This document shows, in pieces, positions 1-64,000 of a stretch of DNA of 64,000 nt. Each line of letters opens with the position of its first letter. Within the stretch, counting starts at the first letter, position 1. The translations under genes and the position numbers were made by a program. Origin of the DNA: Ignavibacteriales bacterium (GTDB lineage: Bacteria; Bacteroidota; Ignavibacteria; Ignavibacteriales; SURF-24); contig JAPLFH010000025.1 of the NCBI GenBank assembly GCA_026390815.1, positions 1 to 64,000 on the forward strand. Reading direction: 5' to 3'. A model generated the notes under the pieces. The model ran no database searches. It was given only the letters and a program-made list of their open reading frames with translations, and was not told where the DNA came from.

Positions 1-11
1 GGTAGGCAGGT

Positions 12-127
12 GTGTACGATGTTGTGCAATTAATTATTTACTAAACATCGGTAACATCCCCATGGGGATGTTCGTGCACGATCTCTTGCTTTAATAGTAT
101 CACTAAAAAGTGTGCACGATGTGGTGC
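12..127. repeat. Three GTGYACGAT direct repeats around a 20-bp palindrome
   Basis: Three 16-base units of the form GTGYACGAT-N4-TGC lie in the same direction at 12-27, 74-89 and 112-127. A perfect 20-bp palindrome (53-72, centred on CCATGG) sits between the first two. No gene overlaps them. They could be an operator cluster or the edge of a repeat element that continues to the left of the window. No known family is recognised. Confidence 0.5.
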
Positions 128-146
128 TATTTGTGAATTAATTATT

Positions 147-262
147 AAGTCACGTTACGCATCGTTAGATATTTGAGCCAAAAAACTCATCTCCTTAGTC
201 CCCTTCTCTTTCAAAGAGAAGGGGATTTGGGGTAGAGTTCAAAATGCTGCGTAACGTGACTT
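147..262 (+). repeat. 116-bp MITE-like palindromic repeat, copy A
   Basis: The element is bounded by 15-bp terminal inverted repeats (AAGTCACGTTACGCA at the left, its complement at the right). Inside is a long hairpin built on CCCCTTCTCTTT and its complement around a single central base. A second copy of the same length lies in opposite orientation at 19816-19931. It has no coding capacity, so it would need a transposase in trans. The AT-rich flanks share ATTAATTA on both sides, but a target duplication cannot be called cleanly. Confidence 0.8.
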
Positions 263-281
263 ATTAATTAACAGTGAATAA

Positions 282-638
282 TTATTTTTTTGTTTTTGAT
301 GTTTTTAAAATTGCGATAAGCAGTTTTAATAATTCTTCGCAATCATTTAAAATTGATACGCTAAATTTTTTATCCAGATAACCACTATCTATTAGTAAAC
401 GAAGCCAATAATGAGTTTCTCTAGATTCTTTTAAAGCAATTTGAAGTTTTGCTATGAAATCAGCCTTGGATTGACCTCCGATAGCTTCTTCAACATTTGC
501 CCCAATGCTTGTACCACTTCTTAATATCTGTTTTGAAAGGATAAATTCTTTTTTTTCCTCAACTAAATACTTGTAAAGTTTAACAATTCTTAATGCAAAT
601 TGATAACTTTTTATTTGTATCGGGCTTTTATTTTTCAT
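282..638 (-). CDS. Four-helix bundle protein (23S rRNA-intervening-sequence type)
   Basis: This 118-aa protein matches the small four-helix bundle family (TIGR02436 type) often called 23S rRNA-associated protein. It shows the usual order of motifs: an N-terminal helix with a YQFALRIV-like segment, SKQILRSGTSIGANVEEA near residues 38-55, then ALKESRETHYWLRLL near residues 68-82. The function of the family is unsettled. Members were first seen inside 23S rRNA intervening sequences, but many, like this one, stand alone in the chromosome. Nothing rRNA-like is next to it. It starts at ATG, and the stop lies 20 bases beyond the right end of MITE copy A. Confidence 0.9.
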   Translation of the reverse strand: MKNKSPIQIKSYQFALRIVKLYKYLVEEKKEFILSKQILRSGTSIGANVEEAIGGQSKADFIAKLQIALKESRETHYWLRLLIDSGYLDKKFSVSILNDCEELLKLLIAILKTSKTKK

Positions 639-708
639 TTGCTACAACTATTAATTCTTAATTATTCATTTTAAAAGCTCGTTGAACTATTGGTGCTGTG
701 GTCATTCT

Positions 709-1491
709 TTAGTTATCCTTAAACAATTTCAAATATTCTGTAAACTCAAACTCCCGATTTCTCTTCCAGCCAGTTTTTTCATTTAAAATTCATAGTCTCT
801 CAAAATCAGAGAGTATAGCGTTTGCTGTTGGCATCGATACTTTTAATTCTTTCTGAACTTCTTGTGCAGTAACAACAGTTTTTTTATATAGATATTTCAT
901 TAACAGTTTTGCTGTTGCAAACTTCTTTCCAAGCTCCGGAAGTTTAGCATTCTCAATCTTTGCTTTAAGTTTCAGTATTGAACTGAACGTATCAGTTCCT
1001 TTTTCGCTGGTTTCAATAATGCCAACAAGAAAAAACTTAATCCATTGAAGCATATCATTTTTAAGTCTAACAAGATTCAGATTATCATAATATAGTTGGC
1101 GATGCCTCTCAATGTAATCAGATAAATAAAGTGAGGGTCTTGATAGCAAACCGGAACTGACCAAGTAAAGAGTTATTAATAAACGTCTGATTCTTCAATT
1201 ACCATCAAGAAAGGGATGTATAGTTTCAAACTGATAGTGAGCAATAGCTGCTCTTATCAGAACCGGAACATCTATCTGATCATTATGCAAAAATTTTTCC
1301 AGATCACCCATATGCTCATTCACCTCTGTGTGAACTGGTGGAATGTATGTAGCATCTTTAAGTGTAGCTCCGCCAATCCAGATTTGACTTGCTCTGAATT
1401 CACCGGGATTTCTATGTTCACCTCTTACACCACTCAATAAAGTTTTATGGGCTTCTTTTAATAATCTTGCAGAGATCGACAAAGTTTTCAA
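709..1491 (-). pseudogene. Fic-family (AMPylase) pseudogene, 5'-truncated with two in-frame TGA codons
   Basis: Read in one frame, the stretch encodes the core and C-terminal part of a Fic protein: RGEHRNPGEFRASQIWIGG, then the Fic motif HPFLDGN, then RLLITLYLVSSG, an HTH-like segment and a closing segment ILNEKTGWKRNREFEFTEYL ending at TAA 709-711. The roughly 100 residues that normally precede the Fic core are absent, and the neighbouring gene occupies that place. TGA codons interrupt the frame at 1195-1197, exactly where the Fic motif needs Gly (HPFLDGN-G-R), and at 790-792. A further conserved Gly of the motif is Arg (AGA). Intact Fic enzymes transfer AMP from ATP to target proteins. This copy cannot do so under the standard code. 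Confidence 0.88.
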
Positions 1492-1508
1492 TTTATTTCA
1501 TATCCATC

Positions 1509-4352
1509 TTAAAATGTAACATTTAGCACAACATTAAATATCAGTTCATTATAATTAAGCGAGGTGTCAACAAGATCTTTATATACTGTCTCTTCTAACC
1601 TTGCGTTAAGATTAATATTTTCTAAGATAGAAATTGCAGTATTCAAATAAACCCCTGTTTTTTTGTTTGCGGACCACTCGTAGGCGATGTTTAATCCTAA
1701 AGTATTGGATAAAAATTCCATAAATGCTGCGTTTATGCTAAAATCGAAACTGTTGATATTAGAATAATAGTATGGAGAAGTTGTTTTAATTATTCCCCAC
1801 GTACCTGCAAATGATATTGGTTTATCAAAACTTATTGCTTCTGTTACTGAAACTGAATTGGTGCGGTAATCAGATAAACCATTTAAAGTTTTTGCTTCAT
1901 TACGGATGTAAGCTACATTTGTTAAAAAATTAAATTCTTCAATTAGCAAGGTATAGCCGGTAACAGCGGAGAACATTATCGTTTTATTTTCAATTTGATG
2001 TGAAGGAACCTGATTGTTATTTTTCTGAATATAAGGTGAATAAGAAACCTGCAGGAAAGGAAGTTTGGGGAAATTCAGTCCAAGATTTATTCCAAATGCA
2101 GTAGTGGTAGTAGTTGAGCTTTTCCATTCAATAAGGTTATCGTGTGATGTTCTGAAAAATGAACTTATAGAAATTTTTCTTGCCAATAATCCTTGTTCTA
2201 CTTTTCCTTCGTAGGCAAATTGATCATTTCTCAAATTCGGTGCGCCAAGCGATGCATAACCTGGTCCAATCATTTTCATGCCAAAAGAAATACGGGTTGC
2301 AGATCCAGGATTGTTAAAAGACATTTTACCAGTATAAGAATAATCAAAGGAAGTGCTGATTTTTGGAGTAATCATTTTCTTAATCCAATTTGGAATCGAT
2401 TTGCTTTCAAAGTCGGCATCTCTTGTATCACGCGTAAGTACCGAAACATTTCCTTCGCCTTCAATAAGAATAAGTTCATCAAATAAAGTCAGTTTTGTTT
2501 CAGTACCCAAAACATAATTAGCTTTTGGAGTCAATGTTAAATTATCGGGTAAAACTGTTGTTGAATTTTCATCGTCCTTAGCATATAATCCTGTAAAGAA
2601 GAAATGAGATAAATCTTTTTTTCCTATTCCAAGCCTTCCTGCATATAGACTCCTTTGATAAGCAATATTTTCAATACTACGCTGATTTTTTGAAGCAGCA
2701 AAAGCCGCATAAAAAATACCCGGATTTAATTCAACATTAATCCCGGTAACAGGAACACCTTTTAATGTATAATCAGAATATGAAGGATAATTTGTTCCAA
2801 TCCCCAAAGTATTTATTCCCAGTAATAATTTCTCCCATCCCGATGCCAGTTCTGAAATTTTATCTTCCAACCTCGATTTAAGTTGTTCCTTATAGCTATT
2901 AAGGTCAAAATTAAAACTAAAGCTGTTTATACTTTGCCTGCCCGATCCCTGCTGTGTAGAGATAAGAAAATTTGCCGTGAATGGAAGTCCATAAATTGCA
3001 ACAGAGGGATTCAATTCCGCAGTTAAAATATTTTTAGGCAACTCTGAAAACGGCAAGCTTTTGTAACCGGCATCAAAACTTAATTTTGCATTTCCAGAAA
3101 ATGAAAATGGTTTTATTTCGTTTTCCATTTTATTATCATAAATCATATTAAGCAACTGTGAATTGTCTGTTGATGCAAGCAGCAAAGGTTGCTTATAAGA
3201 AAGGAAAGATTGATCTCCTCTTAAATGGAATACCTTTGCCGCTTCATCAGGTATATTCAGAAGCTGTTTTACTTGTAAATTCTTTTTGGAATTATCAGTA
3301 AAAGAAAATTCATAAGTTTCACTTTCTGAAACCAACACGTTGTTTAGATAAGCGTTAACCTTCCATGCATAGCGTTTGTTGTTCTGAAACCTTCTGCCTG
3401 CGACTGGATATAAAAAAACATTAGAATAAATATTTTGATTTTTAAAGAATGCAGGATTCGATAATACTGCATCATAGGAAGATTGATTGCCATATATCTC
3501 CGTAATTTTTATAGAATACGTTGCTCTAACTCCGGGAGGAATAGGAGATGGGGGCAGCCAACTAAAAGTGAGGATGGGAGGAGCTTCGTTCCGGTTTTCA
3601 GATAAATTTTTACGAACCGACTGGTTGCCTACAATTATAGGATCCGTCCAGGTTGTATCTCCTTCTCTTGTTCCCGGAGAGATTTTCTTTGCGTAATTTT
3701 CTACTGTGTCACCTTCTCTAGTTCCCGGAGAGATTTTCTTTGCGTAATTTTCTACTGTGTCACCTTCTCTAGTCCCTGGAGATATTTTCTTTTCTAATTC
3801 ATAATCTTTGATATCAATTGAGATTCTCTTTTCAAAGACAGCACCGTTTTCGGGTTGAAGAATTTCAATCTGTGATAGATTTTGAGCCGCCGCCTGCATG
3901 CACTGCATACCAAGTTGATTGCCAGTTTCAGTATTTATAACAGCAACACATATCTCATATTCACCTGTAGGCACACCACCAATATTTTTAACAACATCAG
4001 AATATTTACTGTTTGTTGATTCAATTTGCAGAGGCATTAGATCGTGAGTATTTATAATTTTAAGTCCCGGTGGCAATAAAAAAGATGCTGTTGTTGCAGC
4101 TACAATTGGTCCTTTTAATGATTCAGTTGCCGTTCCTTTCAAGTATACTTTGTAAGTTGTGTTAGTAGGATTTATTAATGTAACCTTCCACATATTTTCT
4201 ACTTTGAATTGGTACGGCGGTGGCTGCTGAAGCACAACAATTACCTGCGCTATTGCAGTTGATTGTGTGCTTAAGAGGATTAACAGAATAATAAATTTGC
4301 ATAACTGCTTATATTCTATAAAAAATCTTGGTGAATAGTTTTTATTTGACAT
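1509..4352 (-). CDS. Large exported surface/outer-membrane protein with N-terminal Ig-like module and internal repeats
   Basis: This 947-aa protein is third in a three-gene operon and overlaps the preceding gene by 11 bp. It has a signal peptide (hydrophobic segment near residues 17-35). An Ig-like N-terminal module follows that is clearly homologous to the start of the 1621-aa protein of the same operon (VVLQQPPPYQFKVENMWKVTLI versus VKLQQPPPNQLSVTDIWKLTLI). Next come a linker with a 17-residue tandem repeat, a second shared module (TFSWLPPSPIPPG, then YAWKV), and a long beta-rich C-terminal half that ends in Phe, as outer-membrane barrels do. The layout recalls the TANFOR-type proteins of Bacteroidota; that assignment rests on recalled family features only. 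No enzymatic motif was seen. Outer-membrane anchoring is inferred. Confidence 0.88.
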   Translation of the reverse strand: MSNKNYSPRFFIEYKQLCKFIILLILLSTQSTAIAQVIVVLQQPPPYQFKVENMWKVTLINPTNTTYKVYLKGTATESLKGPIVAATTASFLLPPGLKIINTHDLMPLQIESTNSKYSDVVKNIGGVPTGEYEICVAVINTETGNQLGMQCMQAAAQNLSQIEILQPENGAVFEKRISIDIKDYELEKKISPGTREGDTVENYAKKISPGTREGDTVENYAKKISPGTREGDTTWTDPIIVGNQSVRKNLSENRNEAPPILTFSWLPPSPIPPGVRATYSIKITEIYGNQSSYDAVLSNPAFFKNQNIYSNVFLYPVAGRRFQNNKRYAWKVNAYLNNVLVSESETYEFSFTDNSKKNLQVKQLLNIPDEAAKVFHLRGDQSFLSYKQPLLLASTDNSQLLNMIYDNKMENEIKPFSFSGNAKLSFDAGYKSLPFSELPKNILTAELNPSVAIYGLPFTANFLISTQQGSGRQSINSFSFNFDLNSYKEQLKSRLEDKISELASGWEKLLLGINTLGIGTNYPSYSDYTLKGVPVTGINVELNPGIFYAAFAASKNQRSIENIAYQRSLYAGRLGIGKKDLSHFFFTGLYAKDDENSTTVLPDNLTLTPKANYVLGTETKLTLFDELILIEGEGNVSVLTRDTRDADFESKSIPNWIKKMITPKISTSFDYSYTGKMSFNNPGSATRISFGMKMIGPGYASLGAPNLRNDQFAYEGKVEQGLLARKISISSFFRTSHDNLIEWKSSTTTTTAFGINLGLNFPKLPFLQVSYSPYIQKNNNQVPSHQIENKTIMFSAVTGYTLLIEEFNFLTNVAYIRNEAKTLNGLSDYRTNSVSVTEAISFDKPISFAGTWGIIKTTSPYYYSNINSFDFSINAAFMEFLSNTLGLNIAYEWSANKKTGVYLNTAISILENINLNARLEETVYKDLVDTSLNYNELIFNVVLNVTF
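3661..3793 (-). repeat. 51-bp in-frame tandem repeat (about 2.6 copies)
   Basis: Units begin at 3661, 3712 and 3763 on the plus strand; the third is partial. Each full unit encodes 17 residues (KKISPGTREGDTVENYA), so copy-number change keeps the frame. The copies are almost identical at the DNA level, which points to recent duplication. The array lies in the linker between two domains of the 947-aa protein. The paralogous 1621-aa protein has a short unrepeated linker there. Confidence 0.92.
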
Positions 4353-6522
4353 ATATATTTACCATCTCACTCATTTTTGATTCGCCGCCTAAATTATCGA
4401 AAACTTTGACTGCGTATGTGTAATTACCTTTTCCGGATGTTAACTTTCCGTCCGTAAAAATTCTTGATTCCGATTCCTTTATCGTAGCGTACCTGCCTGG
4501 TAAATCATTTCCGATTGAGCGATAGACGACAAAATATACTCCTTCAGAATTTTCATATTTCCAATTAAGCGTTGTTTCATTTTTCTTATCATCATATTGT
4601 ATTTTCAAATTTTTTACTATTGGAAGTACACCAGTATAGTATGGTCTGGCGGTTACCGGAAATGATAACTTGGAACGCAATCCCGAACTATCCACTGCAA
4701 GCAAAGAGTATTCATACATAATATTTGGTTTAACTTTTTTATCGATAAAAATAGTGTCAGCCCGCCCCATTTTAGAAAGACTATCCCATTTTGCTTCCCC
4801 CAATATTCTGCGAAATGCAACATGATATTTTACATCTTCGCTGGTACTTGGTACGAAAAACAATGTCACAGATTTGTCGGTAACAGCAACATCAATTATA
4901 ACTGGAGCAACAGGAGCTATTATGTCGGGTCTCCGAATAGCTATTACGTTGGAGAATTTGGATTCATTATAACGGTTATCAAGAGCCGTTGCACGGTAAT
5001 AAACATATGAAGTTGTAGTGTTAAGCGAAACAGTATCTTTGAATTCTGTAATTCGCGTATAGTTTATAGAATCATTTCCGAATGATTCAATAATAGATGA
5101 AAATTCGTGTTGGGGAGAATTGGATTTTAATATTCTGTAACCCATCAAATCTTTTTCAACATTTGGTTTCAGTACTAAAGTAACTACACCATTAGAATCC
5201 ATTGTACCTTTGAACCATATTGGTTTTGCAGGAGGAACAGTATCATTTAAAGCTACATAAACAGGATAGGACTGGCTAATATTACCGGCTGTATCTACAG
5301 CCTCTACTAAATAAAAATTATTTCCGCCTTTTATAAAAGTTTTATCAATATACTCTCTTGAAACGGGAGGTAATAGATTTGTTATGTATTTAAATTCACC
5401 TGAAGTTGAAGTATCGCGTCCTATGTAAAATCCTTTTAGATCTCTTGCGGGATTATCTCTCATTTGCCATTTTATTTTTACTTCATTGTCATTTATCTGC
5501 TCAGGTTGTGGGGCGAATGGTTGTTCCGGAGGTGTTCTGTCTCTACCCATAGCTTTTATTTCACCTATAAAAACATTATCCGCAAATGAAGTAGTGCCGT
5601 AAACTTTATAAAAATATGGTTTGTAATTTACAATTAAAGTGTCCAGATAGCCCTCAGATGGATCAATAGCATCAGCTTTATTTCTCATAGTTAACAATGG
5701 AGCTTTTGTTAACTTTTTAAATGTCTTACCATTATCATCAGAGCGTTCAACTTTGTAAAAGGATAATTGATTATTTGCTTTCCAGTTTATTCCTATACTG
5801 CCTTCATTTTCCGAAGAGGTAAGATTTTGTTTTGCAAAGTCCGGATTATATTGCTCAACTTTTACTTCAACAAGCCCGTCCTCAATAATGTAAACAGGTG
5901 ATTTGCCTGCTAATTTTATTTTATATACAAATTTTTCACCGCGCTTCACATCTTTATCCACATATCTTAATCCAAGTCCCTCAGCCGAATTAGAGCTGCT
6001 GTTTGCCGACAGCATAGCAAATAGTATCTGCCAACCATATTTACTTTTTTTATCTTTTAAGTCTTGCAGTTCATTACCAGTTGATGTTTCTTTTTTAACA
6101 TTGGTTGTATTTTGATTTGATGATCCAAACATATATGCGAAAGCATCATAGTCAACTTCGGTGGTATCAATTCTTGTCGGTCTTACCTTAAAGTACGCTT
6201 CCCATCGCTCGTCAGTCCAGGGTTTAAATACACCTTGTTTAACCGGTTTAAATTCACCGTATAAACCAGTTTGCAAAATTGGTGCGCGTTCCAGAATAAA
6301 ACCAAGTTCTTTGCATAAATCCCATACTGCCGGTTTGGAAACTGCCCATCGAACGATTACGGAATCAGAATATGTTCTTGCGATAATTCCAATCTTTGTT
6401 CTAAGGCTTTCATTCAAATCATTAACGCTAACACTATCTTTTTCCAATATTCCTGTATCTTTTTGTGCAAAAGAAAATATCTGAAGAGAAAGTACCAGCA
6501 TAATTATTTTTATTAATTTCAT
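4342..6522 (-). CDS. Exported multi-domain fibronectin type III-like protein
   Basis: This 726-aa protein has a signal peptide (LIKIIMLVLSLQIFSFAQ). After an N-terminal region of about 215 residues, it consists of consecutive beta-sandwich units of about 90-110 residues. These show FnIII-like turns such as IGINWKANNQLSFYKVERSDD, VKIKWQMRDNPARDLKGFYIGRD and VTLFFVPSTSEDVKYHVAF. It carries no catalytic signature and no C-terminal sorting domain. It is the middle gene of the surface operon: 7 bp downstream of the 1621-aa gene and overlapping the 947-aa gene by 11 bp, so the three are surely co-transcribed and probably translationally coupled. A structural or adaptor role at the cell surface is inferred from this context. 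Confidence 0.88.
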   Translation of the reverse strand: MKLIKIIMLVLSLQIFSFAQKDTGILEKDSVSVNDLNESLRTKIGIIARTYSDSVIVRWAVSKPAVWDLCKELGFILERAPILQTGLYGEFKPVKQGVFKPWTDERWEAYFKVRPTRIDTTEVDYDAFAYMFGSSNQNTTNVKKETSTGNELQDLKDKKSKYGWQILFAMLSANSSSNSAEGLGLRYVDKDVKRGEKFVYKIKLAGKSPVYIIEDGLVEVKVEQYNPDFAKQNLTSSENEGSIGINWKANNQLSFYKVERSDDNGKTFKKLTKAPLLTMRNKADAIDPSEGYLDTLIVNYKPYFYKVYGTTSFADNVFIGEIKAMGRDRTPPEQPFAPQPEQINDNEVKIKWQMRDNPARDLKGFYIGRDTSTSGEFKYITNLLPPVSREYIDKTFIKGGNNFYLVEAVDTAGNISQSYPVYVALNDTVPPAKPIWFKGTMDSNGVVTLVLKPNVEKDLMGYRILKSNSPQHEFSSIIESFGNDSINYTRITEFKDTVSLNTTTSYVYYRATALDNRYNESKFSNVIAIRRPDIIAPVAPVIIDVAVTDKSVTLFFVPSTSEDVKYHVAFRRILGEAKWDSLSKMGRADTIFIDKKVKPNIMYEYSLLAVDSSGLRSKLSFPVTARPYYTGVLPIVKNLKIQYDDKKNETTLNWKYENSEGVYFVVYRSIGNDLPGRYATIKESESRIFTDGKLTSGKGNYTYAVKVFDNLGGESKMSEMVNIYVK

Positions 6523-6529
6523 AATTATC

Positions 6530-9500
6530 TTACCTGTGTATATTTAGTTGATTATTGGTGGAAGATGAGTTGTTGTTCATGGAATTTTGGGAAGTTAATC
6601 TATTTTGATAATTGTTCCGGGATGGTGGCTGGATGGTTGTCTGCTGTAAAACTCCGGAGCTGAAATTTGCAATTCTTGTTTCGGTTATGAAATTACCACT
6701 ATTTGATTTTGCCTTTTCCCAAACATTAGTTGTACCCTGTTGTATTGCCCATAGTTCTGCTTTTAAGGTCAGCTTATAACGAGTCGTATCTTCAAGGTTT
6801 CTGTAATTTGTCATCACAAAATTTCTTTGTATGTAATATTCATATTGTCCAAGTGAATTTGTTCCGGCACTTCTTACAAGAGGAATTATACTTGCAGTGT
6901 TACGATTTTGACTACTAAGTTGATTTGTAGAAGTTGAGACCGCTGTTTGGTTAAAGCGATTTAATGTTTGGAAGTTCTGATTTGAAACCTGACTAACATT
7001 TGATGTTGGTGTAGTTGTTGGCTGATTTAATGGTGCCGGACCTAATGAAGTTAAAGCAGCATAATATCTAACCTGAAAAGTTCTGTTTACTATTGAACCA
7101 TCAGATTGCCTTTCCTGCACATCAAATGCTTCGTTAGGAGTAAAGCCAAACATAACACCAATTTTCTTACCGGGATCAAATCTATCTGGTGAAGGAGGTG
7201 TATCAATGTTGATTATCATATCTCCGATTTGCTGTGTGGCATCTTCCTGCGTATAGGTTTGATTAGTGGGTAAAGGTGCAGGCATGCATTGCGTTCCATA
7301 ACTAACATCCACATAGTTAGACCAATTAATAAATCCATTACCAATATTAACCGAAACAAGTGCTGATCCATTTATCCATACAGGATTCGGAAAACCAGCC
7401 TGAACCTGCAAACCTGCTTTTATATCTGCAAAAGTATAATCACAAGTTCCGGGCTCAGTACCGCAACATACGGTACAATAGAAGGCATCTTTTGTAGGTA
7501 CTGTAACTTTAACATATCCATGAAACCAGGCAGCAACACCGCCCAGGGCATACCAACTTCTGAAACCAATAGGTGAAGTGCCGCCACAGACGGTGTTTTG
7601 TGGATATTGAAGTAAAGATAAATTAACTTCAAAACCTCCTCCAGCACCATACTTAAGATAGACTTCACCTCTTGGTAAAGAAACTATGTCAATGGATTTA
7701 TCATTACTAAAGTTAACCCCAACTCCAAAAGCAAATCCTTTACCTGTGGATGATTCAGATGGTATTGTTGTTTGTACAGTTGGAATTGCAAACCCAACGC
7801 TATTTAAACCAGCAATAGTTGAAGGCTGAAAACCGTGTTTAATAAATTGCCCGATGTCATTACCGACTAATGTATATTCCCAGGCAGTTACTCCTAAAAC
7901 TTTAACATTATTTGGTTGAGATGGTGTACCGCAGATAAAATACCATTTACTGGTTGCTCCATTTATATTCAGAGCCAGGTTTACTCTGTCATTAGGATTT
8001 CCAATTCCTCTCGTCGTAACCGATGGTTTATCTATTAAGGCATTAGCTACTAATGAAAATACTTTAGTTGGAGGAACATACTGTACGTAAGCATTACCTA
8101 AAATAGTGGCATCACTTCTCTTAGTTAACTCAGCCATACACCAAAAATCAAAATTAAATTTTATCATGTTAAGCCCGCCAGCAAGAGAAAACTCTCCCGT
8201 TAAAGTTGCATCACTATTAAAGGCTTTAGGCTCAGGATAGGTGCCTATTACTGCAAGTACACTCAAACCAAGTCCGATGTTTTTATCAGGGGTGAAAGTT
8301 GCGCCGGAGTTAGTTGTGTTAGTAGTTGTGGCTGCATTTTCAACGTCAGATGGATTAAGCGGCGGCATGTTCAAAACGGTCATTCTTCTCCATACACCCA
8401 CACCAAAACCATAAAAAGCCAATCCGGACATGAAAGGAATTCCTGAGGTTTTTGGAAGAATCACTTTAGCGTCAACATACCAGTATCTAAAGAAGTTACT
8501 TCCGTTATTGTAATTTGTTGAACCCATTCTTAAAGTAGAACTAATCTCTGTCTTTATGGAGTTTATGGTTGCTTTAATGCTACCCATAAATCCATTTCCA
8601 TAAACAGGATCGGCACTATAGAAAGCTATTTTACCATCCAGCTTAACAGCAGATAAATTTGCAAACACCTTAATAGTATCTAAATTAACACCTACAAATG
8701 TTGGAGTGAATTTGCCGGTAACAGCATCTTTTTCAATAGCTCCAATCACTGATAAAGCGCATGTACCTCCAATTTTTTCATCAAGATTTACAATAATTGA
8801 AAATGATACACCTCCCCTTATAACTTCAGTTCCTTGTTTCGGTTTCATCTTGAATTTTATATAATTTATGCTAACAGGAAAATTTGCCAGAAATTTTGGC
8901 GGACTTGCAAAACTCCACGTACCTATGTTGAAAGTAAAATTGTGATAGTTTGTGCTGTCCATATAGCTAAGTCCAACATTCTGAAAATCCATCGCCATTT
9001 TTACATTTTTAACCGGACCAATATTTATATTTGCCCATTCAAAATTTCCGTTTAAGTTAATGTCGAATTTAGTACTGTTGTTAATTGAAAAATTTATGGT
9101 TGAAGTATTAGCCAATACAAGCTTTGCATCAGAGAAAAATTTTGCGGTTATCGGTCCTTGAGGTTTAATAGTAAATAGAAATCCATTATTTGCTGCAAAT
9201 GTTGCTTTAAATGGAAGTGAATTAAGCGGATTAACTTCTGATACCGGCAGAACAATTTTTCCACGCAGGTAAGCATTTGTTAAAGAGCTGCAAACTATTT
9301 CAAGTTTCAGAGTATCTAAACTTGCACCAAGCCCGGATATATTTCCATTTGGGAAAGTAAAAATATCTTTTGCCAAAACCTTCCCAGTCAATCCTTGTTT
9401 ATTAATAATCATGTTTTCAATATTAACAGTAATATTCTGAGTTGATGTTTTAAAATTATCGGGAAATTTTATTTTAGCTTCCTTAATAAAAAACCCGGTG

Positions 9501-11395
9501 AAACTTACACCTGTATCAGCACCTGCAGGATAATTTGCGGGGAACGATAATGAATCAGGATTTCTTAAGTTAGAGTGGTCATAATAAAACGAAGTTACCT
9601 CCAGTTCCATTCCCTGTGTTCCTGAAATTGTGCATTTGGGTAGGTTCGCCGCTATAATCCAGTCATCCCATTTAACAATGTTGGTTACAATGTTACATTT
9701 AGCTTTATCAGTACCATTATCTGGGACAGGTTTTAACCAGCTCCTTGGAAACATAACATCCAAATCAATATTTAATTCACGAAAGCCTTCACAATCCCAC
9801 GAGATAAAAGTTCCGTTCGAAGCCCCTTGTTCTTTCTTAATTAAGACAGTATACGAATCACCGTTAGGAACATTCCCAATAAAAGTTGCGTCATCTATCA
9901 GCCCAAGTTTGCCGGATTGAAGCGAAGGTCCTCCGGTTGAAAATATAATATCAGACCCTTTAAATCCTACACTATCGTTATACTCATTAACAGGAAATAT
10001 TGCCAGACAATTTAATTTTGCTGAGGTTGGTTCAAATTTCATTTCTGATATAGCAATTGTGTATCCATCTGCATTATTAATTCCTAAGGGTAGTTTTAAC
10101 GGAGTATCTGTATTGTCTTGAACCATCTGTGCCAGGTCAAAATCTTTAACCAGCTTATTTACTGAAGGATAATTACTTAATGTATTGTGCAGCCAATGAT
10201 CTAATTTTTTTACTTTAGCTGTTGTCCAATTAAATGAACCGGCACCATTTATTAACCACTGCTGGGGCCATGTATCCGGTGTTTGATCGAATTGGGTTAT
10301 TACATTGCCGTCATATAATTCATCAACCGTATTTACTTTAATGTTTTTAAATTCTACGGCTACAGGAGTTTTAAGCCAGGGAACCAGAATAGAACCTGTT
10401 CCGGTTAGTGCAGAACTATTGCCGGAAGCAGCAAGTACCTTCATACTAAAAAGACCCACTTTGATAATTTGCTGAACAAAATCATTCGCAACCTTTGATG
10501 AAGGTATTTGGTTTGTAATTGTAGCCGCTTGCGGTACAGATTGGCAGCCTGATGCCGGCAGTTGTGTATTACTACTACCACTACTACCGGTACTATCATT
10601 AGTAGTAATGATAAGGCTTTTTAAATTATTATTACCTGATTGAAAATCAAACCTTCGAATTTCACTGGAAGTAATAGAAGAATTATTCTGAGCAGCAAAA
10701 ATCTGCCATGCATATTTCTTTTCTGTTTCAAATTTTCTTGCTGATACCGGATACTGAAACATTGTTGTTCTAATTTCTGATTTCTCAAACCACGCTGAAT
10801 TTCTTTGAATAGCGGTTTCAGGAGACTGATTTCCAATTGTCTCAACTATCTTTAATTTGTACGTCATTTGTCCTGAAGGAGCCGGCATTGGAGGTAACCA
10901 GGTAAATGTCGGTGGCTTTTCAGCAGGAATACTTTCTCCATCAACAGGTGAAATAAGTGTAGGTGGAGAAGAAATTTCCACTTTTTGATTAATACAATCG
11001 CTTCCAATTTCTTCACCAGATTCACTTTTTACACGAATACAAATTGTATAATCACCTGAAGGTGCATTGCCAGTTCGGGTAAATGCTTCTCGCCATTTCC
11101 CTGATTTGAAATTAACATTCCCGGTTTTAATATCATCATATGTAATTCTCTTCATTCCAGGAGGTAAGCTTATCGGTTTTGAATTCCCTTCTACAATTAT
11201 TCCATCCCCTGCTTCTTCTAATGTTCCATTTAGTGTTATCTGAATAGAATTTTTACCTGAATTTATTAGAGTTAATTTCCATATATCTGTTACGCTAAGT
11301 TGGTTAGGCGGAGGTTGTTGAAGCTTTACCGACACTTGTGCAAAACAATACCCGGTAAAGAAAAATAATGTTAAAAACAGAAATCGTTTTTGCAT
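6530..11395 (-). CDS. Giant exported surface protein (1621 aa) with the same N-terminal module as its operon partner
   Basis: A signal peptide (FLFLTLFFFTGYCFAQ) is followed by an Ig-like module (VKLQQPPPNQLSV, then ITLNGTLEEAG) and a second module (TFTWLPPMPAPSG, then KKYAWQIFAAQ). Both modules are shared with the 947-aa protein at the other end of the operon. The remaining 1300 residues are beta-rich and poor in charged clusters, with repeated 'F.N.K..' style strands. A Cys-rich patch (FYCTVCCGTEPGTCDYTF) lies near residues 1305-1325, and the C-terminal 100 residues are a low-complexity Asn/Ser/Gln tail. Secretion and a surface location are inferred. This is the first large gene of the operon. 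The small 81-aa gene and a predicted LytTR site lie upstream. Confidence 0.88.
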   Translation of the reverse strand: MQKRFLFLTLFFFTGYCFAQVSVKLQQPPPNQLSVTDIWKLTLINSGKNSIQITLNGTLEEAGDGIIVEGNSKPISLPPGMKRITYDDIKTGNVNFKSGKWREAFTRTGNAPSGDYTICIRVKSESGEEIGSDCINQKVEISSPPTLISPVDGESIPAEKPPTFTWLPPMPAPSGQMTYKLKIVETIGNQSPETAIQRNSAWFEKSEIRTTMFQYPVSARKFETEKKYAWQIFAAQNNSSITSSEIRRFDFQSGNNNLKSLIITTNDSTGSSGSSNTQLPASGCQSVPQAATITNQIPSSKVANDFVQQIIKVGLFSMKVLAASGNSSALTGTGSILVPWLKTPVAVEFKNIKVNTVDELYDGNVITQFDQTPDTWPQQWLINGAGSFNWTTAKVKKLDHWLHNTLSNYPSVNKLVKDFDLAQMVQDNTDTPLKLPLGINNADGYTIAISEMKFEPTSAKLNCLAIFPVNEYNDSVGFKGSDIIFSTGGPSLQSGKLGLIDDATFIGNVPNGDSYTVLIKKEQGASNGTFISWDCEGFRELNIDLDVMFPRSWLKPVPDNGTDKAKCNIVTNIVKWDDWIIAANLPKCTISGTQGMELEVTSFYYDHSNLRNPDSLSFPANYPAGADTGVSFTGFFIKEAKIKFPDNFKTSTQNITVNIENMIINKQGLTGKVLAKDIFTFPNGNISGLGASLDTLKLEIVCSSLTNAYLRGKIVLPVSEVNPLNSLPFKATFAANNGFLFTIKPQGPITAKFFSDAKLVLANTSTINFSINNSTKFDINLNGNFEWANINIGPVKNVKMAMDFQNVGLSYMDSTNYHNFTFNIGTWSFASPPKFLANFPVSINYIKFKMKPKQGTEVIRGGVSFSIIVNLDEKIGGTCALSVIGAIEKDAVTGKFTPTFVGVNLDTIKVFANLSAVKLDGKIAFYSADPVYGNGFMGSIKATINSIKTEISSTLRMGSTNYNNGSNFFRYWYVDAKVILPKTSGIPFMSGLAFYGFGVGVWRRMTVLNMPPLNPSDVENAATTTNTTNSGATFTPDKNIGLGLSVLAVIGTYPEPKAFNSDATLTGEFSLAGGLNMIKFNFDFWCMAELTKRSDATILGNAYVQYVPPTKVFSLVANALIDKPSVTTRGIGNPNDRVNLALNINGATSKWYFICGTPSQPNNVKVLGVTAWEYTLVGNDIGQFIKHGFQPSTIAGLNSVGFAIPTVQTTIPSESSTGKGFAFGVGVNFSNDKSIDIVSLPRGEVYLKYGAGGGFEVNLSLLQYPQNTVCGGTSPIGFRSWYALGGVAAWFHGYVKVTVPTKDAFYCTVCCGTEPGTCDYTFADIKAGLQVQAGFPNPVWINGSALVSVNIGNGFINWSNYVDVSYGTQCMPAPLPTNQTYTQEDATQQIGDMIINIDTPPSPDRFDPGKKIGVMFGFTPNEAFDVQERQSDGSIVNRTFQVRYYAALTSLGPAPLNQPTTTPTSNVSQVSNQNFQTLNRFNQTAVSTSTNQLSSQNRNTASIIPLVRSAGTNSLGQYEYYIQRNFVMTNYRNLEDTTRYKLTLKAELWAIQQGTTNVWEKAKSNSGNFITETRIANFSSGVLQQTTIQPPSRNNYQNRLTSQNSMNNNSSSTNNQLNIHR

Positions 11396-11469
11396 ATTAC
11401 ACCAACATTGATTGATAAGTAGTTATTTTTTAATTGAATTAATAATTGGGGTCCCCAAACAGCAAGGAT

Positions 11470-11715
11470 TTATATTATCTCGCCGTTCCTAATCTTAATG
11501 GAAGTTTTGTTCTTCAGATTTTTTAGAGACGATCTTAACTTTTCGATTTTAACCGATGGAACGTTCGGATCGTTTTCCAGATCGGCGATTGCTTCTTCAA
11601 TTGATTTGTATTCTTTTACATTAACTTCATCTACTTCCTTCTTTATAATTAAAAGTGGGGCAGACTTAGACTGCTTTTTTGTAAATAAATCAATTAGCTT
11701 TTTTATAGTTTTCAA
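11470..11715 (-). CDS. Small Lys/Glu-rich protein of unknown function
   Basis: This 81-aa reading frame lies 74 bp upstream of the giant surface gene and 48 bp downstream of a predicted LytTR site, so it would be the first gene of that transcript. The protein is hydrophilic, with a basic N-terminus and an acidic middle (KSIEEAIADLENDPNVPSVKIEKL), and has no signal peptide or membrane segment. The start is TTG, fixed by an in-frame stop 12 bases upstream, and there is no clear ribosome binding site. It could be a regulator or chaperone-like helper, or a spurious frame. Confidence 0.55.
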   Translation of the reverse strand: MKTIKKLIDLFTKKQSKSAPLLIIKKEVDEVNVKEYKSIEEAIADLENDPNVPSVKIEKLRSSLKNLKNKTSIKIRNGEII

Positions 11716-11762
11716 TTTAGTCGATTAGATTTTTGATCAAACGTATGCACTTTGCTCCAGTA

Positions 11763-11829
11763 CTACAATAGCTAATAAGTATACGGTATGTGTTGGTAAA
11801 CTAACGGTAAGTTTTTACGAGTAATCGGT
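11763..11829 (-). promoter_or_regulatory. Predicted LytTR response-regulator binding site (three 9-bp direct repeats)
   Basis: On the minus strand, three 9-mers starting ACCG lie exactly 21 bp apart: ACCGATTAC (11821-11829), ACCGTTAGT (11800-11808) and ACCGTATAC (11779-11787). The central one fits the published LytTR consensus [TA][AC][CA]GTTN[AG][TG] at every position, and 9-bp repeats with 12-bp spacers are the usual LytTR arrangement. A conserved AT-rich stretch (11763-11778) follows toward the gene and may hold the promoter core. The same site recurs at 15709-15775. A LytTR regulator is encoded at 18802-19542. Confidence 0.72.
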
Positions 11830-12153
11830 ATGTAAAATAGGATTTTTAGCGATCAAAATTTTAATGAATTCATCATAACGTTTTTTTCACTCTGTAGATT
11901 TATGATTCTTTTGGTTTAGAGGTAAACTGGTTTTATAAGATATGACTGACAAATCGACAAAATTTATCCAAATGGTCTAAGGCTACGAACAGGACTTTTA
12001 TAGGCTTGTTACATGCCCGGTAGAGGCATGAAGAATAGTTGTTAAAATAACCGATTGCCAGAAACGGATCCAAGTATAAAAACTTAGAGATAAAACACAG
12101 ATACTGTTTGAACATCAAAGAATTTGCCTAAATGTTATTTTGCAAATGACCTA
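11830..12153. other. Intergenic region without recognisable gene
   Basis: The stretch separates the predicted LytTR site from the end of the 110-aa gene. A 61-codon frame on the minus strand (11933-12118) has no ribosome binding site, Cys-rich non-protein-like composition and no recognisable motif, so it is not called. No strong hairpin terminator was found. Confidence 0.5.
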
Positions 12154-12486
12154 TTAGGTCCATGTGAAACTACTAAACTTTATATTATTCTCGCGCATAA
12201 ATTCTCCAAACAATGAGTAAGCTTTATTAACACTAAATTCTTTTTTTATTGCTTGTAATAGACCCGACTTATCTCCGGTCTTTAAATTAAAAATTTGATA
12301 GAACTTATTTACTTCCTCCGGCTCTATTGTATAGCTATACTCATAATCAGAATCACCCATAATTTTTTCAACGGAGTTACCAATATCATAGCCATCAAAG
12401 TATAACTGGTCTTTCTCATTGAAGTATATCTGCATGGATATTTTAATATCAGATCTTTCTAAATAAAACAGAGTTACTTTTTCCAT
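12154..12486 (-). CDS. Small acidic soluble protein, function unknown
   Basis: The 110-aa protein has the composition of a real cytoplasmic protein, with alternating beta and helix propensity: KISMQIYFNEKDQLYFDGYDIG, then YTIEPEEVNKFYQIFNL, then LLQAIKKEFSV. It has no signal peptide. The size, acidity and fold pattern resemble small immunity-type proteins, but no toxin gene is next to it, so that is only an analogy. It lies 22 bp downstream of the WG-repeat lipoprotein gene and is probably the last gene of that transcript. Confidence 0.75.
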   Translation of the reverse strand: MEKVTLFYLERSDIKISMQIYFNEKDQLYFDGYDIGNSVEKIMGDSDYEYSYTIEPEEVNKFYQIFNLKTGDKSGLLQAIKKEFSVNKAYSLFGEFMRENNIKFSSFTWT

Positions 12487-12508
12487 AGCGTGATTTGATT
12501 GGTTTGGT

Positions 12509-13090
12509 TTATTTTACTTCGTCCCCTTTTTTATCAATATTAGACCAAGCACCACCTTCCATTTCATAATGTTCAGGATCATATCGGTCTTTTTTAAGTG
12601 TACAGTTCAACGCAACTCTTGCAATCCCTTTTTCAAATTGTTCAGCACATTCATATTTTGGTTCTATAATTATAATTCCGTTATTGTTTGCGTAACCAAT
12701 TTTTCCATTACGTACTACCCGAAATAAGCCGTCTACCAACCAGTCTGGACCATTGTCAAACATGTATACATCAAATAAAATGTTTTCATTTCTGTCAATT
12801 GCTACAACTTTTGAATTGGTTAACTTATCATCAGAAACAAATGCAAAGTTCCTGAAAGTATCTGTAAAACAATAGTTGTATTTTCCTTGTGGAATACTAA
12901 TCTCTCCTTTTGAATTTCTATAACCACAAGATTTACCCGGAGAAAATAGACCATCATCTGAAAAGCTAACCAAGTAATCTGTATGAATTGAATCTAAATT
13001 AAAATATTCTTGAGTTTTATTTACTCTCGATTCAGTTCCTTTACAACTAAAAAAGGACAATAATATTAATGTGTAAAAAACATTTCTCAT
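12509..13090 (-). CDS. WG-repeat lipoprotein
   Basis: An N-terminal lipoprotein signal (MRNVFYTLILLSFFSCKG, lipobox Cys about residue 16 from this start) precedes two or three WG-type beta repeats, for example NGKIGYANNNGIIIIEPKYECAEQFEKG. WG repeats usually mediate binding at the envelope and have no known enzymatic role. The frame is open 20 codons further upstream (to 13150), but that extension is basic and would bury the lipoprotein signal, so the ATG at 13090 is preferred. The gene lies between the FISUMP lipoprotein gene and the 110-aa gene in one orientation. Confidence 0.82.
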   Translation of the reverse strand: MRNVFYTLILLSFFSCKGTESRVNKTQEYFNLDSIHTDYLVSFSDDGLFSPGKSCGYRNSKGEISIPQGKYNYCFTDTFRNFAFVSDDKLTNSKVVAIDRNENILFDVYMFDNGPDWLVDGLFRVVRNGKIGYANNNGIIIIEPKYECAEQFEKGIARVALNCTLKKDRYDPEHYEMEGGAWSNIDKKGDEVK

Positions 13091-13155
13091 TTTGTTAAAT
13101 GTTCTATAACGTTTTTTAAATCGTTCTAATTTTTGAATAGATTTTACCATTTAGC

Positions 13156-14388
13156 CTAAAAATCCTTGAGGCAGCGAACACTGAAACCGTACTCCTTGGT
13201 GCCATAGAACAAGTTGATACTATTATCATTGCCCCACAAGTAGACGTAGTACGCGTTCGTAACATCGTAGTGCTCCGTAGAACTCCAAAAGCCAGTGTAG
13301 TCACCTAAAACAGTGAAGTTACCATGGGGTTCTCGGTAGCCCGCAAGCAAAGCAGAAAATCCACTTGTGTTTGTTCCGGCACCTTGCCCAATCTCTTTTA
13401 AGACATTGCCGTTATTGCTTACTTTTCTTTCTAAAGTTATAAACTCATTATAAGTTGGTATGTGCCAGCCTTCTGGAGCCAATCCTCTTTTATCACTCAC
13501 CGCATACCAATTATACAACTTACCATACTTTTTCCCATTCACCGGATCATTTTCATAATAACACCATACTGGATTGCCATTCTCTCCAGACGCCATCCAT
13601 TCTTCCGTTGTCTTCGCTTCTGGAATCAAATCACCATTTCTAAATCTGTTAACATTTAAATTTTCAACTGACCATTCTTGAATACCTATTTTGACAGTCC
13701 CATTAGTTTTTAGTCCTTTCATCTCTGGTTCCATTGCAACACTGTCAGCGCTTTTTCGAAACACTTCTTTAGAATCAGTTCCCGATCTGTATTCATCTTT
13801 AATTATTTTTTCCAAGTCAATGAGTCCAATATGTACAGTATATTTATTTACTTCACTCGCCGCTTCTGTATTATATGTAATTATAAACTTCCCATCTTTG
13901 TAATAGGTAATATCCGAGATGAAATCAAATTGACTGCGATTGAATAGAATTGTAAACTCTTTATTTGAAAGGGCATTTACAATCAGATAAAATGTTTCTG
14001 AGTCTCCACGGAATTGTCTGTCAATATCTTTTAAAGTTACTTTTGAATATTTTTGTTTATCAACTGGAACATTATGTAGAGAGTAACCGCTTTTATATTC
14101 GCCAGTACCATCGTTAATTAAACACTCTCTTTCCTTTTCGATTGTATACGGATTTAAAGTATCAATAATAGCACCGTTGTCTGAGGATATTTCAATAAAT
14201 GTTGAATCCCAATTTCTACCGAAAATGAAGTTTGATCCTTTCAAATAGATTTCCCCAACTTGTCCTTCAATTTTTATATTCCAGACAAAGTCTTTTACCT
14301 TAAAATTATAGTCTTTGTGATTCAAAAAAGTCGTGTTACAACCAATGAATGAAGAGATTAAGATCAATATGATTATTCGGTTTTGCAT
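13156..14388 (-). CDS. Lipoprotein with C-terminal FISUMP domain
   Basis: A signal peptide with a lipobox Cys (LILISSFIGCN) is followed by about 200 residues of unassigned beta-rich sequence. The C-terminal domain, from about residue 225 to the end, is a FISUMP domain (Fibrobacter succinogenes major paralogous domain, TIGR02145). Its hallmarks are present: ENLNVNRFRNGD, WCYYENDP, YGKLYNWYAVSD, GLAPEGWHIPT, GFSALLAGYRE, FWSSTE and a terminal VRCLKDF. FISUMP domains are common on Bacteroidota surface proteins; their ligand is unknown. The WG-repeat lipoprotein gene lies downstream in the same orientation, so the two are likely co-expressed. Confidence 0.92.
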   Translation of the reverse strand: MQNRIIILILISSFIGCNTTFLNHKDYNFKVKDFVWNIKIEGQVGEIYLKGSNFIFGRNWDSTFIEISSDNGAIIDTLNPYTIEKERECLINDGTGEYKSGYSLHNVPVDKQKYSKVTLKDIDRQFRGDSETFYLIVNALSNKEFTILFNRSQFDFISDITYYKDGKFIITYNTEAASEVNKYTVHIGLIDLEKIIKDEYRSGTDSKEVFRKSADSVAMEPEMKGLKTNGTVKIGIQEWSVENLNVNRFRNGDLIPEAKTTEEWMASGENGNPVWCYYENDPVNGKKYGKLYNWYAVSDKRGLAPEGWHIPTYNEFITLERKVSNNGNVLKEIGQGAGTNTSGFSALLAGYREPHGNFTVLGDYTGFWSSTEHYDVTNAYYVYLWGNDNSINLFYGTKEYGFSVRCLKDF

Positions 14389-14545
14389 TTTTTTCCTCTG
14401 TTTATGGCATTGATTCGTAACAACCCATCACTCCAAAATCTTTATTTCTTTTTTTATTCTTCTTCAGAACTCAAGTTCAAAGTAAAATTTCATGTGCTTG
14501 TCCTTATGTTTCCTTCGGAGCGACTGGGGCAAAATTTGAAATTTA

Positions 14546-14809
14546 TTATTTGAGTACAAAATCGTACAGCTCCTGATAAGGATCGTGGAAAGTAATGGAA
14601 CCATTCTTTTCCTGCACATAAAGCAAAGCCAACACTTTTGTGTATCGTTCCTGCTTTCCGGATCTAATAGAATTTCTGACATCCTCATATTTTATTTTTT
14701 CTTCCTGAACAATTGCTTTAATATCCGTTGAACAAATTACTTGTCGAAACATAGATAGAAGTATTGTTGGAATACTACAATTAAGTTTAATTATTTCACC
14801 CATTTTCAC
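14546..14809 (-). CDS. Small protein related to the C-terminus of its upstream neighbour
   Basis: The 87-aa product ends in a segment clearly related to the C-terminal 50 residues of the 259-aa protein encoded just upstream (RSGKQERYTKVLALLYVQEKNGSITFHDPYQ versus NAGKQERYQKMIALLYSVDKVGTVSFINPFQ). Its start overlaps the upstream stop by 4 bp, so translation is probably coupled. It has no signal peptide, unlike its neighbour. Either a tandem duplication lost the exported N-terminal domain, or the conserved C-terminal module is used alone in the cytoplasm. No function is assigned. Confidence 0.75.
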   Translation of the reverse strand: MKMGEIIKLNCSIPTILLSMFRQVICSTDIKAIVQEEKIKYEDVRNSIRSGKQERYTKVLALLYVQEKNGSITFHDPYQELYDFVLK

Positions 14810-15585
14810 TTGCTGTTATTTTTAAGAAAATCTATCGAAGGCTGGAATGGATTGATAAAAGAAACCGTCCCAACTTTATCTACACTATAGAGCAAAGCAA
14901 TCATTTTTTGGTAACGTTCCTGCTTGCCGGCATTTATAGTTTTACGATTATCAGCATAATTTTTTTTGATTACTTCTACATTCCCAACATCTCCATCCGG
15001 ATGTTTCTTGGCATATTCACTATTAGCTAATTCATGTGCATAAGCCACTGCATTTTCTTCTGAATTTATAGCAAGACCATCTTCCCAGAACTCAACTATA
15101 TATTTATCAGCACCCGCAGATTGGGCTCTAATTTCCCATTCCTTTTCCAACTTTTTCTGATCATACCCTCCGATAGTTGTAATAATCATCATAAACATTC
15201 CTGCATCAAAGTGTGTTTGTTCTGCATAATCATTAATTGATTTTGCACCTATAGCCTGACATTTATTTCTCATTTCTTCCGACCAAGTTTGTGTTTGGAT
15301 TTCAATTAATTTATTCTTTTCAGATTCAGGATCGAATCCTTTTACTATTTCGTCCAGATCGGAGAATGCCTGTTTTTTTATTGATATGAATTTGGGATCA
15401 TTTTTTTCCAAATAAATAGTTGTTGCATTCTTGGTTGTCTTCATGATTTTTCCTGTCTTATGAGTTTGAGAAAAACAATATCCGCTGCCGAACAAAAATA
15501 GAGCAGCTATTGCAATAATCATTTGTAGAGAATACATTTTTTTTCGCCGATCTTTTAAACGTATTTTTGGTCTGGTTAAATGCAT
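14806..15585 (-). CDS. Exported protein of unknown function, probable LytTR-controlled gene
   Basis: This 259-aa protein has a hydrophobic export segment (MIIAIAALFLFGSGYCFSQ) after a basic N-terminus; a start at the Met 16 residues further in would give a more normal signal peptide. The mature part is mostly helical and charged, with a central segment WEIRAQSAGADKYIVEFWEDG and a C-terminal module shared with the next gene. No catalytic motif is recognised. A predicted LytTR site (15709-15775) lies about 125 bp upstream, the same site that precedes the surface operon. The gene is downstream of the LytS/LytTR pair on the same strand but separated by this site, which suggests its own promoter. 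Confidence 0.8.
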   Translation of the reverse strand: MHLTRPKIRLKDRRKKMYSLQMIIAIAALFLFGSGYCFSQTHKTGKIMKTTKNATTIYLEKNDPKFISIKKQAFSDLDEIVKGFDPESEKNKLIEIQTQTWSEEMRNKCQAIGAKSINDYAEQTHFDAGMFMMIITTIGGYDQKKLEKEWEIRAQSAGADKYIVEFWEDGLAINSEENAVAYAHELANSEYAKKHPDGDVGNVEVIKKNYADNRKTINAGKQERYQKMIALLYSVDKVGTVSFINPFQPSIDFLKNNSK

Positions 15586-15708
15586 TTATTAATCCTTAAA
15601 TTGTTAAAATGTTTAGTACAATTTGAATGCGAACTTTAAAGTTATTAACTGTCAAACTACCACTTGTTTTATTGGTTTTTGTCTAAACATATACTCAATG
15701 TTTCTTTG

Positions 15709-15775
15709 CTACAATAGCTAATAAGTATATGGTATGTGTTGGTAAACGAACGGTAGGTATTAATTATTAATCGGT
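15709..15775 (-). promoter_or_regulatory. Predicted LytTR binding site, second copy
   Basis: The three minus-strand 9-mers are ACCGATTAA (15767-15775), ACCGTTCGT (15746-15754) and ACCATATAC (15725-15733), again exactly 21 bp apart. The 46 bp from 15709 to 15754 differ from 11763-11808 at only two positions, while the 12-bp spacer beyond is largely unrelated in sequence. Conserved boxes with a diverged spacer argue for protein binding rather than simple duplication. The site lies just beyond the kinase stop codon and upstream of the 259-aa gene. Confidence 0.72.
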
Positions 15776-15799
15776 AAGTGAAGAAAGAAAATTCTGGTC

Positions 15800-18799
15800 T
15801 TATTCCGGCATAATAATTTTATACAGTGGTGGGGGAAGAGAAATAATGACCTCGGTTCCTTGAGAGTTGCTGTTACCATTGCTCAAATCTTCAAACATGA
15901 TCGGCTGCGGAAGCTCCATTTTTGTGCTCAATAACCTCAGGCGCTCTTCAATAATCTTTATCCCTCTTGAAATGTGATCTTCTTTTTGATTCTTCTTTGC
16001 TTCTTTAATTCCTATTCCATTGTCGGTAACCTTAATTATTAACGATCGGGTTATTACTGAATCAATATCTACATCTTCAAATGAAAAGGAAATAGTTACC
16101 AATCCCTTACTGCCGGAATTAATTATACCATGCCAAATTGTATTTTCCGCAAATGGCTGAATGATCATATTCGGAATCATTATAGAAGCCGTGTCCATAT
16201 CGGCTCCGGTAATGATCTCATAAGAAAAACTTTCCTGGAATCTAAGCTTCTCAAGATCCAAGTATAACTTTAGCCGGTAAAGTTCTTCTGATAAAAGAAT
16301 AAATCCGCTGCCTGCAGTATCAAGATTTTTCCTTATAAGCTTCGCCATCATTGCTATATAATCATTTGCTTCTTCATTTCTATGGCAATTGATGAGGTAT
16401 TGTACTGAGTTGAGTGAATTAAAAATAAAATGTGGATTCATCATTGCAGATAATGCCTGATGTTCAAGCTCATTTATCCTTTCTGTTAATGCTAATTCCT
16501 CCCGAATCTTTTTATTTTTCAGTTTCAAGCGCAATGTTACAATTGAAACAGAGATGAAAACAAATATTGAGATTATCCCAAGTTTATACCATATAGTTTC
16601 ATTGAAGCGAGGTTTAACCTCGAAAATGATATTGAATGGTTTCCCCCAAGCACTATTCTGAGATTTTGCCATAATCTGCAATTCATATTTCCCATTCTCA
16701 AGAGAAATGAAATTTAGAAAATCGTAATCCGTTTCACCCCACTCACCATTCAAACTATATTTATATTTTATTGAACCTGGTGAAGAAAAACTTAATGCTC
16801 TGAAATTTATGTAAACATTATGTTGTTCCGGCTCAAAAACTAATTTGTTATAATTTGTATAAACTGAATCCCCTGCCTTTATGCTAATTATTTTTACATC
16901 GAGTGAACGAGGGACATAGTTGTTGAATAAATTTATGTCAAGAATGGAAATGCCATTGCTTGTGCCGATGTAAAGTAAATTTTTCTTGTCATCAAAATAG
17001 AGTGAAAATACTTCATCAGATGGAAGACCCGTTTTCCTGTCAAGATGTATAATTGATTTCCCGTCAATCAAATAAAGTCCCTTCATATTTCCGATCCAGA
17101 TCCTATTCTTACTATCTGAAACCAGTGAAGTTGAAGAGGATAAATCGTATCCTAAAATATTTGTGTAACTGGTAACCGAATCATTTTTTAAGTTATAATT
17201 CGCAACGCCTTTATCACCAGTAAACCAAATTTTGTTTTCATTATCCTGAAAGACTGAATTAATTCTTGAGTTCAGAATTGTATTAGAGGGAAAAAATGAT
17301 TTCTTCCAGCCTGCCTTTCCAGAATTATTGGAAAGAAAGTTTAATTTGCATAAGCCAAGGTTAGTTCCTATCCAAACATTCTTTTGTGTATCCTCAAAAA
17401 TTTTGTTAATGCGGTTTATATTAGAACTATCTCCAAAAATATTTAACCTCAATGATCGTTCCTTTCTATATGGAAATTCTTTTTGAATTATTATGGAATT
17501 ATCCCACTGGCCAAACAGATAAAACCCATCACTTGTCTTACAAAAGGAAGCTTGAACCAACAAATGGATTTTAATTTCTTTATAAGAAATATCTATGGTT
17601 TTATTTCCACCAAATGTGCCGCAAATATAAAAATCGTTATTGATATTATTAACGCTGTTTATATTTTCTGTTAATGTTTTCCCTGAATTGCTTTTGATAT
17701 AGTAGAATCTTCCATTTTCTAAAATATTTATACCGTTAAATGTCCCAATCAATATTTTACCGGAGTTCTCTTTCGCTATGGAATAAACACTATTACTGCT
17801 CATTCCATCATTTTCATTATAGCTTTTTAAATAAAGATTATTCAAACAAAATACGCCTTTGCCGAATGTACTTACCCAGATATTTCCTTCAGTATCTTCA
17901 AGATAGTTATTCACTAAAGTATTCTGTAGTCCCATTTTAATCCCCATATCAATGATTTTATCTGTACCGTTCGGAATTAAAAAGAAACCCCTGTTCATAA
18001 TCGAAAACCAGATATTATTATTTCTATCTCTTAAAATTGTTACAACCTCATTGTTATCTGCGTACAAACTTATTTTATATCGTTTGATTACTTTGTTGTT
18101 TTTTATCTTGTAGATCATCCCAATTGCGCCAATGAGGTAACTGTCATCATCACCCATTGTAAGACAATGAACCGTGGTATCCGGCAAATCTTTAATGTGC
18201 AATTTGTTAAGAGTATCATCTTTAAAATTAAATAACCCACTTGTAGTTAAAGCTAATATTTCTCCGCCTGGTAATTTTTCTAATTTAATAATATGGATAG
18301 GATTTGCGGAGATACTATAGCTAGATCTGTTGGATGAAACTTTTTCTTTTATAACATTAATATTTCCTAATGTACGGTAGGCGTATAATTTTTGTTCATC
18401 TTTTCCTGAAGGGACAAGCAATAAATACGAGGTAGCAAAACTTTTTCCGTTAATAACATTGCAATAGTTTTCGATCCGGCTATTTCTTAAAACATTAATC
18501 CCTTTTTCATAATTACCAATATACATTACACCATTTTTACCTTCTACAAGTGATATAATCGAATTTGAATTAAGTCCGTCTTTTGTACTGAATGTAGTGA
18601 AACGTTTTCCATCAAACTTGCTCATTCCATTTATTGTGGCAAACCAGATAAATCCATCTCGATCCTGAATAATATCATATACAGTTGAGGAAGCCAGTCC
18701 ATCAGCTGATGTGTAGTGATAATAAGCCGGTGTTTGCGGATAAAGATGAGTATAGTATAGAAAGATGATTATGATTGTTATGAAAATTTTTTTCATCAT
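15800..18799 (-). CDS. LytS-type sensor histidine kinase with periplasmic beta-propellers
   Basis: A signal/membrane anchor is followed by about 640 residues of two-component-regulator propeller repeats (DRDGFIWFATINGMSKFDG, DRNNNIWFSI, DTQKNVWIGTN). A Y_Y_Y domain follows (IKYKYSLNGEWGE, near residues 660-730), then a membrane helix near 735-755, then a His_kinase (PF06580) domain with MNPHFIFNSLNSVQYLI (phospho-acceptor His near residue 790) and a HATPase with DNGIGI. It senses an extracytoplasmic, probably carbohydrate-like, signal; this is inferred from the family. An upstream TTG (18805) is possible, but the ATG at 18799, two bases after the response-regulator stop, is preferred. It is paired with the LytTR regulator. 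Confidence 0.93.
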   Translation of the reverse strand: MMKKIFITIIIIFLYYTHLYPQTPAYYHYTSADGLASSTVYDIIQDRDGFIWFATINGMSKFDGKRFTTFSTKDGLNSNSIISLVEGKNGVMYIGNYEKGINVLRNSRIENYCNVINGKSFATSYLLLVPSGKDEQKLYAYRTLGNINVIKEKVSSNRSSYSISANPIHIIKLEKLPGGEILALTTSGLFNFKDDTLNKLHIKDLPDTTVHCLTMGDDDSYLIGAIGMIYKIKNNKVIKRYKISLYADNNEVVTILRDRNNNIWFSIMNRGFFLIPNGTDKIIDMGIKMGLQNTLVNNYLEDTEGNIWVSTFGKGVFCLNNLYLKSYNENDGMSSNSVYSIAKENSGKILIGTFNGINILENGRFYYIKSNSGKTLTENINSVNNINNDFYICGTFGGNKTIDISYKEIKIHLLVQASFCKTSDGFYLFGQWDNSIIIQKEFPYRKERSLRLNIFGDSSNINRINKIFEDTQKNVWIGTNLGLCKLNFLSNNSGKAGWKKSFFPSNTILNSRINSVFQDNENKIWFTGDKGVANYNLKNDSVTSYTNILGYDLSSSTSLVSDSKNRIWIGNMKGLYLIDGKSIIHLDRKTGLPSDEVFSLYFDDKKNLLYIGTSNGISILDINLFNNYVPRSLDVKIISIKAGDSVYTNYNKLVFEPEQHNVYINFRALSFSSPGSIKYKYSLNGEWGETDYDFLNFISLENGKYELQIMAKSQNSAWGKPFNIIFEVKPRFNETIWYKLGIISIFVFISVSIVTLRLKLKNKKIREELALTERINELEHQALSAMMNPHFIFNSLNSVQYLINCHRNEEANDYIAMMAKLIRKNLDTAGSGFILLSEELYRLKLYLDLEKLRFQESFSYEIITGADMDTASIMIPNMIIQPFAENTIWHGIINSGSKGLVTISFSFEDVDIDSVITRSLIIKVTDNGIGIKEAKKNQKEDHISRGIKIIEERLRLLSTKMELPQPIMFEDLSNGNSNSQGTEVIISLPPPLYKIIMPE

Positions 18800-18801
18800 A
18801 T

Positions 18802-19542
18802 TCAAACAGCATTTATCACGGTCTTGATTTTTTGAATAAATTCCGGAGCTTTCCTGCGCGATATTTCAATCCTGCTTCCATCTGTCATCGTAACAAAGTT
18901 TCCGCTGATGTTTGAATATTCTTTTATATACTTCAAATTGATTAAATGCGATTTGTGAATTCTGAAAAATTTTTCTTTCGGCAGTGTTTCCTCAAAATCT
19001 TTTAATGTGCGGGAAATAATTGTATTCTTTCCGTCTTTAACAATAACTTTTGTATAGCATCCTTCTGCTTCAATTCGGATTATGTCATCAATAACCAGTA
19101 TATTAAATCCATGAGTTGCAGGAAGCACTAATTTATCCGTTTCATAAACAGTTTCAATTTTTCTCTTTTGATTATTAATCGTCAAGAGTTTTTTAACTGT
19201 TTGCTTAAGCTCTTTTATATTTACCGGCTTAAGAAGATAATCAGTTGCACCAGCCTTTACAGCATCGATTCCAAATTCTTCATGAGCGCTAACAAATACA
19301 ACCATAAATTTTCGATTATCATATTCTTTTAGGAAATCAAATCCATCAAGTACCGGCATATTAATATCGAGGAACACTACATCAGGGTCATGAATCTTAA
19401 CAAGTTCCTTTGCGCTAACAACGGAATCCGCGCATCCAAGGACTTCTATCTCAAGACAATAAGTTTCAAGGATCTTCTTAAGGTTTTCCCTTCCATGAAG
19501 TTCATCATCAACTATTATTGTTTTCAATTTATTCAATTTCAA
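18802..19542 (-). CDS. LytTR-family response regulator
   Basis: The 246-aa protein has an N-terminal receiver (TIIVDDELHGRENL, phospho-acceptor Asp in DVVFLDINMP near residue 55, conserved Lys in YLLKPVN) and a C-terminal LytTR DNA-binding domain from about residue 140 (IRIEAEGCYTKVIVKDGK, FFRIHKSHLINLKYI). LytTR domains bind 9-bp direct repeats. Two such predicted sites lie within 8 kb, upstream of the 259-aa exported protein and of the surface operon. The gene is first in the operon with its LytS-type kinase and ends in TGA. It starts at ATG; no clear promoter was found in the 270 bp upstream. Confidence 0.95.
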   Translation of the reverse strand: MKLNKLKTIIVDDELHGRENLKKILETYCLEIEVLGCADSVVSAKELVKIHDPDVVFLDINMPVLDGFDFLKEYDNRKFMVVFVSAHEEFGIDAVKAGATDYLLKPVNIKELKQTVKKLLTINNQKRKIETVYETDKLVLPATHGFNILVIDDIIRIEAEGCYTKVIVKDGKNTIISRTLKDFEETLPKEKFFRIHKSHLINLKYIKEYSNISGNFVTMTDGSRIEISRRKAPEFIQKIKTVINAV

Positions 19543-19815
19543 TTTGCGAAAATATATTTTGAAGACTTAGTCTTAACATTCTAAACTCCGTTATTTATAC
19601 GAGCCGTATATATCTTTGGAAGGCTTTAACTAAAATTTTTCTGTCGCTTTTGACTGCACTCTCAAAAACGTAAAATAAGTTATGTAAAATTTTTTATAGA
19701 GTAAATATTTAAATAAATCATTTCTGGCAAATTTATTCACAATTTTCGGTCGGCTTTTAGGTTGGAATAAAACAATATTTAGGAAAAACACAAACCATAA
19801 TTAAAATAACTTGAT

Positions 19816-19931
19816 AAGTCACCTTACGCAGCATTTTGAACTCTACCCCAAACCCCCTTCTCTTTGAAAGAGAAGGGGACTAAGGAGATGAGTTTTTTGG
19901 CTCAAATATCTAACGATGCGTAACGTGACTT
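19816..19931 (-). repeat. 116-bp MITE-like palindromic repeat, copy B (inverted)
   Basis: The same element as at 147-262 in opposite orientation: terminal AAGTCACSTTACGCA and its complement, and an internal hairpin on CCCCTTCTCTTT. One base of a terminal repeat differs from copy A. The flanks read TTGATAAG at both ends, partly overlapping the terminal repeat, so a short target duplication (GAT) is possible. The two copies bracket about 19.5 kb. Confidence 0.8.
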
Positions 19932-20054
19932 GATAAGATCTTTAAACGCTTTACCTTTAAAGAGATAAAAACTAAACCTGAATATTGGAGAGAATTAAAA
20001 AAGCCTAGTAAATGGTTTAGGTTAAAAAAAGATGAATGCGGAGATAATAATTAA
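19929..20054 (+). pseudogene. Possible 42-codon 3' gene remnant next to the MITE
   Basis: Directly after MITE copy B a frame encodes LDKIFKRFTFKEIKTKPEY, then a Lys/Trp-rich stretch (YWRELKKPSKWFRLKKDECG), ending in TAA. The composition is protein-like and there is no start codon, as expected for the tail of a gene cut by the insertion. Its family was not recognised. The rest of the 19543-20324 interval holds only small hairpins (around 20151-20200) and no other gene. Confidence 0.35.
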
Positions 20055-20324
20055 GAGATGTATAAACAAAGAGAGTGATATTTTGCAATACCACTCCCGA
20101 AAATTTAGATAATTATTATTACTCCCATAGAATTTGTAATGCTGGTATTAGCCAGCAGGTGCATTACTGCTATGCAGTCTATAATGACCGCAAGCTATTA
20201 AGTTAGCCGTTTGTTATCATACAGTTTTCAATCCTCTTTTAACTAACACTAAAATAATCACTCATATTTCTTCTTCTGTAAAAAACAGTTATGTTAATAC
20301 AACAACATATTGCTGTGGAAAAAA

Positions 20325-22265
20325 ATGAGCCGATCAGCCTTAAACATTTTAATAATTATCCTTCTACATAATTTCAACTACAAGGCACAAAACATTCAAA
20401 TTACTGACGGCTGGTATTTCATAGACAACAACAAATTTTTTATTAAAGGGATTGGGTACGAAACGCATACTCGCCCAGGACAGGTCCCTTGGATTTATAG
20501 TTTCAATGCTGATTTAATCAGAGAGGATCTACAAAGGATTAAAGATGCTGGATTTAATACAATCCGAACATGGGGCGCATTAAAAGAAGAAGAATTGAAA
20601 TTAGTAGAAGAATCCGGACTTAAAATGTTATTTGGTATTTGGATCGATCCTCAAGGTAATTTTGGGGATCAATCTTTTCAAACCGCTTCACTTAATCTTG
20701 TAAATGAAGTTTTGAGTTACTCAAAAAAGTACGATTGCATAATCGGATACTTAATTATGAATGAACCGCAGGTTGCTCATATTTACGATTCCGGTTCTCA
20801 AAATCTCCTCGATCTTTGGAATGCGGTTATAGAATTAATTCATCAAAAGCATCCTGGCGTACCGGTCTCATTTTCAAATACGATGATTGGTGATTTCATA
20901 AAAATGGACCTTTTTGATTTTGCAGCATATAACGCATATATCTACAATCCAACAACTCTAACACACTCTCATGGTTACGCCGGATATTTACATTATTTAA
21001 AAAACAACCGTGCTCCGAATAAACCATTTGTTGTTACCGAGTTCGGTTTATCGGTTTCACCTGGAACCGCAAGTAACCAGTATGGTTATGGTGGAAACAC
21101 GCTTAAACAACAGTCCGATGGTGATCTTTTTATGTACCGGGAATTAATTGATGCTGGTGCACAAGGCGGAACAGTTTTTCAGTATCATGATGGGTGGTGG
21201 AAAAGCGGCAATGAATATTATCATGATAGCAATGCGGAGGAATGGTTCGGCTTAATAGAATTTGCAAGTTTAAACGATCAATATGGAACACCTCGCCCAG
21301 TTTGGTACTCATTTAAAAAATATAACAAAGCAATAATCACTGATCCGAAAAATGAACAGATAATCAAAGGAGCTATTCCAATTGAAATATTTACGACCGA
21401 AGATGTTGCAGCATTTTCGATTGTCTTAAATAATAATATTTTAATTAATCAAAAGGTTTACAAAAGTTATTACAAAGGTGAATTGAATTTATCTTTAAAC
21501 GATGAAATCAAAGATCTGCAGTTAAATTTTTATTTCTACAATTCAAACGGTGATACTTTAAAATCCGAAATGATCTCAGTTCTGCTCTGCAAAGATACCG
21601 TTTCACTTCCCACGATTGATTTGCAGATAATTCCAACGAATTTAAACCCGGGGGCGAAAAATTATTTATTAATGAACCTTACAAATAATCCTTTATTTAC
21701 AATCTTAAATAATAAAGTTGATTATATAGTCCATCCTCATATTGGATTTGATCCAGGAGCATCAAAATATCGAATTATTCAATTAACGAATAACAAATAT
21801 AATTTTTCAGATAATTTCGATATACCACTTAATACAAAAGTTGCTACATTCGGTACCGGGTTTACGATTCAGTACGGAACATTCCAAAAGAGAATTACTG
21901 CACAAAAAATTTTAACACAAGGCAGTTGGGCAGATCCTATTTTAGCTACCGATATAATTACTGATATTAGCGAATTGAATAACGAGATAAAAAAACTTGA
22001 TACTGGATTTGAATTATTCCACAATTTCCCTGATCCATTTAATTCAAGTACCAAGATCCGATATACAATAAGCGATCAGCAATATGCAACTTTGAAGGTT
22101 TATGATATTCTGGGAGATGAAATAGAAACATTAGTTAATGAAGAAAAACTTGTTGGAAGTTATGAAGTTGAGTTTGATGGTAGTAAACTTTCAAGTGGGA
22201 TATATTTCTATCAATTAAAAGCCGGCAGCTTTACACAAACACGTAAAATGATCATTCTAAAATAG
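20325..22265 (+). CDS. Exported TIM-barrel glycoside hydrolase with type IX sorting domain
   Basis: A signal peptide (ALNILIIILLHNFNY) leads into a (beta/alpha)8 domain of the GH2/GH5 type. It shows FFIKGIGYETH at the first strand, IKDAGFNTIRTWG, the acid/base Glu in LIMNEPQ and the nucleophile Glu in FVVTEFG. A beta-rich middle follows, and the last 80 residues are a typical Por secretion-system C-terminal sorting domain (FELFHNFPDPFNSSTKIRY, LKVYDILGDEI, LSSGIYFYQLKAG). The enzyme should be exported by Sec and the type IX system and attached outside. The substrate is not predictable. The ATG at 20325 is chosen over the TTG at 20310. It is a monocistronic plus-strand gene. Confidence 0.92.
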   Translation: MSRSALNILIIILLHNFNYKAQNIQITDGWYFIDNNKFFIKGIGYETHTRPGQVPWIYSFNADLIREDLQRIKDAGFNTIRTWGALKEEELKLVEESGLKMLFGIWIDPQGNFGDQSFQTASLNLVNEVLSYSKKYDCIIGYLIMNEPQVAHIYDSGSQNLLDLWNAVIELIHQKHPGVPVSFSNTMIGDFIKMDLFDFAAYNAYIYNPTTLTHSHGYAGYLHYLKNNRAPNKPFVVTEFGLSVSPGTASNQYGYGGNTLKQQSDGDLFMYRELIDAGAQGGTVFQYHDGWWKSGNEYYHDSNAEEWFGLIEFASLNDQYGTPRPVWYSFKKYNKAIITDPKNEQIIKGAIPIEIFTTEDVAAFSIVLNNNILINQKVYKSYYKGELNLSLNDEIKDLQLNFYFYNSNGDTLKSEMISVLLCKDTVSLPTIDLQIIPTNLNPGAKNYLLMNLTNNPLFTILNNKVDYIVHPHIGFDPGASKYRIIQLTNNKYNFSDNFDIPLNTKVATFGTGFTIQYGTFQKRITAQKILTQGSWADPILATDIITDISELNNEIKKLDTGFELFHNFPDPFNSSTKIRYTISDQQYATLKVYDILGDEIETLVNEEKLVGSYEVEFDGSKLSSGIYFYQLKAGSFTQTRKMIILK

Positions 22266-22713
22266 CTGTACGGGAAGTACATCGCGTGCACTCATTTTTC
22301 AAGCCCACACATTGTATTTTATTCCATACAGCAAAGAACAATTTCCCGAAATCAATTTTTTGTTTATGTTAAGTATTATAGTAAACGGAAAATTCAATAA
22401 GAAACTATCCGTCCATTGAAGAATCATAGCTGCTATTAATGGAAAGATTTGTTTTTATTGATATTTTTGTTGAAGATTCAAATTGAATCGAAAATGTATT
22501 CCCACATTTTTTGTCAATCCCCATCTTCCTTGCTGGCACAAAAGGATGATTCACTTTATATCAATAAAAAATTATTAAGGCACAAAGATTTGGCAGCTAT
22601 TCAAATTTACCATCACTATTTGCATTAAAACTTCAGACAAACAGTAAGTAAGCTTTAGCAAAATAAAAAAGGGCTTGCGTTTTATGCAGCCCTTCTATTG
22701 CTAACAAGAAGTT
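22266..22713. other. Intergenic region between convergent genes
   Basis: The stretch separates the glycosidase from the PepSY-like gene. A short minus-strand frame near 22400-22530 (MGIDKKCGNTFSIQFES and on) resembles the end of a beta-rich protein, but it has no ribosome binding site or known motif. The only supported element is the terminator at the right end. Confidence 0.45.
22660..22694 (-). terminator. Rho-independent terminator of the PepSY-like gene
   Basis: On the minus strand, a GC-rich stem (AAGGGC with GCCCTT, extended by TGC/GCA) at 22669-22694 is followed by a run of six T. It lies 20 bases after the stop of the 160-aa gene. Confidence 0.8.
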
Positions 22714-23196
22714 TTAGTCCTTTTCATCTTCTTCTTTTTCATTCCCTTCATCTTTTTCAGATTTGGATTCGTTCTTTTTAACCAGTTTTCCATCATTCGT
22801 GAACATTAATTCTTTGTGTGATTTGCCTTTTGATATTTGAGTTTCAAAAGTAATATTATCTTTTGCATCAACAATTTTTGCTGATCCGGTAATACTCCAT
22901 CCTTTGTGGTGCTTTGCCACAAATTTTTCAACACCTTTTGGCAATTCCGATTTTGTAATATCTGTTTCAGTTTCCTGTAAACCGCCTTCGGCATCCATTA
23001 CAACTGATACAGCAGTTCCGTTTAACTTAAACTCAGCCTCAAATTCAGTTTTTCCTTCCTTAACCCATTTAATTACTGTTACATTGGGATAAAGTTTGTT
23101 GAAAGCATCTTTTACTTTAACCGGCACATTAATTTCTTGTGCAGTTATTGAAATTGTGAAAGCAAATAAAACTAATAAAACAATTCTTGTTTTCAT
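22714..23196 (-). CDS. Exported PepSY-like protein with acidic tail
   Basis: This 160-aa protein has a signal peptide (IVLLVLFAFTISITAQ) and two repeats of the PepSY-like fold (PF11396 type): VKDAFNKLYPNVTVIKWVKEGKTEF, then GVEKFVAKHHKGWSITGSAKI. It ends in a strongly acidic tail (KNESKSEKDEGNEKEEDEKD). Such proteins are periplasmic and of unknown function. The start ATG has a good ribosome binding site (AAGGAGAA). It lies 30 bp downstream of the outer-membrane receptor gene and is followed by a terminator, so the two form an operon. Confidence 0.88.
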   Translation of the reverse strand: MKTRIVLLVLFAFTISITAQEINVPVKVKDAFNKLYPNVTVIKWVKEGKTEFEAEFKLNGTAVSVVMDAEGGLQETETDITKSELPKGVEKFVAKHHKGWSITGSAKIVDAKDNITFETQISKGKSHKELMFTNDGKLVKKNESKSEKDEGNEKEEDEKD

Positions 23197-23226
23197 TTTG
23201 ATTCTCCTTTTTTTTGTTTTGTGTTG

Positions 23227-25647
23227 TTATATTCCATTATCATATTGAATGGCTTTTTCTTTGGTTTTTTTTGATGGTTTGCCGAGATGATAAGTTACTC
23301 CTAAATACATAATTCTCGAATCACGGCTATTTGTTGTACTCTGTCTCATCCAGGATATGTCTAAATTCATTTCTCTTGTGAGAGTTTTGAAAAGATCCGA
23401 AATTGTAAAAACTACAGATAATTTGTCATCAAATAAATCCTGGCGTACACCAAGGTTAAAAACAAAACTCGGTTTGTATTCTCCTTGAGGCGTTAACCGT
23501 GCTGATCTGTAATTGGAATTTATCTGAAGCATTGTTGTTGACGTAAGATTTGCATTACAGCTCATATTACCACTGTAGGTTATCGTCGATTTGTTATTGC
23601 TAAATCCAAGATTTGAAGCATCTATCTTTTCATAAAAAGCATTTCCGCTAAGATTAGCAGTAATAAATTTTTCATAGCTTCCTGAAAAAACAACTTCCAA
23701 GCCGGCAGATTGATCTGAAGACAAATTTTCTCTTGTGGTTAAAAGTGTAGTATCGTTAATTGCCTTTGTAATCGTTGTAATTCCATTATATCGGTTTCTA
23801 TAAAACACGCTTGGGATTATTGTAAGAATATCTGATTGCCATAGAAATCCAAATTCAACCGAATGAATAAATTCAGGTTTAAGGGATGGATTACCAGCTC
23901 TAATGTTTCTTGGATCCTGGTATTCTGGAAATGGATTGAGATCATCACCTTCGGGTCTGTTAGCACGTTTACTGTAATTTAGCTGAAGCTGCATCAACTC
24001 GCTTAGTTTATAGCTTAGATGAAGTGTAGGATAAATATTGAAATAATTATTCGTAATTATATTATTTCTTGAAACAAGATTTGCTTTTATAAATGCCTGC
24101 TCGCCTCTCAATCCGCCTAAAACACCAAATGAACCAAATGAATTTGAGTAAGTTGTATAAATGGCATGAATATCTTCGTTGTAGATAAAGTGATTTGTTT
24201 TTTCAATGTCCGTAATAAATTTCTGTCTTACAGGATCAAAAGCATCGCCATAAAAATCCAAATCAGTTTTATTCAACTCACCATTATATCCTGCTTCAAA
24301 AGTTTCACTCTCACTTATTGGATAAGAATACTCAGCCAGCAGTTGAATTTTATTCTCATCTTGTTTAATCAAAGTATTATCATATTCGTTATAGATGGAA
24401 GGAACCCGATAAGTATTTGTGTAATGATTATCCTCTACTTCCGGAGAAAATGAATCGTTTACTTCAAATCTAATTTTATGATCATCTCCGGAAAAGTTGT
24501 GCTGGAAATATGCTGTGGCATCTCCTTCTTTTTCATATTCATAGTCAACTCTGCTTCTGTCATAATCCGTTGTAATGGTTTGATTCTTATCCCTTAAAAC
24601 TTTTGTTGAAATATCATCACGTGTAAAACCCCTGTAAAAATAATTTCCAGTTATACCTAAACTGTTCGCTTCGTCCATATCATAATCAAGCCCAAGCATG
24701 CCTCCCCTGGAAAGAGGTCTCGATAACGATTTACTATGATCACTATAGAATCCAGAAATATTCGTTCCATCGCCATATTGCGTTCTGATATCTGATGAAA
24801 TAATGTTACGGTCATCCTGCCTGATACTCAAGCTTCCAAAATAATTTACTTTGCCTGGTTTATAATTTAGAGCTGTGTTTCCATTGTACCTTTTTTGATT
24901 GCCAATACTGGCTGTAATGTTTCCATTTAATCCTGTGCCAGTTTCTTTTTTTAGTACAAGGTTTATAATTCCCGAAGTTCCATCCGGCTTGTATTTAGCA
25001 GATGGATTTGTAATTACTTCAATCCTTTCAATGGTATTAGCCGGCATCTGCTGCAATACATCTGCTCGAGTTTTTCCCATAAGCGGCGATGTTTTTCCAT
25101 TTATAAGTATCAAAACATTGGAGGATCCTCTCAGGCTTACATTGCCATCAATATCAACCTGAACAGAAGGTATATTTTGTAATAACTCACTAACCGTTCC
25201 TGTTTTGCTAAGAATATCCATTTGCACATTATATATTTTTCTATCAATTGAATTACTCATAAGAATTTTATTGGATGTTACTGAGATTTCATCAAGAATA
25301 ACTTCTGTTGAAGTTAATAAAATATTTCCGGCATTAACTTCCTTGTTCTTTGATGTTATCGAAATCGTGGTTGTGTTTTTAGTTATATAACCAACAGAGC
25401 TGATTCTTAAAAAATAATTTCCAAAGGGTATCTCTGGTATTTCGAATTTCCCCTTATTATTAGTAAGTGAACCAGTAATTGTGCTGCTGTCTGAATTTTT
25501 AATTACGCTGATGCTTGCAAACTCGATGGGTTGATGATTTGCTGAGTCTGAAACTGTTCCAGATAAAACGCCCACATTCTGTGCATTCGTATTTTTCCCA
25601 AGTATTAAAATGATTGATACTAAAAAAAATATTAGCTTATTTTTCAT
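23227..25647 (-). CDS. TonB-dependent receptor-like outer-membrane beta-barrel protein
   Basis: The 806-aa protein starts with a signal peptide, then a CarboxypepD_reg domain (GVLSGTVSDSANHQPIEFASISVI). A TonB plug follows (SELLQNIPSVQVDIDGNVSLRG, IERIEVITNPSAKYKPDGTSGIINLVLKK), then a 22-strand-type barrel of the OMP_b-brl_3 kind. The closing residues extend past the barrel with a charged tail. These receptors take up substrates or act as surface assembly factors. The partner PepSY-like gene downstream gives no substrate clue. No sigma/anti-sigma or SusD gene is adjacent, so it is not a standard polysaccharide-utilisation pair. Confidence 0.9.
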   Translation of the reverse strand: MKNKLIFFLVSIILILGKNTNAQNVGVLSGTVSDSANHQPIEFASISVIKNSDSSTITGSLTNNKGKFEIPEIPFGNYFLRISSVGYITKNTTTISITSKNKEVNAGNILLTSTEVILDEISVTSNKILMSNSIDRKIYNVQMDILSKTGTVSELLQNIPSVQVDIDGNVSLRGSSNVLILINGKTSPLMGKTRADVLQQMPANTIERIEVITNPSAKYKPDGTSGIINLVLKKETGTGLNGNITASIGNQKRYNGNTALNYKPGKVNYFGSLSIRQDDRNIISSDIRTQYGDGTNISGFYSDHSKSLSRPLSRGGMLGLDYDMDEANSLGITGNYFYRGFTRDDISTKVLRDKNQTITTDYDRSRVDYEYEKEGDATAYFQHNFSGDDHKIRFEVNDSFSPEVEDNHYTNTYRVPSIYNEYDNTLIKQDENKIQLLAEYSYPISESETFEAGYNGELNKTDLDFYGDAFDPVRQKFITDIEKTNHFIYNEDIHAIYTTYSNSFGSFGVLGGLRGEQAFIKANLVSRNNIITNNYFNIYPTLHLSYKLSELMQLQLNYSKRANRPEGDDLNPFPEYQDPRNIRAGNPSLKPEFIHSVEFGFLWQSDILTIIPSVFYRNRYNGITTITKAINDTTLLTTRENLSSDQSAGLEVVFSGSYEKFITANLSGNAFYEKIDASNLGFSNNKSTITYSGNMSCNANLTSTTMLQINSNYRSARLTPQGEYKPSFVFNLGVRQDLFDDKLSVVFTISDLFKTLTREMNLDISWMRQSTTNSRDSRIMYLGVTYHLGKPSKKTKEKAIQYDNGI

Positions 25648-25844
25648 TTATCTCTCTATTGATTGAATTTTTCTAATCCGAAATATAAAAACAGATTTTG
25701 AAGAAACTCTGAAGATTTTTAGACACTATTTTTTTATCACTTATTCCTTTTCTGTTTATCCTTATTTGGTCTTCAACTTTTCAACAAAGGAATAATTATG
25801 TAGAAACTTCTGAAAAATTCAGAATGACAAGTTCTGCAACAGCC

Positions 25845-26117
25845 TGCGTTAGGCACATAGGCGTCAACTTAAGGAAATTTTGTACTTGAATAACTCCGGC
25901 ATTTATGCCGGAGTATCGGAATCCTCAAAAAATCCTGGACTTTAGTCCAACCTACTTGCAGTAGGCAAGTACAATCCTATTGTTGGGCTAAAGCCCTAAA
26001 TTCTTAGAGAATATTCTTTCCCCGACTTGAAAACCTGCCTACGGTAAGCAGGGTCGGGGCTATTTTCATCATAAACTAAATATTTTACCTTAAGTTGACT
26101 CCTATGTGCGTTAGGCA
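25845..26117. mobile_element. 251-bp MITE with 11-bp flanking direct repeats
   Basis: TGCGTTAGGCA occurs at 25845-25855 and again at 26107-26117. Between them lies an element with terminal inverted repeats (CATAGGCGTCAACTTAAGG at the left; the right end is its complement with one or two mismatches). If the outer CA/TG bases belong to the inverted repeat, the duplication is 7 bp. The interior is a chain of hairpins (ACTCCGGCATTTATGCCGGAGT split around its loop, GGGCTAAAGCCC, CCCCGAC with GTCGGGG). There is no coding capacity. Confidence 0.78.
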
Positions 26118-26268
26118 AGGTTCGCTTACCTTAAGCTGCAAACAATTCTTCACGGCAGGAACACAAATTGTTTAATTGGGAAGCTGAAAGTTTTTCAATT
26201 TCTGTTTTGCTGGTGCTGACTGATAATTGGTCTAATTATTTTATTAGAAGCTGACTAATGGTACGCCT

Positions 26269-26537
26269 ATAATAAAGAAAATAAACCAACTAATAAATAA
26301 CTGTACAAAGGGAACAGTTGGATTAAGAGAATACCTGGCTTCCAAAGGATTTCAAAAAAAATTATTACGAAAATATGTGAGCGGAACCCGGCTTGAAAGT
26401 TTAGATTACGGTGCTTACAAATTAGCTAATGATGAGATAGATTGGTATGGAGCACCAAACACTTTACAAAAGCAAAATAGGTTGCTGTACATCCTGGTGG
26501 TAAGACAGCATTAGAATTAAAAGGATATGCCCACAGG
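26269..26537 (+). pseudogene. AbiEi-type antitoxin remnant, frameshifted and truncated
   Basis: The translated sequence begins IIKKINQLINNCTKGTV and continues LREYLASKGFQKKLLRKYV, ESLDYGAYKLANDEIDWYGA, TLQKQN. After a one-base frameshift near 26482-26492 it reads VHPGGKTALELKGYAH. This is the winged-helix N-terminal region and the conserved VH-GGKTALEL segment of AbiEi_3-type antitoxins (type IV toxin-antitoxin, partner AbiEii nucleotidyltransferase). The gene stops abruptly where the transposase fragment begins and no AbiEii gene follows, so it is a dead remnant. Its presence shows that a toxin-antitoxin locus once stood here. Confidence 0.8.
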
Positions 26538-27005
26538 AAATCCTTCTTTGTTGACGACCAAGCCAACAGCTATTTGCGGTTGATTAGATTTATTGTCTTT
26601 AGAAAATCCGGTTTTACGAAAATCATCAGATATGAATTTTTCAAAGTATAAAGTAGTTACATCGTAGAAGACTATTGCAAAGTCAAAATCAAATTCCTTT
26701 ACATCAAAGTTAATTGTTAGCTCTTCTGCTTTATCTTTTAGTTTTAGTATTGCTGGAAGTAAATCGTAAATGGTTTGTCTTCGATGTTTTTTGTTGAAAT
26801 AATTTTCTGAAATCTCAAACGAAAGTAATTTTGAAACTGGTTCAATAATGCGGATAGTAACCAAATCATTAAGTAATTTGTTATTAAAACAAGTGTAACC
26901 TAATCTTGCTTGTAATTTGTACAAGGTCTCGTATAAAAACGTGTACTGAAATCCAAGAGATTCACATTGCTCGATAGAAATGAAACGTTCTTCTTGTGGA
27001 AACAA
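26517..27005 (-). pseudogene. IS1634-like transposase fragment
   Basis: The 162-aa frame matches the middle of IS1634-family (IS4-group) DDE transposases: YTCFNNKLLNDLVTIRIIEP, the FYDVTTLYFE segment with the first catalytic Asp, and FRKTGFSKDNKSNQPQIAVGLVV. It breaks off at NKEGFPVG, before the second catalytic Asp, and runs into the AbiEi remnant. The N-terminus is also incomplete: it starts at TTG with an in-frame stop just upstream. No terminal repeats were found. The 5' end lies only 75 bp from the start of the molybdenum hydroxylase gene. Confidence 0.85.
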
Positions 27006-27079
27006 AGAAATTTGTTTTGTTTAATAACTTTTAACGAAGTCATAAGTTTCGTATTTTCATTGCAGAATAAATAAAGATT

Positions 27080-29494
27080 ATGAAAAACAATTTCTCTATA
27101 CTCGGTAAACCAATAGTCCGGCAGGATGGATTGGAAAAAGTAACTGGCAAAGCTAAGTTTGGCAATGATTATAATTTCCCGGGACAGCTTTATGGGGTAA
27201 TGGTCCGCATCCCTGTGGCTCATGCAAAAATCAAATCGATTGATTACTCCGGTTTGCAAAACAATCCTGCTATTAAAACCATCTGCGATGCAAGCGATAT
27301 TCCAGGAGAGAAAAACGTAGGACCAACAAAAAAAGATCAACCAATTTTTTCGTCTGATAAAATCGTTACTCCAGGTGATGTTGTTGCAATGTTGGTTGGC
27401 GAAAATGAAGAAGAGCTTCTAAAGCTTCGCCACCTTGTAAAAATTGACTATGAATCGCTTCTGGTTCTTACCGATCCAACAAAAGCTATGGACGAAGATG
27501 CAATTCTTATTCATCCGGAATTTCCTAACAATGAAATCATCCATCATCCATTGCGCAAAGGAAATATAGAAAAAGGTTTTTCTGAGAGCGATTTTATAAT
27601 TGAACAGACTTACTCAACTCAACTTGTAGAGCACGCGTATATCGAACCGGAAGTAGTTATTGCAATTCCTCTTGAAGGAAATAAGGGAATTAAAATTATC
27701 GGAAGCATCCAGAATCCGCACACAACAAGAAAAATTGTAGCAATGGCTTTAAACTGGCAGCTTACAAAAGTGCGCGTAATTCAGGCAGAACTTGGCGGAT
27801 CTTTTGGTGGAAAAGATGATACAATGAATATACTTTCTGCACGTGCAGCGGTTGCTGCAATTAAAACTGGTAAGCCAGTTAAGATTCGTTACCGGAGAGA
27901 AGAATCCATCCTCGAATCGTACAAACGCCATCCATATATTATGAACTACAAAGTTGGCGTTGCTGCTGATGGAAAGATTAAAGCAATGAAAATAAATATC
28001 ATTGCAGATGGAGGAGCTTATGCTTCAATGAGCCCGTTCGTTACCTGGCGCACTGTTGTTCAGGCTACTGGTCCTTACGAGATAGAAAATGTTTGGACTG
28101 ACGTGCGGGCAGTTTATACAAATAATCCTTATACCGGAGCAATGCGCGGGTTTGGCTCACCTCAACCAATCTTTGCACAGGAATCGCTGATGGATGATCT
28201 GGCAATTAAACTTGGAATTACTCCAGAGGATATCCGGCGCATAAATGGATTAAAGATAGGATCGATAACTGCAACTGGGCAAAAATTAGAGAATCATGAT
28301 ATTAATCTTATTAAAGTAATGGAAACCGCAATTGAGCAAACTGATTATACTAAGAAATGGCTGGAAAATAGTTTCTTCAATCAGTCACTCAGAATTGAAG
28401 AACGATTCAAAGTAGTAAAGGATTTAAACATTGATGAAGTTATTCTGGAAGAAAAAGATTTTATTGCTCCGGATAATTTGTTCAAGAAAGGAATCGGTTT
28501 AGCAGTTAGTTTCCGCGGATGCTCTCTTGGAGCAGAAGGAATAGATGCCGCTGCGGCTTATCTTTCAGTTCAATCCGATGGTTCGGTTTATCTTCTTTCT
28601 GGCTTAGCCGAAAATGGACAAGGATTAAGAACCACTTTTTCAATCATTGCGGCAGAAGCGCTTGGAATATCTGTTGAAAATATTTTTTATTTAGAATTGG
28701 ATACTGGAATTATTCCGGATAGTGGTCCAACCGTTGCTTCACGTTCTACGCTTATGGGCGGTGGTGCTGTTAAATCAGCAGCAGAAATTATCCGCGAAAG
28801 ATTTAAATCGCTGTTAATAGAAGAATGGAAATTAGCGGAAAGCGATGATCTAATATTTGAAAATAATCTGGTTTACATTAAAGAAAATTCTGAAACGCAA
28901 ATTTCATTTTCTGAACTTTGTTCACTTGCGAGTAAAAAAGGAATAAGCCTGGCAGCAATAGGCTGGTATGAAGGACCAAAAGTTGGCTGGGATGAAGAAA
29001 CTGGGCAAGGTGATGCCTACTTTACTTATGTTTACGGCTGCCAGGTTGCAGAAGTAACTGTTAACGTTGGAACCGGCGAAGTATATTTAGATAAAGTTAC
29101 TGCTGTTCACGATCCTGGGAAAGTAATTAATCTGCTTGGTGCAAAAGGACAGGTTTACGGTGGTGTTACCCAGGGAGCCGGATATGCTTTGTGGGAGGAA
29201 GTCAGCAGTCACGAAGGATTTATAAGGGAACTGAATTTCGATCAATATTTAATTCCAACCAGCAAAGATGTTGGAGAAATTATTCCCGTCTTTGTAGAAG
29301 GAGAAGATAATTTTGGTGCATGGGGCGGAAAATCTCTTGGTGAACCAACGCTCGAATTAACCTCTGCGGCAATTGTAAATGCAATCCGTAATGCTACTGG
29401 CAAAAGATATTTTCAACTTCCACTTAATCTGGAAGAAATTATTTTACGGAGAAAGTTGCATCCGGAAGATTTGAAAAGAGGGAGCACAAAATGA
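27080..29494 (+). CDS. Xanthine dehydrogenase-family molybdenum-binding subunit
   Basis: The 804-aa protein has an Ald_Xan_dh_C-type N-terminal domain (DGLEKVTGKAKFGNDYNFPGQLYG) and the two molybdopterin-binding regions (AELGGSFGGKDD near residues 235-246, MRGFGSPQPIFAQE, GLAENGQGLRTT). Near the end the catalytic Glu lies in GKSLGEPTLE. The MRGFGSPQ loop is of the xanthine-dehydrogenase kind, not the Cys-containing loop of CO dehydrogenase. Enzymes of this family hydroxylate purines, N-heterocycles or aldehydes; the substrate is not fixed here. It acts with the FAD and 2Fe-2S subunits encoded next, and its stop overlaps the FAD gene by 4 bp. No XdhC-type maturation gene is in the window. Confidence 0.93.
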   Translation: MKNNFSILGKPIVRQDGLEKVTGKAKFGNDYNFPGQLYGVMVRIPVAHAKIKSIDYSGLQNNPAIKTICDASDIPGEKNVGPTKKDQPIFSSDKIVTPGDVVAMLVGENEEELLKLRHLVKIDYESLLVLTDPTKAMDEDAILIHPEFPNNEIIHHPLRKGNIEKGFSESDFIIEQTYSTQLVEHAYIEPEVVIAIPLEGNKGIKIIGSIQNPHTTRKIVAMALNWQLTKVRVIQAELGGSFGGKDDTMNILSARAAVAAIKTGKPVKIRYRREESILESYKRHPYIMNYKVGVAADGKIKAMKINIIADGGAYASMSPFVTWRTVVQATGPYEIENVWTDVRAVYTNNPYTGAMRGFGSPQPIFAQESLMDDLAIKLGITPEDIRRINGLKIGSITATGQKLENHDINLIKVMETAIEQTDYTKKWLENSFFNQSLRIEERFKVVKDLNIDEVILEEKDFIAPDNLFKKGIGLAVSFRGCSLGAEGIDAAAAYLSVQSDGSVYLLSGLAENGQGLRTTFSIIAAEALGISVENIFYLELDTGIIPDSGPTVASRSTLMGGGAVKSAAEIIRERFKSLLIEEWKLAESDDLIFENNLVYIKENSETQISFSELCSLASKKGISLAAIGWYEGPKVGWDEETGQGDAYFTYVYGCQVAEVTVNVGTGEVYLDKVTAVHDPGKVINLLGAKGQVYGGVTQGAGYALWEEVSSHEGFIRELNFDQYLIPTSKDVGEIIPVFVEGEDNFGAWGGKSLGEPTLELTSAAIVNAIRNATGKRYFQLPLNLEEIILRRKLHPEDLKRGSTK

Positions 29495-30354
29495 TTCCGA
29501 AATTTAATTTTGTACGCCCCAATAATTTAAATGAGATTCTGGAAATACTGCATCAACAAAAGGATCGGGCAAAAATACTTGCTGGTGGGACTGATATAAT
29601 TCCCGGATTCCAAATTGAATCGAAGAGATTTACAGACATTAACTTAATTGTTGATATAAACAGAATTGATGAATTAAAAACAGTTGAGAAAGTGCACGAT
29701 AAAATTAGAATTGGAAGCGCTGTTACTTTTTCAGAAATTAATAACAACAAACTTCTCCAGGATAAGTTTCCGCTTTTAACAAAAGCAACTTTAACCATAG
29801 GAAGTTTGCAGATTAGAAACCGCGCAACAATTGCCGGTAACTTTGTTAACAACGCGCCCTGCGCGGATAGTGTTCCACCGCTGTTAGTTTATAATGCAAT
29901 TGTAAAAATACAATCCCTGCTAAGTGTTCGGGAAATTTCATTGCAGGAATTTTTGGTTTCACCATATAAAACTCAACTTAAACCCGATGAGGTAGTTACT
30001 GAGATTCTACTTCCGATTCCCGCGGACAATTTTAATGGTGATTTCTATAAACTTGGCAGAAGACGCGGAGTAGCTATAAGCAGAATTACTCTTGCACTGC
30101 TTTGCAAAACAAACAATTCTATTATAGATGAAATAAGAATTGCCAGCGGTGCCATTACACCGATTGGAAAACGTTTTTATGAATTAGAAAAATTTGCACA
30201 AGGCAAGTCGACTGATTCTGATTTCTTCAAAACATTATCTATCGAACTTGGAAGAAAAATTTTGGAAGAATCCGGAAGTCGATGGTCGAGTCCATATAAA
30301 TTACCAGTTGTACAACAAATGTTTTATCAATTACTGGAAAGAGTTTGTAGATAA
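29491..30354 (+). CDS. Xanthine dehydrogenase-family FAD-binding subunit
   Basis: This 287-aa protein has the FAD-binding (PCMH/CO_deh_flav) architecture: FNFVRPNNLNEILEIL at the start, then AGGTDIIPGFQI, the second flavin motif TIGSLQIRNRATIAGNFVNNAPCADSVPPLL, and a C-terminal CO_deh_flav_C domain (FYKLGRRRGVAISRITLAL). It passes electrons between the 2Fe-2S subunit and NAD or another acceptor. Its ATG overlaps the stop of the Mo subunit, and the 2Fe-2S gene follows after 77 bp. Confidence 0.93.
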   Translation: MIPKFNFVRPNNLNEILEILHQQKDRAKILAGGTDIIPGFQIESKRFTDINLIVDINRIDELKTVEKVHDKIRIGSAVTFSEINNNKLLQDKFPLLTKATLTIGSLQIRNRATIAGNFVNNAPCADSVPPLLVYNAIVKIQSLLSVREISLQEFLVSPYKTQLKPDEVVTEILLPIPADNFNGDFYKLGRRRGVAISRITLALLCKTNNSIIDEIRIASGAITPIGKRFYELEKFAQGKSTDSDFFKTLSIELGRKILEESGSRWSSPYKLPVVQQMFYQLLERVCR

Positions 30355-30431
30355 AAGATAAATGGTTTAATTGTTACATTGCCGAAAAGCCAAGTTTAAT
30401 GATAACAATTTAACAAAGCAGCAATTAAACA

Positions 30432-30896
30432 ATGGATGATATGAAAATAAGTTTCAAATTAAATAACGAACAAGTAAACATTGAAGTTCAACCAAATCGG
30501 CGCCTGCTTGATTTACTCCGCGAGGATTTAGGATTAACCGGAACCAAAGAAGGTTGTAGCATTGGAGAATGCGGCGCCTGCACAGTTTTAATAAATGGTA
30601 AAGCAGTAAATTCATGTTTAGTTCTTGCTGTTCAGGTTGATGGAACCGAAATCTTAACTGTTGAGGGTTTGACCCAAAATGGTGGATTACATAAACTTCA
30701 GGAAAATTTTTTGAAGTATGGTTCAATTCAATGTGGTTTCTGTACCCCAGGAATGCTAATGTCTGCGTATGCTCTGTTTTTAGAAAATCCAGATCCTACC
30801 GAAGATGAAATAAAAGAAGCTATTTCCGGAAATCTCTGCCGATGCACTGGTTACAAACAAATTATTGAAGCAGTAAAAGAAAGTTCAATGCAGTGA
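30432..30896 (+). CDS. Xanthine dehydrogenase-family 2Fe-2S subunit
   Basis: The 154-aa protein shows both clusters of the family. The plant-ferredoxin-type cluster is EGCSIGECGACTVLINGKAVNSC, and the second cluster on a four-helix domain is QCGFCTPGMLMSA, then GNLCRCTGY. It carries electrons from the molybdenum centre to FAD. Two starts are close together (30432 and 30441); the first is taken. There is no signal peptide, so the complex is cytoplasmic. The TonB receptor gene follows 88 bp downstream. Confidence 0.93.
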   Translation: MDDMKISFKLNNEQVNIEVQPNRRLLDLLREDLGLTGTKEGCSIGECGACTVLINGKAVNSCLVLAVQVDGTEILTVEGLTQNGGLHKLQENFLKYGSIQCGFCTPGMLMSAYALFLENPDPTEDEIKEAISGNLCRCTGYKQIIEAVKESSMQ

Positions 30897-30984
30897 AAAG
30901 GGATTCATAATTCAGAATTATAAAACCTTTGAATCTATCAAGAATAATTACAATTCATTTTTAATCAGGAAGAACAAATAAGTA

Positions 30985-33387
30985 ATGCAGCATATAAATA
31001 AATTACTCGTTTTAATTTTTACAATTTTTTATTTAATGGCAGCTTCGTTTCTATTTGCCCAAACAGGTTCAATATCAGGCAGCGTATCAAACCGAGATAA
31101 TGAGAAAGGAATTGCCGGAGCAAATATTTTTATTGAAGAGATAAACACAGGAACATCAACAGATGATTCTGGTGAATTTAGATTTAATCAAGTTCCCAAA
31201 GGAAATTACACGTTGATTTTTTCTTTTGTTGGATTTAAAACAGAAAGAACAAAAATAAAAATTACAGGCGATTCTTCTTTAACAATAAAAATAAACCTTC
31301 AACCATCATCTGTCTTTTTAGGTGAAGTTACTGTATCGAGCAGCAGGCATGAAAAAATGTTCAGAGATGTTCCAATCCCAATGGAACTTGAAACAAGCGA
31401 ACAGATAAAAAAAATTCCCGCACTAACCGTCTCAGATGCATTAAAAAATTTGCCGGGCGTTTCATTATCCCGCGATGGAATTTGGGGAACATACGTTAGT
31501 ATCCGGGGATTTAACCGCGCAAGCATTGTTACTTTAGTTGACGGTAATAGAATTGAAACAGCAACTGATATTGCCGCTGGATTATCGATGATCGACCTTT
31601 CGGACGTTGACAGAATTGAAGTTATAAAAGGAGCGGCTTCTTCATTATACGGAACCGGTGCGGTTGGCGGAGTTGTAAATATATTCACTAAGTCAGCGTA
31701 CTTTAGTAACGCATATTACAATAATGGAAAATTAACGAGTTCTTATAACTCAGTAAATAATCAACCAGCTTTTAATTTATCATTAAATTCGGGTGGCAAT
31801 AAATGGTACACTCATTTAAGCGGAATGATAAGAAAGGCAGAGAATACAAGAACACCAGTTGGTACATTAATGAATAGCCAATTTGAAGATAACAACATTT
31901 CTGTTTCAGTTGGAGTAATGCCGTTTATTGATCACGAATTTAAAGTTAGTTTTCAACAATTCAATGCGGAGAATGTCGGCATTCCAGGCGCTAGTTCTTC
32001 CTTTCCATCAATTGCAGATGTCCGGTATCCAAAAGAAATGCGGCGGATGATTAGCGCTGAATATAAAATCAATAATTTATCTGAATCGTTTCATAACCTG
32101 TCCTTTAAAGTATTCAATCAATTAATACAAAGAGATGTTGAAAATATTCCACACACTGTTCAGAATGTTCCCGCACAAGCCGGGCAGCCACCAAAAAGAG
32201 TTAGCGTTTTAAAAATAACTCCAAACGCAGATCATGACACTTATGGATTTCAATCTCAATCTGATTGGACGTTTTCAAAGATCCATTACTTAATTGCCGG
32301 AATAGACGGCTGGCAGAGAAGCTATAAAGGTAACAGAGAAAAATCCCAGAAGATTGAAGTACTTAATCCTACAGATCAATCTGTTGTAAGTGAAACAAAT
32401 AAAATAATTGGAGAAAAGCCGGTTCCCGATTCAAAATTTTTTAGCCTTGGAGTTTATGCACAGGACGACATAAAATTGATTGAAGATAAACTGAGTATGA
32501 CGGTTGGTGGTAGAGTTGACAGGATTAATATAAGTAATGAAAAAACTTATAATCCTGTTTACGAAATTACAAATGGTGTTTGGAATGATGCTCCATCAAG
32601 CCAGATTTTGTATTGGGATAAAAAAAATGTAAATGATATTTCATATAGTGGAAACATTAATTTTTTATACAAAGCTTTTAATGATATCGATTTTACATTT
32701 AGCTCTGCTCATTCATTCAGATCCCCTTCACTTGAGGAACGATACCAGTACATTGATCAGGGAAGTGTTATCCGGCTGGGCGATCCGAATCTTAAACCAG
32801 AAAAAGGATGGTTCTTTGATCTTGGGATGAGAGTGTGGAAAACTGATTTTAATTTCACCGGGGATATTTTTTGGAATTCATTAACCGATCTTGTTGTAGA
32901 AATGCCGGGAAGTTATGAAGGAAGAAAAGCGCTTATTAAAACCAACATCGGCAAAGCACAGCTTTACGGATTTGATTTAGGTCTCCAATATAATTTTTTA
33001 ACAAGCTTTGTAGGTTATGCAACTGCCGCTTATGTAAATGGTAAAGATGTATTTAACCATACATACTTACCTCAAATTTCTCCACTGAACGGAAAGGCGG
33101 GGATAAAAACATCAGAAGCAAAATATTTTGATGTGGATTTATCAGCAACATTATTTGGTAAACAAAATAAAGTAGCTGTAGGAGAATTAGCAACACCGGG
33201 CTATGTCTATTTCGATTTGTATTTAAGCTCAATTCAATTCGATCTTGGATTGATTAAATACCAAATCTTTGCCGGCGTAGAAAATCTGACAGACAAAGCT
33301 TATAGAAATCATCTTTCAACTAATCGTGGGCTAATCACCATTGAGCCTGGAAGAAATATCTTTGCACGTCTTAGCATCAATTGGTAA
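30985..33387 (+). CDS. TonB-dependent receptor
   Basis: The 800-aa protein has a signal peptide, a CarboxypepD_reg-like domain (GSISGSVSNRDNEKGIAGANIFI), a plug (VSDALKNLPGVSLSRDGIWGTYVSIRG, VDRIEVIKGAASSLYGTGAVGGVVNIFTK) and a beta-barrel. Near the end stands the TonB-dependent receptor signature FAGVENLTDKAYRNHL, and the last residues are GRNIFARLSINW. It imports siderophores, cobalamin or other ligands through the outer membrane. It follows the molybdenum hydroxylase genes in the same orientation, so it may bring in that enzyme's substrate or a cofactor. That link is inferred from position only. Confidence 0.92.
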   Translation: MQHINKLLVLIFTIFYLMAASFLFAQTGSISGSVSNRDNEKGIAGANIFIEEINTGTSTDDSGEFRFNQVPKGNYTLIFSFVGFKTERTKIKITGDSSLTIKINLQPSSVFLGEVTVSSSRHEKMFRDVPIPMELETSEQIKKIPALTVSDALKNLPGVSLSRDGIWGTYVSIRGFNRASIVTLVDGNRIETATDIAAGLSMIDLSDVDRIEVIKGAASSLYGTGAVGGVVNIFTKSAYFSNAYYNNGKLTSSYNSVNNQPAFNLSLNSGGNKWYTHLSGMIRKAENTRTPVGTLMNSQFEDNNISVSVGVMPFIDHEFKVSFQQFNAENVGIPGASSSFPSIADVRYPKEMRRMISAEYKINNLSESFHNLSFKVFNQLIQRDVENIPHTVQNVPAQAGQPPKRVSVLKITPNADHDTYGFQSQSDWTFSKIHYLIAGIDGWQRSYKGNREKSQKIEVLNPTDQSVVSETNKIIGEKPVPDSKFFSLGVYAQDDIKLIEDKLSMTVGGRVDRINISNEKTYNPVYEITNGVWNDAPSSQILYWDKKNVNDISYSGNINFLYKAFNDIDFTFSSAHSFRSPSLEERYQYIDQGSVIRLGDPNLKPEKGWFFDLGMRVWKTDFNFTGDIFWNSLTDLVVEMPGSYEGRKALIKTNIGKAQLYGFDLGLQYNFLTSFVGYATAAYVNGKDVFNHTYLPQISPLNGKAGIKTSEAKYFDVDLSATLFGKQNKVAVGELATPGYVYFDLYLSSIQFDLGLIKYQIFAGVENLTDKAYRNHLSTNRGLITIEPGRNIFARLSINW

Positions 33388-33416
33388 TTTTTATCAGCAA
33401 TAATTAAAGTAACTGT

Positions 33417-34295
33417 ATGAACTGGTTTTTATTAGCTTCCATATCGGCTGTATTTTCTGCAATAGCAGCAATATCACAAAAGAAAATACTTTTTACACTA
33501 AACGCTCTTGAGTTTTCTTTTTTCGTATCAGTGTTTGGATTTGTTTTTTCAATTCCATTTTTCTTTTATATAAATTATGCGGAACTAACATCTGCCAGCC
33601 TATTAATTCTTTTTATTAAATCCATTCTGGGGGCGTTGGCATTTTTATGTGTAATGCTGTCAATCAAAAATTTGGAAATCAGCAAAGCACTTCCTTTGAT
33701 GGCTCTTACACCTGGATTTGTAGCGTTCTTTGCTTTTATCTTTCTTGGAGAAACACTTTCTGCTTCAGAGCTAACCGGGCTTATGCTGCTTCTTGTCGGC
33801 GTATATATTTTGGAAACAAAACCTGTTCAAACTTTATTTGAACCATTTCATATTTTTTTAAAATCTAAAAATTACCGATATGTTATTTTAGCCTTATTGC
33901 TATTTACTGCTACTTCAATATTGGACAAACTTTTGTTAAAGGAATATAAGCTACCACCAATTGGCTTCATGGCATTTCAACAATTATTCTTTGCAATAAC
34001 ATTTGGAGTTATTTATTTATTCAGTAGAAAAGAAGGGAATCATTTAATTAAATCTTTTGATAAGAAAATATTAATGTTGATTGTACTCGTAGCAATTTTA
34101 ACAATTGGATATCGATATACGCAAATAAATGCCACAAAGATTGCCCCGGTTTCACTAGTATTAGCAGTTAAAAGAACCTCTGTTTTTTTTGCTGCTTTAA
34201 TTGGTGGAAAAATGTTTGATGAAACAAACCTGTTGAAAAAGGCGGTTGCCGCAGCAATTATAATTGGTGGATCATTACTAATTTTACAAGAATAG
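33417..34295 (+). CDS. EamA/DMT-family transporter
   Basis: The 292-aa protein has about ten hydrophobic segments and two EamA repeats, as in drug/metabolite transporters. Segments such as FVAFFAFIFLGETLSASELTGLMLLLVGVYIL (first repeat end) and FFAALIGGKMFDETNLLKKAVAAAIIIGGSLLIL (second) carry the typical GE and final glycine-rich helix. It is likely an exporter of small metabolites in the inner membrane. It starts 29 bp after the receptor gene and is probably the last gene of the hydroxylase transcript. Confidence 0.9.
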   Translation: MNWFLLASISAVFSAIAAISQKKILFTLNALEFSFFVSVFGFVFSIPFFFYINYAELTSASLLILFIKSILGALAFLCVMLSIKNLEISKALPLMALTPGFVAFFAFIFLGETLSASELTGLMLLLVGVYILETKPVQTLFEPFHIFLKSKNYRYVILALLLFTATSILDKLLLKEYKLPPIGFMAFQQLFFAITFGVIYLFSRKEGNHLIKSFDKKILMLIVLVAILTIGYRYTQINATKIAPVSLVLAVKRTSVFFAALIGGKMFDETNLLKKAVAAAIIIGGSLLILQE

Positions 34296-34335
34296 AAAAA
34301 TCTTCAAAGATTCAAAATTGAATTGAAGTTCAACA

Positions 34336-34536
34336 TTATTTATTCAGATTGGAATGTTCTTTAGTAGATTCAATCTTACAAGCAGTGTTTCCTGATGAAC
34401 TACATGTGGGACAAGTATTAAATATGCCAGTTATCAAAGGAAGAATTCCAATTATCCACCACCCGCTTTGAAAAATTAATCCACCTAAAATAATTGCAGT
34501 GCCAATACCTATCCGAATTTTTCTGCTTAAATCCAT
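34336..34536 (-). CDS. YgaP-like (DUF2892) small membrane protein
   Basis: The 66-aa protein has two hydrophobic helices (RIGIGTAIILGGLIF, then WWIIGILPLITGIF) followed by a Cys-bearing tail (NTCPTCSSSGNTAC). This is the transmembrane domain found fused to rhodanese in YgaP and standing alone in many bacteria (PF11127). Its role is unknown but linked to sulfur or redox functions. It lies 17 bp downstream of the thioredoxin-reductase remnant. Confidence 0.8.
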   Translation of the reverse strand: MDLSRKIRIGIGTAIILGGLIFQSGWWIIGILPLITGIFNTCPTCSSSGNTACKIESTKEHSNLNK

Positions 34537-34553
34537 TTCATTTATTCCATATT

Positions 34554-35032
34554 CTAGTTGATAATAATTGAATTCAATTCTTTTTTAATATTATTCACAT
34601 ACTCCGACGCGCTTAAGGCAGCAATAGTGCCATCTGCAACTGCAGTTGTTACTTGTCGGTATCGTTTTGCAATGGAATCACCCGCGGCATAAACTCCAGC
34701 AATGTTTGTTGCCATATTGTTATCAACAATTATCTCCCGGAACTTATTAAGAGTAACTTTATCGCCAATCTTTTCTGTATTCGGGACATAGCCGATAAAA
34801 ATGAAAACACCATCAACTTTCATATCGCTCAATTCATTAGTATTCTGATTTTCAATTCTAATACTCTCAAGTTTCTCTTCACCAACAAATTCAGTTATCT
34901 TGGATTCTATTACTTCGTAAACTGGAATACACATCTGTCCCTTCCGCAACAATTCATTACGTTTTCATTTTCCTGCAGAAGTTTTGTGTGTTCTTGTGCA
35001 GAAAGAATATGAGTTAAGTTTGTGTTTAACAA
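34554..35032 (-). pseudogene. Thioredoxin-like / thioredoxin-reductase fusion remnant with frameshift
   Basis: The 3' part (34554 to about 34930) encodes only the C-terminal section of a thioredoxin-disulfide reductase: GVFIFIGYVPNTEKIG, VYAAGDSIAKRYRQVTTAVADG. The 5' part is in another frame. It starts at TTG 35032 after an AAGGAA site and reads ILSAQEHTKLLQENENVMNCCGR. It then shifts by about 4 missing bases into KGQMCIPVYEVIES and joins the reductase tail directly. A family with a CCGRMGPMCIPVY-like signature is recalled from anaerobes, unverified. A deletion between two adjacent genes plus a frameshift best explains the structure. No active product is expected. Confidence 0.72.
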
Positions 35033-35282
35033 GATTGTTTCCTTTTATTAATTTTGTAATGGTAAGATGAAATCAGTTTGGGAAAGATTCATTTAAGAAT
35101 AATCATAAGATTGATCTGTGAATGGACTTATAATTTTGATAATGAATTTGTAGCGTTAGCCCTTGGAATTACTTCCGTGTTCAACAAAACCAAGCACTAA
35201 CTTTAAATTAACGCCTACTCATTTTTGTGCAAGTAATCCCGATTACAACAAGAATGTATGCGTTATGCTCTATATATCATCT

Positions 35283-35903
35283 TTATTTGGAAGCAACTAC
35301 AATGTGACTTATTGAAGATTGGATTTTTATTTCTTTAATAATTTTAAAACCAGTTTTACTTACCAGATCATAAATGCCGCCATTTGCAACATAACTTTTA
35401 TAGTTTTTATAATGATTCGATCCGGCAGCAAACTCAATTACTTCATTCAGCAAACTCCACAAACCAATTGGTTTTGGAACAAGATAATCACCAATAATAA
35501 ACTTATCCGCAATTTGCGCTATTTCATTTAAGAGTTTTACCCGCTCTTCTATATTTACTTCGTGGATAACATATGTTATAACCGCGTAATCAAAATGTTC
35601 TTTGCCTTCTGAGATTGTCTCACTAACACTTTTATGCTGAAAAGTAATTTTACTATTTGGATTTTTTGAAAGTAGTAAATTAGCCCTATTTACATTTCGA
35701 ATTGATAAATCAATTCCCTTAATTGAATTGCATTTATCGGCAATAAAAAAAGAGAATCGACCTGTACCGCAGCCAATATCAATTATGTTCGAGTCCGGTT
35801 CTATAAGATTTTTAATTTGTCCAAATAATCTATCTTGATTCGGCGCAATAAATTTATCGTAGAACCAACCATCATACCAATGGTTTTTATTTATTATTTC
35901 CAT
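35283..35903 (-). CDS. Class I SAM-dependent methyltransferase
   Basis: The 206-aa protein has the Rossmann methyltransferase motifs: I (NIIDIGCGTGRFSFFIAD), II (IKGIDLSIRNVNRA) and a post-motif segment HFDYAVITYVIHEV. It starts WYDGWFYDKFIAPNQDRLF, like small-molecule methyltransferases of the Methyltransf_11/25 type. The substrate is unknown. It is third in a likely operon behind the DUF134 and NifX-like genes, with a 36-bp gap, which suggests a link to metal or sulfur chemistry. A second methyltransferase of similar size lies on the other strand 1 kb away. Confidence 0.88.
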   Translation of the reverse strand: MEIINKNHWYDGWFYDKFIAPNQDRLFGQIKNLIEPDSNIIDIGCGTGRFSFFIADKCNSIKGIDLSIRNVNRANLLLSKNPNSKITFQHKSVSETISEGKEHFDYAVITYVIHEVNIEERVKLLNEIAQIADKFIIGDYLVPKPIGLWSLLNEVIEFAAGSNHYKNYKSYVANGGIYDLVSKTGFKIIKEIKIQSSISHIVVASK

Positions 35904-35939
35904 TTTTATTCTTAAGAATAGCCAACAACCACCAGAATC

Positions 35940-36326
35940 TTAATTATTATGTCCGCATTGGTTTCCATCTTCATTATGATGACCTTGGTGCAAATGGCAT
36001 GTTTCCCCAGAATCAACAAGTTCTCCTTTAACAAAATTTTGAACAAGAGCATTCACATCACCTTCGCATCCTCTAAACACATCAATTCCATGATAATTTA
36101 GGACATTCACAGCACCACCGCCCATATTGCCAGCAAGCATAACTTCAACCCCCATCTCTTGTAGAATTGATGCAATGTTTGATTTACATCCGCAGCCTTG
36201 TGGTGATTCTATCATCTGTGAGTTATTAACTTCTCCATTTTCGATAGTGACTACAGTAAAATATTCGCAATGCCCAAAATGAGCATCAACCTGATTGTTT
36301 TGTGTAGTCGGTACTGCAATTTTCAT
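35940..36326 (-). CDS. NifX/NifB-like iron-molybdenum cofactor-binding domain protein
   Basis: The 128-aa protein is a single Nitro_FeMo-Co domain (PF02579): MKIAVPTTQNNQVDAHFGHCEYF, then LQEMGVEVMLAGNMGGGAVNVL and GCEGDVNALVQNFVKGEL. It ends in a His/Cys-rich tail (CHLHQGHHNEDGNQCGHNN) that could bind metal. Outside nitrogen fixers, such proteins (MTH1175 type) often occur beside DUF134 regulators, as here. No nif gene is in the window. The DUF134 gene ends one base upstream of its start region, so the two are co-translated. Confidence 0.92.
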   Translation of the reverse strand: MKIAVPTTQNNQVDAHFGHCEYFTVVTIENGEVNNSQMIESPQGCGCKSNIASILQEMGVEVMLAGNMGGGAVNVLNYHGIDVFRGCEGDVNALVQNFVKGELVDSGETCHLHQGHHNEDGNQCGHNN

Positions 36327-36327
36327 C

Positions 36328-36729
36328 TTAGTTCTCCTTGTTTATTCTTTTGCACTTGTGGCAAGTTTCATTATTGTTTATTGAATTATTTTTTTTAAGT
36401 GAACCGCAGTTTTTGCATTTAACAGTTCGCTTCTCTTTTAACTCTGCTGGGAACTCATTGCCGATCTTGATCGCTTTTCCGTGTAGAATAGCATCTACAA
36501 CTTTATTCCTTGCACTTTCAACTATTCTTCCAAATGTAGCCCTGGATATTTTCATTTTAATTGCGCTTCTTTCATGAGAATAAGCGAGAAGATCTGCCAA
36601 TCTAAGAGCTTCCAATTCATCTGCATCAAGAATTATCTCTTCCAATTCAGTCATTGGAATACCTTGCGGTTTAAAATAATAGGAAACCGGATTACAATTT
36701 ATTTTTCTGTGTTTTTTGGGTCTGGGCAT
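36328..36729 (-). CDS. DUF134 (UPF0251) DNA-binding protein
   Basis: It shows the family start PRPKKHRKINCNPVSYYFKP and a sigma-70-region-4-like helix-turn-helix (LDADELEALRLADLLAYSHERSAIKMKISRATFGRIVESARNKV, split over residues 28-72). It adds a C-terminal zinc-ribbon-like pair (VKCKNCGSLKK and ETCHKC). DUF134 proteins are presumed regulators of the metal-cofactor genes beside them. The ATG at MPRPKK is preferred over one seven residues upstream because family members begin there. It is first in the operon and divergent from the methyltransferase gene at 36906. Confidence 0.92.
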   Translation of the reverse strand: MPRPKKHRKINCNPVSYYFKPQGIPMTELEEIILDADELEALRLADLLAYSHERSAIKMKISRATFGRIVESARNKVVDAILHGKAIKIGNEFPAELKEKRTVKCKNCGSLKKNNSINNNETCHKCKRINKEN

Positions 36730-36905
36730 AAATTTTATTATTTCGAGCATATGCTCATAATAAAATTATTATTATATTTGCAATAAAGCAATACTTAAAT
36801 AATTGGGAATTCAATTTTGATGTACGCTTTCACAATCGAATTACTTAAGAAAGTATTGAATTTATTATTTGTAATATTATTAATAATTTATCTGCTGGTT
36901 TATTG

Positions 36906-37511
36906 ATGGAAAAAATTAGAACAATACCTAAATCGGAAAGTGATTTGCTGCTTAAAAGCTGGGGTTATGATTTAATTGATGACTACTTCCAAATGATTAC
37001 TGAAGCAGGTTTTCCGCACAATAACATCATCCTTGATGTTGCAACCGGAACCGGTAGAGCTGCTTCGGTTTTATCGAGGTTGGATTTTCAGGTACTTACA
37101 GGTGATTATAGCTTGGATAAGAAGATTGAGGCAGAAACAAGAATAACGGAAGAATATCTTTGCGAAGTTGAATTCCTTAAACTGAACCTTGAGAATATTC
37201 CATTTGAAGATAACTCCATTGAAAATATAGTTTGTATAAATACACTGCACGAACTTGAAAATCCATTATTAAGCATCAGCGAAATAATCCGTATCCATTC
37301 TACCAAGGGAATATTGCTGGTTGCTGATTTTAATTCTGAAGGATTTGATGTTTTAGATAAACTGCACACAACTCAATTTGGGAAGCTACATCCAAGAGGA
37401 AAAATTTCTTTAAATGAATTAGAAAATATTCTAAAAAATAAATACTCTGTTATTAAAAAGGTTGAAACACAACTTAATACTGCTTATATAGTTCAGAAAA
37501 AAAGAAGTTAG
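36906..37511 (+). CDS. Class I SAM-dependent methyltransferase
   Basis: Motif I is ILDVATGTGRAASVLS near residues 42-57, the acidic motif II region is VLTGDYSLD, and a Methyltransf_11-type segment NIVCINTLHELENP follows. It is about 200 residues, as usual for the family. The substrate is unknown. Its upstream 150 bp are shared with the divergent DUF134 gene, so both may answer to the same regulator. Confidence 0.87.
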   Translation: MEKIRTIPKSESDLLLKSWGYDLIDDYFQMITEAGFPHNNIILDVATGTGRAASVLSRLDFQVLTGDYSLDKKIEAETRITEEYLCEVEFLKLNLENIPFEDNSIENIVCINTLHELENPLLSISEIIRIHSTKGILLVADFNSEGFDVLDKLHTTQFGKLHPRGKISLNELENILKNKYSVIKKVETQLNTAYIVQKKRS

Positions 37512-37733
37512 GAAAGAGAGCGGGAAATATAATAATACAAGCAAATAAAATTATATTTAAAGAAAATAGATTTGATTCTCATTCGACAAACCTTGCAGCA
37601 ATTTTCGACAGATAAGACGAAATGAAAACAAAATAATTGGTTTTGGATTAAAAAATCCATCGGCACGATGATTGGACTTATCGCAACCGAGTTAACTCAA
37701 TAACAATCATCAACATAAAAAAGGAGTTATAAA

Positions 37734-38072
37734 ATGAATACGAACAAAATTAAATTTGTTGTAATGTTAATTGCGCTTTTTACTTTTGTCTCTTTATCAA
37801 CAAGCGTTTCTGCACAAGTACAAGAAACAAAACAAACGAATCACGGACCACGATTTGTTGACGCAAATGGAGATGGAATCTGCGATAACATGATAGACAC
37901 TAATAATGATGGAATTCCAGATACCAGAAACGGAAAGGGAACTGGTCCAAAAGACGGTACTGGAAAAAAACATGGTTATGGTAACGGAAATGGAACAGGA
38001 ACTGGTTTACACCAAAATGGTACAGGAGTTTGTGATGGAACAGGACCAAAAGGTAAAAGAGGTGGAAAGTAA
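37734..38072 (+). CDS. Small exported Gly-rich protein with Asp-rich calcium-loop motifs
   Basis: The 112-aa protein has a signal peptide (KFVVMLIALFTFVSLSTSVSAQ), then two Asp/Asn loops of the thrombospondin-3/dockerin kind (VDANGDGICDNMID, TNNDGIPD). A Gly/Lys/Thr-rich tail with NGTG repeats follows. The loops should bind calcium. No enzymatic role is visible. The start has a good AAGGAG site, and a strong terminator follows, so it is a single-gene transcript. Confidence 0.87.
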   Translation: MNTNKIKFVVMLIALFTFVSLSTSVSAQVQETKQTNHGPRFVDANGDGICDNMIDTNNDGIPDTRNGKGTGPKDGTGKKHGYGNGNGTGTGLHQNGTGVCDGTGPKGKRGGK

Positions 38073-38098
38073 CTTGGTCGGTAAATAGTATAAACAAT

Positions 38099-38136
38099 AA
38101 CCTTCAAGGTCTTTAACTACCTTGAAGGTTTTTATT
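38099..38136 (+). terminator. Strong rho-independent terminator between convergent genes
   Basis: A perfect 12-bp stem (AACCTTCAAGGT with its complement) closes an 8-base loop and is followed by TTTATTTTT on the plus strand. It ends the 112-aa gene transcript. The convergent sulfur-operon gene stops 2 bases from its right end, so the hairpin may serve both. Confidence 0.9.
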
Positions 38137-38137
38137 T

Positions 38138-39334
38138 TTAACATCCTCCAACTATCCGCTTTACTTGTTTTTTTTCTCCAGCAGTTTGCTTTAGTTTATT
38201 TTCTTTAATGAGTTCAGGAATAACCAGGTTTGCCTTTGTTCTAAAGCGATAAGTATCGGCTTCATTTCTACTATTTATTTTTTCAGGCATTTTAAAATTT
38301 AGAATATCCATTTTAAATTGATTCAAGCCTCCTTTAAGAACTAATACATCTTCAAAACCCAATTCTTTTGCAAGTACAGCGCCTTTTTTTGCGGTTACCT
38401 CTTCATTTGCAATAAAAATGTTTCTTTTATGTTTGAGCAAAAGAAGATTATGGATATCCTTTTCAAAAATATTTTCCAATGAAAAGTGATTTGATTTTGG
38501 CAGCGACATCGCATCAAATTCTTTTTGAGAACGTAAATCAATTATCTGCAGATTTTGGTCATCATCAATCAATCTGAAAGCAAGCTCATCACTTGTAATT
38601 GTTTTAATTGGATATCCGGCAATAAAGTTTTCATCGGAAACCTTTCTAAGCATTGCTCCTTTTCTATCAGGCATAGCGAAAGCGGAAAGCCCAATCAACA
38701 AGGCTATTGCCGTTAATCCGAAATAAAGCGGTTTAGAACTAAACTCAGGATTTGGTTTGCCGTTAACTTTATTCTCAATCAAAGTAACAGCCCAAAAAGC
38801 ACCAACAGCCATCGCAGTTAAAAGAAAAGCAAAAAGCGATTGCGACATTCCGAGTGTTTCAAATATTCTTGGACTTCCCCAGTTTGCTGATTTATATAAT
38901 CCTTCGAATAGTGGGTAGCCTTCTGCAAAAACAAAAACTCCTATGAACGACCCGCCAATAAAAATCATTGCATCTATTTTTCCTATGGCTGCGGCACAAA
39001 CACTTGTACCCGGGCAATAACCGCCGATAACAAATCCCAATCCCATTATCAATCCACCTACTAATGCAGACCAGAGGAAAGTTGGATTAACATAGACAAG
39101 CGAAATATCCAGCAATCCAAAATGATCGAATGCAACAACGCCAATCATAGCAGTAACGCCTCCGGTAAAGAAAACGCGAAGAACAGTAAAGTCGTATCCG
39201 TAAAAAAGTCCAACAAGTTTTTTAGATGTTGAGAAGCCGGCTTGTTCAAGTATAAAGCCGAATGCAATTCCAATGAAAAGCGCAACTACAAAATTTAATT
39301 CGTTTCCAATTACTTCCGGTACTAATGGTCCCAT
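38138..39334 (-). CDS. YeeE/YedE sulfur transporter fused to a Cys-less rhodanese-like domain
   Basis: The first 240 residues are a YeeE/YedE (TsuA-like) membrane domain with about eight helices and the conserved Cys motif GGYCPGTSVCAA. The C-terminal part (residues 250-350) is a rhodanese-like domain (TSDELAFRLIDD, LQIIDLRSQKEFDAMSLPKS, GFEDVLVLKGGL). The catalytic loop, normally C-x4-R, reads NEEVTAKKG, so it has no active-site Cys. The protein ends in KRIVGGC. YeeE/YedE proteins import thiosulfate or related sulfur species; the inactive rhodanese may bind or gate the cargo. It is the last gene of the octaheme cytochrome operon. Confidence 0.9.
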   Translation of the reverse strand: MGPLVPEVIGNELNFVVALFIGIAFGFILEQAGFSTSKKLVGLFYGYDFTVLRVFFTGGVTAMIGVVAFDHFGLLDISLVYVNPTFLWSALVGGLIMGLGFVIGGYCPGTSVCAAAIGKIDAMIFIGGSFIGVFVFAEGYPLFEGLYKSANWGSPRIFETLGMSQSLFAFLLTAMAVGAFWAVTLIENKVNGKPNPEFSSKPLYFGLTAIALLIGLSAFAMPDRKGAMLRKVSDENFIAGYPIKTITSDELAFRLIDDDQNLQIIDLRSQKEFDAMSLPKSNHFSLENIFEKDIHNLLLLKHKRNIFIANEEVTAKKGAVLAKELGFEDVLVLKGGLNQFKMDILNFKMPEKINSRNEADTYRFRTKANLVIPELIKENKLKQTAGEKKQVKRIVGGC

Positions 39335-39349
39335 CTTTATATCTCCTTT

Positions 39350-39865
39350 TTATAGCCACAGTTTTCTAAAAAAATATGCGACTGCATAAGCGCCACCAAA
39401 AATTGCGAACATTGTAATTATTCCACCGAAAGAAAGCACTGCCATCCCACTTAATGCTGCTCCACTGGTACAGCCTCTGCCAAGCTGTGCACCAAATCCG
39501 AATAATGCCCCGCCGATTAATGCTCCAACAACTCTAATTTTGCTTTTTATTTTTGGTGAGTGTTCAAGTGTAAATTTGAGGCGGTTTGAAATTAATCCCG
39601 AGATGAAAGCACCAATAACAACTCCTATCACTTCGAAGACCAGCCAGTTTTTTAATGGATTGCCAGGATGTTCTTCTGAGTACTCTTTATAAAATTTTGT
39701 TTCGGATGTATGTGCTGGTGTAACGGTTTCAACCGCTGCCACAACAGCGCTTTTAACGGCACCACTTGCACCAAGCCCTCTTCCGGTTATGTATATTGTA
39801 GCTAATAAAATCAAACCGAGAAAAAATCCGGCTAAATATGGATTCATATATTTTGTTTCATTCAT
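39350..39865 (-). CDS. YeeE/YedE-family sulfur transporter
   Basis: The product has four to five membrane helices and the family Cys motif in FGAQLGRGCTSGAALSGMAVL. It is a half-length partner of the longer YeeE/YedE protein encoded 15 bp downstream; such pairs are usual. The start at MNETKY (39865) leaves an 8-bp overlap with the cytochrome b gene. The upstream TTG/ATG at 39886 would overlap it by 29 bp. Likely cargo is thiosulfate or a related sulfur compound, by family. Confidence 0.9.
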   Translation of the reverse strand: MNETKYMNPYLAGFFLGLILLATIYITGRGLGASGAVKSAVVAAVETVTPAHTSETKFYKEYSEEHPGNPLKNWLVFEVIGVVIGAFISGLISNRLKFTLEHSPKIKSKIRVVGALIGGALFGFGAQLGRGCTSGAALSGMAVLSFGGIITMFAIFGGAYAVAYFFRKLWL

Positions 39866-40553
39866 TGGTAACCTCAACTTCAGCAATTTTTGTTTCGTTG
39901 GTTAATTCGCTTTTTTCTTGATGGTGTTTTTCTTTTCCATCGCTTTCCAATTCTTCATAACCGGTTATCATCGCTTTAAGATTAGAAGTAACAGTTGTGC
40001 CGGTTGTAATTAAGTAAAGATGAACAATTATAAAACCAAGTAGTAGGAATGCACCGGCTGTGTGGAAAAGTGCAATCACTTCAATTGAATCAATATTCAA
40101 TCCTTCTATTCCGCCTTTTTGTGGATAACGGTAAAACATGTATAACAATCCGGAAATAACCATTGTTGGAATCACCAAAATCTTCAAAGAAAGGTAGACC
40201 AATTTTTGAAGTGGATTGAGTTTGCTTAATACTGTTTTCTTTGTGGGATGCGGTGCGTTCCTAAAAATTCCAAACAAATAATAGTTTATCTGTGCTCTCA
40301 TATTCTTTACTGTTGGAAGGTATTGTCTCCACTCTCCGGTAGAAAAATGCCAGAAGATTGCGAATACAATTAAAACAATAAACGCATATGCTGCAATGTT
40401 GTGATACTTAACTGCATTTTGATATCCGAAAAAATTTATTGAACCGTGAATTTCAAATCCCGTTACCGCCATAAAAAAGATGATGATTGCCTGCATCCAA
40501 TGCCAGAATCGTTCGAAGGCTCTATAGATATATACTTTCTGTTTCATTATCAT
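39858..40553 (-). CDS. Membrane cytochrome b (Ni/Fe-hydrogenase / thiosulfate-reductase type)
   Basis: The 231-aa protein has four hydrophobic helices with His residues placed as in b-type cytochromes of respiratory reductases: ERFWHWMQAIIIF, YHNIAAYAFIVLIVFAIFWHF and VIALFHTAGAFLLLGFIIVHLYL. It should oxidise quinol and pass electrons to the octaheme cytochrome encoded just upstream, whose stop codon its start overlaps. The C-terminal 40 residues are charged and cytoplasmic. Confidence 0.92.
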   Translation of the reverse strand: MIMKQKVYIYRAFERFWHWMQAIIIFFMAVTGFEIHGSINFFGYQNAVKYHNIAAYAFIVLIVFAIFWHFSTGEWRQYLPTVKNMRAQINYYLFGIFRNAPHPTKKTVLSKLNPLQKLVYLSLKILVIPTMVISGLLYMFYRYPQKGGIEGLNIDSIEVIALFHTAGAFLLLGFIIVHLYLITTGTTVTSNLKAMITGYEELESDGKEKHHQEKSELTNETKIAEVEVTNE

Positions 40554-42124
40554 CCTCTCTTTTTCATTTTGCGTGAAGAAAAAATTCTAATTGTCCCGTG
40601 AGCAAAAACTCCAATAAGTGATAGCACCAAAATACCGCCGCCTGCAAATTCTATAAACGGACTGAAATCTCGTGCCGGCATGTAGAAATCTTTTAATCCA
40701 GCCAAACGGCTGTTATCGCGGGTATGGCATTCATTACACGTAACAGATTTTTCTTTCGATGAAACCATGTGATTAACAGGCCAATACATTTCTGTTTGAA
40801 TAAAAGCAACTTTGCCGCTGAATGGAAGATTAACATCTTTCATCCCAACTTCAGAAGCACGAATCCAATCGAAATCTTTCCACAGAGCTCCTTCACCTTT
40901 TTTTTCCGCATAAAGTTTTGGTTGAATTAACATTTTTGTAACCGGGTCAAATGGCTGCTTTGCCCTGTGAATTTTTACAGGAGTAATTTTAGAATCTCTG
41001 TCATCGTACGAACCGTTTAGTGTGTTAAGCACCAATGGCACTGAGGTATTGGCAACTGAATCGCCTAAGAGATAATGAGTTGCTGTTCCATTAAACCAGA
41101 TATAATCCGGTTTAAGATTTTTTCCCCACTTAAAATTTCCTTTGATAGATAGATAAGTGTGGTTTCCCTCTTTATCATCTTCTTCATAGGGATTGCCATC
41201 TTTAAGTTTACCGGCAGTAGACCAATCCCAATCAGTCTTGGTTGCATTTACTTTTGCATAAACCGGAATGTGGCAGGTTTGGCAAGCTACTTTTAAAGTA
41301 TGCTTGTTCAGGATTGAACTTTCATGAGGATTTTCAGAATGACACTCTTCGCAGGTAGCTCGGTTACGGTTCATCGAAGAAAGTGAGTACATTTTTCCGC
41401 TGATGTTATGCTTTTCTGTTTTGTGGCAATCAATACATTGCAAATTCATTCCATCGGTTCCCATATGAACATCAACTTCTTTAGATGGTTCAAACATTGC
41501 TTTTTCAAGATCGCCATGTTTTACGTTGTTGCCACCTCCGCCAAAAAAATGGCATACTCCGCAATTAGATCTTTTAGGCTCGCCAACATGTTGGGCAATG
41601 TTTGAAAAATCCAGGGTTAAATCCGGGGCGCCGCCTTTTTCCGGAGCCTTTGCATAGGTCTCCGTATTATCATGGCAAACAAGGCAATCAATGTTTGTGG
41701 AATCTGTATAAGAAAAAGTTTTGGAATCTTTCATCCCATAGCCAATATGGCATTTGGCACAGCTTGCTTCGTTTCCTTCTGTACCGATGCAGAAATTGTT
41801 AATTGCATTTTTTTTACCAAGATACACTATTCCGCGTCCTTCAACATATTCCTCGCGTTCCCAATTCCAGTGCGTGGATTTCATTATCTCCTGTGCACGT
41901 CCATTGTGGCACGAAAGGCATGCTTCCGTTGCTTCTTGCGGAGTCTTAAATTTTTTCTGAAGCGCTGCAAATTTAGTATGATCAACTGAAGGTGCTGTTT
42001 TTTTTGATAACCTGGTTTTTAGCAAAGTTAATTGGTCCGGTTCGGTTTCTTTAGAGGAAAGAAAACTTACCGCACTTACAATCAATATGCCTAATAGTGC
42101 CAGTGATATAAGAATTTTTTTCAT
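40550..42124 (-). CDS. Octaheme c-type cytochrome, tetrathionate reductase (OTR) family
   Basis: The 524-aa protein has an N-terminal signal anchor and eight CxxCH haem motifs, from CLSCH near residue 69 to CNECH near residue 465, and a C-terminal membrane helix (GGGILVLSLIGVFAH). The spacing and the text around the motifs (NFCIGTEGNEASCAKCHIGYG, CGVCHFFGGGGNNVKHGDL) are those of octaheme tetrathionate reductase. Enzymes of this type reduce tetrathionate, and some also nitrite or hydroxylamine in vitro. Here the companion sulfur transporters favour a sulfur substrate. It acts in the periplasm with electrons from the cytochrome b. Confidence 0.93.
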   Translation of the reverse strand: MKKILISLALLGILIVSAVSFLSSKETEPDQLTLLKTRLSKKTAPSVDHTKFAALQKKFKTPQEATEACLSCHNGRAQEIMKSTHWNWEREEYVEGRGIVYLGKKNAINNFCIGTEGNEASCAKCHIGYGMKDSKTFSYTDSTNIDCLVCHDNTETYAKAPEKGGAPDLTLDFSNIAQHVGEPKRSNCGVCHFFGGGGNNVKHGDLEKAMFEPSKEVDVHMGTDGMNLQCIDCHKTEKHNISGKMYSLSSMNRNRATCEECHSENPHESSILNKHTLKVACQTCHIPVYAKVNATKTDWDWSTAGKLKDGNPYEEDDKEGNHTYLSIKGNFKWGKNLKPDYIWFNGTATHYLLGDSVANTSVPLVLNTLNGSYDDRDSKITPVKIHRAKQPFDPVTKMLIQPKLYAEKKGEGALWKDFDWIRASEVGMKDVNLPFSGKVAFIQTEMYWPVNHMVSSKEKSVTCNECHTRDNSRLAGLKDFYMPARDFSPFIEFAGGGILVLSLIGVFAHGTIRIFSSRKMKKRG

Positions 42125-42180
42125 GTTATCTACATTTATTGTTTATTATTATTAACAAAGTATTTTCTGGTGCTCGTCAA

Positions 42181-42627
42181 TTATTTTACCGCATAACTTT
42201 TAATTAGCTCTTTTACTTTTCCACATTCAGAATAGTTTTTATAAACCTCACAATCACGGCATCCTCGTTTTTCGCAGATTGTTCCTTTATGAATTTCCGC
42301 CCAACACGCCTGATTATGTGAGTTGAATGCACTGCACTTCTTCCTGTCCCTTTCAGAACAATGAATTATTTCCCAGCAGGGAATAAGCGAATAGATTGTT
42401 TTTATTCCATTGATGCTAATCTTCAATTCATTTATTGCTCCTCGGATGCATTCAATCCGTTCAATATCGTCTTTAGAGAAAAGTCTTTGGTTAGATTCTT
42501 TTTTAAATGGAACGAATAAACCTTCTCTTTCATACATCCGGATAGTATGAACAGAAATTTTTAGCAGTTTTGCGGCAGCACTGATTGGAAATATCGGTTC
42601 TTCTTTGGCAATATCTATTTCTTTCAT
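42181..42627 (-). CDS. MerR-family regulator with C-terminal cysteine cluster
   Basis: The N-terminal 80 residues are a MerR winged helix (FPISAAAKLLKISVHTIRMYEREGLFVPF, NQRLFSKDDIERIECI). The C-terminal 70 residues hold eight Cys in a two-CW-like pattern (PCWEIIHC, CSAFNSHNQACWAEI, CEKRGCRDC). Such clusters can bind an iron-sulfur centre or sense redox or sulfur species. The gene lies 56 bp upstream of the octaheme cytochrome gene on the same strand, so it is the likely regulator and first gene of the sulfur operon. Confidence 0.9.
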   Translation of the reverse strand: MKEIDIAKEEPIFPISAAAKLLKISVHTIRMYEREGLFVPFKKESNQRLFSKDDIERIECIRGAINELKISINGIKTIYSLIPCWEIIHCSERDRKKCSAFNSHNQACWAEIHKGTICEKRGCRDCEVYKNYSECGKVKELIKSYAVK

Positions 42628-42893
42628 GATTTGTTCAATTGTTGATATTTATAAATATCAACTTTGTTGCCAGATATAAATCTGGTAAATTTTTAAATTT
42701 TAGCTATTATCCAATCCGGAAAATTTCCGATTATAAGAAATATTCTTCAAAACATTACAAAATTTGGGAAAGATGAATTTGTGTTTACTGAACCGGGGGC
42801 GAAAATATGAAATTTGGGGGAGATGGTTTTTCAAATTAATTATTTCCTCCCTCCGGTAAGAGGAAGGAAATGAATAAAACTATAAGTCTTTTA

Positions 42894-45800
42894 TTATTTT
42901 ATCAAAACCTCCACCGGAAACAGGCATTCATAATTTATTTTAAACGCCCATCCTCCGCTGCCCTGCGATATTTTAACCAATAACATATTGGTCCCTTTCT
43001 TTAATTTTGCCATCACTTTATCTGTCTGATCTTCTACGCCACGGAAAGCATTGTTGGAGTGAATTTTTTCTTTGTTTAACCAGATTTCAACTCCATCATC
43101 AGAATTGACGTTGAAGACTATTACCTGTGCTTCTTCTGATTTTAGATTAGCTGCAGCATATGCAATACTGTTTTCCTTATCGAAATAATTGTTAATATTT
43201 ATAAGCGGGCTGCCTTCGCATTTAACTTCGCGCCATTTTATTGTCTCGCCTTTATCGGCAGTGTAAGAAGTACCAGGATTGAAATCTTTCTCTGGTCCAT
43301 AAACAAAATCGGAAATATTTTTTGAAGGATCAAAATAAAACGGTCCAACAATTTGCCAATTACAGATGTATGGGATTTTCTTTTCTAGAATTCTTGACAT
43401 AGTGAAGTGCTTTCCGTTTATAAAAAATTTTAATTCTGCTTTTCTTGTAATTGGCAAACTGTTGGCAGAAACTGAGTTGATAGAAATAACTTTGCTTTCT
43501 CCTTTGCCCAAATTGAATTGTTCTTTGATGACATCTTTGCTATCGGTTTTATTTTCATCCACAATTTTTATTTCAAATTCAGAATCAGCAATTGATCCAG
43601 GATTTTTCACTATTGTAATTCTGTTTGAATCCTCAACATAAAAAGAAACTCCACTTAATAAGGAAATCATTCCTTCTTTTTTATCTTGATCCTGATCTTG
43701 ATTCTTATCAATATATCCTTGCAGAATTTCTTCTACCGGTTTTTTAAAATCAATCTCATCAGTTAATCCTGATATTCTTTTCTTTTCGGATTTCTTCTGC
43801 ACAATCGAGTAATCGATTTCCTTTGCATTAAGACTTATTGTTATTGCTTCCTCAATGGATGTTTCTGGAATCAGGACTTTATTTGAAAAATTCTCTTCAT
43901 CACATTCAATCTTAAAAGACTTTCCGTTTACAAAAGCCTCCTTTGCTTTTTGCAAGCATGGGAATTCAATCGCATAACTTCGCTTTAGTAATTGTCCTTC
44001 ATATCTTCCTTCGGTTGGAAATATTTTAACCTGGTATTCATTTCCTATCCGTAAATATTGAATTTTTGTTGTAGCAAATTTTCCTTTTTGATATTCCTGC
44101 GAGATTCCGTCATCCTCATAAAGAATAAACTCGCCGCTCTTTCCATCTTCTCCCGGATAAGTTCTAACAACAAGCTCTTTCAACGGTTCCGTTGTCATCC
44201 GCTGAGTATAAGGTTGAATCGGTATAGGAATACCTCCTTTGGCATAGAATGGAAACTCATAAATATCTGCCCAAACGGTTTGTGTCTTTTCGTCTCCGGT
44301 ATACTTCTCTCCGGAAAACCAATTATACCAAATCCCTTTTGGAAACCACACTTTTTGATTTGCGAGATTATTTTTACCAATTCCCGGTTGCGTAATTGGT
44401 GCACAAAGAAAAGCCTCACCAAAGAAATATTGCCGTGGTGAATGATATGCCTCTTCTTTTTCAGGATATTCAATATACATTGGTCGGTTCAGCGGAATAG
44501 ATTCATTGCACGATTGCCAAGCACTTGAATAAATGTAGGGAAAGATTATTGATCGAAGATGAAATGCTTCCCGCATAGAACTAAGAAATTTTTCTTCAAA
44601 AAGCCATGGGCGCTTATCCATAGTTTTATCGCGGGTAGAATGTAACCTGAGCGCTGCAGAAGTTGCGCCGAATTGTATCCATCTTGCATTTGTTTCCGGA
44701 TTTATTCCTCCCCAATGGCCACCGATATCATGCGACCAGAAAAAACATCCAACATTTCCCGCTGTAGAAGTAAATGGAATTTCAAACTCAAGCATTTCCC
44801 AGTGGGAAGAGGCATCTCCTGAAAAATGAATTGGATGTTTATGATCTCCCCATCCACCCCAGCGACTGAATGATATTCCCCGCTTGTTATCCTTCTTTGC
44901 ATAATTGAAGTAATAATTATTCAACCACTCAAGGTTTTTTAAATCTTTATTGCCGAGAGTAAATTCAAACTGCTGCCAATCGAGCCACCAGAAATCCACA
45001 CCTTGCTTTTCTAAAGGAAGATGAGTGTTCTTAAAAAGATTATCTAGATATTTTTTGTTCGAAGCATCATAGGGAATTGTTGGTAATTTATCTTTGGGAA
45101 CGTTAGTCAGATCAACATTCATATCCTTCATAAAATCTTTGTAAGCATCTTCATGCGGCTGCACACCTTGTGCGGGATGAAGATTAAGGGTTACAAATAT
45201 TTTTTTTTGATGAAACCAACTAAGTAAATCTTCTGCATCCGGAAGCAACTCTCTGTTCCAGGACCAGCCGGTCCAACCTGCTCGATGCCAATCCATATCT
45301 AAAACCATTATATCAAGAGGAAAATTATACTGCTCATATTCCTTAACTAACTGGCGGTAATCATCTGATGAGTAGGGCCAATATCTTGAGTACCAGGAAC
45401 CGAGAGAATATTTTCTTGGTAACGGCACTTCGCCGCCAATTTTTGTAAATGATTTTAACGCAGCTTTAAAGTCGTTACCATAAGCAAACAAATACCAATC
45501 TATGCCACTCCCTTCCAGTCTGCTTGCAACCCAATCCTCTGTCAAAATAGGTCGCTTCGAATCATCCAGCAAAAACCAACCATCCCGAGAAAGAAGTCCA
45601 TCATCAAGCGGAACTTTTCCTTTAACAGCATCAAGAGTTCTGATTGTACCACCAAGATTTCCAGCATTCACTTTTCCTGGAAACCATTTTACCTGTTCGT
45701 TTCCTTTATTGATAAGAACTTCCAGATTTTCAGGAGCGAATGATTTTCCATCTTGTTTATAGACCAGCTTAAAGCGCGATGTTTCTATAATGGTTTTTCC

Positions 45801-46049
45801 AATTTCATTTTTTGTATTGAAGCCGGCAAAGTTAGTATTCCGGTTTGCAGCAAAGAGTGATGGAGAATCAATAAATTTTCCTGATTCAGAAAATTCTAAC
45901 CGAATACATTCCGGGCTTATAACCGTAAACCGCACTTTTCCATCAACAACTATTTTATCAGACGCTTGTTGTGTGTAAATATTTTCCGTGCCGATAAACG
46001 CCAATAAAACCAAAAGCAAAATTAAAAAGTTTGTTTTGATAGGTATCAA
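42894..46049 (-). CDS. Exported glycoside hydrolase family 31 enzyme with added C-terminal domain
   Basis: A signal peptide leads into an N-terminal beta domain and the GH31 barrel. The barrel shows DIMVLDMDWHRAGWTGWSWN, the nucleophile Asp in FWWLDWQQ, the acid/base Asp in FSGDASSHW, and SHDIGGHWGG. GH31 members cleave alpha-glucosides or alpha-xylosides. After the usual beta-sandwich domains (ending near residue 720) it carries about 320 extra residues. These include a highly charged linker (DKNQDQDQDKKEG) and a PA14/carbohydrate-binding-like end (FNVNSDDGVEIWLNKEKI, GTNMLLVKISQGSGGW). There is no type IX sorting domain. The cupin-type sugar isomerase-like gene lies 68 bp upstream in the same orientation. 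Confidence 0.93.
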   Translation of the reverse strand: MIPIKTNFLILLLVLLAFIGTENIYTQQASDKIVVDGKVRFTVISPECIRLEFSESGKFIDSPSLFAANRNTNFAGFNTKNEIGKTIIETSRFKLVYKQDGKSFAPENLEVLINKGNEQVKWFPGKVNAGNLGGTIRTLDAVKGKVPLDDGLLSRDGWFLLDDSKRPILTEDWVASRLEGSGIDWYLFAYGNDFKAALKSFTKIGGEVPLPRKYSLGSWYSRYWPYSSDDYRQLVKEYEQYNFPLDIMVLDMDWHRAGWTGWSWNRELLPDAEDLLSWFHQKKIFVTLNLHPAQGVQPHEDAYKDFMKDMNVDLTNVPKDKLPTIPYDASNKKYLDNLFKNTHLPLEKQGVDFWWLDWQQFEFTLGNKDLKNLEWLNNYYFNYAKKDNKRGISFSRWGGWGDHKHPIHFSGDASSHWEMLEFEIPFTSTAGNVGCFFWSHDIGGHWGGINPETNARWIQFGATSAALRLHSTRDKTMDKRPWLFEEKFLSSMREAFHLRSIIFPYIYSSAWQSCNESIPLNRPMYIEYPEKEEAYHSPRQYFFGEAFLCAPITQPGIGKNNLANQKVWFPKGIWYNWFSGEKYTGDEKTQTVWADIYEFPFYAKGGIPIPIQPYTQRMTTEPLKELVVRTYPGEDGKSGEFILYEDDGISQEYQKGKFATTKIQYLRIGNEYQVKIFPTEGRYEGQLLKRSYAIEFPCLQKAKEAFVNGKSFKIECDEENFSNKVLIPETSIEEAITISLNAKEIDYSIVQKKSEKKRISGLTDEIDFKKPVEEILQGYIDKNQDQDQDKKEGMISLLSGVSFYVEDSNRITIVKNPGSIADSEFEIKIVDENKTDSKDVIKEQFNLGKGESKVISINSVSANSLPITRKAELKFFINGKHFTMSRILEKKIPYICNWQIVGPFYFDPSKNISDFVYGPEKDFNPGTSYTADKGETIKWREVKCEGSPLININNYFDKENSIAYAAANLKSEEAQVIVFNVNSDDGVEIWLNKEKIHSNNAFRGVEDQTDKVMAKLKKGTNMLLVKISQGSGGWAFKINYECLFPVEVLIK

Positions 46050-46117
46050 TTTTGTTCTCCAATTTATTTGTTAGAACTATGTTATTATCGTCCGCTTAGA
46101 AAGTCGGACTTGAAAAA

Positions 46118-47320
46118 CTATTTATAATTCGGAAGCATCGGCACATCCGGGTTTACATCCGGACCAAAGAATTTATAAATAATTAAATTTTTATCACCTG
46201 TGTTAAATACTTCTAATTGTTGGATCGCTCTGTTGTGGCATACGAGCAACTCATCATTATCAAAATTTTCTCCTTCGATTTCAACTCCACCATAAATTCC
46301 CTTGCCGCGCCATACTAATATATTGTAAGCTCCGTTATCCTTACAAATAAATTTTCCATTCGGGCAAACAACCAATCTTTTTCCTGAAAATTTTTGTGTG
46401 TTATAGAATATCCAGGATTCTTCCCCACCTAAATTCTTAGTCTCTTCAATCAGTACAGGTGGAGTATGCCGGTTTTCATAAAAATATGGATCACCGCTTA
46501 CTTGCCAGTTTATCATATCAAGAATAATTTTCTCGCCAAATTTTTCTCTATCTCCTTTCCGAACATCTTTAAATAATAATTCTTTAGAAATTATTTTTCC
46601 GCCCGTGTTCGCTTGCAACATAGAAAAAACATCGGAATCTTCCTGAAGCTCAATTGTTAGCGCAGTACCTGGTGCGTGAAGCGTACCCGATGGAACATGA
46701 AAACCATCACCCGGTAATTGTTTGTATGCCCGCGAGTGTTGAAGAATTGCATCGTCTTTCCATTCTATTAAATGTGGAAGAAGTACATCATATTTTTTCT
46801 GTTGAGTAATATATGGATGAACTCCAAAAAATGTTTCAGGATGTTTTCCCATTTCAACATCTTCAGGAAAATAGTAAGCTTCTTCTTTGGAATTGCATCC
46901 AACTAATTTTGCATGTTCCTGCATTTGATGAATATGATATGGCAGTCGGTATTCATAATCAAATATTTTGGGCAGCCGCCCTAATCCGCTATGTTTTGAC
47001 GAATATTCTTCCCCCACAATTGATTCGGGAGCAATCTCAACCGCTTCCTTAAGAGTAATTATATTTCCAGAAGAAAATTTTATAAAACTTAATCCTTCAT
47101 CCGGAACAGAAATTTTATTATCAGCTTTTGTTGTAGAACCAATCCATCGTTCACAAATTCCACCACGTTCGCCAAGTTCATACATTTCATTCGGCAATCC
47201 CAGCCTTCTTCCGGGTGGAAGAAAATCTCTGGCAACCCAGGCTGGTTCCAATCTAAGTATACCATCCGTCATCTCAATTTCTGCTTCAATTAATTTTCTA
47301 ATTTCATCTTTTCTTTCCAT
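46118..47320 (-). CDS. Cupin protein related to class I mannose-6-phosphate isomerase
   Basis: The 400-aa protein has the bicupin pattern of ManA-type isomerases. It shows YHIHQMQEHA near residue 129 (metal ligands), YYFPEDVEMGKHPETFFGVHPYI, and the second cupin segment GDGFHVPSGTLHAPGTALTIELQEDSD. It begins with WVARDFLPPGRRLGLP. Members without proof of isomerase activity are common, so the exact reaction is open. No signal peptide is present. It precedes the GH31 gene in the same transcript, which fits a role in using the released sugars. Confidence 0.82.
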   Translation of the reverse strand: MERKDEIRKLIEAEIEMTDGILRLEPAWVARDFLPPGRRLGLPNEMYELGERGGICERWIGSTTKADNKISVPDEGLSFIKFSSGNIITLKEAVEIAPESIVGEEYSSKHSGLGRLPKIFDYEYRLPYHIHQMQEHAKLVGCNSKEEAYYFPEDVEMGKHPETFFGVHPYITQQKKYDVLLPHLIEWKDDAILQHSRAYKQLPGDGFHVPSGTLHAPGTALTIELQEDSDVFSMLQANTGGKIISKELLFKDVRKGDREKFGEKIILDMINWQVSGDPYFYENRHTPPVLIEETKNLGGEESWIFYNTQKFSGKRLVVCPNGKFICKDNGAYNILVWRGKGIYGGVEIEGENFDNDELLVCHNRAIQQLEVFNTGDKNLIIYKFFGPDVNPDVPMLPNYK

Positions 47321-47581
47321 TTATGCTCTCCAATGCTATGAATCTAATTAATCTATAATTCCTGTACTCAAATTAAAATTTAGGTGTATTGAATGCAACA
47401 GAATGAAGCAATTCTTTTGGAAAGCGTATCATCAAGAAAACTATGTTGAGAAAATAAGTCCCCACATTCATTTAGTGAAAGATTAATTATTATTAATCTT
47501 TCCTTAAGATAAAATTAATGTTCATATACTAAGTTTCATTTGTGAGTTTAAGATTTAACATAAAAACAAAAGGAGAAAAAA

Positions 47582-47878
47582 ATGAAAATTAAATCTTTGG
47601 TCTACTTGGTATTAGCTGCTTTCGTATTTGTAGCTTTCAATAATACCTCTGCGCAGGACAAGGTAACAAAAACTCCTGTAAAGAAAGTTGAACAAAAAAT
47701 TGCAGCTAAAGACAAGAAAGTTGCAGTTGAAGAAAAGAAAATTGCAGCCAACGATAAGAAAGTTGCAGTTGAAAAAAAGGAAGTAGTTAAAAAGAAAGCT
47801 GTTGTTAAAGGAGTTAAGAAAGCTCATCACAAAAAAATGATGAAAAAAGAAGTAGCTCCGGAAGCTGTAACTAAGTAA
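47582..47878 (+). CDS. Small exported Lys-rich protein
   Basis: The 98-aa protein has a signal peptide (LVYLVLAAFVFVAFNNTSAQ) followed by a low-complexity body of Lys, Ala, Val and Glu with a repeated KKVAVE-KKIAA unit. No domain is recognised. The repeats are heptad-like and could form a charged helix. The start has a strong AAAGGAG site 6 bases away, and a terminator follows. The OmpR-type response regulator gene begins 72 bp downstream, so this may be a target or an input of that pair; only position supports it. Confidence 0.85.
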   Translation: MKIKSLVYLVLAAFVFVAFNNTSAQDKVTKTPVKKVEQKIAAKDKKVAVEEKKIAANDKKVAVEKKEVVKKKAVVKGVKKAHHKKMMKKEVAPEAVTK

Positions 47879-47903
47879 ATATTTCTTTTAAATAGTATTG
47901 CTT

Positions 47904-47936
47904 AAAAAGGAGAGGTTTTAACTCTCCTTTTTTTTT
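47904..47936 (+). terminator. Rho-independent terminator
   Basis: The hairpin AAAGGAGAG with CTCTCCTTT around a 7-base loop is followed by a T run. It lies 26 bases after the Lys-rich gene and separates it from the response-regulator gene. Confidence 0.88.
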
Positions 47937-47950
47937 AATATTTTTTTCAT

Positions 47951-48625
47951 ATGAAAATTTTGCTTGTTGAAGACGAAAAAAAGGTTGCTTCATTTATTAA
48001 AAAGGGATTGGAAGAAGAATACTATTCGGTGGATGTTGCCGAGGATGGTAAAGCCGGTCTTGATTACGCTTTTACTAATGAATATGATCTATTTATCTTT
48101 GACGTAATGCTCCCTTATAAAAATGGAATTTCTATTGTAAGAGAAATAAGATCTCATAAAATCACTACGCCCATTTTACTCCTTACTGCCAAAGATAGAG
48201 TTGAAGATAAAGTTGAGGGTTTGGATGCCGGCGCTGATGATTATCTTACAAAACCCTTTGCCTTTGAAGAACTGCTTGCCAGAATAAGATCCTTGCTTAG
48301 AAGAAAAGAAAGAGAGCCATCAATCCAGCTAAAAGCCGCTGATTTAATTTTAGATACTCAAACTCATAAAGTAACCAGGAATAATCGGGAGATAGTATTA
48401 ACACCACGAGAATATGCCATACTTGAATATTTGCTTAGGAATAAGAATAAAGTAATTTCCAGAACCAAATTAACAGAACATGTTTATGATTATCATTTTG
48501 ACCCCCAAACAAATGTAATTGAAGTTTACATTAATAAACTGCGTAATAAAATAAACAAAGACTATGAAAATCAGTTATTATACACCGTACGTGGAATTGG
48601 TTACATTATAAAAGACAGCGATTAA
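47951..48625 (+). CDS. OmpR-family response regulator
   Basis: The 224-aa protein has a receiver (LLVEDEKKVA, phospho-acceptor Asp in FIFDVMLPY near residue 51, Lys in YLTKPFAF) and an OmpR winged helix (LTPREYAILEYLLRNKNKVISR, FDPQTNVIEVYINKLRNKI). It binds DNA as a transcription regulator. The ATG of its kinase follows the stop codon without a gap, so the two are translated together. Confidence 0.95.
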   Translation: MKILLVEDEKKVASFIKKGLEEEYYSVDVAEDGKAGLDYAFTNEYDLFIFDVMLPYKNGISIVREIRSHKITTPILLLTAKDRVEDKVEGLDAGADDYLTKPFAFEELLARIRSLLRRKEREPSIQLKAADLILDTQTHKVTRNNREIVLTPREYAILEYLLRNKNKVISRTKLTEHVYDYHFDPQTNVIEVYINKLRNKINKDYENQLLYTVRGIGYIIKDSD

Positions 48626-50059
48626 ATGATGCTGGCACAATTAAAATATTCTATTAAGACTACACGATTTAAAACTACAATTTGGTATTCCATGCTTTTT
48701 CTTGCACTGGAAACGCTGATTGGTTTAATCCTTTATTTCCAATTACATTCCAATTTAACTAAACAATTGGATAACTCATTAAGCCGGCAGGCGGAGGCGA
48801 TTTATATTTTAGTTTCGCAAAGCAAAGTTGATATGACCGATTTCAAACCAGATTCCATTTACAGCTCTACGGATGAATTTGTTTATAACCTGATTTATGA
48901 AGCTGTGGTATTCAATCCTCGGAATACTTACGTACAAGTTCAGTTTAAAAACAAATTGATTTATAAAACAGATAATCTTGAGAATATCAAATTGGAATTC
49001 CCTGGGATTAACAAAAAGAAAACAGGCATTACAGTATATAAGGATCAGCGTATATCCACTTTACTTATTAGAGCCGCTTATCTTGAAAAAGGAAATTATA
49101 AAATTATAGTTGCATATCCAGATAAACTGATAGAACAAACGCTGGATAACTTTATTGATATTTATGTTATTCTATCTCCAATCTTTTTTATTATTGCTGT
49201 GTTAGGAGGCTTTTTAATATCAGCAAAAGCTCTTTCAAGAATTGATTCTATAATAGCAAAGACAAATGAAATTACAGCGCAAAATTTAAATGAAACAATT
49301 GAAGGAGCGGAATTCAATGATGAATACGGACGGTTGGTTAGAACAATGAATGCGATGGTGCAAAGAATTAAAACCTCCATTGATTATATGAATCAGTTTT
49401 CTATTTCTGCTTCTCACGAACTCAAAACTCCACTTACAATTTTGCGGGGTGAAATTGAAGTAGCGATGAAATCGGCAAAAACAGTTGAAGAATTCAAATC
49501 TGTTTTATCAAGCAACTATGAAGAAACAATTAGATTAACGAAAATTGTTGACCGGATATTTTATATATCAAAACTTGATAATGCACTGATTTCAATAAAA
49601 AAAGAAACAGTAAGCTGGCTTGAATTTCTTGAAGAAACAATTTTGCCACTTGAGATTCTTGGTAAAGAAAAAAAAATGAAGCTTGTGCTTGATATTGACG
49701 CTGATACCGAAATTGAAATTGATACTGAATTAATGAAGGAGGCATTAAATAATTTAATTGATAATGCAATAAAGTATGGCGATGAAAATCAACCAGTAAT
49801 TGTTAGAAGTGTGCTTGTAAATAACCAGGTAAAGCTTGCCGTTATCAACAAAGGGACAGGAATACCCGCAGAAGAAATCCCCAAAATCTTCGATCGGTTT
49901 TATAGAATAGAAATATCCAGAAGCCGGTCTACCGGTGGTGTTGGATTGGGCTTGGCAATTGTTAAATCAATTATAAACTGGCATAATGGAAAAATCGAAG
50001 TAATTTCTGAATTAGGCAAAGAAACGCAATTCATAATTACTCTGGAAATAAAAAAGTAA
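48626..50059 (+). CDS. HAMP-domain sensor histidine kinase
   Basis: The 477-aa protein has two membrane helices (near residues 20-42 and 175-197) around a periplasmic sensor of about 130 residues. A HAMP domain follows, then a HisKA domain (SISASHELKTPLTILRGE, His near residue 262) and a HATPase (NAIKYGDENQP, FDRFYRIEISRSRSTGGVGLGLAIV). It is the partner of the OmpR regulator directly upstream. The architecture is that of the CusS/QseC-type kinases; the signal is unknown. Confidence 0.94.
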   Translation: MMLAQLKYSIKTTRFKTTIWYSMLFLALETLIGLILYFQLHSNLTKQLDNSLSRQAEAIYILVSQSKVDMTDFKPDSIYSSTDEFVYNLIYEAVVFNPRNTYVQVQFKNKLIYKTDNLENIKLEFPGINKKKTGITVYKDQRISTLLIRAAYLEKGNYKIIVAYPDKLIEQTLDNFIDIYVILSPIFFIIAVLGGFLISAKALSRIDSIIAKTNEITAQNLNETIEGAEFNDEYGRLVRTMNAMVQRIKTSIDYMNQFSISASHELKTPLTILRGEIEVAMKSAKTVEEFKSVLSSNYEETIRLTKIVDRIFYISKLDNALISIKKETVSWLEFLEETILPLEILGKEKKMKLVLDIDADTEIEIDTELMKEALNNLIDNAIKYGDENQPVIVRSVLVNNQVKLAVINKGTGIPAEEIPKIFDRFYRIEISRSRSTGGVGLGLAIVKSIINWHNGKIEVISELGKETQFIITLEIKK

Positions 50060-50376
50060 AAGTGAACTTCATTCCAACGTTTTCTTTGGTTCTGTTATTT
50101 AATATGGAGCAATTGGTTTCTACAAGATTTACCTGAATACAGGCGGAATGGGTTTGCAAAAGATAGAATCATTTAAATAATGTGGCTGGTTCGGGGAAAA
50201 AAAGAATCTCTTTTGTTCAAATTGAAGGAGATCATTATCCCCAAATAAATATCGCAACAAATTTTAGTTTTAAAATTGATCGAAAAAGTTCATTGGATTA
50301 AGAAAGGCTGCAAATGCTCTTCAGTTTTATTAGAAATATCCGATAATTAATCATTTAATAAACTTCCGTTTGAATT
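50060..50376. other. Intergenic region with possible small remnant
   Basis: Between the HAMP kinase and the 1419-aa kinase there is no intact gene. A plus-strand frame near 50200-50280 (KKRISFVQIEGDHYPQINIAT, cut by a stop) looks protein-like but has no start or known motif. The leader before 50377 is AT-rich. Confidence 0.4.
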
Positions 50377-53300
50377 ATGAATTTTTTCCGTTTTTGCTCC
50401 AAGCTTTGGCTGTTTTTTAATAAAGGAAAACACACCGCTGTTAACTTTAATGCGGCAGTAATATTATTTGTTTTATTAGTTACTCACTCAATTCATTCAC
50501 AAAGTTATTCTGTACGTACTTACACCGTTGAAGATGGATTACCGACCAACTTTGTTAACGATGTTGCCCAAGATGAATCCGGCAGAATGTGGTTTGCAAC
50601 CGAAGTTGGTGTTTCCGTTTATGATGGTTATAGCTGGAAAAACTTTGACGAAAAGGATGGTTTGCCAAACACTGAATATTACAGATTAAAAATTGACCAA
50701 AAGAACATTGTATGGGTTATCTCATCTTTTATTAACGGTAATATTGCAAAATATGAGTACAATAAATGGAAAATTTCCTCGGGCTTTTTGAGTAAGCCTA
50801 ATTCAAAAATATCCGTGCGCTCTTTTGATGTTTCCTACATAGATAACATACCACAGCTTTGTTTTGGAACTACCAATGGAATTTATCTTTTCAAAAATAA
50901 TATATGGACACACTTATCAAAAGAAGATGGGTTATTAGATAACAACGTTTATACGGTTAAGTTTTACCAGGGAAAGTTTTTCATATGTACTCAAAAGGGT
51001 ATTTCAATTTTGGAGGGGAATAAAATTGACAACAATTTAAATTCATTGATAAAGGCACCTTCCAATCAAATACTTTCAATTGATTTTGAAAATAAATCTA
51101 CCAATGAATCAATTTATTGGCTGCTTGGAAAAGGCTGGATTGGCTCTTTAGAAAATAATAAGTTCAAACTGTTATCACCAAAAATTCCTATGACTTTTTA
51201 CCCTTCAAGAATACAATATTTTTTGCTTAATGATGAAAGAGGCAGAATTTATTATGGAAATGAATTAGAAAAACTTTTTATTGAAAAGAAAACGGGAAAA
51301 TTAAACACGCTTGGTTTAGATAATGGTTTTATTAGTAATGGCGCCTCAAACATTTTTCGCGATCGCGAACAAAATATATGGTTTCCTTCTCCAAGAGGAA
51401 TTGATTTAGTTAGTAGCTTAAGATTTCAGAACTATTTCCTTTCAAATGGTTTACTCGAAAATGAAGTTACGGCTATTTTAGAAGTTGAGCCGGAAAAATT
51501 CATTCTAGGACACAATCTTGGTTTTACAATTTTAGAAAACGAAAAGTTCAAGTCTTTTTCTTTGAAAAATATTATTAAAGGAGATCCCATCTCTCCGCGG
51601 GTTTTAGATTTAAGTAAAGATCGCACAGGAACAGTTTGGATGGCTCTATCTTACCTTGGAGTTGGAAAATTAAAAAAAGATGGCTCATTCGAAATATTAA
51701 AACACCCTTCCAATACTCAATTTACTTCCGTTCTTGCAGATCCAAAAGGAAATATATGGGTGGGTTCTAACAATGGATTATTTAAAATAGCAAATGACAA
51801 ACTTGTATTGGCTACTGACGTATCTCCTTATAGTATATCACTAAGAAAACTATTTTATAATGGTGATGGAGAAATAATTGCCACTTCTACCGGGGGGCTT
51901 TTTATTTTTAAAAATAATAAATTCAAAAGAATACTTTCCAAAAGTGATATGCTTAACAGCAATTTTTCAATCCATAATTATTCTAAAGGAAAGAAATTAA
52001 TAGGAACCGTTCGGGGTTTAGCTGTTTTAGAAAACGGTACATTAAAACCATTTAAAGAAAACAACCTTGAGATAAACAAAAAAATCTTTTTTATTATACA
52101 AGACAAAGAAAAGAATTATTGGTTTGGCACCAACGATGGCGTCGTTAAATGGGATGGTGTTGAATCAAAGCGATATAGTAGAGAAAATGGACTATCGGGA
52201 AGTGAAACAAATCGTGCTGCAGGAATAGTAGATTCAAATGGCAGAGTCTGGATTGGAACTGATCGTGGTTTATCCTGCTATCTTAAAGAATATGATTACC
52301 CGGCACCGGTACCGGTTCCACAACTTTTGTCTATCGAAGATCATAATGGAAAAAACTTTTCTGCTATGTCTGAGCTAAGTTTTAATCACGACAATAACAC
52401 GCTATCATTTCATTATAGAGGAATTTCGTTTATTAATGAAAAACTGATCCGTTACAGAGTAAAACTGGAGGGATTTGATAACAAATGGCAGGATGCGATT
52501 AATAATGTTGTTGTTAGGTATACAAACTTGAAACCAGGGAAGTACCGGTTTTCATTCGAAACAAAAAACCCGATGGGAGAATGGAGTAAAACAACTAGTT
52601 CCGCAGAAATAACAATCCGCGGTGCTTTCTATAACCAATGGTGGTTTTATTTAATTGTTGTTGTTTTATTAGGACTCATTTACTTCTGGGCATACATATT
52701 CCTATCCCAAAAAAGATATAATAAAAAACTGTCCGGTGAAGTAATAATAAGAACCAAAGAGTTAAAAGAATCGGAAGAAAAGTTTAGGACACTTGTTCAA
52801 AATGCACCCAACTTCATTTGCACTTTAAATAAAAGCGGGGAAATTTTATTCCTAAACAAATCTTACCCGGGTTACTATAACCAGAATATTATTAAAACAA
52901 ATATCCGGGAATACATTCCCGTAGAAAGGATTGGAGAAGTAGATCAGATTCTAAAAAAAGTGTTCGAACAAAAAATTGTTTCCAACTTTGAAATTAATAT
53001 AAAAAATGCCAATGGAAATGATTTGTGGTTAGAGAGTACTGTTGGACCTGTTGTAACAGGAAACCATGTTGTAGAGGCAATTGCTATTATTACAAATATA
53101 ACCGAACGGAAACAGGCAGAATTAGCACGGCGAGAAATTGAAGAACGGCAATCAGCAATTCTGAACTCTATGCCAATCGTTCTATACACAGCAGAAACCC
53201 CCAGCCCATATGATGCAACATGGATGACTGACAATATTCAATTAGTAACGGGATTTTCGGTTGACCTTTTTTTGAATCAACCATATTTCTGGAGTTCACG

Positions 53301-54636
53301 GGTCCATCCGCAAGATAAGGACAGAGTAGAAAAAGATTTTCAATCTTTACGTGAAGGGAAAAAAATGGTATTAGATTATCGGTGGAAATGCCAGGATGGT
53401 TCATACAGATGGTTTTTGGACAGCATCCTTCCGAAGCCAGTTGTTGAAGGCAAGTGCGTTGAATACTTTGGAATTTGGTTAGATATAACCGAACAAAAAT
53501 TGGCTGAAGAGCGATTGCAGAAACTAAATGAAACGTTTCTTAGGTTTGGTGTTGATCCAATAGAAAACATCAATCGTCTTGTTGAGCTTATCGGTAATCT
53601 TTTAAATGCAACGTGCGCATTCTATAATCGTATAATAGATGGCAAATTAATGGCTCTTGGTTCCTGGAATATTCCGCCGGATTTTAGTTATACAGATAAA
53701 CCAGAGGGACATATTTGTTACGATGTCATTAAAGGTCGCATACCCTATCCCTTCATTATCCGTAATCTTGATAAAACCCCATATGCTTTAACTAATACCA
53801 ATATTCCGCGTTTCCAATTAAAAACCTATATGGGTAAACCAATCAATTTTGGTGGCGAAATAGTTGGTTCACTATGCGTATTTTTTCAAAAAGATAAAGA
53901 ATCTACAGAAGAGGAATTAAATCTTTTAGGAATAATCAGCTCGGCAATTGCGGTGGAAGAGAAAAGGAAAAATTCCGAGGAGCTTTTGTTAAAATCTTTA
54001 CGCGAAAAAGAAATATTACTAAAAGAAATCCATCATCGGGTAAAGAATAATTTACAAATAGTTTCATCTTTGCTTTTTTTACAGGCAGATAAATTAACTG
54101 ATAAAACTAATTTTGCAATTTTTCAGGAAAGCCAAAACAGAATCCGGTCTATGTCCTTAGTTCACGAAAAACTTTATCAATCAACAGATCTTTCAAAAAT
54201 AAATTTTTCTGAATATGTCAGAAGCCTTGTAATCTATTTATTCCGCTCATATAGTTTTGCTGAAGGAACTATTACTTCCAGAATAAACATTGGAGATCAT
54301 TTCTTAACAATTGATAAAGCAATTTCTTGCGGTTTAATCATTAACGAACTGATTTCAAATTCATTAAAATATGCTTTCCCTGCCAATATAAAGATGGAAA
54401 GAAAAAAAGAAGTGACTATTGCTTTGATAAAGGAGCCGGGTTTAATTTTCAAATTGTTGATTGAAGATAACGGAATTGGATTGCCGGAAAATATTGATCT
54501 ACAGAATAATCCAACCACACTTGGTTTAAGATTAGTAAATATGCTCGTTTTACAGCTCGATGGAAAAATTGAAGTTGATTCCAGCAATGGAACTAAATAT
54601 AAAATTGTTTTTTCTGATTCTAATCAGAAAATCTAA
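50377..54636 (+). CDS. Orphan propeller-PAS-GAF sensor kinase of the HisKA_2/HWE type
   Basis: The 1419-aa protein has a signal anchor, then about 650 residues of propeller repeats ([50 protein letters not shown]). Next are a Y_Y_Y domain, a membrane helix near 765-785 ([19 protein letters not shown]), two PAS domains (near 810-925 and 930-1050) and a GAF-like domain (1060-1190). The kinase core begins [21 protein letters not shown] (split His box near residue 1215) with a HATPase to the end. No response-regulator gene is next to it in the same orientation, and it has no receiver of its own, so its partner is elsewhere. Confidence 0.92.
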
Positions 54637-54652
54637 ACTAAAGTTTATAAAT

Positions 54653-54682
54653 AAACCTCGGAGATGAGGGCTCCGAGGTTAT
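54653..54682. terminator. Hairpin between convergent kinase and regulator genes
   Basis: AACCTCGGAG and its complement form a 10-bp stem around a 7-base loop, 16 bases after the 1419-aa gene. The T-rich side lies on the minus strand, so it may stop antisense transcription more than the plus-strand gene. Confidence 0.65.
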
Positions 54683-54934
54683 AAGGAGTGTAGATATGAG
54701 GACATTTGCTGTCGGGATTTCAGCAAAATTTTTATAAAAATTTATAAATGATAAAACAACATTGAATATCAAACAAAACAAAAAACCTTCAAGGCTCAAC
54801 ATATGTAAGCTGGCATCATTTCACCACTGCATTAATTGAGAGATTTCAACAAATAAAGAACATTCATTTAAACAGCCACAACATTAATTGATAGTAACGG
54901 TATTTATTACTATTCCACTTAAAAGAAAAACAAA

Positions 54935-55573
54935 TTAAACGATCCCTTCCTTTAATACTTTTGCAACCGCCTCTGCTTGTGTATGAACCTGGAGTTTTAT
55001 ATAAATATTTCTAAAATGAAACCGTACGGTTTCCACACTAATAAATAATGAATCAGCAATTGCTTTACAGCTCAATCCATCAACCAAAGATTTTAGAACT
55101 TCCTTTTCTCTTGAAGTTAGATTATAATCTTTTCCAACAGCCTGTTCAATTTTCTTTTCCTGGAAATATGAAATTACTTTTCTTGCGATGTTTGAGCTCA
55201 TTGGAGAGCCGCCTTCGTATGTTTCTCTTATCGCTTCAATTAATTTTGAAGGAGAGGTCTGTTTTAGTAAGTAACCGCAAGCCCCGGCACATAAGGCGTC
55301 AAAAATGTGTTCATTTTCTTCGTGGATTGTTAACACTAAAATCAAAATATTCGGATAAAGTTTTTTCAATTTTTTTGTTCCTTCAATACCGGTCATACCA
55401 GGCAAACCAATATCCATAAGCACAACATCCGGCAAAACTTTTTCAATACGTTCGAACATGCTTTCACAATCAGAAAACACTGCGGCGCAGCGCAATCCAT
55501 CTGTTCCATTTAAGAGAATTTTTAAGCCTTCTCTTATTTTCTGGTTATCTTCAACAACTACAACTTCAATCAT
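54935..55573 (-). CDS. NarL-family response regulator
   Basis: The receiver is IEVVVVEDNQKIREGL with the phospho-acceptor Asp in DVVLMDIGLPG. The C-terminal HTH is LTSREKEVLKSLVDGLSCKAIADSLFISVETVRFHFRN (helix pair near residues 150-195). The ATG at 55573 is chosen because the receiver begins there; the frame is open to 55642, but that would overlap the kinase gene by 38 bp and add a Ser/Asn-rich stretch. It is the partner of the HisKA_3 kinase encoded upstream, whose stop lies 31 bp before this start. Confidence 0.92.
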   Translation of the reverse strand: MIEVVVVEDNQKIREGLKILLNGTDGLRCAAVFSDCESMFERIEKVLPDVVLMDIGLPGMTGIEGTKKLKKLYPNILILVLTIHEENEHIFDALCAGACGYLLKQTSPSKLIEAIRETYEGGSPMSSNIARKVISYFQEKKIEQAVGKDYNLTSREKEVLKSLVDGLSCKAIADSLFISVETVRFHFRNIYIKLQVHTQAEAVAKVLKEGIV

Positions 55574-55604
55574 ATTTTTCTCATTTTGATTTGCAAAAGA
55601 ATTT

Positions 55605-58472
55605 TTAAACGACCCGCCCAACGAATTTGATTGATGTACCATTTTGATTTCCTGATTCTATTATTAAATTACCGCCAATTTTTTTTGCCCTTTCTTTAAT
55701 ATTGGAAAGCCCGTTTCCGTTTGTGCTTCCATTTGTTCTTATTCCAACACCGTTATCCTTAAGTAAAACTTCCAGGTTATTATTATTCATCCTGGCAGAT
55801 AAAATTAGTTCTGAACAGCAACTATATTTTAAGCAGTTGTTTATACCTTCTTTAAGTATAAGATATAAATTCTGGCGGTATTCCATCGGAAGAGTAATAT
55901 TTTTTAATAATTCAATATTTTCTGTTTTAAATGAAATTTCCTTTTGATTAAAAATTTCTGCGAAGGAATCGTTGAGCCGCAAAATCAGATCCCGCAAAGA
56001 ATCCTGTTTTGGATTAATCATCCAAATAATATCCCGCATATTGGAAATGACGTTACGGGATTCATTACTAATCAAGTCCAGGTACTTCTTGGTTTCTTTT
56101 TCCTCACCTTTCAATTTGTTTTTTACAACTTCGCTCATAATTGATATTTCTGTTAAACTTGCACCAATGTTATCGTGTAAGTCAGCCGCAATTTTCAATC
56201 GCAATCTTTCAATTGATAACAATGATTTTACCCGGTAAGTGATTAGAAATGCTGTTGTACCACCAACCAATAAAATAACAATCGTAATAAACCACCACCT
56301 CATCCAAACTGGTGGCAGGATTAAAAAAGAAACAGAAGCTATTTGGCTTGAATATCCCCATTCATTCCGTGCTTTCACCTGGAAAGTATACTTACCAGGA
56401 TCCAAATTTGTGTATTGGACAGAATTCTGATCAGTAGTTCGCCATTTATCCTCAATGCCTTTTAGACGTAAACTGTATATAACTCTTTTGGGTGATGAAA
56501 GAAGTGAGCCGAAAAAAGTAAACTTAAAATAATTTTCATTGTAAGAAAACTCCAATGGTTTTTCACTTGTGTAGTTTTTTATTTCCTTATCGAACAAATA
56601 CATTTCACTAATTCTTATTTGGGGAGGAATTGTGCTGGGCTTTATTCGTTCCGGATTAAAGGAAACCACACCTTTAATTGTACCAAACCAAAGGTTGCCT
56701 TCATCATCTTTATATGTTGCACCCATATTACATTCATCACCAGCAATTCCATCATCCGATCGTAGGATTTCTATATTCAAACTTCCTTTTGAGAAATCCA
56801 AAATATTTACACCTCTGTTAGTCGATAGATAAATTCTACCGGAATTGTCCTCAACAAGTCCATTAATAGAGTTATCAGACAATCCGCTTGCAGTATTAAT
56901 TAATTTGATCTTTCCTTTGCTTATAATATTTAAACCTTCGCTTGTACCAACATACAGGTTTCCGTCGCTTCCATTTAAAACTGAAAACACAGTGTTTGTA
57001 ACCAAACCTTTATCTTTATTCAGGATTTCAATTTCATCTTTATTTAAGATTGTAACACCATTAAAGAAAGAACCAACCACATAAACATTACCGGAATTAT
57101 CTGTAGATAAACTTGTAATTAAATTATCTCCCAAACCTTCTTTTGTTGTTAGGTTGGTAATTTTACCATCTTTATATATGCTAAGTCCTCTTACTGTTCC
57201 AATATATATCGAACCATCAATGTTACTTGTAATAGCTGTAATAATGTTAGAAATAAGTCCATCTTTTCTAGAAAGTATTTGTGTTTTTCCTTTCCGAAGA
57301 ATTACAACTCCACCGTTAGTTCCAAAATAAATTGTACCGTCTTTTGCTTTATGAATACAAATTATTTGATCACAGCAAATATTCAGCTTACTAAATTTAC
57401 CATCCTTATAAACCGAGGAGCCTTGTTCTCTTGTACCAAAATAAAATTCCCCGGAATTACCTTTGCAAATTGAAGTGACATTGTTGTTTATCAAACCAAG
57501 TTCTTCGTTGAAAGCAATTGTGCGGTACCTGTTTACAATAGCAACACCACCGGAATTCATTCCAAAATACATTGTTCCATCGTCATCTTTATAAATGGAA
57601 TATATTTTTTCGCTGCTCAATCCATTTTGGTGAACAATTAAATCAATCACTTCATTTTTCCAAAGAATAATGCCATCATCTGTTCCAAGATAGAGAACAC
57701 CATCATCATCTTCGCCAAGGCAAAGAATATTTTTAAAATTTGCTAATTGCTTTGGATTTATAGTTATGATTCTGTTGTTAGAATAAAAAATAATTTTGTT
57801 GCCGGAACTAAAGATCAACTTGTTTTCTTTAGTGCAGAAAACGGATTCTATTGGTTTGTTCTTAAATTTCTTTGAACTAATTAAATTGCGAACATTTCCT
57901 TTTTCAACAACAATAATTTCACCGCCTGCTGTGCTAAAGTATATTTTGCCATCCTTACTTTTGGTACCGGAAAGAATATCAATATCAGGCTTTGGATTAT
58001 GGATTGAATCATTGGTTATTAATTGATCTTTGACCCGGTACAATCCTTTATTGGTTCCAAGGTAAACCTCACCTTCGTCTGATATTTCAATTGCCTTGAT
58101 TCTTAGTTGAATATCTTTTTCTGAAGAGATTAATCTGGTAATTTTCCCATCACGATAAACTGCGAGACCATCGCTAGTACCAAAATATAAATTACCTTTT
58201 TGATCTTCCTTAATCGAATATACAATGTGTCCCGGTAAACCAGTTGTAGCAGAATAATTTTTAAAATTAATTCCATCCCAACGACTTACACCCAGATTAG
58301 TTCCAAACCACATAAAGCCATTACTATCTTTGTAAATTACTCTAACTGTAGATTGAATAAGTCCGTCTTCTACACCCAGCATTTTGTGAATTTTAATTTG
58401 CGGAATTATTTCCATAGAAATTAATAGAAACAAAAAATTAAATAAGAGTAATATTTTTACAAAAAATTTCAT
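55605..58472 (-). CDS. Propeller sensor kinase of the HisKA_3 (NarX-like) type
   Basis: The 955-aa protein has a signal anchor and about 610 residues of propeller repeats with many similar units (KDSNGFMWFGTNLGVSRWDG, KDDDGTMYFGMNSGG). A Y_Y_Y domain follows (FSYNENYFKFTFFGSLLSSP, IEDKWRTTDQNSVQYTNLDPG), then a membrane helix near 745-765. The dimerisation/phosphoacceptor segment is RLKIAADLHDNIGASLTEISI, followed by a HATPase (LKDNGVGI). HisKA_3 kinases pair with NarL regulators, and that gene is next. It starts at ATG 58472. Confidence 0.94.
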   Translation of the reverse strand: MKFFVKILLLFNFLFLLISMEIIPQIKIHKMLGVEDGLIQSTVRVIYKDSNGFMWFGTNLGVSRWDGINFKNYSATTGLPGHIVYSIKEDQKGNLYFGTSDGLAVYRDGKITRLISSEKDIQLRIKAIEISDEGEVYLGTNKGLYRVKDQLITNDSIHNPKPDIDILSGTKSKDGKIYFSTAGGEIIVVEKGNVRNLISSKKFKNKPIESVFCTKENKLIFSSGNKIIFYSNNRIITINPKQLANFKNILCLGEDDDGVLYLGTDDGIILWKNEVIDLIVHQNGLSSEKIYSIYKDDDGTMYFGMNSGGVAIVNRYRTIAFNEELGLINNNVTSICKGNSGEFYFGTREQGSSVYKDGKFSKLNICCDQIICIHKAKDGTIYFGTNGGVVILRKGKTQILSRKDGLISNIITAITSNIDGSIYIGTVRGLSIYKDGKITNLTTKEGLGDNLITSLSTDNSGNVYVVGSFFNGVTILNKDEIEILNKDKGLVTNTVFSVLNGSDGNLYVGTSEGLNIISKGKIKLINTASGLSDNSINGLVEDNSGRIYLSTNRGVNILDFSKGSLNIEILRSDDGIAGDECNMGATYKDDEGNLWFGTIKGVVSFNPERIKPSTIPPQIRISEMYLFDKEIKNYTSEKPLEFSYNENYFKFTFFGSLLSSPKRVIYSLRLKGIEDKWRTTDQNSVQYTNLDPGKYTFQVKARNEWGYSSQIASVSFLILPPVWMRWWFITIVILLVGGTTAFLITYRVKSLLSIERLRLKIAADLHDNIGASLTEISIMSEVVKNKLKGEEKETKKYLDLISNESRNVISNMRDIIWMINPKQDSLRDLILRLNDSFAEIFNQKEISFKTENIELLKNITLPMEYRQNLYLILKEGINNCLKYSCCSELILSARMNNNNLEVLLKDNGVGIRTNGSTNGNGLSNIKERAKKIGGNLIIESGNQNGTSIKFVGRVV

Positions 58473-58752
58473 ATCTCATTTTGCCGTTTTGGGATGACGG
58501 TTTAATCTACACGCTTCTTTTGACGCTATAATAATCAAATAGTTCACAGATGCACATCTGGGAATCTGTAAGTGGCAATATTTGCCTTTAAGTGGTTGAA
58601 ATGACGCTGTACTTTGGAGTCAAATTTTTTGATAAAAAATCCAAAAGACAAAATCCAAATTTCAAAAATAAAAAGTGCATCCAATCACTATTACAATCGC
58701 TAACTTATACTCAAAATTAAATGTTATTTGGAATTTGTCTTTTGGTGATTAT

Positions 58753-60669
58753 TTAAATTCTTCCATCCTTTTTCAACCTTTCAACAATTACTTCCATCTC
58801 GGTAACAAGATAATCAAAACGTTTAAAAGCGGCATTATATGGTTCGATTTTGGTCATATCAACACCTGCTTTTTGTAAAAGCTGAATTGGAAAATCGCTT
58901 CCACCCGCTTTTAACATTTCCAGATATTTTTCAAGCGCACCTTGTTCGCCGCTTAAGACTTTTTGAACAAGCGCCATCGATGAAATTAAACCGGTGCTAT
59001 ATTGAAAAACATAAAAGTTTAAAAAGAAGTGAGGCACATTTCCCCATTCGCTTTGAATAAAATTATCAACTTGCATTACGCCCTTATTGTGCCCGTAATA
59101 CGTCCGGGTTAAATCAAGATACAAACTGTCTAACCAATCTGCGGTTAATGATTTTCCAGCTTCAACTCGTTTATGCATGTCCAATTCAAACTCGGCAAAT
59201 AAAGCCTGGCGGTAGATTGTAGCTCTTGCTCCTTCAAGATAATTATCAATGATATAAAGCTTGAATAAATCGTCCTTTTCATTTTTCAACATATAATCCA
59301 TTAAAAGATTTTCATCAAACGTGGAAGCTATTTCTGCAATAAAGGTAGCGTAATTGGAGTTTGAGAACGGCTGTTCCTTTGCAGAAAGATAAGAATGAAC
59401 AGCGTGTCCAAGTTCGTGTGCCAGCGTTGAAACAGCATCATATTCACCATTATAATTCATTTTAATATATGGATGAACATCATAAATTCCCTCTGAATAA
59501 GCCCCACTTTCTTTATCTTTATTCGGATAGATATCTATCCATCGTTCGTTAAAAGCTTTTTTCAAAACACTGTTGTATTCAGTTCCCAATGGTTTTAATG
59601 CTTCTAACAATATTTCTTCAGCGTCTTTAAACGTATAAAACTTATCTACACTTTTAACACAAGAAGCGTAAACATCTTCATACTTAATTTTTTCCAAACC
59701 GAGAAGTTTCTGTTTTAACTTCAAATATCTGTGCAGTGGAGAAAGATTTTTCTTCACGGCATCAATCAACTGGAAATACACCGCTTCATCAATGTTATCA
59801 CCAAAAAGCTTTGCCTCCAGGCAGTCTTTAAAATTTCTTGCTTTTGCAACAAAAAGATGTTGTTTCATTCCACCATCAAACAAAGCGGCTAAAGTGTTTT
59901 CATATTTTTTATGATTATTCCAAAAAGTATGCATTACCAATGCTCTGTCTTCCGGATTTTTTGATGATCGGTATGTAAAATAATTTGCATAATTCAATGC
60001 AACTTTTTCACCAGTAGAAAGAGTAATTTCCGGAGCCGGTTTATCAACATCATTTAAAATTGTTGCGGCATCTGCTGTTGAAGAAGAAAACAAGTTGGTT
60101 AAAGACATTAATTTTTCTTGTTCGATGGGAAGAATATGCTTGCCGCTTCTAACAACTTGTTCAATTGAAAAGCGGTATGCTTCTAATTTTGGTTCTTGTT
60201 TTAAATATTTATCAATTGTTCCATCTTTCATTTTTAAAAGATCATCATTTATAAAAGCCAACTTTACACCAAGCTCTACCTGGATTGATTGAATTTCCCC
60301 TTTCATTACCTGGAGAGTAGAGTTGCTCATTTCCATATCGCTCTGGCGCTTTGCATAATTATAAAGCCGTTGAAATTTAAGAATAATTTGATCTGATAGC
60401 TGAAACACTTCCAGCATTTTACCGGCTGATTGAGTCCACCCTTTTGATTTTTCTTCAATTTGTAAAATCAATTTTGTTAGATTAATCTTGTCATTTTGCC
60501 ATGCTTCATCGTTAGGATAAAGATCTTCTATCTTCCATTTATATTCCTCCGGCACATCTTTTCGTTGCGTGGTTGAATAGTTTGGAATATCCTTGTCCTG
60601 AGCAATCGAATTGGCGGATAGAAATAAAAGCACAAAAAGAAATGATCGGAATGAATACGACTGCATCAT
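58753..60669 (-). CDS. pepF: Exported oligoendopeptidase F (M3 family)
   Basis: The 638-aa protein carries the M3 zinc site in STLAHELGHAVHSYLS with a downstream Glu in FIAEIASTFDENLLMDY. The family order is complete: WKIEDLYPNDEAWQND at the N-terminus, EDRALVMHTFW in the middle, ATIYRQALFAEFE near the end. It hydrolyses peptides of about 7-17 residues. Unlike the usual cytoplasmic PepF, it has a signal peptide (FRSFLFVLLFLSANSIAQ), so it should act in the periplasm. The gene ends 280 bp from the kinase gene upstream and is independent of it. Confidence 0.94.
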   Translation of the reverse strand: MMQSYSFRSFLFVLLFLSANSIAQDKDIPNYSTTQRKDVPEEYKWKIEDLYPNDEAWQNDKINLTKLILQIEEKSKGWTQSAGKMLEVFQLSDQIILKFQRLYNYAKRQSDMEMSNSTLQVMKGEIQSIQVELGVKLAFINDDLLKMKDGTIDKYLKQEPKLEAYRFSIEQVVRSGKHILPIEQEKLMSLTNLFSSSTADAATILNDVDKPAPEITLSTGEKVALNYANYFTYRSSKNPEDRALVMHTFWNNHKKYENTLAALFDGGMKQHLFVAKARNFKDCLEAKLFGDNIDEAVYFQLIDAVKKNLSPLHRYLKLKQKLLGLEKIKYEDVYASCVKSVDKFYTFKDAEEILLEALKPLGTEYNSVLKKAFNERWIDIYPNKDKESGAYSEGIYDVHPYIKMNYNGEYDAVSTLAHELGHAVHSYLSAKEQPFSNSNYATFIAEIASTFDENLLMDYMLKNEKDDLFKLYIIDNYLEGARATIYRQALFAEFELDMHKRVEAGKSLTADWLDSLYLDLTRTYYGHNKGVMQVDNFIQSEWGNVPHFFLNFYVFQYSTGLISSMALVQKVLSGEQGALEKYLEMLKAGGSDFPIQLLQKAGVDMTKIEPYNAAFKRFDYLVTEMEVIVERLKKDGRI

Positions 60670-60728
60670 AATTTTTCTCCTGTTTTACTATAATGATTTA
60701 TAATTTATTTGTTTTGAATAAATTCCTG

Positions 60729-61907
60729 TTACTTTTTATCTAACTGCTGCTGAAGTCTTTCGAAATTGGTTTTATAAATTTGGGTATTCTGATGACTAAC
60801 TGCTTTAGCTGCAATATATGCTTTTTCGTAATTCTCCTTTGCTAATTCAGGTTGATTTGATTTTTCAAAGGCTTCGCCAAGACTATCATAAACATTTGCC
60901 GAGGCTGAATATAACTCAACATTTTTTTTGAAAACTTTAATTGCTTGTTCATAATCTTGTCTCTGTAAAAAATAGTATCCAATGGCATTCAAATTTATTT
61001 CTGAAGGAAATATTTTATATCCATACTTGTTAGACAGTTTTTTATAATGATCAAGAATTGCATCTAATCCTTTTATTGCAACATCATTGGATAAATTCCA
61101 ATCAGCAAAAATTAACTTTAGACCATCATATAAAGTTAGCAATACAAGCGAACCATGATCCTCGTTTTCCAACAATTTATATTTCCAAATCAAATCCTTT
61201 GGAGCTTTCGTCTTAAGAATTTCATTAAACTTTTCCATTGTAGTAAGCAAATCCTGCTGCTCCAGCGAACCAGCAGTGAAATAAATAAATTTATTTAGCG
61301 AAGAAAATTTTGGAAGATTGACTGCTGCGTAATCAACTAAATAGTTGTTATTAAATATAACCCAGGGACTTAGAGCAATATAAGAATTAAATAAACCTGG
61401 TTGAGTAAATAAAGTATAGAATGTAAACATTCCGCACAAAGAATGTCCGGCAAGTATGCGGTATGGCTGCGTCCTATAATTTTTCTCTACATACGGAAAA
61501 AGTTCTTCTTTTAAAAACTTTAAGAAATTATCTGCTCCGCCTGAACCGGGAATGTTCTCAACTTGTGTTGGTGTAAAATCGCGGTTACGCTTAGTATTGG
61601 GGATTCCGATAACAATAGTTTCTGGCATCCTGTTATTGCCGGCAAGAAATTGAACCACACCTGCCGTATAATTGAAATGAGTTTCTGCATCCAGCAGATA
61701 TAGGACAGGGTACTCATTAGTAGAATTGTTATAATTATTCGGAAGGTAAATAAAAATATCCCTTTCTTCGGTTAGGATATTGGAACTAAGTTTTATTGTC
61801 TTGCCAATCTCCACATCTTTTTGTGGCTGTGCGATGTTCTTTTCTGCTAACATTGATAAAAGTAAGAACAGAATTATTCCGATTGTTTTTAATGATTTCA
61901 TTTTCAT
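60729..61907 (-). CDS. Exported esterase of the IroE/ferri-bacillibactin type with C-terminal TPRs
   Basis: The 392-aa protein has a signal peptide, an alpha/beta-hydrolase (Esterase_D-like) domain with ERDIFIYLPNNYNN, PVLYLLDAETHF and the nucleophile in LAGHSLCGMF. Two or three TPR units follow near residues 315-390 (AIKVFKKNVELYSASANVYDSLGEAFEKSNQPELAKENYEKAY, split over two helices). It could cleave siderophore esters or other acyl esters. The TPRs may bind a partner. It lies 59 bp upstream of the pepF gene. Confidence 0.88.
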   Translation of the reverse strand: MKMKSLKTIGIILFLLLSMLAEKNIAQPQKDVEIGKTIKLSSNILTEERDIFIYLPNNYNNSTNEYPVLYLLDAETHFNYTAGVVQFLAGNNRMPETIVIGIPNTKRNRDFTPTQVENIPGSGGADNFLKFLKEELFPYVEKNYRTQPYRILAGHSLCGMFTFYTLFTQPGLFNSYIALSPWVIFNNNYLVDYAAVNLPKFSSLNKFIYFTAGSLEQQDLLTTMEKFNEILKTKAPKDLIWKYKLLENEDHGSLVLLTLYDGLKLIFADWNLSNDVAIKGLDAILDHYKKLSNKYGYKIFPSEINLNAIGYYFLQRQDYEQAIKVFKKNVELYSASANVYDSLGEAFEKSNQPELAKENYEKAYIAAKAVSHQNTQIYKTNFERLQQQLDKK

Positions 61908-61995
61908 TTAAGTCCTATAACTAGTTTTTATTATTTTCTCTTTATTGGTTCGGACGTTTATTAATTATTTTCTTTCAAAAATGATCTTTGCTTTT

Positions 61996-63468
61996 CTAAT
62001 CCATTTTCTTAATGAAATTTAAAATGAAGTCACTGCTTGGTCTGTCTTCAGTCATTTGCCCAATATATTTGAATTGAAGAATTCCCTTCTTATCAATGAT
62101 ATAAACAGAAGCGGCATTCTGTTCAGAAGTAACTCCATCCCAGAACTTGGTAAATAGCTTTAGCTGCTTAGAGAGTTTTCTATCAGCATCAACCAGAACA
62201 GGAATATTATTAGGAGCTTCTCCTTTCTTTACTTCAAACTTTTTGGGGAAATGTTTTCTAACCCATTCTCCATATTCAATCTGAAGTGGATTACTTTGTG
62301 CCGGAGGATTTTTTATATTTTCTACAGTCTGTAATACATCTGGAATTTTATCCATCCAATCAGCAATTCGTTCACTGCTGTAAGGCATAACAAAAGCCAT
62401 TTCCAAATCATACTTCTTTTTAATGCCTTTTTCTTTTTCCAACTCACCAAGTTCTAAATATTGATAAGGACAATATGAGCACCATGCATTTACCACCCAT
62501 CCACGAGGGAACATCAATAAAACATTCTTTCCTTTATACTTTGAAAGAGTAAATTCTCCGCCGCCGTAAATTGGTAGAGTAAAATCAGGCATCGGTTCCC
62601 CAACAATAGCTGGCAAAAGAGGAGCAAGGGTAAGATCTGGTCTGGGTTTACTTACAGTATTAAAAATTTTCCAATCATTTCCACTTTTAAACATCTGAAC
62701 AAATTCCAAAAGATTAACGGTTTCAACTTTTACAACAGCAAGACCATCCATCGCGTCCAGCACTTCAATCTGAAAATCCCTCGAAGTTTCGTCCAACTTA
62801 CCAGCTCCTGCAAAAGTATTTTCCACCATTGCTTCAAATCCTTGTCTTCTAATTACAACTTTGCCGGTCTGTTGTAATGGATTATAAGTCACTCTATTAA
62901 ATTCGGGATCGATTACCATTTCCACACGTTTTGTGTCACCGGAAATAAATCCTTCCGTAAAAGTGCTGGCAGTTTTTATTATAGCTTCTTTTTCATCTTT
63001 AGGTTTAAAATCTTTTAATCTTGGGTTTGACGTTCCAGCGGTCCATAGCACATTAACTATTTTCCACTGTCCATCAATTTTTATCATTTGGAGATAGTCA
63101 TTAAAGTTGGCTGAATTAATTTTAACATTTGCTAAATCCAGATTGATGTCGAGAATCCATACTTGAATGTTTCGCATGCCTTCTTCAAGTTCACCAACTT
63201 TTGCACGGGTGTTTTCAATAAGCGTTGAGTAAGTTGAATAAGCCAGGGCGGTTCTGCCGTTTTGTGGCAGTATTCTTGGTGTTGCCTTATTTAAATCCGG
63301 GCAGATCGCTTTTTCCACTCTGGCAACATTGCCAGAATAATAACCTTCTGCATAATCCAGTGCTGTTTGTTTGATGGCTGCTGAATCGCTATTGCTAATT
63401 TTGTTGCTCTGTGGGAATGAACTTAATGAAATGGACAATAAAATTATTACACAAATAATATTCTTCAC
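61996..63468 (-). CDS. Exported protein with two NTF2-like domains and a peroxiredoxin domain
   Basis: From the GTG at 63468 the protein is about 490 aa with signal peptide VKNIICVIILLSISLSSFPQ. Two tandem Lumazine_bd_2/NTF2-like domains follow (AAIKQTALDYAEGYYSGNVARVEKAI, then AIIKTASTFTEGFISGDTKRVEMVI). A C-terminal AhpC/TSA-type domain carries VNAWCSYCPYQYLELGELEKE with a CSYC pair. The domain pairing is unusual. The frame is open to 63669, but the extension is basic, Cys-rich and unlike a secretion signal. The strong ribosome binding site before GTG fixes the start. Hydroperoxide or disulfide chemistry in the periplasm is inferred. Confidence 0.88.
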   Translation of the reverse strand: MKNIICVIILLSISLSSFPQSNKISNSDSAAIKQTALDYAEGYYSGNVARVEKAICPDLNKATPRILPQNGRTALAYSTYSTLIENTRAKVGELEEGMRNIQVWILDINLDLANVKINSANFNDYLQMIKIDGQWKIVNVLWTAGTSNPRLKDFKPKDEKEAIIKTASTFTEGFISGDTKRVEMVIDPEFNRVTYNPLQQTGKVVIRRQGFEAMVENTFAGAGKLDETSRDFQIEVLDAMDGLAVVKVETVNLLEFVQMFKSGNDWKIFNTVSKPRPDLTLAPLLPAIVGEPMPDFTLPIYGGGEFTLSKYKGKNVLLMFPRGWVVNAWCSYCPYQYLELGELEKEKGIKKKYDLEMAFVMPYSSERIADWMDKIPDVLQTVENIKNPPAQSNPLQIEYGEWVRKHFPKKFEVKKGEAPNNIPVLVDADRKLSKQLKLFTKFWDGVTSEQNAASVYIIDKKGILQFKYIGQMTEDRPSSDFILNFIKKMD

Positions 63469-63474
63469 TTGATG

Positions 63475-63482
63475 CCTCCTCC
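63475..63482 (-). promoter_or_regulatory. Strong ribosome binding site that sets a GTG start
   Basis: GGAGGAGG on the minus strand lies 6 bases before the GTG at 63468. It is far stronger than other sites in the window and decides the start of the NTF2/peroxiredoxin gene against the longer open frame. Confidence 0.88.
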
Positions 63483-63572
63483 TAAGAAATTTTTTTTTTA
63501 TTCTTTGTAAAATCCAGATACTCTTTTTGCAGCCAGCTTTTAATGGATTATGTATGTCTATTGTTCCAACAT

Positions 63573-64000
63573 TCATTTCATTCCAAGTTTTTTGTTTTGT
63601 TCTAAAAGAACAATTGCTTCTCTGGTTCTTTTCCGGAAAGTTTCTTCCAGCTTTGCATTCATTATCCATTTAACATATGAACTCTTGTATGAGGGTGCGA
63701 GATTGTTAAAATTCTCCCAGGCTTTTATATTTTCTTTTAACACTTCTGTTAACTTCTGTGGGATTACCAATTCTTCATTCTTTTCCTGTCTTTTTTTTAT
63801 TTCTATTTCTTCGCTTAACAAGCTCAAATCTATCTTAGATAATCCCACTTCCGTCATCTTGCCTTCCGCTATCATTTTCTTCATTCGGTTTATATTCAAC
63901 TTTGACCATCTACTTTTTACATTGCGCGGTGTAAACCTCTGGGCATATTTTTCCTCATCAATTCTGTGAACATTGCTATCTATCCAACCAAAGCAAAGGG
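63573..64000 (-). CDS. YdeI/OmdA-family protein, 5' end beyond the window
   Basis: The frame is open to the right edge. It encodes FGWIDSNVHRIDEEKYAQRFTP, then RWSKLNINRMKKMIAEGKMTEVGL and the C-terminal OmdA domain (WENFNNLAPSYKSSYVKWIMNAKLEETFRKRTREAIV, split over residues). These are the hallmarks of the YdeI/OmpD-associated family. Some members are linked to resistance to cationic or bacteriocin-like peptides. The TTG at 63899 is not the real start because family sequence continues upstream. It lies 105 bp from the next gene. Confidence 0.85.
   Translation of the reverse strand, partial: LCFGWIDSNVHRIDEEKYAQRFTPRNVKSRWSKLNINRMKKMIAEGKMTEVGLSKIDLSLLSEEIEIKKRQEKNEELVIPQKLTEVLKENIKAWENFNNLAPSYKSSYVKWIMNAKLEETFRKRTREAIVLLEQNKKLGMK

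Follow-up and report, generated by a model that had tools for sequence, protein, structure and literature searches.

Why should a membrane protein that joins half of a sulfur channel to a rhodanese domain without its catalytic cysteine carry a cysteine as its very last residue? The question is raised by a 398-aa protein encoded in the window, by which we mean the whole 64,000-nucleotide stretch of DNA that was analysed. Its gene is the fourth of an operon with the order OTR – cytochrome b – YeeE1 – YeeE2-rhodanese, where OTR denotes an octaheme cytochrome of the tetrathionate reductase family. The features on which the argument draws are as follows.

38138..39334, minus strand: YeeE half-channel fused to a Cys-less rhodanese, C-terminal GGC (398-aa ORF, Pfam, homologue alignment).
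38672..39292, minus strand: six hydrophobic segments (residues 15-221), a putative half of a YeeE/TsuA channel with C107 and C113 (hydropathy; profile match to TsuA).
38309..38563, minus strand: rhodanese domain, residues 258-342 (Pfam; AlphaFold; structure comparison).
38408..38410, minus strand: codon of A309, the rhodanese catalytic position, non-Cys in 82/83 homologues (alignment).
38141..38179, minus strand: C-terminal arm, residues 386-398, pLDDT <50, ending KRIVGGC (AlphaFold, alignment).
38141-38143, minus strand: Cys398 codon, within the C-terminal arm (sequence).
39350..39865, minus strand (ORF opens at 39886): YeeE1, the complementary half-channel, with invariant C139 in ORF numbering (Pfam, profile match to TsuA).
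39858..40553, minus strand: cytochrome b561-type subunit (PF01292), without conserved Cys (Pfam, alignment).
40550..42124, minus strand: octaheme cytochrome of the tetrathionate reductase family, with hydrophobic N- and C-terminal segments and invariant non-haem C112 (TIGR04315, hydropathy).
42181..42627, minus strand: MerR-type regulator with nine Cys, upstream of the operon (Pfam, alignment).

Pfam recognises Sulf_transp (PF04143; residues 34-211, E 8.5e-13, 49 bits against a cut-off of 27) and Rhodanese (PF00581; residues 258-342, E 4.7e-10, over the cut-off) in the 398-aa protein and nothing else, the SoxY domain PF13501 being absent. In the AlphaFold model the ten-residue blocks covering residues 231-380 have mean pLDDT values of 80-94, and structure comparison of this rhodanese part with 6mxv gave a VIA Z of 15.3 (rmsd 2.2, 113 residues); the two approaches agree, confirming the predicted rhodanese fold. 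The rhodanese loop reads NIFIANEEVTAKKG and places A309 at the catalytic position, so that the Cys by which rhodanese sulfurtransferases are recognised is absent. The last 13 residues, ending KRIVGGC, are predicted to be disordered. The channel part of the model is of low confidence (pLDDT mostly 40-75). TsuA was not among the matches listed in the structure comparisons, which covered the rhodanese part only, and phmmer with the whole protein retrieved no PDB chain at E 0.001; profile searches did match.

The family sample comprised 110 loci, 80 from a search with peptide patterns that excluded the tail and 30 from a search with the whole 398-aa protein, the genomes being partly shared. Taking the best ORF per locus, dropping three contig-truncated copies, merging duplicates and including the window gave 83 distinct homologues. 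Cys398 is present in 83/83, within an end that reads GGC in 80, VGC in one (L008) and GGCG in two (L061, L068), and the catalytic position is occupied by Cys in a single homologue (L042, FVCYDG). C107 is found in all 83 and C113 in 81; D266-x-R268 and other rhodanese positions are conserved in at least 95%; several of the positions that separate the last helix from the KR-x-x-GGC end are freely variable. As for background, a Cys lies in the last four residues of 44/462 ORFs (≥150 aa, from 42 loci), and by eye 36 of these are arms and 8 are unrelated proteins. The complete conservation and low background rule out the tail as a chance feature or artefact. The earlier note, made from the letters of the window alone, had described a rhodanese half that keeps its fold signatures, lacks the catalytic Cys and ends in Gly-Gly-Cys, and this description is borne out. 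The note had further proposed checking whether Cys loss and the GGC end are conserved together; absence of the catalytic Cys coincides with a Cys tail in 82 of the 83 homologues and, with few exceptions, in the wider set described below. An active-site Cys, which it had taken as evidence to the contrary, occurs once, in L042, where the tail is kept as in all the others.

That wider set consists of 88 rhodanese proteins and excludes L001-L080, which are counted in the 83-homologue set; also dropped were L125 (frame change), L243 (cut by the locus end), ORFs of <100 aa and copies with identical last 100 residues. Fifty-one proteins have the tail and no catalytic Cys, 35 have the catalytic Cys and no tail, one has neither (L293) and one has both (L231, with three rhodanese domains of which the last is Cys-less), giving a Fisher p of 3e-22 in which shared descent is ignored. 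Sorted by neighbourhood and listed as tail only, neither, both and catalytic Cys only, the counts are 50, 0, 0 and 1 for rhodaneses with YeeE and a reductase, 0, 0, 1 and 2 with YeeE only, 1, 0, 0 and 2 with a reductase only, and 0, 1, 0 and 30 with neither; the first label was assigned by hand to the short loci L111-L126, L242, L251, L260 and L283, whose reductase lies outside the stretch read. Thus the tail is absent from all 31 rhodaneses linked to neither YeeE nor a reductase, and the catalytic Cys is present in 30 of them. From these counts, the thiol seems to have moved from the rhodanese loop to the arm.

The setting of the fusion gene is conserved too. All four operon genes, in the same order, are found in 107/110 loci (78/80 from the pattern search). 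Of the other three, L005 lies close to the end of a contig and has its YeeE1 broken in two, L079 is a fusion where a contig ends, and L092 repeats L012 over a shorter length. The OTR gene of the window scores 580 bits with TIGR04315 (cut-off 375), encodes eight CxxCH motifs and matches 1SP3 by profile at E 1.7e-128, which places its product in the tetrathionate reductase family, with the activity putative. For the b561-type protein the best model is thiosulfate reductase cytochrome b, at 105 bits and under the cut-off of 204. Each of the nine Cys of the MerR-type regulator is found in 18 or 19 of 19 homologues, and its relatives precede both of the reductase types described here.

Several further observations concern the gene cluster itself. 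L079 222-1835 (plus strand) encodes YeeE1 and YeeE-rhodanese in one ORF, without the first helix of the second, as either a natural fusion or an assembly error, and an alignment built on it superposed the two homologous YeeE halves. The YeeE-rhodanese gene of L213 consists of two overlapping frames, the second still with the GGC end; a split YeeE2-rhodanese gene and a split OTR gene occur in L213 and L268. Window positions 37734-38072 (plus strand) encode a Gly/Asp-rich 112-aa protein with a signal-like start, whose homologues adjoin the module in L036, L109 and L132 (the last a molybdoenzyme-type operon). Between two convergent genes, at 38100-38139, the window holds an inverted repeat, ACCTTCAAGGT...ACCTTGAAGGT, followed by T's, which is likely a terminator.

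The whole-protein search also brought up 16 loci in which shorter YeeE genes precede a rhodanese encoded on its own. Fifteen encode an intact Cys-less rhodanese ending EGC, which in L117 is fused to YeeE2; in the sixteenth, L125, the gene is broken by a frame change and its second piece ends KKKKREGC. This split form, consisting of YeeE, YeeE and an anchored Cys-less rhodanese ending KKKREGC, rules out that the arm is peculiar to the YeeE-rhodanese fusion. It accompanies PhsA-like molybdoenzyme operons: ten wide neighbourhoods (L127-L136) contain a molybdoenzyme whose N-terminal part bears an SRRKF-type motif, together with a 4Fe-4S protein and NrfD, and the best NCBIfam model for the L128 molybdoenzyme is thiosulfate reductase PhsA (533 bits, cut-off 694). 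Matches came from three phylum-level genome sets. Since the split form lies beside molybdoenzymes, the arm accompanies two unrelated reductases. Beside the molybdoenzyme-type operons, L128 (15967-19051) and most of L129-L136 also encode a fusion of cytochrome b with an 11-haem cytochrome, accompanied in several loci by a Rieske protein, possibly a quinol-oxidising complex related to Ext proteins.

How regularly the arm accompanies these operons was counted next to YeeE pairs. A near-terminal Cys, in the form GGC, EGC, GGCG or GGCGG, is borne by some subunit in 22/22 OTR operons and 32/32 molybdoenzyme operons with a YeeE pair (54/54 in total). These counts leave out L269 (cut by a contig end) and L242, L251 and L260 (operon partly lacking); L243-L246 repeat the genomes of L136 and L252-L254; and the L235 arm (ending SGGCG, on a Pfam rhodanese) escaped the profiles and was taken from the ORF list. 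Least open to bias is the sample drawn with the OTR model only, 20 loci from 19 genomes hand-picked across genera from 43 over-cut-off matches in 40/296 genomes: the 14 with a YeeE pair are all armed, and of the 6 without YeeE none is armed among the profile-matched ORFs. Loci outside these 20 were hand-chosen from matches of a profile that includes tail columns.

In 26 of the 32 molybdoenzyme operons the arm is on the rhodanese or on a domain replacing it, and in 6 it is on the molybdoenzyme itself, ending EGC or GGC (the second operon of L136, L233, L252, L253, L254, L267), which rules out that the arm is always on a rhodanese. In those 6 operons the rhodanese is not in the stretch read or, in L233, has a catalytic Cys. 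A tree of 35 molybdoenzymes (midpoint root) groups the 6 armed ones with three that are without YeeE, away from the other 26, and in five of the armed-molybdoenzyme operons (L136, L233, L252-L254) YeeE1 and cytochrome b561 form one protein, as checked with Pfam for L136 and L233. Pfam detects a rhodanese over the cut-off in L228, just under it in L230 and none in L236, L261 and L262, where the tail Cys persists. The arms of L236 (7299-9669, plus strand) and L230 (7631-9929, plus strand) have SoxY-like Gly runs ending GGCGG, that of L230 reading GGGGCGG, and in L238 and L259 YeeE2 bears a further Cys near its end.

The association has exceptions on either side. Among molybdoenzymes without YeeE, no arm was found in L256 and L257, and in L258 an armed rhodanese adjoins the molybdoenzyme with no YeeE in 15 kb, so the arm is not quite strictly tied to YeeE. 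Of the YeeE pairs with no reductase in view, L239-L241 are unarmed and L231, where no reductase was found in 18 kb, is armed. L258 and L231 indicate that neither YeeE nor a reductase is strictly required for the arm. The L231 ORF (10153-12274, minus strand; 707 aa) begins, by eye, like a metallo-beta-lactamase, contains several rhodanese domains, ends KKRKSVGC and adjoins the YeeE pair.

The YeeE pair itself resembles a channel cut in two. By profile, the 398-aa protein aligns with the first half of TsuA (TsuA 5-92, 8j4c; E 0.0025) and YeeE1 with the second (TsuA 237-329; E 2.2e-5); C107 pairs with TsuA C91 and YeeE1 C139 with TsuA C293, and the first TsuA Cys (C22; Ala in the mutant chain 8j4c) is aligned with the invariant Gly33. 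The transporter part had been credited with keeping its Cys motifs, which holds for C107 and C113; it is, however, only half a channel, and with Gly33 in place of the first Cys and the channel split over two genes, the three channel Cys do not occur in one chain. The TsuA equivalog model did not match the 398-aa protein and gave YeeE1 57 bits against a cut-off of 400, the selenium YedE models scored far under cut-off, and YeeE1 modelled alone had a pLDDT of 57. The window genome (99.96% complete) had 0 matches to the TusA family (PF01206), for which the control matched in 11/14, so the known cytoplasmic acceptor or exit partner of YeeE is missing here.

On which side of the membrane the arm lies was approached through charge. 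With the N-terminus outside, mean K+R over the 83 sequences is 0.13, 0.07 and 1.63 in the outer loops and 2.0, 1.0 and 3.9 in the inner ones, and these positive-inside counts favour an outside C-terminus; the case is weakened by the stretch directly after the last helix, which would then be outside and has a mean of 3.19 K+R (and 3.77 D+E). The split rhodaneses have a single N-terminal hydrophobic segment with more K+R before than after it in 9/14, equal numbers in 3 and fewer in 2, counting 15 residues after the anchor in windows that include further K/R at the start. The hydrophobic ends of OTR would, by hydropathy, fix it in the membrane so that the haems face outwards. On these grounds the rhodanese is more likely to be periplasmic than not.

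The answer that we consider probable is that the periplasmic pseudo-rhodanese, with its SoxY-like Cys swinging arm, serves a membrane-bound sulfur reductase complex as its carrier and dock and shuttles sulfur between reductase and YeeE. According to this model, YeeE1 and the YeeE half of the 398-aa protein would form one TsuA-like channel, with the rhodanese and arm located in the periplasm beside the haems. The pseudo-rhodanese would act as a scaffold, and the terminal Cys, on its arm of ~13 residues, would covalently take up a sulfur species, either sulfane sulfur or a thiosulfonate. The arm would then swing back and forth between the active site of the reductase and the channel opening on the periplasmic side, where it could replace the first TsuA Cys (Gly33 here), and be reset by the reductase. 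Sulfur could flow either way, for import of the product or delivery of the substrate to the enzyme. The earlier note had offered cargo binding, gating or a swinging-tail persulfide carrier; the swinging-tail carrier is the best supported, because Cys loss and tail co-occur, the tail is predicted to be disordered, and the tail appears on another subunit where no tailed rhodanese is present; the cargo could be a persulfide, a thiosulfonate or another species. Several points count against a carrier: the low-confidence channel model, the ambiguous membrane side, L258 and L231, the lack of a TusA-family match, L042 with both Cys, and the OTR of Shewanella, which is active on its own and is not known to have an arm of this kind.

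Besides the haem Cys, the only conserved thiols across the four operon proteins are OTR C112, YeeE1 C139, C107, C113 and C398, so that outside OTR a partner for the terminal Cys would be a channel Cys (C107, C113 or YeeE1 C139). This would suit a redox gate, the pore being plugged through a disulfide between the arm Cys and one of the channel Cys until electrons arrive from the reductase; we nevertheless judge it improbable, because a pore plug hardly explains the six arms borne by molybdoenzymes or the L258 arm without YeeE in the fetched stretch. If instead the partner were C112, the one invariant non-haem Cys in OTR (76/76), the terminal Cys might be a structural tether, joining transporter to reductase by a permanent disulfide, as arms in all of the 54 counted operons with YeeE pair and reductase might suggest. 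C112 is, however, equally conserved in the 6 OTR loci that have neither YeeE nor arm and equals position 64 of 1SP3 by alignment, and the cytochrome b has no conserved Cys; a tether is slightly less likely than the gate. That the terminal Cys is a metal ligand or a processing or targeting mark with no sulfur role is very unlikely: the basic residues that precede most rhodanese tails (KKKREGC, KRVVGGC) could serve sorting, yet the tails of the molybdoenzyme form are acidic (EEEEGGC, SDEGC), no second conserved ligand is found in the tail, and tails cluster with sulfur-family proteins. Least likely of all, the rhodanese domain may hold sulfur oxyanions without a covalent bond, to sense them or to trap substrate, with the tail secondary. 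This would account for the conservation of D266-x-R268 and other rhodanese positions, but the loop is less well conserved than the tail Cys, which outlasts the Pfam rhodanese in L236, L261 and L262.

Returning to the proposed carrier, its closest parallel is SoxY, which according to excerpts of PMC5336275 holds covalent intermediates on a Cys swinging arm. The C151E primer printed there translates, in our analysis, as T-V-G-G-E-G-stop, from which wild-type SoxY ends GGCG. Both systems have a flexible Gly arm at the C-terminus that carries a Cys at its tip, with a GGCG tail in SoxY and in some arms here; the arm described here differs in being on a rhodanese fold, membrane-fused or anchored, beside YeeE and reductases. 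By analogy, we infer that the arm functionally copies that of SoxY on a different fold. The window genome had no match to the SoxY family, a weak negative as the control matched nowhere. In lucinid symbionts, as the consulted part of PMC11237559 describes, a divergent soxY (soxY-S3) and soxZ adjoin an otr gene, so that OTR is independently paired there with a Cys-arm carrier.

The other components also have known relatives. YeeE/TsuA and SoxT share PF04143 with the present proteins, together with the correspondence of C107 to TsuA C91 and of YeeE1 C139 to C293. YeeE-type transporters have three conserved Cys, and PmpA and PmpB align with full-length YeeE as two halves (both from passages of PMC11582611); the channel here is likewise split over two genes, as proposed for that pair, and differs in Gly33 and in having no TusA/TsuB partner in the genome. 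Passages of PMC11073785 propose the first TsuA Cys as the start of the relay and YeeD as the exit partner. OTR is structurally known and reduces tetrathionate, nitrite and hydroxylamine in vitro, leaving its natural substrate uncertain (PMC4911364, in excerpt). The OTR of the window resembles known ones in its TIGR04315 score and 1SP3 match but is hydrophobic at both ends and encoded with a cytochrome b, a YeeE pair and an arm; neighbours of otr in the excerpted literature are cytochrome b (PMC4911364), hydrogenase (PMC5317091) and soxYZ (PMC11237559). For the split form, the nearest comparison is with the known periplasmic rhodanese partners of polysulfide reductase, for example Sud. Sud-type proteins likewise place a rhodanese fold beside PsrABC/PhsABC-like enzymes, whereas the rhodaneses here are without the catalytic Cys and have the thiol on a terminal arm instead. 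We found no published description of the arm in the literature searched, which consisted of partial texts of papers other than subscription papers and preprints.

How sulfur is handed over from the periplasm to YeeE-type channels is an open question in the sections seen of PMC11582611, where transfer from SoxY along the SoxT cysteines is called conceivable and direct Cys-to-Cys transfer is doubted; a conserved arm would name the missing link. It would also point to a sulfur substrate for these OTRs, would mean, if true, that the SoxY solution arose on a second fold, and would serve as a sequence mark for spotting sulfur-reductase complexes in metagenomes, with a single residue, the last Cys, as the test point for the whole idea. 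More tentatively, and with the chances somewhat against it, several bacterial phyla may share an unrecognised sulfur respiration in which substrate and product are never free: a covalent Cys arm, exchangeable between pseudo-rhodanese and catalytic subunit, would relay sulfur directly between a haem or molybdenum reductase in the periplasm and the split YeeE channel of the same complex, making transport and respiration one machine. The presence of the arm beside two unrelated kinds of sulfur-respiring enzyme suggests an overlooked route of sulfur hand-over between enzyme and membrane.
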